Assembly: GCF_965363235.1 (NCBI RefSeq)
Contig: NC_134848.1
Span: forward strand, 62,644,181-62,708,180
From: Mytilus galloprovincialis
Lineage: Eukaryota > Mollusca > Bivalvia > Mytilida > Mytilidae
DNA: 64,000 bases
Direction of reading: 5' to 3'
Both the position numbers and the translations under genes were made by a program. Position 1 is the first letter of the stretch, and every line of letters begins with the position of its first letter. The notes beneath the pieces were generated by a model. The model was given only the letters and a program-made list of their open reading frames with translations, searched no databases and was not told the origin of the DNA. Below are positions 1 through 64,000 of this stretch, in pieces.

Positions 1-332
1 ATCACCATGGTTTTATCTGTCAATTAACTGGTATTTTACAGGTGACACATGGGAATTTAGAAGCTCACTGGAGATTTTTCAATACCCTTTTCTTTTTAAG
101 AGTTATGCAGATATGATTTTTAAATACCTACATTTTAATTTGTGGAGAGGGCTTACATAGGCTATGCCTGTTGCCCGATCCAATTCAATTTATTTGAATA
201 AAATATTGTTTAAACTAAACTAATTTAATACCTACATTTTGTAGTTTCTACAATCATGACAATCTACTTTGCAGTCTTAAATTTGACAGTACTTAGATAG
301 TTTGTTATACTAATTATTGCAACTATTTTCAG
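1..332. other. 5' flank of BLOC1S6
   Basis: AT-rich sequence before the first coding exon. A likely splice acceptor (TTTTCAG) ends at 332, so the 12 bases before the ATG are 5' UTR and at least one 5' UTR exon probably lies upstream. Bases of about 150-222 resemble the 3' tail of an interspersed retroelement. I see no other coding exon here. Confidence 0.4.
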
Positions 333-344
333 ATATTTTATGAA

Positions 345-3300
345 ATGTCAGACCAAAAAGATGATGTGAAGGTTGAGCAAACCCGGGATACTTTAAATGA
401 AGATTCTAGTGAACATACAGATGATACTAATAATGCTACCAAAGAAGATGTGAAAACAGATAGCAAGGGAGATAATTCTACAGATGATCAAGGTATGATA
501 ATAAATAAAAACGGTAGGAAGGGAGATAACTGAAGATGATCAGGGTATGGCTGTAAATAAAACTTTTAAAGTGCTAACCTTGTACATAAGAATCAGGCAA
601 TTTTGAAAATTTTTAAAAACAGGCCAGAAAAATGCAAACTGAGCTTACCATCCTATTTTATAGTTACCTTAATCCTGAGTTAGAAATGGTAGGTCTATTG
701 TTTCTGCATGTCTGGTAATTTGAGAAATCTCTCGATATTTTTTGGTTAGAATGATAGCAAATTACAGAGTTAGCTCCCCTTGATTGTTAATTTCTAGTGA
801 CTTTCAACAAAATTTTGTCTTGAATTACCAGAACAGGAAAAGAAATCAAATGTTATATTTGTGCACCATTATACAATTTAAACATAAATTAATGTCAACT
901 TGAGTGGGTCCTTGTTTGTCATTATTTCACCACAGCCTCAGATTCTTTGGCAGATTGGCACTTATAAAGGTAGACAAATGTACAAACAATCATTGTACAT
1001 CAATAAAAGAAAAATGCTATAAGGGAGATAACTGTACAGAAAATCATAGTATGACAATAAATCAGTATAACGATTGTAGTAATAGAGGTCACTTTAGAAT
1101 CCTTGCACAAGTTTATTTATATGCATTTAATGTTGTGTAACATGTGCAAACATTCTGATTTAAAAAGCTACAAAATCGAATCAGATAGCATTTCCAGTCT
1201 TGCATTGTCTATGTATGTACAGAATTATCTTAATTTGAAATTCGTATTTCAGTTATTTCTTTAGAAAAATATTTAAGGGCGTATGATACAGTTACAGGGG
1301 AGGTAATGGCGTTGCTAATGTAAATTGTTATTTTCGCGACGTCAAACTATGACTTATCGGGAAAAGATTCAGTTTTCGACTGATTTTTATCATTCAAACT
1401 TATCTTACTTGAAAAGGAGTTCATGGACCCCTCTTTTTTTAAAATGCCATTTGGCTTGATTACAGGAGAAGAATATGTGTGCCAACAACGAATTGTATAT
1501 TTAAATATACAATTCCTTGGTGCAAATATTCAAAATGATTCAATAAAAACGTAAATAGTGCAATTTTTTTTAAATTTGATAAATATACAGCAAAAAATTA
1601 TGTTTTTTTCTACATTCATGAACATTTGATAAATATGAGTTATTTCTGAATAAAAAATGTATAAATTTTTAGGATACTTATAAAATACAGAAATTACAAA
1701 TTATTTAACAAAAAACAATTTGTGTTTATTTTTTAAAAAACAAAATGTTACAAAATGTGTACACGTATGTCTTTTCTCTCAAATGGGAAAATACGGCCAC
1801 AATTCTGAATTTTGAGCAAATATACAAAATTTTGACCTCATTTTAATCAAAAAGTAGCACATGAAGGTATATTTTTTATCACATATTTGATTTTATCAGG
1901 TAAAAAATAGTCTATATGGAAATTTTTATCAAAATGTAAATACAGGATCAAAACTGTATCGTATGCCCTTAAATTCTACATTGCACTTAAAATGAAAGAA
2001 AGAATATACGTAAAGCTTTAGGATGGTAAACTTGTTCATAAAAACAAATTGGATCTTCTAAACGATATAGTTTATGTTTAATATTTTCTTTTTTCAGGAA
2101 GTTCTGAGTTCGTCATAAATCCAGAAACATTAGAAAAGTTAACATTAGGATTCCTGTCTCATTGTTTACCAGATTTACAAAGAGCTAAAGGTTCACTAAC
2201 TGAAATATTGTGAGTAATTTGTAGTCTTTAGATATATATTGATTGCATATACTTTTTATTTTGATTTCAACACCGGTAGACCAAAATGTAAGAATAATTA
2301 TTGTTATAACAGGGAAAGATGCATACAGATAAATATGTATCACTATGTCATCAATCATAGTTCACAACTTTAATAAGGCGAGGTAGTGATTTAAGGGATC
2401 TACCATTTGATTTTTATGGGGGGGCTAGGATGAAAAATTTTGTCCTGCATTTTTTTTTAGCTGTAATATTAATCTGTCCTGCCTTTTTATTTTTCGCTCT
2501 GTTCGGTCCTGCATTTTTTTTTTTTTTAGTTTATCCTGACTTTTTTTTTGCAAGTGTCTCATCCTGCCTTTTTTTTTTTACTCAAAACTCCTGTCCTGCC
2601 TATTTTTTTCTAATTTCATCCTAGCCCATCCCCCCCCCCCCCCCCCCCATAAAACTCAAATGGTAGCTCCCTTACTATAGATGAACTACATAGATAACTT
2701 TGCCAACAAGGCTTCCATAGATATAGACATCATACACTCTATTGTCAAGTGGCCTAGCTCATCATGTCACCATAACTAATGCATGTTGAATGCTTGAAAC
2801 GGATTCTGTTCTTTTGCAAGATAGGATATTGTATGAAAAAAATCCTGACATGAACTTATGTTTGTTACAGTGGTTAACTTTTTTTCTTCATTTGAAAGTC
2901 ACATTCAGAGGCATTTAACACAGAATGGAACATAATGTTCAAGAAAAAGTGAAATTCAGACATTTAAAGACATCAGAGAGTACTAAAATTATATCCTCAC
3001 CTAATGAAAACATTTGTTAAGGATGTTCGCTTCTTTTGATTTTGACTTTTTGTCATATACGCAGAATTTTCTTGTTTTATCCATTTAGTGCCTTTTAAAA
3101 TTTTGCCAGTTATTAATCCATGCTACATGATTTTTTTCCTATTCATTTTCAGAACCAGTCAGAACATTTTACATGAAACAGCACAAAATGAAAATGGTAA
3201 ATTTAAGATCAATGAAGACGTAGAACAAACTGTAAGTCAACAATGCAAAGGAAATGTAAAAAATGGTCATACCATTTACCACTTGGTTGAAATAGTCATT

Positions 3301-6300
3301 AACTTCTTTCTGTCTTTTGGAAAGGTCTAAATCTTAATAGCCAAAATGGTCTGCAGGGGTGTGGAAATATTTGTTGTGAGCACTTGTCTCTGGGCAAGTA
3401 AAACTAAAAATTTTACTTGTCCGGAAAAAAATTACTTGCCCTGATGATCCCAATAAATATTGAAGTATTTCTTGTTAGCTAATATATGATTCTTACTTAG
3501 CACTATTGTGCATCACAAACGAATGAAATCCATTTGTTTATATGTGTAAAAAAATAGGAAAGAAGGAAATGGGTTAACATCAGTGGGACAGAAACCTAAC
3601 AGCAAACCAACCAATGAAATGACATGTAAAGGACAATTTTGCAGCAGTTTTGGAATAAAAATTGTAGCCAGTAGGTACATAATATACTAAATTTGAGGAC
3701 AGTGATTTCTTTTTTTTTTTTAAATACTCTGTGTCCTCCGTTTGCATTTAAGGTTTTCTACTCAACTCATGATTCTTTTTGTCTTGCTTGCCCAGCTTTT
3801 TATTACGTATTTGTCAATCTGAATCTCGATACAAAATTTAAAGAAATGACACAACCGGTAAATGATGGATAAAACTTAATCGACGATCCAGGGTCAATGG
3901 ACAAAGCCAATGCAATGTTACGCGACTCTGGTTCGCATACTTATTTTCATTTATTTTGGCAATCGATCTATTTCCAGTATAATGTAATATTTATCGTCAT
4001 GAACATTGATGTTTTTACTTGCTGAAGATTGGTTTCTTTTACATAAATTAAACATCTTTATATGTTTTGAAATTAATTTTATGTTTTTGTTGGATTTGAA
4101 CTTTGTCTTGTACATGTTGTATATTTTTTTACTTGTCCACGGGCAACCAAGACAAAAATAATTACTTGTCCGGTTGTTCAAATGTACGAGTCGGGCGAGT
4201 CGGGCATAGCATTTCCACACCCCTGGTCTGTACAACTTTCGTCTTCTTAAGGAATGACTGTAATATTTTTTCTGTCTATGAAGAAATAACATTAAAAATT
4301 TAGTGCACATTGAATAACGCGCGTAGCGGGTTATTTTACATTATACTGCAATCAGCTATTTTACTATACAGATAAAGCTATACGTATAAACGTTAGCTTT
4401 ATACGTCAATGACCTCAACTCACCTATAAGCCCCGCCTACTTACAACCATGACAACGTGTAGTAACAATGGTCAAACTTTTATGAATTTAAACTTGTTAT
4501 GTCTTCAAATTGTTAATTTATATACCATGTTTATCAAATGTTATTAATTAAATTCATTTTCCCTTTTTAATTCCTTAAATTGTCGTTGTCTTACCGCCTA
4601 GACTACGCTCATAGGGAAATACCCCAAAATGGTACCCCAAGAGGGGAATTCCAAACACTTTTTTTTAATAATATTTGTTTCATATTTTTATTATTTTTTT
4701 TATTTTTTTTATCGATTTCAGTATAAAAACAATATACATATAGTGTCTTGAAATATGAAATGTATTTGTATTCGGCACGAAACAGGGGAAATGCTCGGTA
4801 TAACCTCGCATTTCCCCCATTTCTAAGCCTCATACAAATAAATTTCATATTTCAAGACACTATACGTATATTGTCTAAGTGTGCACCACATTTTTTATGT
4901 TATTTCGAATAGACAGAAAAAATATTACAGTCATTTCTTATAATTTAATTCTAAATTCCATTTTAAACAGTAGAAAACCATGAAAAAACATTGATGACGT
5001 CACGGTCACATGACTAAATTATGTCTATGGGCTCATAACAAAATAACGTCAGCCAATCAGAAGACGCTTTATATCCAAAATTAAATTATAGTGAAATAGC
5101 ATAATTTATTGCAAAATTGAAAATTTTCGTATGTATTTTATTTCCCTCAATTTTGTGATTAAGATACAATTGTGGAAATATTGATTCATGTTAATTGATC
5201 TTAAAGGAAGATTAGAGACTAATACAAGAAAAATGTCATAAGTAAGGTAGGTTGGGTGTCTAAAATCTAAATGTTTGTCAATAGATATACATGTATGGTT
5301 TAAATATTCGAGCCGCGTCGGATAGATTCACTGTATGCAAATAAATTTCAACACCTTGTTACTTATTTCAGGTTGAAAAAAATCTCTATGCAAAGTCTGT
5401 AAATGTTTGAAAATTGTTTCCATATAAGAACATGAAGAAGCCTAAAATTCTTCTTATATTTTGTATTTGATTGTTACAAAGTTAATCAAAGACCTATTCA
5501 TGTACATGTATAAGGTGTCATACCACCAATTACTCCCTCAAATTTAGAACGTATGTGAAAGTAGGCCTACTCGGACAAAAAATAGTGAACAGATAGGGAC
5601 TTTTAATTGGTGGTATGACACCTATAATCACACTTGCATAAGATCAATTTCTATCAGACACTGCTCATTTTTAAAAGGCTTCTGGGTCAATGTACTTTCA
5701 AAATTCACTATAAAAACTTGGGGTCATTGACATTGTTCTATTAGCATGATTAGAATACATTGAAATTAATTAGATCATAGATATAATATTTGGGTTATAT
5801 AGAGGAAACATTTTGTTTTTCCTTATTGAGGAAATATTAAACTATGGAGTTGGGTAAAGTTTAATGAGAGAATTATTTTTATATCAGTTGTAAACTTATT
5901 ACTTTTTATAGATGACCAAAGTTAAGCTTTACCATGCCAAGTTGTTGTATTTAAAGAGAGAAATGAATCACCTGGGAGAGAAATCATTTAAGCTCAAGGT
6001 AGGCCATACAATACAGTCTGGTTATTACAAAGTAATTTTTCCTTAATAATTTTTTTTTTTACATAAATTTATATAAGACAATAAAACGGCAATGAAATGT
6101 ATATTCAGGTTAAGATCATGTTCATGTATATATAGCATAATATAAACCCTGCTTGATAGATTGACACTCTGAGCCAGATTTTCAATTTCATGATAGTTTA
6201 TAATTTACTAGAAAGTTCACAATATTCATGATAGTTTATAATTTACTAGAAAGTTCACAATAACACATGTCTGATATTATCTAGAAATATTTTTTACGTT

Positions 6301-6753
6301 ATTAGCCAACCAGTCTTTACTCCCAACTCCTATATCTACATGCAATTAGGAGAAGCACCAAATCCTGATATGGAAAATGATATAATATTCTCGAAAGAAG
6401 TCTATGATTCTATTTTATTTTATTTTGCTGTGTAATAAAATTGAGAATGGAAATGGGGAATGTGTCAAAGAGACAACAACCCGACCATAGAGCAGACAAC
6501 AGCGAAGGCAACCAGTGGTTTTCAATGCATTGAGAAACTCCTGCACCCGGAGGAGTCCTTATGCTGGCCCTATTTTGATCTAATCAGATAATTTCATATT
6601 GCTTTGTAGAAGAGAGGAATAAAACTTCAGCAACAGAAAATTAAAGAGGAATTACAGAAACAGGAACAAGAAGAGAAAGAAAAAATGAGGGAGGAAATGT
6701 TAACAGCAAAAATTGCTAAGAAACGATCATCTAGCCAATCAGAAAAGAGCTAG
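345..6753 (+). CDS. BLOC1S6: BLOC1S6 (pallidin), complete, five coding exons
   Basis: Coding exons are 345-492, 2098-2209, 3153-3231, 5912-5998 and 6610-6753. All introns are GT-AG and the phases fit, giving 189 residues (human pallidin is about 172). The product is a subunit of BLOC-1, the cytosolic complex that sorts cargo from endosomes to lysosome-related organelles and binds SNAREs such as syntaxin. The N-terminal 50 residues are acidic and probably disordered. Exon 2 encodes the diagnostic FLSHCLPDLQRAK segment (human has LLSHYLPDLQRSK). Exon 4 has KLYHAKLLYLKREM (human KHYHAKLVNIRKEM). Exon 5 has KLQQQKIKEELQKQEQEE, a basic/acidic coiled-coil end like the human one. The start was chosen as the first ATG after the acceptor; a more 5' coding exon cannot be fully excluded. 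Recognition rests on remembered family sequence along the whole length. Confidence 0.93.
2390..2677. repeat. Inverted-repeat element with T-rich minisatellite core
   Basis: The arms read AAGGGATCTACCATTTGA near 2394 and its reverse complement near 2655-2675. Next to them are G-run and C-run tracts (C tract about 2631-2648). The core is a degenerate tandem repeat of TCCTGCC followed by T runs, period about 35 to 50. It lies in BLOC1S6 intron 2. The forward open frame across it is a by-product of the T runs. Confidence 0.7.
3354..4225. mobile_element. Non-autonomous DNA transposon, CAG-type TIR, 5-bp TSD GTCTG
   Basis: An 872-bp insertion in BLOC1S6 intron 3. It begins CAGGGGTGTGGAAAT and ends with the exact complement ATTTCCACACCCCTG. 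It is flanked by GTCTG at 3349-3353 and again at 4226-4230. No transposase is visible. The 119-residue reverse-strand frame inside it has no recognisable domain. Ends of this type are common in hAT elements, but the duplication here is 5 bp rather than 8. Confidence 0.85.
4245..4941. mobile_element. Long-TIR MITE with an internal hairpin
   Basis: An arm of about 65 bp at 4247-4311 (GGAATGACTGTAATATTTTT...) is the inverse of 4872-4941. Inside it a second inverted pair, 4741-4770 and 4833-4865, is built on AGTGTCTTGAAATATGAAAT. No coding capacity is seen. It lies in BLOC1S6 intron 3. Confidence 0.75.
4990..5100. repeat. Dispersed repeat, GTCAGCCAATCAGAAGAC family
   Basis: The stretch TGACGTCAC... 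GTCAGCCAATCAGAAGACGC ...TCCAAAATTAAATTAT recurs with substitutions at about 54036-54140. It may be the outer part of the MITE just upstream. Confidence 0.6.
5513..5623. mobile_element. Small MITE with perfect 20-bp TIRs
   Basis: AGGTGTCATACCACCAATTA at 5513-5532 is exactly complementary to 5604-5623, giving a 111-bp element in BLOC1S6 intron 3. The target duplication is not clear; ATA on both sides is possible. Confidence 0.75.
6188..6262. repeat. Tandem duplication, 38-bp period, two copies
   Basis: TCATGATAGTTTATAATTTA starts at 6188 and again at 6226, with identical continuation to 6262. It lies in BLOC1S6 intron 4. Confidence 0.85.
6434..6575 (-). repeat. Reverse-oriented fragment of retroelement 3' tail
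   Basis: It reads as the complement of the tail that follows the reverse transcriptase remnant (17566-17660 and 15181-15230). Shared landmarks are GACAACAACCCGACCA, TTGAGAAACTCC and CACCCGGAGGAGTCC. Confidence 0.7.
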
Positions 6754-8567
6754 TATCATTCAGAAATATATAACTTAATTACTGTTTTACTGGAAACTTT
6801 CATAATGTTATTTTTAAAATGCTGACCAATGTAAAAAAATATTTATTAATGGCAAAATAGTCATGTGTTGGTGTTTGAACTTTTTATATGAGGCTGGATG
6901 ATGTAAGTTATAAACTGTTTTTGTGTGCTTATTCTTTATTTTATTATGGAAAAAGGGGAATCCAAGATTCCAGATTGTTTAAATAATGACATGTGCTGAT
7001 CATTTAAAAGTCCTAAAAATAATACAACTCTCACTAAGCATTTAATAAAACTTAAATTAAACAATTAATTGAATATTAATTCTTGAAAATTTATGTTAAT
7101 TATCAACATTCCTGGTTGTTTCATTATATCATATGTTGTTAATTATAATATTTGTTTATGTGCAATATTGATAATAAATTATTATAATACTATATTGTAA
7201 TACTTCAATTTTATGATTTTCTTTGGAACTGTCATAAGTGAGATTTGGCTGGCTGTAAAACCAGTGTAAGTCCACTATATTCTACATAAGAAAATGTCTG
7301 TACTGGGTTGGGTATATAACACCTGGTGTCAATTAGTTTGGTGTGTTTGAGATTTTGGTTTTGCAATTTGCTTAATTATGCCTAAGACATAAGTGAAGCA
7401 GTTTTGTTGGTTTTCTCATTTGCCTTATTTTACATTTATTTTGTCGGGACAATTAATTGCTTGCTTTGCCTTTGGGTTTTGCTCATTGTTAAAGGCTACA
7501 CAGCAAGTTAATCTCTCTAACTAGCAAATTTACCTGACGATATCGGGATATAGGTATTGAGTAGGATCTTAACACGTACTTGTGATTTGTTTAAAACCGG
7601 TTTTGATAAAAATAAACGAAGAAATGTCGAAATGTTCAGAACTTAATTAAATCTGTATTTGGGCAAGATAGTGCAAGCATACGATTTTTATTGCGTCTTA
7701 CACTTTGAGAAGCGAATAATCTTTAGCTACTTTATTTAAATATTGTGTAAAAACGTTAATAATGAGCTGTGAAAGTCAAGTGGCTAGAGCATTTTCTGAG
7801 GAAGTTTTAAAAAATTGCAAAGAAATATTTTAACAGTGGGTTAGCTTTCATTAGTCTTCACTATCTATAGATTAACAACTTTTGGTTATATTTATAATTT
7901 AGAATCATCATTGAAGGTGGAGCACGATTGCACAGTTAATTAATAATGTTGTTGTATGCAAGAGTGACATTCCGTTGTATTGTGTGCCAATTCGAAAAAG
8001 TTATGCGAGTATTGTCTCCCTTTAACAGCTTCATTATTTCTGTATAATAATTAAGTATAGGTTTCTGATATAATTTTGAATAATTACAAAATGTATCAGT
8101 TCAATATATTTCAGTTTTTGTTATTGATGTACGAATATAATTTCATAAATTTGAAACGTTTAAAATGATTACATACCAATAATAAAGAACCGTTCATCAT
8201 TTTTGAAAAAGACTATAAATGAAAATCGAATTATTAATCTTCCCTTCATGATAGATTGATTGGGAAATGAACCAGAGTTATCTAATGGTAATCACAGAGA
8301 TGGACTAGCAAGCAATATTTAGTTGTAGCTTATTTAACGTTAAAACAATTTTCCACTATAAACAAATGTAACTTTATACAAATATAAGGACTTTGTTAGC
8401 TAAATCTAGAAATTTTATTAGATATTATGAATTTTTATTACAATAGACCAATATGCTACTCTAACATCTGTATTATTTGATCACTACAGGGGATTTTTCT
8501 CATGGACAATCATACCAAATCTTATTATTTTATTGATATGACATACCTCAGCTTTTAGATAAAAGCT
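6754..8567. other. BLOC1S6 3' flank, no gene seen
   Basis: AT-rich. The first part is the BLOC1S6 3' UTR, with AATAAA-type hexamers near 7040 and 7170. I see no conserved coding segment and no clear element boundary. Confidence 0.4.
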
Positions 8568-8704
8568 CAGAGGCGGATTTAAAGGGTTTTTCAGGAGGCC
8601 CGGGCCCCTCCTTTTCTGGGAAAAAAATGGTTCATTAAATAGGGAATTGCTGAAGCATGACAGTAGTGGGCCACCTCTTATGAAAATTTCTGGATCTGCC
8701 ACTG
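8568..8704. mobile_element. 137-bp MITE, CAG-type TIR, 5-bp TSD AAGCT
   Basis: It starts CAGAGGCGGATTTAA and ends GGATCTGCCACTG. AAGCT flanks it at 8563-8567 and 8705-8709. The ends match the copies at 18658-18821 and 46927-47095. The short reverse frame across it is not a gene. Confidence 0.85.
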
Positions 8705-9004
8705 AAGCTAAGGTTTAAGAAACTTGGTATGGAGATATGAAGGCACCCATTCAGGAAAAAAGGACCAAATCTATTTCCGCATTGCAACAAGAGAACAAAA
8801 ATTTTAAGAGGGGAATTTCTTTATAGTTTGATCAATTTATTGATAGATAATATGTTGAATGTCCTGTGGTTAATATTTCATGCATATTCAGAAGAGAACA
8901 AATAAACACATTATGGATTAGACCAGGGGCGATGAACAGAAAATTTAGAATGCCATTAGAAAACGACAGGCTTTATCATTCTTCAATCCTTTCAAACTGA
9001 TTCT

Positions 9005-11050
9005 AGTTTTTGTTGAGCATGTGATTTCTGTTGCAGAAAGCTCGACATAGGGATATTGGTCTGGCGGTGGCGGTGGCATTAGCTAACATCTTAAAAGCTT
9101 TATATTGCAGAAGGTAAAAGACCTGGATCCTTCATACTTTGTATATAGATGCCTTTAATATGTTATGAAGTTTCCTTCTGTCATATGTGCATTTTGTCCC
9201 ACTGCAATTGTTTGCACCTGTCCTAAGTCAGGAATCTGATGTTCAGTGGTTGTCGTCTGTTAATGTGGTTCATAAGTATTTCTCGTTTCTCGTTTTTTAT
9301 ACAGATTAGACCGTTTTGTTTTCCTGTTTGAATGGTTTAACACTAGTAATTACTTGGGCCCTTTATAGGCTGCTGTTCGGTGTGGGCCTAGTCTCAGTGT
9401 TGAAGACTGTACCTTGACCTGTAATGATTTACTTTTATAAATTGTGACTTGGATGGAGAGTTGTCTCATTGGCACTCATACCACATCTTCTTATATCTAT
9501 TGTCCTTGACTTCATTTTCTTGGTTCAGTGACTACTTAAAAAAAAGAAAAGATTTTAAGTATAATGAATAATAGGATAACTGTATTTGGTATGTGCATAC
9601 TTTGCAATTTTCATGGCCGTCAGACAGTTTCCACTTCACATACCTCATTTCATGGATCAGTAAACAAGGTTAAGTTTTCATGGTTAAGTCTATATCATAG
9701 AGATACTATAAGCACTACATCTTCTATATTTGGTGTTTGGAATGTCTGTAAGTTGTACATGTCCAACTGGTAAGTGTCATCTCACCTTGACCTCATTTTT
9801 ATGGTTCAGTGGTTACAGTTAAGTTTTTGTGGTGTTTTTTTTCCATGGAAGTATTATATTGACAATACTTCCATGGTTTTTGTCGAGCCTGCAACTTTTG
9901 TTGCAGAAAGCTCGACATAGGGATAGTGATCCGGCGGCGGCTATGGCGTTAGCTTACTTTTTAAAAGGTTTATATTTTAGAAGGTGAAAGACCTGGATGC
10001 TTCATACTTTGTATATAGATGCCTCATGTTACGAAGTTTCCGTCAGTCACATGTCCAATGTCCTTGACCTCATTTTCATGGTTCAGTGACCACTTGAAAA
10101 AAAAGTTCAGAATTTTTGTAATGTTAAATTCTCTCTTATTATAAGTAATAGGATAACTATATTTGGTATGTGCCCGTCAGACCGTTTCACTTGACCTCGA
10201 CCTCATTTCATGGATCAGTGAACAAGGTTAAGTTTTGGTGGTCAAGTCCATATCTCAGATACTATAAGCAATAGGGCTAATATTTTTGGTGTATGGAAGG
10301 ACTAGAAGGTGTACATGTCCAACTGGCAGGTGTCATCTGACCTTGACCTCATTTTCATGGTTCAGTGGTTATAGTTAAGTTTTTGTGTTTTGGTCTGTTT
10401 TTCGCATACTTTATGCAATAGGTCTACTATATTTGTTGTATGGAATGATTGTAAGGTGTACATGTCTAGTGGGCAGATGTCATCTGACCTTGACCTCATT
10501 TTCATGGTTCAGTGGTCAAAGTTAAGTTTATAAGTTTTGGTCTTTTTATCTAATATTATATGCCAAAGGTCAACTATATTTGGTGCATGGAAATATATTA
10601 TGATCTATATGTCAGTCCCGCAGGTTTTATTTGACCATGACCTCAATTGCACGGTTTATTGCTCAGTGTTAAGTTTTTGTGTTTTGGTCTATTTTTCTTA
10701 AACTATAAGTAGTAGGTCAACTATATTTGTTGTATGGAAGCTTTGTTAGCTGTACATGTCTGCCTGGCATGGTTCATCTGACCTTGACCTCATTTTCATG
10801 GTTCATTGGTCTTTGTTTAGCTATCTTGGTTAATGTTAGGTTTATGTGACAGTTGTAATAAAGCTTTATACTTAGGACTATCAACATAATATCAATGATT
10901 AGTAAAGAAGGCGAGACATTTCAGTGTGTGCACTCTTGTTCTAATACTGTATGATATTGGTTTACTATATTTGGTGTATCAAATGACTGTAAGGTGTATA
11001 TGTTCATCAGGTTGGTGTTATCTGACCTTGACCTCATTTTCATGGTGTTT
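9005..11050. repeat. Nested hairpin-headed repeats with degenerate tandem units
   Basis: An outer copy opens near 9014 with GTTGCAGAAAGCTCGACATA and GGCGGTGGCGGTGG. A second head is at 9843-9960. It contains an inverted pair CCATGGAAGTATT/AATACTTCCATGG and the stem GTCGAGC...TGCAAC/GTTGCA...GCTCGAC. The body is a degenerate repeat carrying GACCTTGACCTCATTTTCAT, with periods of about 150-240 bp (near 10335, 10490, 10785, 11023). The inner copy ends near 10935. Bases about 9187-9500 are an unrelated retroelement-tail fragment (ATTAGACCGTT..., GGAGAGTTGTCTCATTGGCA) inserted in the outer copy. The style resembles bivalve 'pearl' elements; that name is recalled, not tested. Confidence 0.7.
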
Positions 11051-11370
11051 ATCGTCGTAAATGATTATAAAAAGCTCTTATGAAACCCTGAACCAATATC
11101 TACCAAACTTTAGCTGCATGATCCTTAGGTTACCTAGAATATATAAGTTTGTGCATTTTGTTCCTTCCTTCTTGTCAACCAATCAACATGACAGCCATGG
11201 ATAGGAATAGGACAGAAGGGTAAATGCATTTATTTTATTGTATCTTGAAAATCATGCTAGAGAAAGAAAATCTGACATTAACAAAAATGTTCACAATGTC
11301 AAGTTCTTTCTATGTCGGCCATAATTATCAGATGTCTCCTTACATGAATTATTGCCCTGAATTACATTTT
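11051..11370. other. Intergenic, probable repeat remnant
   Basis: No gene seen. The sequence reads like the trailing part of a dispersed repeat, but I cannot define its ends. Confidence 0.3.
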
Positions 11371-12470
11371 TTATACGACCGCAAAAATTTTTTGCAGTCG
11401 TATATTGGTATGACGTTGGCGTCGTCATCGTCGTTGTCGTCTGAAGAGACATGGTTTTTGCACTATAACTTTAGTATAAGTAAATAGAAATCTATGAAAT
11501 TTGAACATAAGGTTTATGACCACAAAAGGAAGGTTGCGATTGATTTTGGGAGTTTTGGTCCCAACAGTTTAGGAATAAGGGGTATATAAGGTGTATAACA
11601 TCCTCCGGTGTTACATCAACCAGAGTACATGTGGTTTATAAGTTGTATAACATCCTCCTGCGTAACATCAACCCGGGTACGTCTGTTTAAAGGTGTATAA
11701 CATCCTCCTGTGGTACATCAACCAGGATACATGTGGTATACAAGGTGTATAAAATCCCCCTGTCTTACATCAACTAGAGTACATGTGGTATACAAGGTGT
11801 ATAACATCCTTCTGTGTTACATCAACCATTGCATTGACTTAAGACTCAGGTGGTTTAATTGATGAAACTTTATAAATTGACTTCCAAAAATGGGGTAGAC
11901 CACTTTCCAATCCCCCTTCTTTAATTCATAAAAAAAATCCAACCGTTAACCTTTTGTCCATACTAGGTACAAATGATAGGCAACTGCCCAAGGTTGCCTG
12001 GACCCGAAGACCCAGGTTGTTAAAATTATGGAACGCTTTTAATCGATGTCTAAAGTTAGGGTAGGGAGACCCTACCACCTCCGTTCTTGAGTTCATTCAA
12101 GATTTTCTACGGCTAAGCTTTTGTCCACACTAGGTACAAATGATAGGCATTACTATAAGGTTGCCTGACCTTTAGACTCAGGTGTTTAAATGCCACTTTT
12201 TTTTTTTTGGTATCATATGGCTTTGAAACTTTGTAAACTGTTTTATAATATACTAAGCTTATATCATGCCAAGTTTTATCAGAATTGGTCAAGTTTTAGG
12301 CCCCAAAGAGGTGCATTTCAGCAAATTTTGAATTTTTACTTTAACAGCTTCTCTGAATGATCTATTGATATTAATTTGTCAAACTACATGAGAAGAAATG
12401 ATTTTCACTTTCATTTGATAGAAATTTTGTGAAAAAGTCACTTTTCAGGTTAAATGACCAAAATGTAGCT
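11371..12470. repeat. Hairpin-headed repeat with 52-bp tandem array
   Basis: The head is the near-palindrome ATACGACCGCAAAAA/TTTTTGCAGTCGTAT (11371-11403), followed by a GTCGTC-rich stretch. Five units of about 52-58 bp carrying TGTATAACATCCTCCTGTG follow at 11584-11828. Then come two copies of a unit of about 170 bp with TTTTGTCCA.ACTAGGTACAA (near 11952 and 12119). There is no coding content. Confidence 0.7.
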
Positions 12471-13376
12471 TTTTCACTTTTTTCAATATTTTTGCAAAAA
12501 CAGCATGCTTAATTTCTCTCTGACAGGTTTTTTCTGATATCTATTTGTGTTTGTGGTATTTATTTCAGTTGTTTTACTCATTTGTGAACTCTGAACACAA
12601 GAAAAGTAGATAAAAACATAAAAAGAGTGCAAAATGTGCTGTTTTAATAGTCTAAGTCTAAAGGTCAGTATACGCATCAGGTGAAATGTGAAGTTCTATG
12701 CACTGAAAAGTTGTATTCCTAAATAGATTGCACTGAATCTATATCAAAAACACTTATTACTGGTTGTTTAACCATTTCTGTTTAACAGACTACCTTTATT
12801 TTCTTCTGTTGGATAGCTAGTGGTTAAAATATTGGCCTTTTGAGGCTGAAATTTCATTCAGGTTTTAAACAGTAAAGTTAATAAACTTTGCATCAGACCA
12901 TACTGTCTACATATATATATGAAAGTGACAGTCTTGTTACATCCAGGCTCCATGTTTTGTCATATCTAAGCACAGATTTAAGCAAAAAGAAGCATATCTC
13001 CATCTCCCATATCATTTATATGCTTTTTTAATATGCAAATGCGGGGATAAACTCAATGCAAGACAATATTCCATGCTGGAATCTAATAACAGCCAAATAT
13101 GAAAAATAATACAATAACTGTAATATTCTTTCTGTCTTGCAAATACCAACTTAAAGTAAAAATATGAACTCTTTCATACTCATGGGAATCAAAGTGGACT
13201 TTCATGTTTTTTTGTCTGCTAATAATATTATTATTGTTTGACGTAAATTTCACATTGAGGTTCTGAAAAAAGAAATCACCAATTCACCAACATTCCAACT
13301 GACTCTATTTTCAGAAAACGACATCTGTAACTAACATAAACTTTTAGCTACCGCTTTACAAGCAGAGCCAAATACA
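12471..13376. other. Region before the reverse transcriptase remnant
   Basis: AT-rich. The end may be the decayed 5' part of the Penelope-like element, but no readable protein is present. Nothing else is recognised. Confidence 0.3.
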
Positions 13377-14757
13377 ATGAAAGTCCCAACTATGTACTGG
13401 CTTCCGAAGCTACACAAAACACCTTTTAAATATAGATTTATTTCGTCTTCAAGCCATTGTTCCACTACTAAATTGTCTATTCTTCTTACCAGCACACTTG
13501 GTACAATTAAAAACCTGATAATAAATTGTTCAAATAAGGCCTTCGAAAATAGTGGAATTAATTACTTTTGGAGTGTCAAGAACTCGTTGGAAGTACTTGA
13601 TAAATTGCATGCTTATATTGGTGATTTTAAATCTGTTCAAAGTTTTGATTTTTCTACCCTGTATACCACATTGTCTCACATTCTCATTAAGAACAAATTC
13701 ACACACCTAATTAAATGGGCATTTAAAAAGTCAGAATGTGAATATATATGTTCAAACTCTTTTAGGTCATTTTTTAGTAGCAATAAACAAAAACACTATG
13801 TCAATTGGACATGCTTTGATACTATATATGCCCTTGAATTTTTACTAGATAACATTTTTGTTCGCTTTGGGGATTCCGTATATCGTCAGATTATCGGAAA
13901 TCCAATGGGGACTAACTGTGCACCACTTATTGCGGACCTGTTTTTGTATTGCTATGAGTTACAATTTATGACAAAAATAAGCAAAGACCCATCGAAACAA
14001 CATCTGATAAACAAATTTAATAATACTTTTAGATATTTGGATGATATTTTGGCTCTCAATAATGACGACTTCAGTATGTATATTAAAGAAATTTATCCTG
14101 TTGAACTTACTTTAAATAAAAGCTAATACTAACAATGACCACTGCCCTTTCCTCGATCTTGATATCTATATCACTAACGGAAAGCTGAATACTAAAATTT
14201 ATGATAAAAGAGATGATTTTTCATTTCCTATCGTTAATTATCCATTTTTAGATGGTGACGTTCCCTTGTCACCATCTTACGGTGTTTATATATCTCAACT
14301 TGTACGATTCGCTCGTGTATGTAACAATGTTTTAGATTTTAACGAGAGAAATTTATGTATTACTGAAAAATTATTACACCAGGGTTTTCGATATCACAAA
14401 CTAGTCAAAACATTTACTAAATTTTATCATCGGTATAAGGACATCTTTCGTTAATATAGCTCAACATGCAGACTTCTTATACGTTCAGGTATTTCACATC
14501 CAATTTTTTATGGAAATATTCTTTATAAAGCACAAAGGTGTCAGTATTCACCTCAAAAACTAACAAAACCTTTGAATAAACTTATTAAGAAGGGATATAG
14601 TTACGATACTGTTGTCAGGTCATTAAAGATTGCATATTTTGGCGTTAATATTGATTCACTTATAGGTCTTTGCATCGGAACTAAACACATTTATTCAAAA
14701 ACCAGTTGTTGGCATGACACGGGTTATGTTCTTCTCATATATGTTATGATGGTATGA
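13377..14757 (+). pseudogene. Penelope-like reverse transcriptase, decayed
   Basis: The main open frame, 13377-14126, encodes reverse transcriptase blocks in order: YWLPKLHKTPFKYRFIS (template and primer region), SFDFSTLYTT, a GNPMGTNCAPLIADLFLY block (normally .IPMGT..) and RYLDDIL, the YxDD catalytic box. The frame stops at 14126. The protein continues in the next frame through FLDLDIYITNG, KIYDKRDDF, FPIVNYPFLDGDVPLSPSYG and VYISQLVRFARVC (14140-14454), so one indel near 14125 separates them. After a stop at 14452-14454, further thumb-like sequence (NKLIKKGYSYD) is readable to about 14640. No GIY-YIG endonuclease is recognisable. The element is inactive. Penelope-like assignment is from family knowledge. 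Confidence 0.85.
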
Positions 14758-15230
14758 TACTAAACCCCTAACGGGAAGAATTGTGCCTGATGTTCATATG
14801 ATGAAATCATAATCTTTCAGTCAGTTTAATTGAAGTCTGGAGCTGGCATGTCAGTTAACTGCTAGTAGTCTGTTGTTATTTATGTATTATTGTCATTTTG
14901 TTTATTTTCTTTGGTTACATCTTCTGACATCAGACTCGGACTTCTCTTGAACTGAATTTTAATGTGCGTATTGTTATGCGTTTACTTTTCTACATTGTCT
15001 AGAGGTATAGGGGGAGGGTTGAGATCTCACAAACATGTTTAACCCCGCCGCATTTTTGCGCCTGTCCCAAGTCAGGAGCCTCTGGCCTTTGTTAGTCTTG
15101 TATTATTTTAATTTTAGTTTCTTGTGTACAATTTGGAAATTAGTATGGCGTTCATTATCACTGAACTAGTATATATTTGTTTAGGGGCCAGTTGAAGGAC
15201 GCCTCCGGGTGCGGGAATTTCTCGCTACAT
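14758..15230 (+). repeat. 3' tail of the Penelope-like element
   Basis: Non-coding tail with landmarks TTTAACCCCGCCGCATTTTT, CTGTCCCAAGTCAGGAGCCT and GGGTGCGGGAATTTCTCGCT. Related tails occur at 16500-16745, 48420-48880 and 53570-54030. The tail is interrupted at 15231 and resumes at 17566. Confidence 0.7.
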
Positions 15231-17565
15231 AGAGGTTTCCCGATTTGCTACGGTACCAACCGTAGTACGAACTGGGAGCCGTCATTGAACTTTTGAAATT
15301 AATTCATATATGCCCTTAATGTCAATGTATGTTTCATGAATCATTAGTAAACGTATTTAGATGATTTGTAGCTACAACTTGGTATAACTTTCATGTAGAT
15401 ATGTTACCTATTCATATCAAACAATATTGCGTGTACTCGATTATACTTTCAACAAACCGTTGCAAGTAACCGTTGCAACGAGAGGTTGTAAATAAAGATT
15501 TATTTCCCCTGAAATTGCATCGGCAAAAAGAAGCTTTACAAAAAGTGCATTCATACTGTATCTTATGTTTGCCTGTTAAACTGATATATAATAGTTTAAA
15601 ATTTAAAAAGTTAGCATTTTTTGGGGTAGGCTTTTAGAAAAGATAACAAAAAAGCGCTATTTTGAAATACAAAATTGACCTCCTTGAAAATATATAATAT
15701 TAAAGGTAAATACAAAAAATCTCCTACTTCACGAAGAATATTCAAATGTTAAAAATAAAAATATAAAAAAGTTCATGGACATATGAATAAAGATAATAAT
15801 AAAGTTTATGAGATAAAAAGATGAGAAATGCTAGAATGAAATCTAGAACCTATGATGTGCATTATTCCACACCAACTATATGCACAATATGATTGGCAAA
15901 AAATAAAAACAAGAACTTAACATATTCCTATCATGTTATGGACAGGATCAGTGTCTCACACATGCCGTGTTTCATTTAACTATTACAAAATATTCCATAA
16001 TAATGAAATATCCTTTATATATTTTGTTTCCACTTGGATCTCGTATCAACAGACTGAATATTATCATTTCCTAGGCACTTACAAAGTTGGTAAATGCTCA
16101 TTTGTGAACAGCCAGACATATGTTTTTTTCATTGGGTAATTCTTTAAAATTAGTACACAAACTGTTTTCTATATCCAATAATGATGTTCTCTGTTCGCTA
16201 TATAAAGGACAACTTATTGTAAAATGGTTCTCATCTTCAATAGATTTTAATCTATGTGATAATCATGATAGTATATAAAATCGGAGATCAACTTACTTGT
16301 TCGTAATAAATAACCAGGAGGAATTCTTTACATTCTATGATAAAATTTAGTATTGTAGGTTTATTTTAGTTGTTCAAATTCATTATCTATAATACAATTC
16401 TTATATTTTTCTGAAATTTGGCAAACATCGTCAATCACACGTTTCACGAAATTTTACTACCGTTAAAAGTACGAATAAAGGATCAAATAATAGATATAGT
16501 GATCAGTCCCAAGACAGAAGCCTTTTTTAGTCTTGTATGTTTTTTTTTAATTTTAGTTCATTTATATGTTTTGGAGTATATAAAGTATGACATCCATTTT
16601 CACTGAACTAGTACATATTTTTGTTCGGGGGGCCAGCTGAGGTCCACCCCGGGTGCGGGATTTTCTCATTGCATTGACGACCCATTGGTGACCTTCGGCT
16701 GCTATCTGCTCTTTGGTCGAGTTGTTGTCTGTTTGACATATTCCTAATTTCCATTTTCTATGGTTCTAATAAAATATTCATTGGACACAAGTGTCAGTAC
16801 AATTATATTTTAGTATAATCATATGAAAATTGTTCTAGTAAATTACATTCAATGATTTAAGAAATGATTGTTTATCTTTAGCAACCGTATAGTGAATACT
16901 GATTGATCAATATTTTTTTCAATTTTACTTTCTAGAATGTATTTCTAGAAAAGCATATATCGGAGAATTTCATTTTATCACTTAATATGAAATCTCAGCT
17001 CCAATATTCTATCAAAAAAAAAAAAATCTGCTGCATTGATCGAAATAGATTACTTGAATAATAAAAACTAATTTCAAAATCATGCAAGAACTAATTATAA
17101 TACGAAAACTACGCAAATTTTACACGTTAACAAATATAACCATCACCAGTATCATGTGTTTTAGAAAGAAGTCTATAGTTATTATTTTAGTGATTCCAAA
17201 GTCTCACTCTGTAAGAAAATAATCTTTACTTTTCTGACATTACCACTAACAAACAGAAACGCAAATCTATATTTAGAATCTGTAAAGGCCGTGTTAACCC
17301 AGTTCGTTAAAAGGTCTGTTTGATTCATGCACTGGTGTATAGCTAAGTCATCCCATAAATAATCATAAACAAAGAGTTCTTGAAACGCTGAAATCGTTAT
17401 CAAATAAATCGTTAAGCTAGTTTTTTGGTGATACGCATTTCAATTCTTTTGATTTTATCATGATGAATAAAATTATTTCATGCTTAAAATGATACCTCCA
17501 AAACAGCACTAACGGTTGCTTTACGTACCAACCGTACCAGATACGTAGCAAATCGAGAAACCTCT
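15231..17565. mobile_element. 2.3-kb TIR DNA transposon inserted in the retroelement tail
   Basis: The left end AGAGGTTTCCCGATTTGCTA and the right end (complement of 17544-17565) match over 22 bp with one mismatch. CAT flanks both sides (15228-15230 and 17566-17568). Removing the element rejoins CTCGCTACATTGAAGACC, the normal uninterrupted tail. No transposase is recognised. A further piece of retroelement tail (16500-16745) is nested inside. The reverse frame 17182-17403 has a segment faintly like a GPCR seventh helix, unconfirmed. Confidence 0.8.
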
Positions 17566-17665
17566 CATTGAAGACCTGTTGGTGACCTTCTGCTGTTGTT
17601 TTTTTCTATTGTCGGGTTGTTGTCTCTTTGGCACATTCCCCATTTCCATTCTCAATTTTATTTCA
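17566..17665 (+). repeat. Resumed 3' end of Penelope-like element tail
   Basis: CATTGAAGACCTGTTGGTGA, then CGGGTTGTTGTCTCTTTGGC, up to CATTCTCAATTTTA. It continues the tail broken at 15230. Confidence 0.7.
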
Positions 17666-18657
17666 TACTCATTTTCATAACACATTCATATCTTTTATAC
17701 CAAGATAAAAATATAGAAATACATGCATCAAATACTAATGTAAGGAATATAACTGACCTGAATATAAAGAATGGTTTCCAGAATAAGAAGAATAAATATC
17801 TCTAAATCACAATAAAGTATCAGTGTTCTATATCTCTGTATAGAATTTAAAAAGAGTGTCTCAATATCAAAGGAGTTCACAGAGTAACCAATCGTATAAA
17901 GAAATAGAAAACCCAGGATGTAAATACCTAAGTGAATAGAAAATCAAAGTACTGTCATACTGTATACTCTGTCAAAGTCAGTCAACAAGTCAATGCATGA
18001 ACGAATATATACAAATACTATTTATTAACATAAATGATAAAATCAAGCTGTACTACAAAATTGTTCGTGCATCAAATATAAAAATAAGGAGACTGAATAC
18101 AGCAAATTGTCAGAAATACACTCTCTTCAAAAAATGCCAACAAACTTTTATTTATGTTTTAGTTTTGAAAATATTCTTGGTCATATGAACCCATTACTAA
18201 TTGGCATGCCGAGGTCAGGAGAAGCACGGCCCAATTTGTTTAAGTGAAGTTTAAAAGAGATTTCCTATATATAGTATCTCTGGAGACGGTATGATTTTTG
18301 GGTTTAGATACCAGCTTTGGAACATCAAGTCTGCTATATTAGTCACCTTATTAGATGTAAAATTCAGTGTCCTTTTAAGAGGTAAGTACATTTATACAGT
18401 TGAAAAATTAGTAATAATATTACGCATTTTTATTTTGCCTCCTAGCGTACTGTTATTTTGAACCATTGAAATACAAGACTCACCATACAGATGTGGATTT
18501 TTTTTTATTTGCTATGACAGGCAGTTGTTATTCATTCGTTTGATGTGTTTCAGCTTTTGATTTTGTCATTTGATTAGGGACTTTTCGTTGTGAATTTTTC
18601 ACGGCGTTCGGTATTATTGTATTTTAAATTTTTCCACTTGTTCAAAGCGTAGAATGG
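17666..18657. other. Intergenic, AT-rich, no gene seen
   Basis: No supported gene. A fragment of another common tail (CATTTGATTAGGGACTTTTC...) lies at about 18515-18630; the same tail family recurs at 30480-30600, 43250-43370, 44815-44930 and 57550-57690. Confidence 0.4.
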
Positions 18658-18821
18658 CAGGGGCGGATGCAGGAATTTTCGAAAGGGGGGGGGGGGTGCT
18701 AACCCAGGCTAACCCAGGGCAAAGGGGGGGTGCAAAACATATGTCCCGATACAAATGCATTGATCGGCAAAAATAAAGGGGGGGTGCGCACCCCCGGAAC
18801 CCCCCCCTGGATCCGCCACTG
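18658..18821. mobile_element. 164-bp MITE, CAG-type TIR, 5-bp TSD AATGG
   Basis: It starts CAGGGGCGGATGCAGG and ends GGATCCGCCACTG, with AATGG on both sides (18653-18657 and 18822-18826). It has the same sequence as 46927-47095 in the opposite orientation, including the G-run and the TGCTAACCCAGG stretch. Confidence 0.9.
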
Positions 18822-18856
18822 AATGGAATTAAATAACTATAGTCACTGTGTTAAAC

Positions 18857-21800
18857 TCATTTTATTGTAAGAAATCCTGGTTTACTGGTATCACCTGATG
18901 ACCATGCTTCGTGTGTGTTCTCGTCGTCATTCACATCAAGCTTCATCACCGGTGTATTGGCATCTGTAAAATAAAAAACAAATTTTAAAACGAAGTTATG
19001 ATTGACGGGACATATAATAATTGTGCAACCGTCGTTTTTCTTTTGGCAAAAATATGGATCCGGTCTCAAATCCTTATGTCTAGCCCGAATAAGCTAGACG
19101 TTATCTTTAAAGACACTACCCGTAAGAGGGCGCTGCATAATTTGAGTAAGATGATGCCATCACCTTCACCGGGAAAGTTTACATTCTTTCGAACTCAAGG
19201 GATACGGTAAGAGCTATGTTAAAAGGGACATACTCAGAATATTTAAATTCATCTTAGGTTAACATTACCTGATGGTGTTGTTTGTATTTGACTATGCCAA
19301 TATTGCAATCAGGGGCGTAACAAGGTATTCAGATAACTGTAGGCACCAATCGGCAGGGGGTCTGGGGGCCTGTCTAGGCCTCCAGCAGGTCCAGGGTAGA
19401 GCTCTGGTAGGGGATTCAGGGGGGGGGGGGGCTAAGCCCCCTGACGAAACACAGTTTTCAGCGTTTTACATGTAGCTGTCAAATTTTATGTACAAAAATA
19501 TTAAATTTACTGGTTATTTAATCATGAAAATTATAATATACATGATGAAAAGTTCAAAGAATTATGAATAATTTGACGTAACATCTGACTGGTGAATTAA
19601 ATAACGCAGTACAATCGAAAATATAAAAAAAAAATATTTCACAATATGCTTGCCCAGCATAGATCAGCGTATCCCTTTAATTGAGCAGTACACCCTGTTT
19701 GGTATTTTCATATCTATTCCGTTCTGACTGCATGATATATACGTTTAACTTAATTTATAGTAAATATTGACGATCCTTCATTTAAAAAAATTAGGCACGT
19801 CGTGAACACTGATATTACTATATAATCAAACTATCCTTTTGGCTAGACATCAACCATCAATCTTTTCATTCTTAAACCTTCAGCCAAGCCACACAAACAC
19901 ATACATACATAGTCGATGCCTGATCCAAAAGTTCTGTTCTGTTCATACAGTCTATCGTAGCAAAATTAAAGAAATTCATATGTCTTTATATCCTCTACTG
20001 TAAAATCCCCACCTGCTTATAGAAATTTGAATAATTGTGGTCATTACACGCAGATCTGAGAGTACTCAAAATGACTGGAAGCTAGTTGATTGATTGATTT
20101 TTAAACATCCAGTGTCAAACATTTATGCAAATTCAGGACAAAAAAAACAAATTTACGATAAGTGCAAGAGGGAGCTAGGCCCTGTAATAGGTGCCGTACT
20201 GAACGAAGGTCTTGAAATTTGAAAATGGCATGCATTGGAAAATGATGGATTACTTGGATAGGAGCAGAAATTTTGCCTTTCAGTAGACTAACTACGAACA
20301 GAACTCCTCAAAGAGTGACATTCTCTCTGCAACTAGGCATCGGATTTAATGTCCCACGTGACTGCGTATTTTCAAGAATATACATCCTGCAAAGCGATGA
20401 GCGAAACGGACAACCAACATTGACAAAGGTTTGATTGTAGGTCAGGTGAAGACAAAGTGGAATGCTAGTTGAAAACTAACAACAACTAATTAAAAAACTC
20501 ATGTGTCTAAGTTTTGGTTCATTCAAGTTTTTGTTGATAGAAGTGAAATGGTCAGTACCAAAGTTCTAGTTTATAGTTTCTATATAAGGTAAAATCATAT
20601 AAAAACATTCAATTCTATCCAATATTCCATTCACTAAGGATGAGAGACTAGTGTACACCTGACATTCGATCATTAAAGAGTTTTGACAACTTCACTGGCG
20701 TTCATCTACAGATAACGTTGTTTATTATTTTTTTTTAATAAAAAAAAATATTTGTGAAAAAATTATGTGTAGGCACGTGCCTAAAGTGCCTAACGGCAGC
20801 TACGCCCCTGGCAGTGCATCATCTAAGTCTTTGCTGATTAAATTCTAAGAAATTAAGAACGTGTAAGGTATGAACGATTCTAAACATATCTTTGTGTCCG
20901 GTTTTCGCCCGCCCAATTATACTGTAAAATGATTGCGCACAAATGTAACCAAACGCTGCGCAAATAATCTCAAAATTTAATGCGCCCACGTAATCGAATG
21001 CATGCCCGGGCCCCTTTTAGCCTGAAATATGTGTTTTGTAAAAAAAAAATCGGAATGTTTACTGCCCCTCCTTATTTTATAATATATAAAGAATTAAGGT
21101 GAAGTTTATTTTTAATTAACCAAGTATTTATTGTTGACCTGCATTGTTAATATCATTTAAAAAAAAAATAATAGTCCTGTTTAACGACTTAGTCTTTAAT
21201 CTCCTTTAACTTTTAATTTTACAACACGCATTGTTTTCTCTATAAACATGCCATTTAAATTTTGCAAGCATTGGTGTATTTCTTATTTAAGCTCGTATTT
21301 TTAGATTAAAAAAAAATGCAAGTTAATCAGTTGTTAACTGGGGTGATCGTCCTGTAGCAGAACTAAGTGACCAATGGAAGGATGAATATTAAATTGGGAA
21401 GAACTTTGACCATGGCTAAAGTAATGAAAAAAATAATGACATTTAACTTATTTTTGTTTCTGTTTCTAGTTTGGATACTGTAAATTCAGAAATTATTGCG
21501 TGCATTTATTATTGCGATTTTGTCATTTTAGACTAAAATGCGATTATGAATGTTTGCGATATCGAGAAAAACCTGTTTTATTCCTATAAAAAAAAAATAA
21601 TGTGTGTTTAAATTATTGCGATTTAAACCCTGTCGCATAATAAAAACATCGCAATCATTTCTGAATTTACAGTACTTCTCTTTGTTTTTTGAACGACTAT
21701 AATGAAGTGGTTTATTTTCGGTCAAAATAATAGCAAGAGGCTGTTAAATTGACAAAAGCAGATTTTCCTCGCTGCATAAAAATGATATATGCATTTCTGG

Positions 21801-24800
21801 ACCCCCAAATAGCATTAAGAAAAAAAAAAAGAACTCGCATTCGGCGATGTCATAAATACGTTCTAGTGATATAACGAACATTACAAATAACGCTTTTTTG
21901 TAAGCGTGACGAGTGAAAGTCAAGTTATTAAGCGTAAACACGAGAAACGAATGCGGGCTGTACACATGAAATAATAAGCGTTTTCATTACAATGATCAAC
22001 TGATCATAAGCGGGATACGGGAGTCTGTCAAAACAACTAGCAGGGTCAGGTATATGACCCCTCCCCCAAATGAAACCTCCTATGTAGTAAAGTCTGATTT
22101 CGATATAATCCATTTATTCAGTACATACAAAAGTGATATGATAGCCCAATTTCAAATTCAAGGAAATACGGTGAAAAGAAATACCAAACCTACTTAGTTT
22201 TCTTTGTGGTGTATTGTTTGTTTACGGCTTAATACGTGATGTTTCCTAAAAGATACTGAAGAAGATGTACTGTGAGGACTTTGGTAATAAGGCCACTATA
22301 TATGTACCACCAAAGGCAAAAATACAACAAAAACAATGATATTTGGCTCTTTCTTCCATTGACCATGGTGTTGTCTTTTCTAATTATCATTTATGATAAC
22401 CCCTTAGTATAGTTTGCTTATCTATAAAGAGTGCACACAACAATTTTTTTATATATAATTACCTGACTTAGATTTAGTTAGCTTCGGAATAAATGATTTT
22501 CTCCTCTTCTTAAGTTTTGTACTTTCTTCAGGTACTAATTCTTTTATCCCAGATTGGGTGGACGAACGTCTTAACGACTTCGAATTGTCAAAATGTTCTC
22601 CGTCATCAACAATAAGCACATTGCCATTTTGATAAGACGTGTCTTCATTAAGTGATATTTGTCGACTAGGAAAACTCATTGATCGTTTAGTAATTGGTCT
22701 ACTTTCAGAAATGGCATTATGAAGTCCTATACCTGTATCTTTACCTGCTGTAAACATGTTTGATGACAATTTATTTGACGTATCTGGACCTGTTGGAATT
22801 TCTTCTACGTCATCAAAAACATTGACTAACGAAGCAGACGATACAATATGAACAATTTCCTCGGAGATGCTGTGACACTTTTTCCTACCATTTGGAAGTA
22901 TATTTTTTGCTTTTTGAACATTTATTTCAAGGTCTGATTCCTCGTCAATTCTTGAAAAAGTTTGCGTTTGCGCAGACGACATAATTGGAAGAGAATTCTC
23001 TCTTTTCATGACTGCCTTTTTTACTGCACGTATAGGAATTTTCGTTACTCTAGGAAGTGTTGAAACTGAATCATTACTATTTAATGAATTATCATTTATT
23101 TCACTCTCACTTGCTCTACGATTTGGTTTAACATTTTGTGCAGCGTCATGAGGATCATACCACGATAATCCAGCTACTTGCGTGTTGGATCGCATGAGCA
23201 GCTTCCGCTTCCGCTTAGTTGCAGCATCCTCTTCACCTGCATCAGAGTTTACACGATTGAGAACAGCTGTAGATGTGAAGGATTGGGAACTCGCAGATTT
23301 TCCAAGCTTTCTTCTATCATTTGTATGAAGGTCTGTAGCTTCCGTATTATTTATTATAATATCATTTGCACTATGACAGTTATGGTTTGTATTGGTTTCG
23401 ATGTGATTGATTTCATTTATTTGCAACGTATGCACTGATGATTTTCTTTCTAGCATATTGTTAGAATATCTTTTTAAGCTATTTTCATTGCACAATCTTG
23501 CTGGAATACTCTTTGAACGATTTATAGATGCATTTATCGGATGGTCCTCATTCTCGCTAATATTATGTAAAGCACTAAATAAAGCAGGGTTTAACATTAC
23601 CGTTTTGTCTTTCTCGCCCCGAGATTTCGACTTTTTGCCTTTACCAAAGGACTCGTTATTATCTGTGGTTCGTTTATGTGACTTTTCGGTTTTTGCAGAT
23701 GCTGTAACGGATTCATCTGGACTAGAAATTATTGCCACTGTTGTTACCATGGCTACGTTTTTATCATCTTCAATAGTTGACTCTCTTCTTGAGCCTACGT
23801 CAAATTTTGGTCGTTGTGAACTATTTAAAGAAGAATCTAATCCGTAAAACTCATGACCACTTACAATTTCATCTCCGTCATCGTTTTCAAAGACAGAATT
23901 ATCATCACCACTGTAGCGAGCGCGCCTTATAGCACGTTGTATTTCCTGTCGGTCAAAATCTGATAACGACTCCATAAAAGCATCGCTAAATGTAATTTCG
24001 TCCTGTTCAACATGGTCCAAATTATAATCACGTACAATCCACGGAATTCTAACGAGATCTACCAACCACCCGACGCCAAAACAACCTAATGTAAATAGAT
24101 ACAAAAACCCTGCTTTATATCGTCGGAGGTAAAAATGATGTCCTCCCAATATTCCAAACCATATCCAAATCAGGTACACATCGTCTGCGTATATTTTGTT
24201 TAGATTAACTCCAACTTTCCATTGTTTCCGCCTGTGAACAATGGCGGAAATTCTAAACAAATCAAATAGCCACCAAATTCCCAAACCTCCTAATGTGAAC
24301 GTGTATGACAATCCCCATAAAATTCTCCCACTGTAATACTGATGAGCACCGAGAATTCCGAAGGGCGATGCAGCAATTAAGTATGTTTTCAGAATTTCTA
24401 GATCAGTTGAGAATTTTTCTTTTGTGTTGCTTTGTTCTACTAAAGATGGCATGAAAAACCCATCCAGAACCCAGCCTATACCGTACACTCCAAATGTTAA
24501 AAGATATAGCAATGCTAACGAGAAGTTCCTCAGGTAAAAGTGATGCCAACCTAAAAATGTAAAAAAGTTTCAAAATTATCTTGTTGGGAAAATAAGATCT
24601 GGTACCGTTCCGGAGCACCTGAGATTACCCCGTTTTTCATTGGGTTCGTGTAGCGGAGTGTTTAGTTTTATATGCTGTGTTTTGTGTACTGTTGTTTGTG
24701 TTTTGGTCTCAAGTTTTTTGTCATGGTGTTTTAGTTATGTTCGACCAATGAGTTTGAATACCATGGCATGTGCCGTCTTACGTGTAATCATAGACCCCTA

Positions 24801-25718
24801 ATATCTTCATATGAGACCAAACGATTTTAACTATGTACTTGCATTCTTATATTTCCACCGACCTTTAACCATTTTAACTATGTGACAAATTGGCCTTAGT
24901 TTGCTTTACGTCCAGTGATGAGTATCTTATGCATATCAAAGACGAACACCGTTCTGTATTTTTTTGTATGTACATTCATTTTGAACAATTTGTAAATAAA
25001 CATTATAACAGCTCTAAAAGGTAAGATGTACAAAGCTCCTATAGATGTAATTTACAGCATTTGATTTGTTTCTATATTTTAAACTATACAATACGAGGGT
25101 CTTGATGGCGATTTACAGAATACAGAATAAAAGGGCAAAACAGAGACTAAATGGCAACAACAAAATAAAGATTAAAGAAAATATAATCAAAACACTACGA
25201 AAGAATGAAAAAGAACAGGGTTCTGAAATAAAGAAAAGAGAACTGAGAAAAAAAGAAAGGATAAACATGGTCTTATATCATACAGAGACGTATACCCCTT
25301 TTCACACCCTCATGTTATGCTACACCTTGAAGTACTTGCCTATTATCCCGAAAGGAAACCAAACAAGATACGAATCCAACACTGTCTTCTCCGTCTTATA
25401 CTTATCATCATCACACGCTTCATTCTCATCCTCGACCAAAGAGCGTATTCGGAACAAGTCTATTATCCACCCTACTCCAAAGATCCCGAACGTCAACAGA
25501 TACACAACTCCCATAAACCATCGGTTTAGATAAAAATGATGCGCTCCGAATGGACCTAAGAAAATGGCTAATAAGTATGCTGTCTTGACCGACTTCTGTT
25601 TATGACTTTTTAGTTTGTTTAATCCTTTTTCCACATTGAACATAAATCCAAACTTAGGTCTCGGAAATTTGATACCATATGTCTTCTTTATTTGTTTCGA
25701 CATGATTTCAGTTTGCAT
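18857..25718 (-). CDS. Four-TM2-domain membrane protein with long disordered tail
   Basis: Coding exons in gene order are 25718-25340, 24550-22463 and 18963-18857, giving 857 residues with matching phases. The exon 1 donor is a GC site in strong context (ATAG|GCAAGT). It joins FGIIG to WHHFYLRN, restoring a canonical TM2 motif. TM2 domains lie at about residues 46-96, 115-165, 182-231 and 251-300. Each has paired hydrophobic helices around G.HHFYL (the third has GAHQYYSG) and ...GVGW..DL.RI. Residues 301-857 are Ser/Asn/Lys-rich with no domain recognised. The last exon adds DANTPVMKLD...GFLTIK; reading through its donor instead ends in GNYI and a stop at 22449. Human TM2D proteins have one TM2 domain, while DNAJC22 has several TM2-like helices plus a J domain; no J domain is visible here. 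An in-frame second ATG lies at 25703. Exon 3 is the least certain part. Function unknown. Confidence 0.83.
19310..20810. mobile_element. 1.5-kb CAG-type TIR transposon in TM2-gene intron 2
   Basis: It starts CAGGGGCGTAAC and ends with the complement GCTACGCCCCTG. The flanks GCAAT (19305-19309) and GCAGT (20811-20815) are an imperfect 5-bp duplication. No intact transposase frame is present, and G-run/C-run stretches sit near 19420-19440. Confidence 0.7.
20811..21475. other. TM2-gene intron 2, no element resolved
   Basis: AT-rich intron sequence with several A/T homopolymer runs. Nothing else recognised. Confidence 0.4.
21476..21674. mobile_element. Mariner-like MITE, TA target site
   Basis: TA + CTGTAAATTCAGAAATTATT... 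at the left is mirrored by ...CATTTCTGAATTTACAG + TA at the right, TIR about 23 bp, 195 bp between the TA pairs. ATTGCGAT occurs as short internal repeats. It lies in TM2-gene intron 2. Confidence 0.8.
21675..22448. other. TM2-gene intron 2, remaining part
   Basis: No conserved coding sequence or clear repeat boundary seen. Confidence 0.35.
24606..25060. repeat. Dispersed repeat fragment in TM2-gene intron 1
   Basis: The GTTCCGGAGCACCTGAGATT start and the following T/G-rich sequence look like a common molluscan retroelement tail (recalled, untested). The rest of the intron shows nothing else. Confidence 0.45.
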
Positions 25719-27017
25719 TTATGCAAAATCAAATTTAACCTTAATTTCTAACTAGTTAAATCATCCCTTGTCTTTTTATTTTATTATTCTGTCTTAAGCT
25801 TACTCCAACATAACTATGTTTAGCATTCCTATTTAGCAAATGAAAATTACGATTGTTTAAATTAGTTCAGGATTTAGTAATTTAAAGTGGTCGTGGTCTA
25901 TCATTTATACGCTTCACAAAATCAATTTCTTTCCGAGGTGGTTAAAATGTAACCTATTGTATAAACGGATTATTTAGATTAATACAGAGATTATAAATTC
26001 ACTTATAGAATAGGTCACTGTTAAATATTTGATATTATTGAAATTATTATTTAGACTATGATATTGAAAAATCGTTCACCTGAAACTTTAATTGTTTTGA
26101 AAATAAACAATACACGAAACTAAATTAAAAAGTCTGATGTGCAAATTTCAGCACTAATTTTTTATCTGTGAAATTTTACATGTTCAATAAAAATTACTTA
26201 AATTAGAAATTACTATCAATTTAATCAGTATTACATATTTTCGTTATTTTGAAAATCCTTCATTACTGAGATAAGTATATATTGAACCTATTGATTTTTT
26301 TCTATTTTCCACTGTTATTCTTTAAATTTGTGCACCGTCTTTTTTTTTTTTTTAATTATTTTTGAAAAGTAGAAAGAAAAAAAGCAGTAACGTGACATGT
26401 CGTTAACTCTGATACTGAGTTTGTGATATACCATGCGTAGACGAAATGCCACCAGCTGTAGCGTCGACTTGGTGGTTATAAACAAGGCAAAAACCGGACA
26501 AATAACACTTAATATACATTAATAAAGAAAAGATCATATGAAAACATAAAAATTAAATTTCTTCAAATCCAGGATTTGCAAATCCTTGTTCAAATGAATA
26601 CAAATTAATCTTATTTCCACTACAAATCGATAGAGACAAAACACATTTTAACATATAAACGAATTATTTCATAATTATGATAGTTTGATTCTTGTTCGAT
26701 TAGTATATACATTTGACTATTAAACATCGACTATGATATGAAACATGTTGAAGTGAGACAGCATTCACAACTGCAAATTGATATGCAGAGAACATTTCTT
26801 TACATACGTTAGTTACCAATCCTTGGTCACAATTGCACATTGTTATGGAGAGGAAATTTCTTTACATAGGTCAGTTACAAATCCATTAATTTTCTCATTT
26901 TTGACCAGTACTTATTTATTTAGTAAACCAAAATATGTTTTTAAACAAGTAGTAGTACCAGAGCAAGATGAAGCAAAAATGGATGCTTTAATTTAATCGA
27001 AGTAATCAAAGCTGTCT
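25719..27017. repeat. Upstream segment of duplicated block A
   Basis: No gene. From about 26130 the sequence is paralogous to 45118-45988, and from about 26395 also to 52090-52740 (shared marker CTCTGATACTGA.TTTGTGA, then GTCAGTTACAAATCCAT). It marks the left limit of the tandem block. Confidence 0.6.
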
Positions 27018-27288
27018 TACAGCAAAATGCATTGAGTGCGTCGGTAAGGGTAGAACGTTTGGTTAGCTCGCTTGTTAGCTGAACCGTGAAGTCTGTTTTA
27101 AGTTATATATACCACACTCCTTTCGAAGTAGTCTAGATCTCCAGACAGATAAATTGGTTATCTTAGGGACCAGTCTACTATTAACGGAGGGTAGTTTACC
27201 TGACCTAATAATGACTTCACGGTTCAGCTAGCAAGCAAGCTAATCAAAAATATTACCTTTACCTACACACTCAATGCATTCTGCTGTA
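27018..27288. mobile_element. 271-bp element with 76-bp TIRs, block A copy
   Basis: TACAGCAAAATGCATTGAGT... (27018-27093) is the inverse of 27213-27288, ending CTCAATGCATTCTGCTGTA. A related copy with two later insertions is at 45989-47180. Half copies are at 28068-28231, 48890-49046 and 52741-52862. Confidence 0.8.
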
Positions 27289-28067
27289 TTACTGGTAAAT
27301 TATTAAACCAGGGATATCGTTACAATATATTACTTAAAACTTTTACTAGATTTTTCCATAAAATTTGAATACTTGATTTTGAAGTTTGGTTTTAACTGTA
27401 GAAAACTTATTTCAAACGGGATAGCACATCCTCATTTTTACGGAAATGTTGTTAACCGTGGCCGGAAATTTAGAAATGATCCTGGTAAACTTATCGCTCC
27501 TTGAAATAAACTTATTCTAAAAGTTTACCAATTCAACACTGTAATAAGATCATTGAATATTGTTTTTATTGGTATAAATATTGATTTTGTTATCAGTAAA
27601 TTAAAAGCAACCTAAATAGTACTGGTTTGTTTTATACATGATTATACACATTCATGGATCTATAATCTGTCGATACCTGTATCTTGGCATTGCACAAGAT
27701 CATGTTTTTCTCTGACTGTTTATGACGTCTTTACACTAAATCCATTGGATGTTGGATGTGTACGGATTGATAATTTAGTCTTATTATCTGCATGGTTTGT
27801 TTATAATTTGTTAAAGCTTTGAACTAGCTGTCAGTTAACTGCGAGTACTCAAAAATCTGTTCCTAGTATCTTTTTGTTGTTGGGATGTTGAATTGTTTTA
27901 CATTGTCATTTCGAGGCCTTTTATAGCTGACTATATGGTATGGGCTTTGCTCATTGTTCAAGGTTGTACGGTGACCTATAGTTGTAAATACTTGTTAATA
28001 CTGTGTCATTTTGGTCTCTTGTGGAGAGTTGTCTCATTGGCAATCATACCACTTCTTTTTTTTTTAT
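27289..28067 (+). pseudogene. Penelope-like element 3' remnant, block A
   Basis: The start reads as broken thumb-domain sequence (GKLLNQGYRYN...LKTFTRFFHK), comparable to EKLLHQGFRYHK in the 13.4-kb copy, with many stops. Non-coding tail follows to GTTGTCTCATTGGCAATCAT at about 28050. The block B copy is at 47181-48880. Confidence 0.65.
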
Positions 28068-28285
28068 ATATAGACATCCATACAGATATATTGGTTATCT
28101 GTCGGACAAGTCTACTCTTAACGGAGGGCAGTTTTCCTAATCTAATACCGGTTTTGACTTTACAGTTCAGCAAGCGAGCAATCTAACCAAAAATATTACC
28201 TTTACCTACACACTCAATGCATTCTGCTGTAAACGCTTTCAAATCTAGATGCTTTATCTTCTCTCCAGACCCAACATGTTTAAGT
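28068..28285. repeat. Right half of the TACAGCA TIR element
   Basis: The interior and right arm of the 27018-27288 element recur here, ending CTCAATGCATTCTGCTGTA at 28231. The left arm is absent. Confidence 0.65.
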
Positions 28286-28372
28286 TGTTTCAGTGGACAA
28301 ACAATGCAGATAAATGTTTCAGTGGACAAACAATGCAGATAAATGTTTCAGTGGTCAAACAATGCAGATAGA
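28286..28372. repeat. 29-bp minisatellite, 3 units
   Basis: Three units of TGTTTCAGTGGACAAACAAT followed by GCAGATAAA. The same unit forms about 41 copies at 49101-50299. Confidence 0.9.
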
Positions 28373-28538
28373 TGTTTAGATATGCAATTGTTTACAACTA
28401 CCCTAAGTTAGGAATCTGATGTTAAGTAGTTGTCGTTTGTTGATGTGGTTTATAAATGTTTCTTGTGTCTTGTTTTTTTTATATAGATTAGACCGTTGGT
28501 TTTCTCGTTTGAATAGTTTTACACTAGTTATTTTGTGT
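28373..28538. repeat. Retroelement-tail fragment before fucosyltransferase A
   Basis: TAGGAATCTGATGTTAAGTA and TTAGACCGTTGGTTTTCTCG match 9230-9350 and 50330-50455. Confidence 0.6.
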
Positions 28539-28697
28539 ATGCTTTCTTTTTCAGTGTAATCAATTGTATGCTTTCTTTTTCAGTGTTATTAATTGTGTGC
28601 TTTCTTTTTCAGTGCTATCAATTGTGTGTTTTTTTTCAGTGTTATTAATTGTGAGCTTTCTTTTTCAGTGTTATCAATTGTGTGCTATCTTTTTCAG
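28539..28697 (+). repeat. 29-bp splice-acceptor-like tandem repeat, about 6 units
   Basis: The unit is GTGTGCTTTCTTTTTCAGTG then TTATCAATT. Each unit has a pyrimidine tract ending in CAG. The last unit (CAG ends 28697) leads straight into the fucosyltransferase open frame, whose in-frame upstream sequence has a TGA at 28652 and no ATG, so a spliced upstream exon is implied. Confidence 0.8.
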
Positions 28698-29734
28698 TGA
28701 TATTAATTGCATCCATACTACATGTACTAGTTGTACATCTATCCCTCTCTGTCATCTTTAAATCGATTAATACAAAATGCAGGAAATTTCAACACGGGAA
28801 CAATTTTACAAAAAACTGTCGAGAAATACCGGCTGAACATGTGCATGACATAAATACTACCACAAATGGTTTCAGTAACAAAGAAAATAAATACACGAGT
28901 AATATTTTTTATTTGTGTCCTGTTTTTAAAGCAAGGTTTGGAAATAACTTATTCCAATTTGCATCCCATTTTGGTATTTCGAGATCAAAGAATATGCACT
29001 TAATAGTAGGTGAAAATACAGAAATAAATCGTGTATTTAACATTGACGTTGATGTACGACCAGACGTGAAAATATGCCAGACATTTAATTACCGGCATGA
29101 AAAACGGTCGTCTGCTTACGACGATAGTCTTTTAAGGTTTAACAATTCTCAAAATGTCAGATTAGTTCGTTCTCTACAATCCTGGAAATATTTTTATGAA
29201 TTTAGGAAAGAACTAAGGAAACAATTAACTTTTCGACGCCATATTCAAATCGAGGCTGAACACAATATTATGGAAATTCTGCAAAAGTTCAACGAAGAAT
29301 CCAGAAAAGAGGTAACTTTAGTGGGCATACATATTCGACTAGGAGATATGTGCAGTAATAGTTATTTAAAAAAAGTTGGTTTTAATATTGCAACACCAGA
29401 GTATTTGTCCAAATCTGTCAACTATTTTCTATCAAAATATAGAAATGTTCTTTTTTTAGTAACTTCACAAAACATGACTTGGGCTAAAGCTAACATGCCC
29501 CGTCACGTGAAAAACAAGGTTGAATATATTGATAGTCCGAAATGGGAGATAATAGTCGCAACCTTATCACTCTGTGATCATACAATAACAACAGTTGGTA
29601 GCTTCAGCTGGTGGATTGGGTGGTTAACTGGAGGGGAAGTGACGTATTATAAATGGCCAGTAAGAGACGGATCAATACTCAGGAAACAATTTAACTATTC
29701 TGACTACTTCTATCCAGGATGGATCGGATTTTGA
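28698..29734 (+). CDS. GT11 alpha-1,2-fucosyltransferase-like, copy A
   Basis: The main coding exon gives about 345 residues and ends at a stop at 29732-29734. A hydrophobic anchor comes first (ILIASILHVLVVHLSLSVIF), then a stem with NFT, NTT sequons, as in type II Golgi enzymes. Catalytic motifs follow in GT11 order: ARFGNNLFQFA (family GRxGNQxFQ), VGIHIRLGD (family H.R.GD, nucleotide-sugar site), VTSQNMTWAK and CDHTITTVGSFSWWIGWLTG (family CDH...G.FG.W...L.GG). The enzyme would transfer fucose from GDP-fucose onto beta-galactose in alpha-1,2 linkage; acceptor preference is unknown. There is no in-frame ATG before the catalytic part, so the start lies in an unseen upstream exon joined at the CAG ending 28697 or at another repeat acceptor. 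Copies B and C lie at 50569 and 56004. Confidence 0.85.
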
Positions 29735-32436
29735 TTGTCAAAACAATATGGGTCGGAAACTAGAAACAATTTTGCGAGAACTATACTGACTATTTCTATC
29801 AAGGATAGATCGGATTTTGATTGTTCTTTTCCGATAGTAAATTAAAAGGTTATCTAGATACCTTTTTTTGTGAAGCAGGAACGGAATACTAACAATTTGC
29901 TCTACAGTATGTATTACTATTCGTGCTGAATTCTCTCCCTCTATTAAGATTGAAAACAGTGTAATATAAAGCGATTGAACCATTTTAATGACAATATCTA
30001 CTGACATTAAATATAATGTTTTATAATTTGATTTGCGTGAACATTGTTAAATAGATACATTTTTCGATAGAAAACTATGACACTCTACTGGTGGTTTATT
30101 CTATGAGTATGAAACTAAAATGTAAGTAGCCTTCTTGGTATAGAGGTACGCAAAAAACACATTCTCGAAATGTTGAGATTATTCCTATGTCGGTCAATTT
30201 GGTCAGCATCTTAACACAAAACGACTTATCTTTTATTCTTTATTGCTTATAATAGACCTTGGCTGGTTTCGTTTAAGACTTTTTGTTAGATATTCGAAAT
30301 CTTCTTAAATGTTTTATGTGGTGCCATTTAAAATTGCAATCACATACCCCTATTTGTGATATTTTACCTTTTATGTTTGTTTGTTTTGATCACATCGTTG
30401 TCAATATATTGGAATTTGATGCGACGGTCATACAAGTTTAGCTAGCTATAATACCAGGTTTTATCAACATAAGAAAATGCCTGTACCAAGTAAGCAATTT
30501 GACAGCTGTTCTACATTCGTTTGATGTGGGTTGTTTTTGCTAACTGATTAGGAACTATCCGTTTTGAATTGCCTTGGAGTTCAGTACTTTTGTGATTTTA
30601 CTGTATACCCCTAATTCAAAGTTCAAATTTTTATCACATATTTTTTTCATAAACATGATAAAAGCCTTGTTATTTTTTCATAGTTTTGAAAGTAAAAAGG
30701 TTCAAGTGATATATGTTTAAGTGAATCAATTTCTGTCAAATTTCATTGTCTTATATATCTCGATACAAATACCTATCGCTTTTTACATCTTTTTTAGTTT
30801 TGATCGATTTATAACAGTCTTTCAAAAGCTCTGTATTTTGAAAGAGAGGAGTTAACACCCCCTTAAGGTGATACCTAACACTACAGGGAGATAATTCTGT
30901 AAAATCAGCTAAACGTTTCAACTACATTGTGTTGTTGAGGGAATATTAAGCTTCTCAATGATCAAAATTAGTGTTTGTCAAACTGCTATATAACCAGTGT
31001 AATTGTTCTGATAAAATGGTTGGTTCAAAATGTTTGAAATTTTTATCTTTTTGTGAAAGGGTCAAAGTAAATACTTTGTTACATTTTATGAAAATTAAAT
31101 GAGTCAAATTGAATAGTGAAGGTGTTTAAAAAATATATATTTTGAGGACATTTATGGTTGGATTTTTTAAAGAAGAAGAATTTATTTGGCAATTGTGTTA
31201 TCTTCCGGTGTTTTTGTTTTCTCTTGATGTAAAAGCATACAACAAATTTTTATAATTTAAATTGGTTGAATATATAGCGAATTTCTGAACAGAAAATAAT
31301 ATTTGTGTTTATCTTGTGAAAATGATCCACAAAAAACATATGACCAAATAAACTTAGTCTAATAAACCTGTGACAATTCTGCTTCTATTGGTACCAATTT
31401 GCTTAAAATCAAACGAAAAATGACCCCAAATTTTTTTTTTTAATAATTTAGTTATATACATGATATATATATACAATATATAGCGAAAAATCTCAAGTGA
31501 CGAATACTTATGGCCAATTCTGTATGTAACATACGATCGTAAAGATGGTAAAAAAATTGTGCGAATACACAGAAATTGACAAAATCGAAAATGATTTCAA
31601 ATAAATGTCCGAAGATTTTTTTTGGACTTAATTTGAAATACATTTTTTTTAATTGTTTTTCTCCTCAATAAAGAATTGAGTTCGAGAGATAAGTGCGTGA
31701 ACAAGACAAATGAGATGTAAAAGCAAACAAAAACAGCGATATTTAATACAAAAATATACAAAACATAATCAAAAGATTGTATGTTGACTTCTAATTTTCT
31801 TTTGTTATTTGTCTTTTTGGTATACCGCACTTTTTTTAATACATAAACAAGAAACACAACAAACAATTAGGGAGAAGCTAGACACAAATTATATTTGTTA
31901 TAGCAAAGGTAGAAAATTCAGTTTATTAGAATTGAATATTTTACTCCAATATCGTCCATTGATATACTATTTTAGCCAGCCCGTTTCACATCGAGTTAAA
32001 TTGTGTGCTGACTTAATCCTGAACTTTTCCTACATATATTGGTATCAAATGTACCAGGCTTATGATTTAATACGCCAGACGCGGGTTCGTCTACATAAGA
32101 CTCACCAGTGGCGCTTAGATCAAAAGAGTTAGAATGCCAAAACAAATACAAAGTTGAAGAGCATTGAGGACCCAAAATTCAAAAGCGTTTTGACAAATAC
32201 GGATGAAGTTATCTATGCCTGGGATAAGTACAGTTGCTAATGACGTTTTAAAAACAATGATGCTGAATAAGTGTCTATTGTTATTTTTTTACTACCGCTA
32301 ATTATAAAGTGTTGAATAATTACTTCTTTTCATTAGAATTCTAAATCAAATTTTGCAAAATATCCAACATTTGGTTTTTATGCAATTTATATGAGTACCA
32401 CATTTTTCATTTTAGGACAACAAAACGAAGAAACAA
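29735..32436. other. Intergenic between fucosyltransferase A and HSPA12 A
   Basis: The first 300 bases match the sequence after copy C (57041-57340). Bases 30410-30620 are a retroelement-tail fragment (ATGCCTGTACCAAGTAAGCA). Bases 30865-31000 (AGGTGATACCTAACACTACA) look like another dispersed repeat and are missing in block C. Bases 31140-32436 match 58060-60010. Bases 32045-32230 carry the CAGACGCG.GTTCGTCTACA repeat also found at 38570 and 38910. No gene seen. Confidence 0.5.
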
Positions 32437-33297
32437 ATCCTTTCGACTTTAGTCGAAAAAGCGAGACTAAGCGATCCTACATTCCGTCGTCGTCGGTGTC
32501 GTCGTCGGCGGCGTCAACAAATATTCACTCTGTGGTTAAAGTTTTTGAAATTTTAATAACTTTCTTAAACCATACGGGATTTCTACCAAACTTGGACAGA
32601 AGCTTGTTTATGATCATGAGATAGTATCCAGAAGTTAATTTTGTGAAAATAAAATTCCATTTTTTCCGTATTTTACTTATAAATGAACTTAGTTTTTCTG
32701 CGGGAAAACATTACATCACTCTGTGGTTGTAGTTTTTAAAATTTTAATAACTTTCTTAAACTATCCTTGGTTTGTACCAAACTTGGACAGAAGCTTGTTT
32801 ATGATCATAAGAAAGTATCTAGAAGTAAATTTTGTAAAATGACAAATCCGTTTTTTCCATATTTTACTTTAAATGGACTTTTTTTCTGCCAGGAAACAAC
32901 ACATTAACTCTGTGGTTAAATTTTTAAATATTTTTATAACTTTCATATACAATTTTTATTTTTTTGTACCAAACTAAGACAGAAGCTTGTTTATGATCAA
33001 AAGCTAGTATCTAGAAGGAAATTTTGTTAAGATTTTGTACCTGTGTATCTGTATTTTACTTAAAAATGGACTTAGTTTTTCTTCCAGTTAACATTACATA
33101 CAGTCTGCAGTTAAAGTTTTTAAAACATTTATTAGATTCATAAACTATCCAGGATTTTTTTTACCAAACTTGGACAGAAGCTTCCTACAATCCAAACGTG
33201 GTATCAAGCGGAATATTTGTATTGATTTTTTCCCTCATTTTTGTTGATCCTGCAATTTACAGCAAAAGTAGTCGAGACACTGGGTTCCGCGGAACCT
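32437..33297. mobile_element. Hairpin-headed element, present in block A, absent in block C
   Basis: It opens with the palindrome TTTCGACTTTAGTCGAAA (32441-32458) and a GTCGTCGTC-rich stretch. Four or so degenerate units of about 190 bp follow (CCAAACTTGGACAGAAGCTT in most). It ends near AGTAGTCGAGACACTGGGTT. Block C reads directly from GACAACAAAACGAAGAAAC into TTTTAATACAC at about 59990-60025, so the block is empty there. The same element in the inverse orientation occurs at 34310-35075. Confidence 0.75.
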
Positions 33298-34309
33298 TTA
33301 CAAATTTAATACACTAGATACAATAATATATTCAAAACATATCTTTAATGAATAACGAAATACCATTGTTTGCAAAACATGAGTTTGAACGGACGAGTAC
33401 CAAGTGGCAAATACTTTCACAACACATTAATTGACTTGAGGTTTTTAATATCATGTCGTTTCGGTGAATCTTCATTGAAGGACAATATATACCTCACGTA
33501 TTTGTTTATTCATTGTGATAACCTAGACGGGTAGTACTCATGGTAATGCAGATTTTCAAATCTTTTCGATACTACATTATAGTGAGATTTCTATTTTCAT
33601 AATACATTTCTATGGGAAGCAGTTAACAACCCAAATATAGGATTGATTTATCTTCCGGAAATTGAAACGGACACAAAACAAAATATCTGTATCAACAAAT
33701 TGACTATTTATAAGAATAATAAGATGTGGTATGATTACTAATGAGACAACCCTACACAGGTGACAAAACGACATAAAAGTTAACAATTATGGGTCATAAT
33801 ATGGCCTTAGATAATGAGTAAAACGAAAAGTAAGGACTAATCATCTATTTATTATACTTTAGCAAACATATCTTAAATTTCAATATATTAGTAGATAATA
33901 TCATGGGATATTTTATTTTCTCAAATGCATATACATATTTTACCATGAAGTGATCGAAGAAAGAAGTAAAATGTCGAAAAAAATCCAATGAAAATTTAGC
34001 AAATGGCAAAATCAAAAGCTCAAAAATATCAAACGAATTGATAACAACTGTCATATTCCTAGTTTGGTACATGCATTTTCTTAAGTAAAAAAAATAAAAA
34101 TATAAAATAAAACAAAAAATAAAAATATAGAATGAAACTATGACAGGCTTTTAGATTAACAGGAGGGGAGTATAAGAACTTATTGTCCAAATATTGAATC
34201 ACAACAAGTATATATATAAGAAATAAATAAATATAATGCGAAGATTATATAATATACATGAATATATATTTCTGAAACATGGAAACTACATGTATACGAA
34301 AAAAAATCG
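33298..34309. other. Duplicated intergenic DNA (A/C), no gene
   Basis: Closely matches 60016-61000. Bases 33725-33765 are the complement of the common tail ending (ATGTGGTATGATTACTAATG). The short reverse frame at 33845-34072 is shared by both blocks but has no domain or coding signature. Confidence 0.5.
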
Positions 34310-35075
34310 TGAGTGTTCAGCGGAACCAAATATCTCGTCTACTTTTGCTGTTAATCGCAGGCTCAACAAAAATGAGGGGAAAAGGCAATAAAAATACTCC
34401 TCTTATAATACTATTTTTTTTTATTGTTAGAAGCTTCTGTCCAAGTTTGGTGAAAATGCAGGATAGTTTATGAATCTAATACATGTTTTAAAAACGTTAA
34501 CTACAGACTGTATGTAATATTTACTTGAAGAAAAACTAGGTCCATTTATAAGTAAAATACGGATAAACAGGTACAAAATTTTAACTAAGTTTCCTTCTAG
34601 ATGCTAGCCTTTGATCATAAACAAGCTTCAGTCAAAGTTTGCTAAAAACCAGGATAGTATAAAAAAAGTTTATAAAATTTTTTATTTTTTTTACCATATA
34701 GTGAATGTATTGTATCCTGTCAGAAAAACTATGTCCATTTGTAAGTAAAATACAGAAAAATGGATTTGTTTTTTACAAAATTTACTTCTGGATACTATCT
34801 TATTATAAAAAACAAGCTTCTGTCCATTTTTTGTACACATCGAGGATAGTTCAAGAAAGTTATAAAAATTTTAAAACTTTACCACAAAGTGTACCAAGGT
34901 TCTGTCCAAGTTTGGAAGAAATCCAGAATAATTTAAGAAAGTTATTAGAATTTCAAATACTTTAACCAGAGTGAATATTTGTGGACGCCACCGACGACGA
35001 CGACGACGACGCCAATGGAAAGTATGATCGCTATATCTCGCTTTTTCGACTAAAGTCGAAGGCTCGACAATGAAT
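34310..35075 (-). repeat. Inverse copy of hairpin-headed element, block A
   Basis: Reverse-complement of the 32437-33297 element: GTAGACGAGAT end, units with AAGCTTCTGTCCAAGTTTGG, a CGACGACGAC run (about 34990-35012) and the TTTTCGACTAAAGTCGAA hairpin at about 35042-35058. Together with the left copy it makes a large imperfect inverted repeat with a loop of about 1 kb. Confidence 0.8.
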
Positions 35076-35240
35076 GACATTGAATTATAGTTTGAAACAA
35101 TACGCTTAAGTACTAATATAAATACAAGATCAAACTACGAGGTAACCATAATTGTACAATAAAAGAATACACCCTAGCTGATAGTTCAAACTCAAAGTCT
35201 TCTGTCTAACTAATGAATTTTCCTTTGATTCACGATACGA

Positions 35241-38200
35241 TTAATTTAGATCAAACTTTGCTGATATCGCCTTCCCAGAATTTCTATCGTGAGCTATGAG
35301 GTCAATTTCAGTTTTTCCAAGGACAAATTCTACGTCTACCCATCGCCTATACTCACAAGTGTCTGAAAAAGTGATTGTCGGTGTACATAGCAAAGAACAC
35401 GTATCATCGTCAACATATCCTGGTGTTGTCTCATCAGATACATACACCATTATCTCCATTTTGTCCTGATGTTTGAAAGGTGTAAAGAAAGATTTCTTAA
35501 CTAACATTCCTGCTTCAACGCTTTCGTCTTTTCCGACGATAAGAGAAAATATATTGTCACACCTTTCCTCCCCTTCCATAACTGCATAGTGTTTTCTGTC
35601 ATATTTTTTTTCATGCCAAGGGACATTCGTTTTGACACCATAACTGCATCGCATGATGCGTGACTGTATATACTCTGGATCATGGCCGAATAAAACGGCC
35701 CCTTTAAGCACTGCTAACCCAGCTTCTTCTGGAATTATTATTTTCTTCTCCGGAAATGCTTGACGAACTGCGTCGTGCATTAGTTGACAATCTGAGAAAC
35801 CTCCTACCATTAGCAAATGCGTCACGTCCTTCAATGATTTATCTTGAAAAATCTCTTTCATAAGTGATATAACACTATCAACGGAAGGCATAAACATCTT
35901 ATTGAAAACCTCAACATTAATACGAATTTTATCTTGTGCTAGTTTTATGTCTTTTGAATATGACGAATCAGCCAACAGAGACTCTAAATTCTTGTTGTGA
36001 ACTTTCTGACATGATGTTTCAAGCGCAACAACCGGGATTGTCATAGTTACTTTAGTTTTTGTTTCAGTTTCAACCGTTCTTTTCACGGATTCAAATTCTC
36101 TTATTAGATCTATATATGCTAGAGGGCTCTCCTTTTTTAATGAATCCATTGTGGTCTTTCCGATAATTCCTTCGAAAAGCTTAAAAAACCTTCTATCAAT
36201 CGATGTTCCACCGCAATCATTTCCGATAGCTCTATGTTTTTCTTTCAAGTGACCATTTGCAGCTTTCTCGTGAACAGTTATGTCTGCAGTGCCGCCTGTA
36301 AAAATATGAACATAATGATTAATGAATTAAAAAAGGAAATAGCTTAAATGGAAACAGACGATATATTCACATTTTTTGGAAAATGACTGATTGTTAAAAG
36401 TCATATATATCTGACATTTATCTAAACCAATGTCTTAATCAAAGGAAAAGAAAACATGATAAAGTATGTCTTAACGTTACTTTAATCTAAATGAAAGGCA
36501 GTGCAAATACGAAAGATACCAAAAGGAACAGTTCAACTAATAAGTTTAAAGCGAACTGACAATACCATCACAAAACAACAATCCCGAAAAAGTGACAAAA
36601 GATAAACACAGTATATATCACATAATATAGAAACCTGACGACGAGTAACACGAATCCCATCAAAAACAAGGGTTGATCTCAGATGCTCCGGAAAGAAAAG
36701 CAGATAATGCTTCACGGGTTGCATCAGCCGCTATATTATATGATCATATCTTTATATAAGTATACAAACATAACCAGTTTTACAATTTAGGATTGTCTTT
36801 TTGCAGGTAAACAAATCTTTATGACAATACTAAGAGGGCTTATTAGATGAATAAAGAAATTTACCTTCAACATAAATGTAACTTATTGTTCTACCTAGTG
36901 TAATTCAAAACGTAAAAATTTAAGTTATTCAGCATTCATTCTTATGTAGCAACCTTGGAGAATATAGATAAAAAAGAAACTCATGCAATTTTATATAAAT
37001 TGCAATCACCATCAATTCTTTCTTCATTGATAGTAATCAGGAAGTCATTTGAACATTCAGCACTTCACAATATTCAAATTTGTAAGAGAATGATATTGAC
37101 TTAGGTTTATGATTTTTAAATGTGTTGACAATAGATAGAAGCGGATATTTCTTTTAATGTGTGAACAAAACTTTACCTCCAAGATCAACCACCATGAATT
37201 TTGTCCCTTCGGCTGTCATTGTGAATCCTGGGTCAGATCCTTTTAATTTTTCAGTTGATAAAAACTGACAGAAAATGGATGCTGCCTCTGGTTCAAGTGC
37301 AAGTATCAAGTTGTTTGTGGGAATCCCAGCCTTAAAGAAGGTTATTTTAAAACAAATATTAGTTTTAAGATTTGAACAGTTATTGCACTATCATAATCAA
37401 TTGGCAATAAGGAGACCATACGTAATAGAGGTAAGACACACTAAGGGTGAATACGAAAGGAAATACAAACAATTGCAACAATCAGCCTAAATAGTTTGAA
37501 TGTCTCCTGTACAGAATTATATGTAGTCCTTAATGTATAATACTTTCACATCAAAATTACCCAGGCTAGTTGAGTGTTGCACGCTTACAATTTTGATTAA
37601 CCCCTCCTCGTTCCTTATGTGAGTTTCGCAAGTCATTATCATGTATTAAGTGGTTGTATTTGATTGCTGTACGTCGTATTTGTTATAGCTATCAGTCGTA
37701 TTTGGTTTAAGTATAGATGCTTAATATCATATCAAATCGGGACTTTTATAGCGTTCTAGATGCGGTCATATATTTTCATTGGTTTTGTTCTAGTTTGTCT
37801 TAAATGGTTTATATTGTTTTTGATATTGCTGAAAAATAATTGTTCTCTGTAAGCCTACCGTGTAAATACAAGATCATCAACATGATCAACAAAGAAATGT
37901 AATCTACTCTATATGTGCGTGTCTAAAATCATGAACCTGTTATCCAGTGTTTGTTATTGGTTGGTGTCTGAAATACTTGTTTATTGTATATAACTGTAAT
38001 AAAAGACAACACGTTTAAATTGTTTCACAAGCTTATTTTACCAGGTTCAACCCATCATTTTTTTCGTAAAATGTCCTGCGCCAAGTAAGAAATATGTCAG
38101 TTGTTACAAGTAGTTTGTTTCTATTTATGTTACATTGGGGCATTTATCAAATAGTTCGTTCCTATGTGTGTTGGCGTTTGTTTTTGTTGTACTTCGGTGT

Positions 38201-41200
38201 TCCTGTTGTTCCTTTCTTTTCCCGCTAATAGTTGTTGTGTTTCCATCGATTTTGGTTTGTAACCCAGATTTATTTTTCTCAATCGATTTATGACTTTTGA
38301 ACACCGGTATATATGTTACAGTGAATTTGTATAATCAGTGATTATATAGAATCCCTGATTTTTCAGGGATTATGTAGAATCATTAAACTCATTAGTGATC
38401 ATATAGATTCCCTGAAAATAACCAGTGATTTTACATAATCACTGAACATTTTAATAAGTATTCTACAAATTCCCTAATATGATTTCAGGGATTATCAATA
38501 ATCTGAAGACCCTTTGTTTGATAACAAAAAAAAAATATTTTCATTAGTTATCAAAGGTACCAGGATTATAATTTAGTACGCCAGACGCGCGTTTCGTCTA
38601 CATAAGACTCATCAGTGACGCTCATATCAAAATATTTATAAAGCCAAACAAGTAAAAAGATGAAGAGCATTGAGGATCCAAAATTCCAAAAGGTTATGCC
38701 AAATACGGCTAAGGTAATCTATGCCTGGGATAAGAAAATCCTTAGTTTTTCGAAAAATTCATTGTTTTGTAAACTGGAAATTTATAAAAAAAAATGCCAC
38801 ATTATTGATATTCATGTCAACACCGAAGTGTTGACTACTGGGCTGGTGATACCCTCGGGGACGAAACGTCCACCAGCAGTGGCATCGACCCAGTGGTACC
38901 AGGATTATAATTTAGTACGCCAGACGCGCGTTTCGTCTACATAAGACTCATCAGTGACGCTCATATCAAAATATTTATAAAGCCAAACAAGTAAAAAGTT
39001 GCAGAGGATTCAATGATTGTTCTACAATTCTTTAATATAATTTCAGGGAGTATCAATAATCTAAAGATCCTTCGTTTGATAAAAAATAAATATAGAATAT
39101 TTCAATTTTATTTGTTATTCCTTAAAAGATGTCAGTGAACAGTTTTTATTCCTGATCGTCTACTACATGTTCTAGGTTAATCTTAAGTGAACAGTTTTTC
39201 AAGTGATATTTAATTCAATTGTTGAACCCCCTTATTTCACAAACAATCAAGTATGGCACAGGCACAGATGGTGCTTGGGTTAGAGCAAACGCATGCTCAA
39301 AAGTTACTGCAAATTGCTGAGGAAAAAACAAAATGCAAGATATGAACAAGGAATAAATACAATGATATTGTTAATTTGATGACAAAAGAACCAAGTAAAG
39401 AAGACAAAACTCCTGCTTATTACTATCTGCTGACAAAGTAAGTTGGAAGATGAGTGAAGAGTTTTAGCTTTCTGTAGTTAGCTTTCTGTAGATAAATACA
39501 GTTCTTTCACTCAGGTTCAAGTTTCTACATATAAAAAAATATGTGCACTTCAAATGTATCCCCTCATAAAAGGATATCAAATGAGTGGTTGGTTCGGGTT
39601 GATGTTTTTTTTTTTGGGGGGGGGGGGGGTCATTTTGATTGAAAAAAATAGCACAAATGACAGGTACAGTAAAGCTTGTTCTCCTGTAGCTATCTTGAAT
39701 CGTTTTATTAAAAGTTAAATTGTTGATAATACCAAAGGATTCAAAATATATTTCGACTATTTTAGGTATGAAATCCTTCAATGTGGTGACATAAAGAAAA
39801 TTATCAGGAAACGCAGTTCCTGTGAAGATGATATTAAATACTCATTGTCTGGAGGATAAGTATAACATTGTTTACAAAATTCACATTGCAACAGGGCATG
39901 GCGGGCGTGATAAGATGATCAAGGAAGCAAATAGAAAATATGCCAATGTTTCAACAGAGGCTGTGGAACTTTTTAAGGAGTTGTGTGAAGAATGTCAATT
40001 AAAGAAGCGTAAAATTGCAAGTAAGGGACTTGTTGTTTAACCTATAGTTACTAAAAGAATTCAGTTCACGTGGACAAATGGATTTAGTTGATATGCAATC
40101 GTTAAGTTTTGACGATTTTAAGTACATCATGGTTTACCAAGATCATATGACAAAACTTGTGGTTCTCCGGCCTCTGAAATCAAAACGGGCAGCAGAGGTT
40201 GCAATGCAGATTCTTGATATATTTCTTCTTTTTGGTGCCCCCAACATTTTTTGTAAAATCGTTCATGGGAAGCCAAGACACCCTCAAAGTCAAGGAAGTG
40301 TCGAACGTGCAAATGCTGATATCAAGATATGACAATTACATGGATGCAGGATAATGGTGTAAAAGATTGGCCTGATGAAATTAAATTTGTCCAACTTCAA
40401 AAAACCAAAGCTACCACTCTGGCATTAAACGCACACCATATAAGGCAATGTTTGGAGTAGAGGCAAAGGTTGGCCTAACAACATCCTCCTTGCCAGATAA
40501 AATTATTTCGCTCTTAAATTCAGAGGATGATCTGAAAGATATTACCAACACAGGATTTCGTGATAACGAAGAAGGCATTGAAATCAATAATATAAATATT
40601 ACAATTGATAGCGACGACATCACATGTATTGTTTGTCAAAAGCCAGCGTCAAATGCACATTCATGTTCAAATTGTAAATCAACAGTGCATGTTATTTGTG
40701 GTAAAGCAAATGGCGAAGAAGGTTATGGGATATCTGTTTTGTGCTTTTAGTGTTCCTTGTGTACAGAAAAACAGGCAGAACGAATGATCAACAGATCGAA
40801 CAAAGTTTTAGAGGAGGCTGACATTGGTTGTTATGTTCTGATACCTATCCCACCACATGTTGACAGAGGTAAGGGAGACACACAAAAATATTATGGCCAT
40901 TGTTCATCAAAAGACTGAAAAAGGATATCACTTGGCCACAAAACATGGTATCCTTCTCGGATCATATACAAGAACCAAGTTCGAGGTTGCTGATTCCCTT
41001 TTTATGGTACCTTCAGATGTGTGTACTGAAAATTTTATTTCCTTAATACGTGCTGTAAAATTCGATTCAATATGTGAAGGACAGGGTTTTTTAAAATGTG
41101 GATGTTGCGGTAAAAACAGATGTGAAACCAACAGATGTGCATGTAAAAAAAGCAGGGCAAGAGTGCAATAGTCGGTGCCATCCAAATTTAGTTTGTAAAA

Positions 41201-42807
41201 ATAAATGATTGTTTTGAAATATTGTGCTTGACATTTTAAAATATTGTTTACAGTGACTAACATTTTAATACATTAATATATTGTGCTTATCAATTTATTA
41301 CATTGTGCTTGACATTTTATTACATTGTGCTTGACATTTCATTACATTGTGCCTAACATATATTATCATGTTATCATTTTTTACATATTGTTCTGAACAT
41401 TTTACAATGTATGTGAATAATTAAGTTTTAATATGATTCTATAGAATTAATTATTCAATTTTATTTATTTTCTTTATAAATGAAACTAATTCTTCATTTC
41501 AGTTATTATGCATAATCCCTGACGTTTTTTTCTAGTGATTATACATAATCCCTAAACTAGCCAGTGATTCTACATAATCCCTGAAAATTTCAGGGATTCT
41601 AAAAATTTCAGGGATTCTACATAATCACTGATTATACAAATTCACTGTAACATATATATACAACAATTCCTTAATTTACGGTAAAGATTTCATCTAATTG
41701 TCAAATGTAGTTCACTGAATATGTTAGTGATCGATCGTGTATGCACTAGACAGCCTGGCAGCAGTTTTGTAACTTGACAAATGTTATGTGTATTGATTTG
41801 AATGGCGGCTGCATAAACATTACTTATTAAGTTAGATAAATGCTACAAGACCTAGCTTATTCACCTACCCCTTCAGCACAAGACCTCATGAATCTTTTGG
41901 CTCTATCCGTCCATATAGCAGGAACTGTCAGCACATATTGAACCTCGTCACGTTTGACTAAATTTCCTCGTTTTTTCAAAACATCTAACAAATGGTTTAC
42001 CAAATATTGGATTGATAACTTAAACACATGGAAAGCTGGCAGTCGTTTTGTACCAGTTATATCATCTAACATCATACCACTTGTGATATTCTATTTCATA
42101 ATAAAAAAAATAAATATCAAATATTTTAAAACAGTGACTTTTGCTTTGTTTTTGGAAATACGAAAGGCTGCGAGTTGAAGCTAAAAAATTATACCGTAAA
42201 GCGTTTCCCTTTTGGACATGTTTTCTTACATCACATTCTTGCTTTTACGTTCATAAACGCACCAATCGTTAATTCATAGAGAAAAGAAAAAAAACCCGAA
42301 TGTTTGGAGGCAATTTTCCTTCCCTCAGCTCAGGTTTCTTTTTTAATTTACAATTCAGTATAATAACATTTTTGAAACTTCTTATCATATATATAGATTA
42401 ATTTTTTTTACGCAACTTTCAACTTTTACTTAAATAATTCGTTGTTTTTTTTCAGAAAATGACGGTTTTGTTTAACATATAAGATAAATCAAGTATACCT
42501 TGTTATTGTGTAGATTCATTTTAAAACGTTCAAAATAGTAATATTCCTTATGTTCGTTATCCAACAATAAATCTATCCATTTATTTTCAGCTTCGAATCC
42601 AAAGGCTACAAACTCTCGATTACTATTCAATAATAAACATGTTGGTGTTTTCTCTGACACGAATTGTCGACTTCCTGCCCTCCAGATTGGGTTACTGATT
42701 TTCAAAGGGTTGTCTTCCCAGTCAGCCCTCATTGAAAACGAATAGCCGGAATATGTAGTGCCAAAGTCTACAGCAGCAACCATTAGATGTTTCCTTAAAT
42801 CCTCCAT
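35241..42807 (-). CDS. HSPA12-like Hsp70-family ATPase, complete, four coding exons
   Basis: Exons in gene order are 42807-42499, 42090-41869, 37330-37177 and 36295-35241. All junctions are GT-AG and phases fit, giving 579 residues (human HSPA12A/B about 675-686). Actin-like ATPase motifs are VAAVDFGTTYSG at 10-21 (phosphate 1), LALEPEAASIFC in exon 3 (connect), VVDLGGGTADITVHE across the exon 3/4 junction (phosphate 2) and LLMVGGFSDCQ at about 389-397 (adenosine). As usual for HSPA12, the C-terminus is not a standard Hsp70 substrate-binding domain and has no EEVD. Start: first ATG 7 bases after an acceptor, so 5' UTR exons lie upstream. Intron 2 (4.5 kb) holds a Ginger-type transposon. HSPA12 genes are greatly expanded in bivalves and linked to stress and immune responses (family knowledge). 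The copy at 61938 onward is nearly identical. Confidence 0.92.
37480..38313. repeat. Repeat fragment hosting the Ginger insertion
   Basis: Bases about 38035-38313 (CAGGTTCAACCCATCATTTT ... TTTGAACACCGGTATA) match 47710-48110, and the sequence resumes after 41652 with CAACAATTCCTTAATTT. The Ginger element therefore landed inside an older repeat. The earlier part shows nothing else. Confidence 0.55.
38555..38995. repeat. CAGACGCGCGTTTCGTCTAC dispersed repeat, two copies
   Basis: The stretch TACCAGGATTATAATTTAGT... runs to AAAGCCAAACAAGTAAAAAG at 38558-38656 and again at 38896-38998. A related copy is at 32045-32150. It is common-looking but I cannot assign a class. Confidence 0.65.
39253..41171 (+). 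pseudogene. Integrase gene of the Ginger element (KRBA2-like), decayed
   Basis: Pieces lie in order. The N-terminus MAQAQMVLGLEQTHAQKLLQ starts at 39253. YYYLLTK follows, then an intact GT-AG intron 39438-39765, then YEILQCGD. The zinc-binding segment HIATGHGG...CEECQLKK (H2C2) is at 39880-40005. In the integrase core, DLVDMQ carries the first acidic residue (about 40080) and GKPRHPQSQGSVERAN the last (about 40270-40315). The segment with the second acidic residue is deleted between FGAPNIF and KIVHGKP (about 40245-40255). Later frames give KAMFGVEAKVGLTTS, a C-rich finger (CIVCQKP...CSNC...HVICG) and the Cys-rich end CGCCGKNRCETNRCACKK. There are several frameshifts and an early stop near 39343, so it is not functional. 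Confidence 0.82.
41222..41400. repeat. Short tandem repeat, about 23-bp period
   Basis: ATTACATTGTGCTTGACATT recurs about four to five times with changes between 41222 and 41365. It lies in the Ginger element's 3' part. Confidence 0.6.
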
Positions 42808-42834
42808 TGAAGCCCTAAAACCAAAAGTACACAT

Positions 42835-45117
42835 GTATTCAAAACCTTGATAGTATTGTTCTATTAATTCTAATAGATACAGGTAGCTGTTTCACACAAT
42901 TTGGTGAACGTAAACACACATCTTTTATTCTTTTATTGATAAAACCACGAATTAAGCAAGGTCTTAGTAGCTGTAGTATGTCAAAGAAATAAAGAAAAAA
43001 GAAGATGTGGGCACAATTTATTTTTTACACTCGTTATAAAAGGCCCAATGCATGTATATCTAATGGATACTTGATACTCATCCCTCTTTTCCTAAAAGAA
43101 ATATAATCATTTATTTTGAGAAATGATAAAACTGCAACCATGATAACCAACAGAATAAAACAAATAACACCTACATAGTGTCACCTTATTTTCCTATTTC
43201 AATCAATTGGCATCTTTTATTGCAGGGTTTAGAATCTGTTGAAGATCATTAAAGGAATATGACAGTTGTCATCCATTCGTTTGCTGTGTTTAAGATTATG
43301 AATTTGTGATTTGGTTAGGGCTTTTCCGTTTTGAATTTTCATCGGAGTTCAGAATTGTTGTTATTTTACACACATTATCTATGTATTTCATATTACATGG
43401 AAGAATATGTTTCAGGTAAGGGTGAACGTTGGCGCCTGTTATAAAACGCTCCAAATATGAAAAGTTTTACTTTGTTGCTTCCCATGGTAGGCTGTAAAGG
43501 ATTTGTGTAGTGTAATTAAGTTTAGTTTGAGGATTAAACTTTTTTTTTAAATGAAGCTTTATAAAATGACCTTACAGTAACTGAAATGATGATCGAAAAA
43601 AACATGTATCACACTCAGTCTGAATATATTAAGCTTGGAATAATGAAACAGTGTAATTGCTTAAAAACAAAAATAATTTTACTCACTCTTCAAATATATA
43701 AAACTTCCTGTTTTTAACTTCGCAGTTCGTCTATTTAAAGAATTTATTGATATACATGTACAATTGTCAGATAATTTAAATCACCTTTATGATATAAATA
43801 TATGTTTGACTAATCTACTGACCGCATTAAGATTCGTAAAAAAGTGATAATTCATATCGCGACACCGTCTACAGTGATTTTTTATAAATGAAAATATGCA
43901 CTTTTAGGAGATATAAATGCCATAAATAATAATAATAAATAAAATTACATATATACTCAACCCAAGACCACATGTTCAAGTAAACAAGCTATGATCCTTT
44001 TTAAAACAGTCTATTGAACTGAGGAGATAGGGGCTCTTGAAATATTTACGTTTATGATGTATATTAATGATCTTGTTGATATTGTTTATTTTTATTTTGT
44101 TCTGTTGTGCTATACATATTCATGCTATATACAGTAGTAAATCCAGTAGTTTTGAATATTTGATAAATAGCTTGCTGTTTAATCTGTTCTTCTCAATTTT
44201 GTTGTGCACCCTTTATCGCATGCCTACCAATTATTATAACCTAATCGGATTTCTCATTGATGACAATAGTGATTCCAACTAAATCTACATGAAGTCCGAT
44301 GTTTGTGAAACTTTAAATGTTGATATTATATATAGTCTCAAAGTAGTCTCTTGTCTTTTAAAAGTTGGTTTATTGTTACCTTTTTATAAACATACTCTCA
44401 CATCAAACTTTATATTTAAATGTTAGTCCATGTTTTGACTAATTTATGTTTGGCAATATTCATTTTACAAGGACCGTTACTTATATAACATCCAGTCATT
44501 GTGTTGTGCTATGGTAAATTTTCGTATTTTAACTTGTCATTCGTTTTTGCTAATGTTCATTGTCAAAATGCCTTTTTTGTTATTTTTGTGGACATTTTTG
44601 GTTTTGTTTTTAAGATAATGACTGCTGTACCCCTATTTTTTTACATTTTTACCTATTATGTCTGTTTGTTTTGTTCACACATTGTTTTCAATATCATAAT
44701 GGAATTTTATTTGACTGTCATGCAAGTGAGAGATTTATCAGCTATAAAACCAGGTTTTTATCCATCATTCATTTTCTACACAAGAATATGCCATCATTCA
44801 TTTTCTACACAAGAATATGCCTGCACCAAGTCAGGAATATGACAGTTGTTATGCATTCGTTGATATGTTGAGCTTTTGATTTTTCTATTTGATTAGGGAC
44901 TTTCCATTTTAGAATTTTCCTTGCAGTATTTTTTTTTATTATTATTTTACTTTTTATTATAAAATCATGCCACACAATTTTTGTTGCTAGTAGTAGTGAT
45001 GATCCTAGTTGACGTTCCTGCAAAACGCGAATATCTGATGGTCTGGGTGGAAAAGGATCCTTTACTTATTTCTAAATTCGTTTGTATTATGTTTTCAAGG
45101 GTATTTTTTCTTATGTC
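42835..45117. other. 5' flank of HSPA12 A, no gene seen
   Basis: AT-rich. Probable 5' UTR exons of HSPA12 cannot be picked out. Retroelement-tail fragments lie at 43235-43380 and 44740-44940 (CACCAAGTCAGGAATATGAC). A 30-bp tandem duplication with CATCATTCATTTTCTACACA is at 44763-44820. Confidence 0.4.
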
Positions 45118-45988
45118 TTTTTAATCTGTGAAATTCTACATGTACAATAAAAATTACTTTAATAAGAAATTACTATCAATTTTATCAGTATTATATATTT
45201 TCGTTATTTTGCAAATCCTTCATTTCTTGAATAAGTATACATCGGCACCATTGATTTTTTATATTTCCCACTGTTATTCTTTAAACTTGTGCACTCTTTT
45301 TTTTTAATTTGTTTTTTAAAACTATTTTTGAATAATTAGAAAGAACAAATACAGTAACGTGACATATCGTTCACTCTGATACTGAGGCTGTGATGTACCA
45401 TGCTTAGACGAAATGTCACTAGCTGTGGCATCGACCTGGTGGTTATGAACAAGGCAAAAACCGGACAAATAACACTTATACATCGATAAAGAAAAGATCA
45501 TATGAAAACATAAAAATTAAATTTTTTTTCAAATCAAGGATTTGCAAATCCTTGTTCAAATAAATACAAATTAATCTTATTTGCATTACAAATCGATAGA
45601 AACAAAACACATTTTAACATATAAACGAAATATTTCATAATTATGATAGTTTGATTCTTGTTCGATAAGTATATACTTTTGACTAAATATTAAACATCGA
45701 CTATGATATGTAACATGTTGAAGTGAGACAGCATGCACAACTGCAAATTGATATGCAGAAGACATTTCTTTACATACGTTAGTTACCAATCCTTAGTCAC
45801 AATTCGACATTGTTATGGAGAGGAAATTTCTTTACATAGGTCAGTTACAAATCCATTAATTTTCTCATTTTTTTACCAGTACTTCTTTATTTAGTAAACC
45901 AAAATATGTTTAGACACAAGTAGTAGTACCAGAACAAGATGAAGCAAAAATGGATGCTTTAGTTTAATCGAAGTTATCAAAGCTGTCT
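45118..45988. repeat. Upstream segment of duplicated block B
   Basis: Paralogous to 26150-27017, including the CTCTGATACTGAGGCTGTGA marker and AGTAGTAGTACCAGAACAAG. No gene. Confidence 0.65.
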
Positions 45989-46080
45989 TACAGCAAAATG
46001 CATTGAGTGCGTCGGTAAGGGTAGAATGTTTGGTTAGCTCGCTTGTTAGCTGAACTATGAAGTCTGTTTAAGGTTATGTA

Positions 46081-46823
46081 TGTAAGAATCTAAAGTGCGA
46101 TGGTACTCTAAAGTGTGATGGTCATGCTAAAGCGCGATGGTCTATTCTAAAGTACGATGGTGTATCACGCTAAAGTGTGATGGATTAAAAGGGTAATGTT
46201 AAAGGGCTAAAAGCTTTTAAGAACACGGATGTTATGATAAATAGCCTTTGCAAAAACTAGTATGATAAGGTTTTATAACATACGTGATAGGCTGTATAAT
46301 TACCGGAAGCCATAACTAATTGTTTCTAAATTAAGAAGAACGACCACATAATAATTGCTAAAATGGTCAAAAATCTATATATCCTGTATATGATAAAAAA
46401 AAAAATTAATTCGGGCGTATCAAATATTTGGATAATTGGCATAAATTGTTGTTCACACAGTCATCAGTAATGTCAAATCTCCCCTTGAAGTTGTCATTGT
46501 AAATTACAAATACAAATCCTTCATTGTGAAACATTTATTTGTTTAAAACATTCTGAATTTAAATGAGGGAGAAATGCAATGTTCTCCGAGCTTTCACCTT
46601 TTTTCGCAATTGGTTTAAAGTGGTTAATCAAATATTCTACATTTTTCTTTCGGCATGTTAATTTTTTGTTTGTATAAAAGACTGTTCACGTCATAATCCA
46701 TTATGATAGTACGTTTATTACGTCTATACTTTCGCGGACCATCGCAATTTAGCGTGTCTAGGCATCGCACTTTAGCGTAGACCATCGCCCTTTAGCGTAA
46801 CCATCGTACGTTAGAGTCCTACA
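46081..46823. mobile_element. 743-bp TIR element with subterminal iterons, TSD TGTA
   Basis: The left end TGTAAGAATCTAAAGTGCGA (TIR 24 bp) matches the complement of the right end TGTAGGACTCTAACGTACGA. TGTA flanks both sides (46077-46080 and 46824-46827). The block A empty site reads GTTATATATACCACAC. CTAAAGYGYGATGG starts at 46090, 46108, 46127, 46147 and 46170. Inverse ACCATCGCNNTTTAGCG copies start at about 46738, 46761, 46781 and 46800. No transposase is seen. Confidence 0.9.
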
Positions 46824-46926
46824 TGTATACCACACTCCTTTCGAAGTAGTCTAAACCTCCAGACAGATAAATTGGTTATCTTAGGGACCAGTCTACTTTT
46901 AACGGAGGGCAGTTTACCTGACCTAA

Positions 46927-47095
46927 CAGTGGCGGATCCAGGGGGGGGGGGGGGGGGTTCCGGGGGTGCGCACCCCCCCTTTATTTTTGCCGATCAATGC
47001 ATTTGTATCGGGACATATGTTTTGCACCCCCCCCCTTTGCCCTGGGTGCCCTGGGTTAGCACCCCCCCTTTCGAAAATTCCTGCATCCGCCCCTG
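46927..47095. mobile_element. 169-bp MITE, CAG-type TIR, 5-bp TSD CCTAA
   Basis: CAGTGGCGGATCCAGG ... CCTGCATCCGCCCCTG, flanked by CCTAA (46922-46926 and 47096-47100). The block A empty site reads CTGACCTAATAATGAC. It is the inverse of 18658-18821. Confidence 0.92.
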
Positions 47096-47180
47096 CCTAA
47101 TAATGACTTCACGGTTCAGTTAGCAAGCAACCTAATAAAAATTATTACCTTTACCTACACACTCAATGCACTCTGCTGTA

Positions 47181-48889
47181 TTACTGGTAAATTATTAATC
47201 CAGGGATATTGTTACCATATATTACTTAAAACCTTTACTAAATTTTTCCATAAAGATGAATATTTGATTTTGAAGTTTGGTTGTAACTGTAAAAAACTTA
47301 TTTCAAACGGGATAGCACATCCTCATTTTTACGGAAATGTTGTTAACCGTGCCCGGAAATTTAGAAATGATCCTGATAAACTTATCGCTTCTTGAAATAA
47401 ACTCATTCTAAAAGTTTACCAATTCAACACTGTCATAAGATCATTGAATAGTATTTGTACAACTTTGTCCCCTTTTTTTGACTTTCGAACTTTTATATCT
47501 GGGCGTCACTGGTAAGTCTTGTTTAGACGAGGCGCGTTTTTGACGTAATGAATTTTAAACCTGATGCCTTTTGTTATCTATTATTCATGTGTTTCTTTGC
47601 CTAATACGTTCTCCTATGTATTTGTATTGTAGTCCTGTATTATTATGTTGTCATTTTAATGTTATATTTAACAATGCCATCAAAGTGCGGGGTTTGGCAT
47701 GCCACAAAACCAGGTTCAACAATTAATTTTTTTCTTTAAAAATGTCCTGTCCCAAGTCAGGAAAATGACCATTGTTATATCATAGTTCGTTTCTGTGTGT
47801 GTAACATTTTTACGTTGTGTTTCCGTTGTGTCGTTTGTTTTCTCCTATTTTTGAGTGTGAATTCACATTACTATAAGACGTGTCACGGTACTTTTCTATC
47901 CCATATTATGTATTTGGTTTTGATGTTATATTGGTTATTCTCATCGGATGTTGTCTAATGCTTAGTCCGTTGCTGTGTGTGTTACATTTTAATGTTGTGT
48001 CGTTGTTCTCCTCTAATATTTAATGCGTTACCCTCAGTTTTAGTTTGTTACCCCGATTTTGTTTTTTGTCCATAGATTTAGGAGTTTTGAACAGCGGTAT
48101 ACTACTATTGCCTTTATTTGTAATGGTCTAAATATTATCAATGTTATCAGTAAATTAAAAGCAACATAAATCGTACTAGTATGTTTTATACATATACACA
48201 TTCATTATACTACAATCTGTCGATACCTGTATCTTGACATTTCACAAGGTCATGTTTTTCTCTGACTGTGTCTGACGTCTTTATACTAAACCCATTGGAT
48301 GTTGGATGTGTAAGGATTGATAATTTAGTCTTAGATGCATGATTTGTTTATTAGTTGTTAAAGCTTTGAATTAGCTGTCAGTTACATGCAACTGCGAATA
48401 CTCTCACACCTGTTCCTAGTGTCTTTTTGTTGTTGGGATGTACACGTACCTGGCCATGTCAACTTGTATTTTTGTCCATCTTATGAGTTAAGCCTTTTTC
48501 AACTGATTTCTATAGTTCTTATGTTGTACTGTCCCAGTTTAGAGAGAGGGTTGGGATCCCGCTAACATGTTAAACCCCGTCATAGTATGTATGTATGTGC
48601 CTGTCTCAAGTCAGGAGCCTGTAATTCAGTGGTTGTCGTTTGTTTATGTGTCACATCTTTGTTTTTCGTTCATTTTTGTATACACATAAGGCCGTTAGTT
48701 TTCTCGTTTGAATTGTTTTGCATTGTCATTTCGGGGCCTTTTATAGCTGACTAAGTGGTATGGGATTTGCGCATTGTTGAAGGTTGTATAGTGACCTATA
48801 GTTGTTAATACTTTGTTGTGTCTTTTTGGTCTCTTGTGGAGAGTTGACTGATTGGCAATCATACCACATCTTCTTTTTTTATATATAGA
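47181..48889 (+). pseudogene. Penelope-like element 3' remnant, block B
   Basis: The counterpart of 27289-28067, starting TTACTGGTAAATTATTAATC. It is interrupted at about 47455-48118 by another repeat fragment (CAGGTTCAACAATT ... TTTTGAACAGCGGTATACTA). A long non-coding tail with GTTGTTGGGATGTACA, GTTAAACCCCGTCATAG and TCAAGTCAGGAGCCTG follows. Confidence 0.65.
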
Positions 48890-49100
48890 CATCCAGACAG
48901 ATATATTGGTAATCTGTCGGACAAGTATACTCTTAACGGAGGACAGTTTTCCTAACCTAATACCGGTAATGACTTTACAGTTCAGCAAGCAAGCAATCTA
49001 ACCAAAAATATTACCTTTACCTACACACTCAATGCATTCTGCTGTAGACGCTTTCATATCTAGATGCTTTATCTTTTCTCCAGACCAAACATGTTTAAGT
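48890..49100. repeat. Right half of the TACAGCA TIR element, block B
   Basis: Matches 28068-28285. It ends CTCAATGCATTCTGCTGTA at 49046. Confidence 0.65.
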
Positions 49101-50299
49101 TGTTTCAGTGGACAAACAATGCAGATAAATGTTTCAGTGGACAAACAATGCAGATAAATGTTTCAGTGGACAATCAATTCAGATAAATGTTTCAGTGGAC
49201 AAACAATTCAGATAAATGTTTCAGTGGACTAACAATGCAGAAAAATTGTTTCAGTGGACAAACAATGCAGATAAATGTTTCAGTGGACAAACAATTCAGA
49301 TAAATGTTTCAGTGGACAAATAATTCAGATAAATATGTTTCAGTGGACAAACAATTCAGATAAATGTTTCAGTGGACAAACAATGCAGATAAATGTTTCA
49401 GCGGACTAACAATGCAGATAAATGCTTCAGTGGACAAAAAATTCAGATAAATATGTTTCAGTGGACAAACAATTCAGATAAATGTTTCAGTGGACAAACA
49501 ATGCAGATAAATGTTTCAGTGGACAAACAATGCAGATAAATGTTTCCGTGGACAAACAATTCAGATAAATGTTTCAGTGGACAAACAATTCAGATAAATG
49601 TTTCAGTGGACAAACAATGCAGATAAATGTTTCAGTGGACAAACAATTCAGATAAATGTTTCAGTGGACAAACAATTCAGATAAATGTTTCAGTGGACAC
49701 ACAATGCAGATAAATGTTTCAGTGGACAAACAATGCAGATAAATGTTTCAGTGGACAAATAATTCAGATAAATATGTTTCAGTGGACAAACAATTCAGAT
49801 AAATGTTTCAGTGGACAAACAATGCAGATAAATGTTTCAGTGGACAAACAATGCAGATAAATGTTTCCGTGGACAAACAATGCAGATAAATGTTTCAGTG
49901 GACAAACAATTCAGATAAATGTTTTAGTGGACAAACAATTCAGATAAATGTTTCAGTGGACAAACAATTCAGATAAATGTTTCAGTGGACAAACAATGCA
50001 GATAAATGTTTCAGTGGACAAACAATGCAGATAAATGTTTCAGTGGACAAATAATTCAGATAAATATGTTTCAGTGGACAAACAATTCAGATAAATGTTT
50101 CAGTGGACAAACAATGCAGATAAATGTTTCAGTGGACAAACAATGCAGATAAATGTTTCCGTGGACAAACAATGCAGATAAATGTTTCAGTGGACAAACA
50201 ATTCAGATAAATGTTTTAGTGGACAAACAATTCAGATAAATGTTTCAGTGGACAAACAATTCAGATAAATGTTTCAGTGGACAAACAATTCAGATAAAT
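49101..50299. repeat. 29-bp minisatellite, about 41 units
   Basis: Units are TGTTTCAGTGGACAAACAAT + GCAGATAAA or + TCAGATAAA, contiguous with no spacers. Variants (CCGTGG; an extra AT giving AATATGTTTC) recur with a spacing near 292 bp, for example 49758/50050 and 49863/50155, showing a higher-order repeat of about ten units. The paralogous site in block A has three units. Confidence 0.92.
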
Positions 50300-50465
50300 G
50301 TTAAGATATGCAAGCAATTGTTTACATTTACCCTAAGTTAGGAATCCAATGTTGAGTAGTTGTCGTCTGTTGGTGTGGTTTATAAGTGTGTCTTGTATCT
50401 TGTTTTTTTAATATAGATTATACCGTTGGTTTTCTCGTTTGAATAGTTTTACACTAGTAATTTTT
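50300..50465. repeat. Retroelement-tail fragment before fucosyltransferase B
   Basis: Matches 28373-28538 (TAGGAATCCAATGTTGAGTA; TATACCGTTGGTTTTCTCG). Confidence 0.6.
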
Positions 50466-50568
50466 TGTATGCTTTCTTTTTCAGTGTTATTTATTGTGTT
50501 CTTTCTTTTTCAGTGCTATTACTTCTGTGCTTTTTTCAGTGTTAACAATTGTGTGCTTTTTTTTTCAG
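50466..50568 (+). repeat. 29-bp splice-acceptor-like repeat, about 4 units, block B
   Basis: The same unit as 28539-28697. An ATG at 50469 is in frame with the downstream fucosyltransferase and reads through the units as one hydrophobic stretch, unlike copy A. Confidence 0.8.
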
Positions 50569-51614
50569 TGATATTAATTGTATCTATACTAGTACATGTA
50601 CTAGTTGTACATCTATCCTTTTCTTTCATCTTTAAATCGAATAATACAAAATGCAGGGAATTTCAACACTGGAACAATTTTACAAAAAGCTGTCGGGAAA
50701 TACCGGTTGAATATGCGCATTACATAAATACTACCACAAATAGTTTCAGTAACAAAGAAAATAAATCCACGAGTAATATTTTTTATTTGTGTCCTGTTTT
50801 TAAAGCAAGGTTTGGAAATAACTTATTCCAGTTTGCATCCCATTTTGGTGTTTCGAGATCAAAGAATATGCGATTAATAGTAGGTGAAAATACAGAAATT
50901 AATCGTGTGTTTAACATTGACGTTGATGTACGACCAGACGTTAATATATGTCAGACATTTAATTACCGGCAGGAAAAACAGTCGTCTGCTTACGACGATA
51001 GTCTTTTAAGGTTTAACAATTCTCAAAATGTCAGATTAGTTCGTTCTCTTCAGTCCTGGAAATATTTTTATGAATTTAGGAAAGAACTAAGGAAACAATT
51101 AACTTTTCGACGCCACATTCAAATCGAGGCTGAACACAATATTATGCAAATTCTGCAAAAGTTCAACGAATAATCCAGAAAAATGGTAACTTTAGTGGGC
51201 ATACATATTCGACTAGGAGATATATTCAGTAATAGTTATTTAAAAAAAGTTGGTTTTAATATTGCAACACCAGAGTATTTGTCCAAATCTGTCAACTATT
51301 TTCTATCAAAATATAGAAATGTTCTTTTTGTAGTAACTTCACAAAACATAACTTGGGCTAAAGCTAATATGCCTCGTCACGTGAAAAACAAGGTTGAATA
51401 TATTGATAGTCCAAAATGGGAGGAAATAGTCGCAACCTTATCACTATGTGATCATACAATAACAACAGTTGGTAGCTTCAGCTGGTGGATTGGATGGTTG
51501 ACTGGAGGGGAAGTGACGTATTATAAATGGCCAGTAAGAGACCGCTCAGTACTCAGGAAACAATTTAGCGAAGACTATTCTGACTATTTCTATCCAGGAT
51601 GGATCGGATTTTGA
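50569..51614 (+). pseudogene. GT11 fucosyltransferase-like, copy B, nonsense mutation
   Basis: Homologous over its full length to copy A, with ARFGNNLFQFA, VGIHIRLGD and CDHTITTVGSFSWW motifs and the GWIGF end. The frame is closed by TAA at 51171-51173, where copies A and C have GAA (glutamate). The rest stays in the same frame to the normal stop. The break separates the acceptor-side N-terminal part from the H.R.GD nucleotide-sugar motif. The mutation may be real or a sequence error. If real, the copy is inactive unless read through. Confidence 0.85.
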
Positions 51615-52740
51615 ATGTTCTTTTTCTATAGTAAGTTAACAGGGAATCTCTATAGATATAGGAAAATGTGGTATGAGTGTCAATGAGACAATGTACATAC
51701 CTTTTTGTGGGAACGAAATAATAACGATTTGTTCTACAGTATGTATTTCTATTCGTGCTCAATTATCTCCCTCTTAAAGAGTGGAATATAAAACGATTGA
51801 ACCATTCTGAAAACTATGACACTTCAATGGTGGTTTATGCTATGAGTATGACAATAAAATGTATGAAGCCTGCTTTAACAAAAGTGGTACATAAGAAAAC
51901 ACTCTCGAAATGTTAAGATGATTTGTTTTTATCGCTATTTTTTTTAAATAGAAATACCAATCTATACATGCATGCTTATACATATATTTTGTATTATTTT
52001 GCTATAAATGTTAAATGGAGAAGACTTCATAAGTCTGTTTGACTTGTTTCGTATCAATTTGTACTTAAACAAATAAAATATGTTTAAACCTAAACGAAAG
52101 CAGTACATGTCGTTAACTCTGATACTGACTTTGTGATATACCATCGGAGACAAAACGGCCACCAGCTGTGGCATCGACATGGAGTCTATAAACATGGCCA
52201 AAACCAGACAAATACTAATTATACATCGATATAGAAAAGATCATATGAAAACATAAAAATTAAAATTCTTGAAATCATGATTTGCAAATTTTTGTTCAAA
52301 TGAATACAAATTAATCTTATTTGCATTATAAATCGACAGAGATAAAACACATTTCAATATATTTACGAATTATTTCATAATTATGATAGTTTGATTTTTG
52401 ATCGATTAGTATATAATACATTTGACTAATTAAACGTCGACTATGACATGTGACATGTTGAAGTATGCCAGCATTGTCACAACTGCAAATTGATATGAAG
52501 AGGAAATGTCTTTCCGTACGTTTGTTACCAATCCATGGTCACAATTGCAAATTGATATGACGAGGAAACACCTTTACATAGGTCAGTTACAAATCCATAT
52601 TTTTTTTCATTTTTGACCAGTCCTTCTTTATTTAGTTAAACAAGATATATTTTAAAAAAAAGGTAATGGAGGTAGTAGTACCAGAGCAAAATGATGCAAA
52701 CATGGAGGCTTTTATTTATCCGAAGTAATCAAAGCTGTCT
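51615..52740. other. Junction of blocks B and C, no gene
   Basis: Fucosyltransferase B 3' flank to about 51930, including a short reversed tail piece (AAATGTGGTATGAGTGTCAA). From about 52090 the sequence matches 26395-27017, the start of block C. HSPA12 sequence is absent between them. Confidence 0.5.
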
Positions 52741-52862
52741 TACAGCAAAATGCATTGAGTGGGTAGGTAACGGTAGAAAGTTCGGTTAGCTTGCTTGTAA
52801 TCGGACCGTGAAGTCATTTTTATGTTAAGTATACTACTCCCTTTCGGAGTAGTCTAGACCTT
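52741..52862. repeat. Left half of the TACAGCA TIR element, block C
   Basis: TACAGCAAAATGCATTGAGT ... TTTCGGAGTAGTCTAGACC, then a break into unrelated sequence. Confidence 0.7.
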
Positions 52863-52869
52863 CTATTGA

Positions 52870-53565
52870 TATCATGAGTATTATTAATAAAAGACAACGA
52901 AATAATAGATTGCATGGCAAACGTATCAATCAAATCAAAGAGTTAAACATCGTATAAATTATACACTTGGTAATCTCCTATCTATATTTAAAAACAATGG
53001 TAGGCATCAATTATTATGTAAACTGGGTCAAATACCCATTAATAAATTACACGATATTTTCAAGGATTGTGACACCATCTCTTTCTTCAGCCCACTGTAG
53101 GAATATTCGCGTATAATTACAGCTTTTTTGCCACCATAGGTTGTTCCCGCGTATCGACAAACCTGAAGTTTATAAACGTCTTTTTTTTAAAACTAGATAT
53201 AATAGCAGAGGTATTGAATTTATCAACTTATCTAGTATATTTACTGACTATACCGTTCAAAACTTTATACCTCCCAATTTCGATAACATAGAACCACCTA
53301 TAATTTCATACACATACAAAAAAAAAAAAAAAACAGCAGAAGTTTAATTTTAAATTGTACGTCGGTAACATTAGACGTGAATGTATAAAATAATACTCCC
53401 TTAACTTAAGACTGTAAATCGTCTAAGTTTAGATATGTTCCCTATGGCCATGGACCTCGATATCGTTCAGGACAGAGAGGTTAAAAACTTTTTGAAAAAG
53501 GACCAAAATAACATCCTTCATTTAAAATAGATTCGAAAGAGTGTCGTCATGTCACCAAAGATGTT
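52870..53565 (+). pseudogene. N-terminal part of a Penelope-like reverse transcriptase ORF, decayed
   Basis: Readable pieces are GRHQLLCKLGQIPINKLHDI, FKDCDTISFFSP, then FPRIDKPEVYKRLFFKT, YNSRGIEFINLSSIF and EPPIISYTYKK (53141-53325), with stops between them. From memory, this N-terminal sequence accompanies bivalve reverse transcriptases of the 13.4-kb type. The catalytic part is missing. Confidence 0.55.
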
Positions 53566-54035
53566 CTTTCTTCGTTTTGTTCCTGTTCTGTTGTTGTTGG
53601 GATGTACAAATACCCGGCCACGTCCACTTGTATTTTTGTCCATCTTATGAGTTAAGCCTTTTTCAACTGATTTTTATAGTTCGTTCTTTTGTTGTACTGT
53701 TATACCACTGTCACAGGTTAGGGGGATTCCGCTAATATGCTTTACCCCGCCATATTATGTATGTATGTGTCTGTCCCAAGTAAAGAGCCTGTAATTCAGT
53801 GGTTGTCGTTTGTTTATGTGTTACATCTTTGTTTTTCGTTCATTTATGGATATAAATAAGGCCGTTAGTTGTCTCGTTTGAATTGTTTTACATTGTCATT
53901 TCGGGGCCTTTTATAGCTTACTAGTTGGTATGCGCTGTGTACATTGTTGAAGGCCGTACGGTGACTTATGATTAATAATTTCTGTGTCATTGTGTTCTCT
54001 TGTGGAGAGTTGTCTCATTGGCAATCATGAACAAC
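53566..54035 (+). repeat. Retroelement 3' tail, block C
   Basis: GTTGTTGGGATGTACAAATA ... TTTACCCCGCCATATTATG ... GTTGTCTCATTGGCAATCAT, the same tail as 48430-48880. Confidence 0.7.
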
Positions 54036-54800
54036 GTTGTTGACGTCACTGTCCATGATACAATTGTGTTTATGAGCTAATTGACAAAACAATGTCAGCC
54101 AATCAGAAGACCCTTTACATCCAAAATTGAATTATGTAAAGATAACAGAAAAGTATCTAAAATGTTCAGGTGACTAAGTGTAACCAATGTAATTGTCTAA
54201 TCTCGCCACATAATATTGGTTGTTATCCCGTGTTGGCGCAAATGGTTGTTAGTTGATGTCTGTCATATTCGTTTTTCGTAAAATTGTTTTGTTATATACT
54301 TTGCTGATACTTTTCTCATTTGAAATGTCATTGTCACGTCAGTCGATGTCCGTCTATATTTGACTGTACATTATAGGTTTTCTTATCTCAGAAGGCCGTA
54401 TGGTGGCCGAACGTTACTTAAATCCACTTCATTTGCACTGCAGTTGATAGTTGTCATATTAGTAATCATACCACATGTTTTTATGTTTTTATATAAAGTG
54501 GATACTGGTTTATCTTGATATCTTTGACAACAATTATATATAACTGAGGACGTAACACATGCGCAATCAGGATGATAAGAGTGATTATTATCGAGTATAA
54601 TACAGTGATTTGATCAACAAGGCTCTTCAACTTCGTTCTTTATTAATCTTTTTCTAACTTTTTTTTTCTTCGAGCTGATGAGTTTTGAAGACGAAGCGCA
54701 CGTCTGACGCAAATACAACATTTATATTCTAGTATCTATGATAAGTTTATTCTAAACAAAAACGATATTTTTCGTTGTGTGAAACAAATCACTTTCATTC
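54036..54800. repeat. MITE fragment and intergenic DNA
   Basis: Bases 54036-54140 match 4990-5100 (GTCAGCCAATCAGAAGAC). The rest carries tail-like pieces (AATCATACCACATGTTTTTA near 54465; AAGACGAAGCGCACGTCTGA near 54690). No gene. Confidence 0.5.
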
Positions 54801-56003
54801 TTACTAATTGTTTTTAATAGTGTGTTTTCTTTTTCAGTTTTATTAATTGTGAGCGTTCTTTTTCAGTGTTATCGATTGTGTGCTTTCTTTTTCAGTGCTA
54901 TTAATTGTGTCCTTTCTTTTTTTGTGTTATCAATTGTGTGGTTTCTTTTTCAGTCTTATCACTTGTGTGCTTTTCTTCAGCGTTATCAACTGTGTGATTT
55001 CTTTCTCATTGCTAATAATTGTGAGCTTTGTTTCTTTTTAAATCATATCAATTGTGTGCTTTCTTTTTCTGTGTTATTAATTGTGTGCTTTCTTTTTCAG
55101 TGTTATCAATTGTGTGCTTTCTTTTTCAGTGTTATCAATTGTGTGCTTTCTTTTTCAGTGTTATCAATTGTGTGCTTTTTTTCAGCGTTATCAACTGTGT
55201 GATTTCTTTTTCATTGCTAATAATTGTGAGTTTTTTTCTCTTTCAATCATATCAATTGTCTGCTTTCTTTTTCAGTGTTATTAATTGTGTGTTTCCTTTT
55301 TCAGATTTATTAATTGTGAGCTTTCTTTTTCAGTGTTATCAATTTTGTGCTTTCCTTTTCAGTGTTATCAATTGTGAGCTCTCTTTTTCAGTCTTACAAA
55401 TAGTGTGTTTTCTTTTTCAGTTTTATTAATTGTGAGCGTTCTTTTTCAGTGTTATCGATTGTGTGCTTTCTTTTTCAGTGCTATTAATTGTGTCCTTTCT
55501 TTTTTTGTGTTATCAATTGTGTGGTTTCTTTTTCAGTCTTATCACTTGTGTGCTTTTCTTCAGCGTTATCAATTGTGTGATTTCTTTCTCATTGCTAATA
55601 ATTGTGAGCTTTGTTTCTTTTTAAATCATATCAATTGTGTGCTTTCTTTTTCAGTGTTATCAATTGTGTGCTTTCTTTTTCAGTGTTATCAATTGTGTGC
55701 TTTCTTTTTCAGTGTTATCAATTGTGTGCTTTTTTTCAGCGTTATCAACTGTGTGATTTCTTTTTCATTGCTAATAATTGTGAGTTTTTTTTCTCTTTCA
55801 ATCATATCAATTGTCTGCTTTCTTTTTCAGTATTATTAATTGTGTGTTTCCTTTTTCAGATTTATTAATTGTGAGCTTTCTTTTTCAGTGTTATCAATTT
55901 TGTGCTTTCCTTTTCAGTGTTATCAATTGTGAGCTCTCTTTTTCAGTCTTACAAATTGTGTGCTTTCTTTTCAGTGTTATCATTTGTGTGCTTTCTTTTT
56001 CAG
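54801..56003 (+). repeat. 29-bp splice-acceptor-like tandem array, about 41 units
   Basis: Unit GTGTGCTTTCTTTTTCAGTG + TTATCAATT, with many units intact to the CAG and some degenerate. A segment of about 583 bp is duplicated (54818 and 55401 begin the same TAGTGTGTTTTCTTTTTCAG run). All three forward frames are open for long stretches and hydrophobic (VLSFSVLSI, CFLFQCYQL, AFFFSVINC), because 29 is not a multiple of 3 and each frame cycles through all readings. The array abuts fucosyltransferase C. Confidence 0.92.
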
Positions 56004-57040
56004 TGATATTAATTACATCTATACTACATGTACTAGTTGTACATCTATCCTTCTCTGTCATCTTTAAATCGAATAATACAAAGTGCAGGATATTTCAACA
56101 CGGGAACAATTTTACAAAAAAATGTCGAGAAATACCGGTAGAACATGCTCATTACATAAATACTACCACAAATAGTTTCAATAACAATGAAAATAAATAC
56201 ACCAGTAATATTTCATATTTGTGTCCTGTTTTTAGATCAAGGTTTGGAAATAACTTATTTCAATTTGCATCCCATTTTGGTGTTTCGAGATCAAAGAATA
56301 TGCGATTAATAGTAGGTGAAAATACAGAAATAAATCGTGTATTTAACATTGACGTTGATGTACGACCAGACGTGAAAATTTGTCAGACATTTAATTACCG
56401 GCATGAAAAACAGTCGTCTGCTTACGACGATAGTCTTTTAAGGTTTAACAATTCTCAAAATGTCAGACTAGTTAGTTGTCTACAGTCCTGGAAATATTTT
56501 TATGAATTTAGGAACGAACTAAGGAAACAACTAACTTTTCGACGCCACATTCAAATCGAGGCTGAACACAATATTAGACAAATAATGCAAAAGATCAACG
56601 AAGAATCCAGAAAAGTAGTAACTTTAGTAGGTGTCCATATTCGACTGGGAGATATATTCATTAGTAGTCATTTAAAACAAAATGGTTTTGTTATAGCAAC
56701 ACCAGAGTATTTATCCAAATCTGTCAACTATTTTCTGTCAAAATATAGAAATGTTCTGTTTGTAGTAACTTCACAAAACATGACTTGGGCTAAAGAGAAC
56801 ATGCCACGTCACGTAAAAAACAAGGTTGAATATATTGATAGTCCGAAGTGGGAGATAATAATCGCAACGTTATCACTCTGTGATCATACAATAACAACAG
56901 TTGGTAGCTTCAGCTGGTGGATTGGATGGTTGACTGGAGGGGAAGTGACGTATTATAAATGGCCAATAAGAGATGGATCAATTCTCAGGAAACAATTTAA
57001 CTATTCTGACTATTTCTATCCAGGATGGATCGGATTTTGA
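56004..57040 (+). CDS. GT11 alpha-1,2-fucosyltransferase-like, copy C
   Basis: An intact frame to the stop at 57038-57040. Organisation is as in copy A: membrane anchor (ILITSILHVLVVHLSFSVIF), stem with sequons, SRFGNNLFQFA, VGVHIRLGD, VTSQNMTWAK, CDHTITTVGSFSWWIGWLTG. It differs from copy A mainly in the stem and around the H.R.GD loop (IFISSHLKQNGF versus MCSNSYLKKVGF), where acceptor contacts could vary. The open frame runs upstream into the repeat array to about 55811 without an ATG, so the true start again needs a spliced exon. Exon start is set at the last repeat CAG. Predicted role: GDP-fucose-dependent fucosylation of galactose ends in the Golgi. Confidence 0.85.
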
Positions 57041-59131
57041 TTGGCAGCAAGATATGGGTCGGAAACTAGAAACAATTTTGCGAGAACTATATTGACTATT
57101 TCTACCTAGGATAGATCGGATTTGATTGTTCTTTTTCTATTGTAAGTTAAAAGGTAATCTTTTTGTGAAGCAAGAACGGAATACTAAAAATTTGTTCTAC
57201 AGTATGTATTACTATTCGTGCTGGATTATCTTTTAACATTTAAAACAGTGGAATATAAAACGATTGAACCATTCTAATGACAGTATCTACTGACATTAAA
57301 GATAATATTTATAATTTAATTTGCGTGAACATTGTTAAATAGATACATTTTTTCATAGTTTAAGACTTTTTGTTAGATATTTGAAATCGTCTAAATCTAT
57401 TTGTGTGGTGCCATTTAAAATTGCAATCACATACCCCTATATGTGATATTTTTACCTTTTATGTCTGTTTTGATCACATCGTTGTCAATATAATGGAATT
57501 TGATGCGACGGTCATACAAGTTTAGCTAGCTATAATTCCAGGTTTTACATAAGAAAAATGCCTGTACCAAGTAAGCAATTTGACAGCTCTTATACATCGC
57601 GTGATGTGGGTTGTTTTTGCCAATCTATTAGGAACTATCCGTTTTGAATTGCCTTGGAGTTCAGTATTTTTGTGATTTACTTTTTACCCCTAATTTGAAG
57701 TTCGAAGTTTTATGACATATTTTTTTCTCTCATAAAAGCCTTGTAATTTTTTCCTACTTTTGAAAGAAAAAAGGTTCCAGTGATATATGTATGAGCGAAT
57801 CAATTTCCGTCAAATTTCAGTATCTTATATATCTCAATAAAAAGACCTATCGCCTTTTCCATTTTTTTGAGTTTTGATCAATTTATAACAGTCTTTAAAA
57901 ATCTCTGTATTTTGAAAGGAGGAGTAAACATCCCTTTAACTTGCACATATTATTCTTTAGATGATGAAATTGATTTCATTTGTTTTTGAGTTGGCCATGT
58001 AATGAACGTGGCCACACGTATTCGTTACCTACATTTTTTTTGCAATATATTTCATGTTTTCATGTTTTGAGGTCATTTATGATTGGATTTTTAAAAGACG
58101 TAGAAATGTCTAAAGTACGTTTATTTATTTGGTAATAGTGTTATCTTCCGATGTTTTTGTTTTCTCTTGATGTGAAAACATACAACAAATTTTTATAATT
58201 TAATTTGGTTGAATATTTAGCGAATTTCTGAACAGAAAATAATATTTGAGTTTATCTTGTTAAAAAGATGAAAATGATCCACAAAAAATATATGACCAAA
58301 TAAACTTAGTCTAATATACCTGTGACAATTCTGCTTCTATTAGTACCAATTTGCTTAAAATCAAACGAAAAATAAACCCAAAATGTTTTTTTTTTTTTTA
58401 TAATTTAGTAATATAATACAATATATAGCGAAAAATCTCAAGTGACGAATACTTATGGCCACATTCTGTATGTAACTTACGATCATCAAGATGTGTAGGT
58501 TGCAGGTTTAAAAAAATTGTGCGAACACAAAGAAATTGACAAAATCGATATGATATTAAATAAATGTGCGAAGATTTTTTGGGACTTAATTTGAAATACA
58601 TTTTTTTAATTGTTTTTATCCTAAATAATGAATTGAGTTCGAGAGATAAGTGCGTGACCAAGACAAATGAGATGTCAAAGTAAACATACAAGCAGCGATA
58701 TTTAATACAAAAATATATAAAACATAATCAGGAGATTGTATGTTGACTTCTAGTTTTATTTTGTAATTTGTTTCGTCTTTTTGGTATACCGCACTTTTTT
58801 TAATGCATAAACAAGAACCACAACACACAATTAGGAAGAAGCAAGACACAAATCATATTTATTATATCAAAGGTAGAAAATTAAGTGTATTAGAATTAAA
58901 TATGTTACTCCAATATCATTCATTGATATACTATTTTAGCCAGCCCGTTTCACATCGAGTTAAATTTTGTGCTGACTCAATCCTGAACGATTTCCTACAT
59001 ATATAGGTATCAAATGTAACAGGCTTATAATATAATACACCAGACGCGGGTTCGTCTACATAAGACTCACCAGTGACGATTAGATCAAAATAGTTAGAAT
59101 GCCAAATCAAATACAAAGTTGAAGAGCATTG
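57041..59131. other. Intergenic between fucosyltransferase C and HSPA12 C
   Basis: Matches block A at 29735-30040, 30290-30860 and 31140-32160. Includes a retroelement-tail fragment (57550-57690) and the CAGACGCGGGTTCGTCTACA repeat at 59041-59061. No gene seen. Confidence 0.5.
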
Positions 59132-59732
59132 TTAGCTGGTTCTCGGCTGACTACTACACTTTGTTCATAGACAGCCGGTGTGAGTCGATCTATTGTAGAA
59201 TCTGATTAGTCGACCAATCAAATTACGTGTAACAGTAACAGTACACATGGAGTTTTATTTAATGCTACAATCCAAGAAATGTTATCGCAAATGAAAAGGA
59301 ATCATCTATTTTCCTTCCAATAATCCAATGGAACATTTTTATTTCACAGTTTAAAATGTATTGTCGAAACCACAGCCGTCAGTTCAAAAGTTCCATTTTG
59401 TATGACGTCACGTTGATTTGCGAAAATCGTTCATGAAGTTTAGCGGAATTTTATTTTCATGTCAAATTTATACCTTTTTCGATATTTTTTCTTTATCTAA
59501 TGCACTAGATTATTTAAATTTAGAATAGGGATGTATTTGACGCATTAATTAATGCTTTTGTATGCAAAAGAAAACAAATTGTTCTGTTTGTTTACATGTT
59601 ATGATGTTGTACGTTGATATGTAACAAAGTATCGTTCAATCCCGTTAAAATCTCCAGGGCAAAATTTTGCCCTAAAAAATCGGGTCATAGCGGTTGTTTG
59701 AATGAATCGAATACACGTGGATTCCAGTTTAA
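59132..59732. mobile_element. 601-bp insertion, 8-bp TSD GAGCATTG, absent from block A
   Basis: GAGCATTG occurs at 59124-59131 and 59733-59740. Block A has it once (32159-32166) with uninterrupted flanks. The ends TTAGCTGG and CCAGTTTAA are weakly inverted. No transposase is seen. An 8-bp duplication fits hAT or P-type elements, unassigned. Confidence 0.8.
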
Positions 59733-61004
59733 GAGCATTGAGGACTCCAAATTCTAAAAGGTTTTGACAAATACGGATTAAGTTATCTATGCCTGGGATA
59801 AGTACAGTTGCTAATGACGTTTTAAAAACAATGATGCTGAAGAAGTATCGATTGTTAGTTTTTGACAACCGCTAATTATAAAGTGTTGAATAATTACTTC
59901 TTTTCATTAGAATTCCAAATCAAATTTTGCAAAATATCCAACATATGGTTTTTATGCAATTTGAATGAGTACTAAATTTTTCATTTTAGGACAACAAAAC
60001 GAAGAAACAGACTCTTTTTAATACACTAAATACATTATATATTCAAAAATTCAAAAAATATCTTTAATGAATAACGAAAAAACCATTGTTTGCAAAACAT
60101 GAGTTTGAACGGACGAGTACCAAGTGGGAGATGCAAATACTTTCACAACACATTAATTGACTCGAGATTTTTAATATCAGGTCGTTTCGGTGAATCTTCA
60201 TTGAAGGACAATATATACCTCGCGTATTTGTTTATTTATTAGGATAAACTTGACAGGTAGTTTTCATGGTAACGCAGGTTTTCAAATGTTTTCGATACTA
60301 CATTATAGTGAGATTTCTATTATCATACTACACTTCTATGAAAAGCAGTTAACAACCCAAATATAGGATTGCAATATCTTCCGAAAATTGATACGGACAC
60401 AACAAAAATATCTGTATCAACATAATGACTATTTATAAGAATAAGAAGATTTGGTATGATTACCAATTAAACAACTATCAACAGGTGACAAAACGACATT
60501 ACAGTTAACAATTATGGGTCATAATATGGCCTTAGATAATGAGTAAAACGAAAAGTAAGGACTAATCATCTATTTATTATACTTTAGCAAACATATCTTA
60601 AATTTCAATATATTAGTAGATAATATCATGGGATATTTTATTTTCTCAAATGCATATACATATTTTACCATGAAGTGATCGAAGAAAGAAGTAAAATGTC
60701 GAAAAAAATCCAATGAAAATTTAGCAAATAGCAAAATCAAAAGCTCAAAAATATCAAACGAATTGATAACAACTGTCATATTTCTAGCTTGGTACATGCA
60801 TTTTCTTAAGTAAAAAAAATAAAAAAATAGAATGAAACTATAACAGCTTTTAGATTAACAGGAGAGGAGTATAAGAACTTATTGTCCAAATATTGAATCA
60901 CAACAAGTATATATATAAGAAATAATTAAATAAAATGCGATGATTATATAATATACATGAATATATATTTCTGAAACATGGAAACTACATGTATACGAAA
61001 AAAA
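59733..61004. other. Duplicated intergenic DNA (C), no gene
   Basis: Matches 32160-32436 and then 33298-34309. The hairpin-headed element found between those in block A is missing at about 60015. Confidence 0.55.
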
Positions 61005-61770
61005 ATCGTGAGTGTTCAGCGGAACCAAATATCTCGTCTACTTTTGCTGTTAATCGCAGGCTCAACAAAAATGAGGGGAAAAGGCAATAAAAATACTCCT
61101 CTTATAATACTATTTTTTTATTGTTAGAAGCTTCTGTCCAAGTTTGGTGAAAATGCAGGATAGTTTATGAATCTAATACATGTTTTAAAAACTTTAACTA
61201 CAGACTGTATGTAATATTTACTTGAAGAAAATCTAGGTCCATTTATAAGTAAAATACGGATAAACAGGTACAGAATTTTAACTAAGTTTCCTTCTAGATG
61301 CTAGCCTTTGATCATAAACAAGCTTCAGTCAAAGTTTGCTAAAAACCAGGATAGAATAAAAAAAGTTTATAAATTTTTTTATTTTTTTTACCATATAGTG
61401 AATGTATTGTATCCTGTCAGAAAAACTATGTCCATTTGTAAGTAAAATACAGAAAAATGGATTTGTTTTTTACAAAATTTACTTCTGGATACTATCTTAT
61501 GATAAAAAACAAGCTTCTGTCCATTTTTTATACACATCCAGGATAGTTCAAGAAAGTTATAAAAATTTTAAAACTTTACCACAGAGTGTACCAAGGTTCT
61601 GTCCAAGTTTGGAAGAAATCCAGAATAATTTAAGAAAGTTTTTAGAATTTCAAATACTTTAACCAGAGTGAATATTTGTGGACGCCACCGACGACGACGA
61701 CGACGACGCCGATGGAAAGTATGATCGCTATATCTCGCTTTTTCGACTAAAGTCGAAGGCTCGACAATGA
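61005..61770 (-). repeat. Inverse hairpin-headed element, block C
   Basis: Nearly identical to 34310-35075, including the CGACGACGAC run (about 61690-61708) and the TTTTCGACTAAAGTCGAA hairpin. Confidence 0.8.
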
Positions 61771-61937
61771 ATGAAACTGAATTATAGTTTGAAACAATAC
61801 ACTTAAGTACTAATATAAATACAAGATCAAACTACGAGGTAACCATAATTGTACAATAAAAGAATACACCCTAGCTGATAGTTCAAACTCAAAGTCTTCT
61901 GTCTAACTAATGAATTTTCCTTTGATTCACGATACGA

Positions 61938-64000
61938 TTAATTTAGATCAAACTTTGCTGATATCGCCTTCCCAGAATTTCTATCGTGAGCTATGAGGTC
62001 AATTTCCGTTTTTCCAAGGACAAATTCTACGTCTACCCATCGCCTATACTCACAAGTGTCTGAAAAAGTGATTGTCGGTGTACATAGCAAAGAACACGTT
62101 TCATCGTCAACATATCCTGGTGTTGTCTCATCAGATACATACACCATTATCTCCATTTTGTCCTGATGTTTGAAAGGTGTAAAGAAAGATTTCTTAACTA
62201 ACATTCCTGCTTCAACGCTTTCGTCTTTTCCGACGATAAGAGAAAATATATTGTCACACCTTTCCTCCCCTTCCATAACTGCATAGTGTTTTCTGTCATA
62301 TTTTTTGTCATGCCAAGGGACATTCGTTTTGACACCATAACTGCATCGCATGATGCGTGACTGTATATACTCTGGATCATGGCCGAATAAAACGGCCCCT
62401 TTAAGCACTGCTAACCCAGCTTCTTCTGGAATTATTATTTTCTTCTCCGGAAATGCTTGGCGAACTGCGTCGTGCATTAGTTGACAATCTGAGAAACCTC
62501 CTACCATTAGCAAATGCGTCACGTCCTTCAATGATTTATCTTGAAAAATCTCTTTCATAAGTGATATAACACTATCAACGGAAGGCATAAACATCTTATT
62601 GAAAACCTCAACATCAATACGAATTTTATCTTGTGCTAGTTTTATGTCTTTTGAATATGACGAATCAGCCAACAGAGACTCTAAATTCTTGTTGTGAACT
62701 TTCTGACATGATGTTTCAAGCGCAACAACCGGGATTGTCATAGTTACTTTAGTTTTTGTTTCAGTTTCAACCGTTCTTTTCACGGATTCAAATTCTCTTA
62801 TTAGATCTATATATGCTAGAGGGCTCTCCTTTTTAATGAATCCATTGTGGTCTTTCCGATAATTTCTTCGAAAAGCTTAAAAAACCTTCTATCAATCGAT
62901 GTTCCACCGCAATCATTTCCGATAGCTCTATGTTTTTCTTTCAAGTGACCATTTGCAGCTTTCTCGTGAACAGTTATGTCTGCAGTGCCGCCTGTAAAAA
63001 ATATGAACATAATGGTTAATGAATTAAAAAAGGAAATAGCTTAAATGGAAACAGACGATATATTCACATTTTTTGGAAAATGACTGATTGTTAAAAGTGA
63101 TATATATCTGACATTTATCTAAACCAATGTCTTAATCAAAGGAAAAGAAAACATGATAAAGTATGTCTTAACGTTACTTTAATCTAAATGAAAGGCAGTG
63201 CAAATACGAAAGATACCAAAAGGAACAGTTCAACTAATAAGTTGAAAGCGAACTGACAATACCATCACAAAACAACAATCCCGAAAAAGTGACAAAAGAT
63301 AAACACAGTATATATCACATAATATAGAAACCTTACGACGAGTAACACGAATCCCATCAAAAACAAGGGTTGATCTCAGATGCTCCGGAAAGAAAAGCAG
63401 ATAATGCTTCACGGGTTGCATCAGCCGCTATATTATATGATCATATCTTTATATAAGTATACAAACATAACCAGTTTTACCATTTAGGATTGTCTTTTTG
63501 CAGGTAAACAAATCTTTATGACAATACTAAGAGGGCTTATTAGATGAATAAAGAAATCTACCTTCAACATAAATGTAACTTATTGTTCTACCTAGTGTAA
63601 TTCAAAACGTAAAACTTTAAGTTATTCAGCATTCATTCTTATGTAGCAACCTTGGAGAATATAGATAAAAAAAGAAACTCATGCAATTTTATATAAATTG
63701 CAATTACCATCAATTCTTTCTTCATTGATAGTAATCACGAAGTCATTTGAACAATCAGCACTTCACAATATTCAAATTCGTAAGAGAATGATATTGACTT
63801 AGGTTTATGATCTTTAAATGTGTTGACAATAGATAGAATCGGATATTTCCTTTAATGTGTGAACAAAACTTTACCTCCAAGATCAACCACCATGAATTTT
63901 GTCCCTTCGGCTGTCATTGTGAATCCTGGGTCAGATCCTTTTAATTTTTCAGTTGATAAAAACTGACAGAAAATGGATGCGGCCTCTGGTTCAAGTGCAA
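61938..64000 (-). pseudogene. HSPA12-like copy C, frameshifted, 5' end outside window
   Basis: Exon 4 equivalent is 62991-61938 and exon 3 equivalent is 63875 to beyond 64000. A run of six T in copy A (36133-36138) is five T here (62830-62834), which shifts the frame in the SLKKESPLAY region. Outside it I see only four residue differences from copy A in exon 4 (G/E, N/D, E/D, D/E). The adenosine motif LLMVGGFSD and phosphate 2 GGTADITVHE are kept. A single homopolymer change could be an assembly error, in which case this is a second functional gene. Exons 1 and 2 would lie beyond the window. Confidence 0.85.

Follow-up and report, generated by a model that had tools for sequence, protein, structure and literature searches.

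The question raised by this locus is what an array of reiterated 3′ splice sites is doing in front of glycosyltransferase genes in a mussel, and whether the choice among its acceptors shapes the enzyme or whether the array is simply carried beside one productive site. The DNA analysed here, referred to as the window, is a stretch of 64,000 nucleotides (contig C11, 62644181-62708180) from the 1.38-Gb genome of Mytilus galloprovincialis. In keeping with a mussel, this genome contains a 770-codon frame that encodes the decapeptide of mussel foot proteins. A first-pass annotation of the window had noticed the array ahead of a fucosyltransferase membrane anchor and had proposed that variable acceptor choice could lengthen the anchor or give out-of-frame products, tuning Golgi retention or expression by repeat number. 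Our data lead to a plainer answer, which we consider likely: the array would be a tolerated, mostly neutral mussel example of the boundary-spanning minisatellites called mirages, with the last acceptor as the productive one, and it is unlikely to be a regulatory device.

The gene cluster and its acceptor arrays

By using the catalytic part of copy C as a whole-genome query, we obtained 50 matches, six of which lie in one cluster at 87% identity or more. Copies A, B and C are in the window, D and E lie about 23 kb and 27 kb beyond C, and F lies about 140 kb beyond C. The glycosyltransferase family 11 (GT11) profile PF01531 matched copies A and C, the two tested, over profile positions 38 to 296 of 298, with scores of 100.7 bits (E 1.2e-28) in A and 112.1 bits (E 4.1e-32) in C against a gathering cut-off of 23.9. 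A search of NCBIfam gave no match, and a search for a solved structure of a relative returned a single chance match (E 0.54). The second exons of the three window copies and the arrays that precede them are as follows.

28525..28697 (start approximate), plus strand: copy A acceptor minisatellite, 6 units, all ending in CAG
28698..29734, plus strand: copy A exon 2, GT11, frame intact
50462..50568 (start approximate), plus strand: copy B acceptor minisatellite, 3 full units and 1 partial unit
50569..51614, plus strand: copy B exon 2, interrupted in the catalytic part by an in-frame stop (51171-51173)
54809..56003, plus strand: copy C acceptor minisatellite, 41 full 29-bp units, last CAG at 56001-56003
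56004..57040, plus strand: copy C exon 2 (rest of the anchor, stem, GT11 catalytic part and stop), frame intact

Copies A, C and E are intact and open over 353 codons. In addition to B, copy D is broken, by a stop in the stem and by a change of its last acceptor from CAG to CGG, and copy F is broken by a frameshift. A seventh place, G (C11 62849436-62849756), holds 10.7 array units and is a truncated copy (locus L036, 6322-6950), in which the array leads into the beginning of exon 2, cut short after a few codons of the catalytic part and followed directly by an exon-1 region like that of C and E. This arrangement looks as if left by unequal exchange between neighbours.

The domain match in A and C and a predicted type-II anchor liken these genes to the α-1,2-fucosyltransferases of GT11. 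They differ in one motif, which reads HIRLGD in five of the six cluster copies and HTRLGD in the sixth, whereas the paralogs L007 and L008 have HVRRGD. The form HxRRxD, which we take to be the donor-binding motif of GT11 α-1,2-fucosyltransferases, was absent from the catalytic part of all six cluster copies (L001 to L006). Given HxRLGD at this site, the enzyme may be altered.

Arrays were called with Tandem Repeats Finder, and the repeat numbers first reported, about 41 before C, 6 before A and 4 before B, were borne out: at period 29 the program gave 41.4 copies at 54809-56014, 6.1 at 28536-28709 and 4.1 at 50465-50581 and, outside the window, 14.4 units before D, 22.4 before E and 5.6 before F. 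The C array scored 1367, whereas across 20 shuffled versions of the window (first-order Markov) the best repeat of period at least 10 scored 72. Each unit comprises 11 exon-like bases followed by 18 bases of intron end, that is, a pyrimidine tract and CAG. As also described at first, the last unit abuts the anchor-coding sequence, its CAG ending at 56003 and exon 2 beginning at 56004. The description of the unit as a pyrimidine tract plus CAG holds for the reiterated acceptor but not for every unit, since in C only 30 of the 41 full units end in CAG and the other 11 have no AG; the corresponding count in E is 17 of 22. The start of exon 2, TGATATTAATT, agrees with the first 11 bases of the unit at 11/11 positions in one unit of copy D, at 10/11 in the frequent variant TGTTATTAATT and at 9/11 in the consensus.

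A genome search with a three-unit query, which skips very common words, found seven candidate places, all in this cluster, and this confinement led us to reject the array as a dispersed satellite. Genome-wide, the word TTTTCAG repeated at three tandem steps is no commoner than its reversed control (831+799 versus 1275+1391 occurrences; the TTTTCAG places among the matches listed are all on C1). Tandem repeats with CAG words are thus common in this genome. What distinguishes the present array from them is its apparent descent from a real acceptor.

Other repeats and reading frames lie around the cluster. A different 29-bp minisatellite occupies the intron of B:

49101..50302, plus strand: 41 units of a minisatellite with the unit TGTTTCAGTGGACAAACAATTCAGATAAA

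It recurs as 3.2 units at 28286-28377, in A, these being its only two places genome-wide; it looks unrelated to the acceptor array, and a single-copy relative of its unit was seen by eye in L036 near 6110. Across C11:62560000-62818000, no other tandem period of at least 10 bp is as common as 29 bp (10 rows of the repeat list), and three unit families in this interval contain TTTCAGTG. A 28-bp array at C11:62642621, whose unit contains TTCTTTCAG, was considered as a second case and set aside: by eye there was one CAG among three units, and no long open frame followed the array. Two 4-kb copies, at 33305-37302 and 60017-64000 of the window, are 96.7% identical. Each carries a long minus-strand frame (361 and 312 codons), and Pfam gave no match to either. 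TM2-domain frames, one with three matched stretches, lie on the minus strand at 22449-24569 and 25320-25718.

The splice junction and its predicted first exon

A pointer to a splice junction comes from distant paralogs outside the cluster. L007 and L008, the two examined of 44 other GT11 matches, lie on contig C9 and show 61% and 60% identity. Ahead of the anchor they read TTTCAG/GT ATA GTG and the cluster reads TTTTTCAG/TG ATA TTA (here and below, a slash outside brackets marks the exon edge). In the cluster and in both paralogs the acceptor is in phase 1, leaving one codon base to an upstream exon, and the acceptor array is absent from L007 and L008. As these two paralogs share the acceptor site and its phase without the array, the acceptor probably predates the array. 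We read the array as a reiterated 3′ splice junction, and in all likelihood an upstream exon exists. Inspection of the frames agrees with the earlier statement that A and C have no in-frame ATG upstream of the catalytic part, and the upstream exon that it called for gains support both from the acceptor and phase common to L007 and L008 and from a phase-matched candidate present in all six cluster copies.

This candidate came from a scan for an ATG, an open frame and a phase-1 donor over 3.3 to 8.5 kb upstream, depending on the copy. One candidate was common to the six copies, M[E/T]RK[F/H/L]LYI/G with the donor ATAG/GTCAG, and it is placed in the window as follows.

26845..26869, plus strand: copy A predicted exon 1, MERKFLYI/G, from the scan
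45815..45839, plus strand: copy B predicted exon 1, MERKFLYI/G, from the scan
52557..52581, plus strand: copy C predicted exon 1, MTRKHLYI/G, donor ATAG/GTCAGT
52472..52598, plus strand: copy C tandem duplication, 62 bp x 2.0, with exon 1 in the second unit

Joining the predicted exon to the last acceptor yields a 353-residue protein from each of A, C and E; its tail is short, and its single hydrophobic run covers 28 residues in C and 33 in A. The predicted intron 1 measures 0.85 to 4.7 kb; intron lengths, predicted proteins and the frame classes and acceptor-frame counts given below refer to the copies other than D. Duplications of 62 bp around exon 1 were found at window positions 26765-26884 and 52472-52598 and in loci L009 (6466-6592) and L010 (478-604), the first unit having a different and weaker-looking donor. 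With exon 1 inside a tandem duplication, both edges of intron 1 are tandemly copied.

The candidate is a good prediction that falls short of proof. Shuffled sequence of 3.3 kb, the length scanned in E, yields a mean of 1.45 phase-1 candidates, which counts against it. Invariant columns make up 25/31 of exon 1 plus donor, 72/100 and 68/100 of the near flanks and 99/200 further down, so that conservation exceeds that of the near flanks only modestly. Comparison with L007 and L008 gave only a 247-column alignment beside exon 2 in about 4.5 kb, and the phase-1 scan of these two paralogs yielded no candidate in common. For C and E the scan also lists an extended version of the shared exon that begins at an ATG further upstream. 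A rival in C (MMQTWRLLF..., MMQTWRLLFIRSNQSCLTAKCIEWV/G) has its donor 185 bases further down (score 6.5 versus 7.3), next to the conserved donor-like GTCGGTAAGG or GTAGGTAACG, which was tried as the end of exon 1. The scan listed this rival in C alone and not in the other five copies, and in A the same frame has a TAA (by eye); we therefore prefer the shared candidate and regard the rival as less probable. Donor and acceptor scores throughout use our own weights, set from the metazoan consensus and not from a trained model.

Probable growth of the array and predicted use of its acceptors

The number of units differs strongly among the paralogs, from 4 to 41, and the C array has a visible history.

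54816..55455, plus strand: first half of the copy C array, near-identical to the second half at 55399-56009 (641 columns, 93.6% with indels)

In a trimmed pair, the C halves agree in 528 of 530 ungapped columns, with 60 gap columns. Against the E array, the first half agrees in 568/579 columns (20 gap columns) and the second in 570/585 (37 gap columns). A unit in the middle of C is composite by eye, joining the start of a late E-type unit to the rest of the first E-type unit, as unequal exchange would leave it. Based on the closer resemblance of the C halves to each other than to E, and on this composite unit, the array of the gene ancestral to both C and E probably numbered about 22 units, and a later doubling in C, after the split from E, added about 20. 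Homogenisation within the array is an alternative cause that could also make the C halves look young.

The genes seem to have remained under protein constraint during this growth. By our own Nei-Gojobori count, exon 2 of C and E differs by 11.5 nonsynonymous changes over 819 sites and 16.5 synonymous changes over 213 sites (dN/dS 0.173), the ratio being 0.305 for A-C and 0.384 for A-E. Changes assigned to branches in the catalytic part (synonymous + nonsynonymous) were 7 + 4 for C, 7 + 5 for E and 14 + 6 for D. The C-E ratio together with these branch counts suggests that C and E were constrained while carrying long arrays. The ratio alone is no proof of present function, as the broken copy D gives 0.10 and 0.11 with C and E. 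Array length also fails to follow gene death: the intact copies A, C and E have 6, 41 and 22 units and the broken copies B, D and F have 4, 14 and 6, so that the longest array stands before an intact gene.

A model that accommodates these data begins with a real junction, consisting of the last part of intron 1 and the initial 11 bases of exon 2, which would have been duplicated in tandem in the ancestor of the mussel GT11 gene cluster. Slippage and unequal exchange would then have lengthened and shortened the array and copied it together with the genes. The N-terminal tail and the first part of the anchor would come from exon 1 and the remainder from exon 2, and splicing of exon 1 to the last acceptor would yield the enzyme. 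The acceptors upstream of it would be leftover copies under no clear selection and, if used, would give mostly frameshifted or stopped products.

The state of the upstream AGs bears directly on this model. Of the 86 full upstream units in the six cluster copies, 67 retain the AG. Mean conservation over these 86 units is 0.890 for the A and G versus 0.889 for the other 27 positions, and over the 51 distinct units 0.892 versus 0.876, a test that is rough because the units share ancestry. Within these limits, the upstream units appear to take no special care of their AG. The pyrimidine tract of the upstream units is better conserved than the exon-like part (0.927 versus 0.858), which could reflect weak selection or just the nature of a T-run.

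Many upstream acceptors score the same as the last one on our simple scale. The choice of a 3′ splice site generally tends to favour nearer sites at equal strength. For these two reasons the upstream acceptors may be heavily used. This leads to the best-supported of the other explanations, that the array is a decoy: its upstream acceptors would draw splicing away from the last one into unproductive messages, and repeat number would set the amount of enzyme without lengthening it. The abundance of CAG-ended units in C and E, many scoring like the last, speaks for such competition, as do the conserved upstream pyrimidine tract and the large recent steps by which repeat number shifts. The 37-bp repeats of human factor VII, with reiterated donors of which only the most upstream is normally used (PMC6627357), offer a parallel. 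However, the upstream AGs show no sign of selective upkeep, and the most units are found in an intact copy, C, while B, D and F are broken with far fewer, and we therefore regard a decoy function as doubtful. A broader version, in which some 26 to 30 near-equal acceptors of C compete, repeat number differs between mussels and enzyme output (in C also anchor length) follows as a fast-mutating control of splicing, strikes us as improbable.

It is very improbable that the whole cluster is decaying and unexpressed, with the array as debris. Three of the six copies are broken (B by nonsense, D by nonsense and its CGG acceptor, F by frameshift), the seventh has a truncated exon 2, and all six have HxRLGD where the two paralogs have HxRRGD. 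Against this, A, C and E are open throughout, and nonsynonymous changes between C and E are outnumbered by synonymous ones despite the far larger number of nonsynonymous sites.

The proposal of a lengthened anchor depends on the frames of the array. We listed each AG in the arrays and checked those above a pyrimidine-score threshold for an in-frame, open join of exon 1 to exon 2. Such upstream acceptors number 0 in A, 0 in E, 0 in F, 2 in C (at -57, adding 19 residues, and at -144, adding 48) and 1 in the broken copy B (at -84, adding 28). Below the threshold, A, E and C each have one in-frame open GAG, at -42, -66 and -219 respectively, with scores of about -1. In-frame lengthening is thus possible in C and broken B and is not a shared property. 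The earlier claim that every forward frame of the array is open does not survive, in that the three frames of 54801-56003 contain 14, 9 and 14 stops (mean of base-shuffled sequence, 16.4), with longest open stretches of 133, 153 and 134 codons; the consensus unit alone is open in all three. The rule that only every third acceptor keeps a given frame, 29 mod 3 being 2, is right for perfect units and fails for real ones, whose lengths vary, and in place of the expected steps of 29 residues C offers scored in-frame steps of +19 and +48. The shorter of these two products would carry a hydrophobic run of 47 residues, and in the longer one overlapping hydrophobic runs would cover residues 8-78. Microexons and recursive splicing that arise from the units, considered by reading, seem unlikely, the AG being followed by TG and not GT.

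Tuning of Golgi retention by anchor length is the least credible of these explanations, because the open in-frame acceptors of C, although they add hydrophobic residues, would cost its products their single ordinary anchor and more probably upset topology than tune it, because A, E and F have none above threshold and the only such acceptor outside C is in a copy broken by an internal stop, and because the stops in the C frames and the decay of the upstream AGs point the same way.

Comparison with known boundary-spanning repeats

Our reading of the array as a passive copy of a real junction finds its closest parallel in amphioxus. Mirages were described there as minisatellite-like tandem copies of an intron-exon boundary in Adh3 and in the globin genes BflGb6 and BflGb9. 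Many units there keep splice signals, array length varies and regular splicing is reported to be undisturbed, with BflGb6 having 6 or 3 units of 150-160 bp and Adh3 units of 10-72 bp (PMC3087553). The mussel units likewise contain intron end, AG and exon start, many with the splice signal kept. Each spans a boundary, with 11 exon-like bases and 18 bases ending in CAG, and the array lies beside an authentic exon boundary, by predicted acceptor use, in the six GT11 copies and G. With these structural features present, we count the mussel array as a probable mirage, a long and multiply copied one. It differs from the amphioxus mirages in its host, in having up to 41 units of 29 bp, in forming seven parallel arrays in one cluster and in being known from DNA alone.

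A literature search, mostly at title level, found no titles on reiterated acceptors in Mytilus. With the mussel case, boundary-spanning minisatellites of the kind described in amphioxus are also seen in a bivalve, and one of them appears to have grown by a single recent doubling. In addition, arrays of 4, 6, 14, 22 and 41 near-equal acceptors, all in the same genome and each ahead of a near-identical exon, form a natural series for the study of 3′ site choice by the spliceosome.

Two human systems are related in part. The internal tandem repeats of segmental duplications (PMC2812944) resemble the mussel arrays in their unit length of about 30 bp, in their occurrence in genes of recent duplication and, for some of them, in lying at an exon-intron edge; they were assessed by way of transcripts, and changes to exons and gain of introns were linked to them. 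Intron 7 of factor VII has a variable number of near-identical 37-bp repeats, the first of which carries the splice site of the exon, with usable sites downstream (PMC6627357). It shares with the mussel locus variable-number repeats that reiterate an exon's splice site, but its repeats carry donors and the exon-adjacent site in use is the most upstream, whereas in the mussel the exon-adjacent site is the most downstream acceptor.
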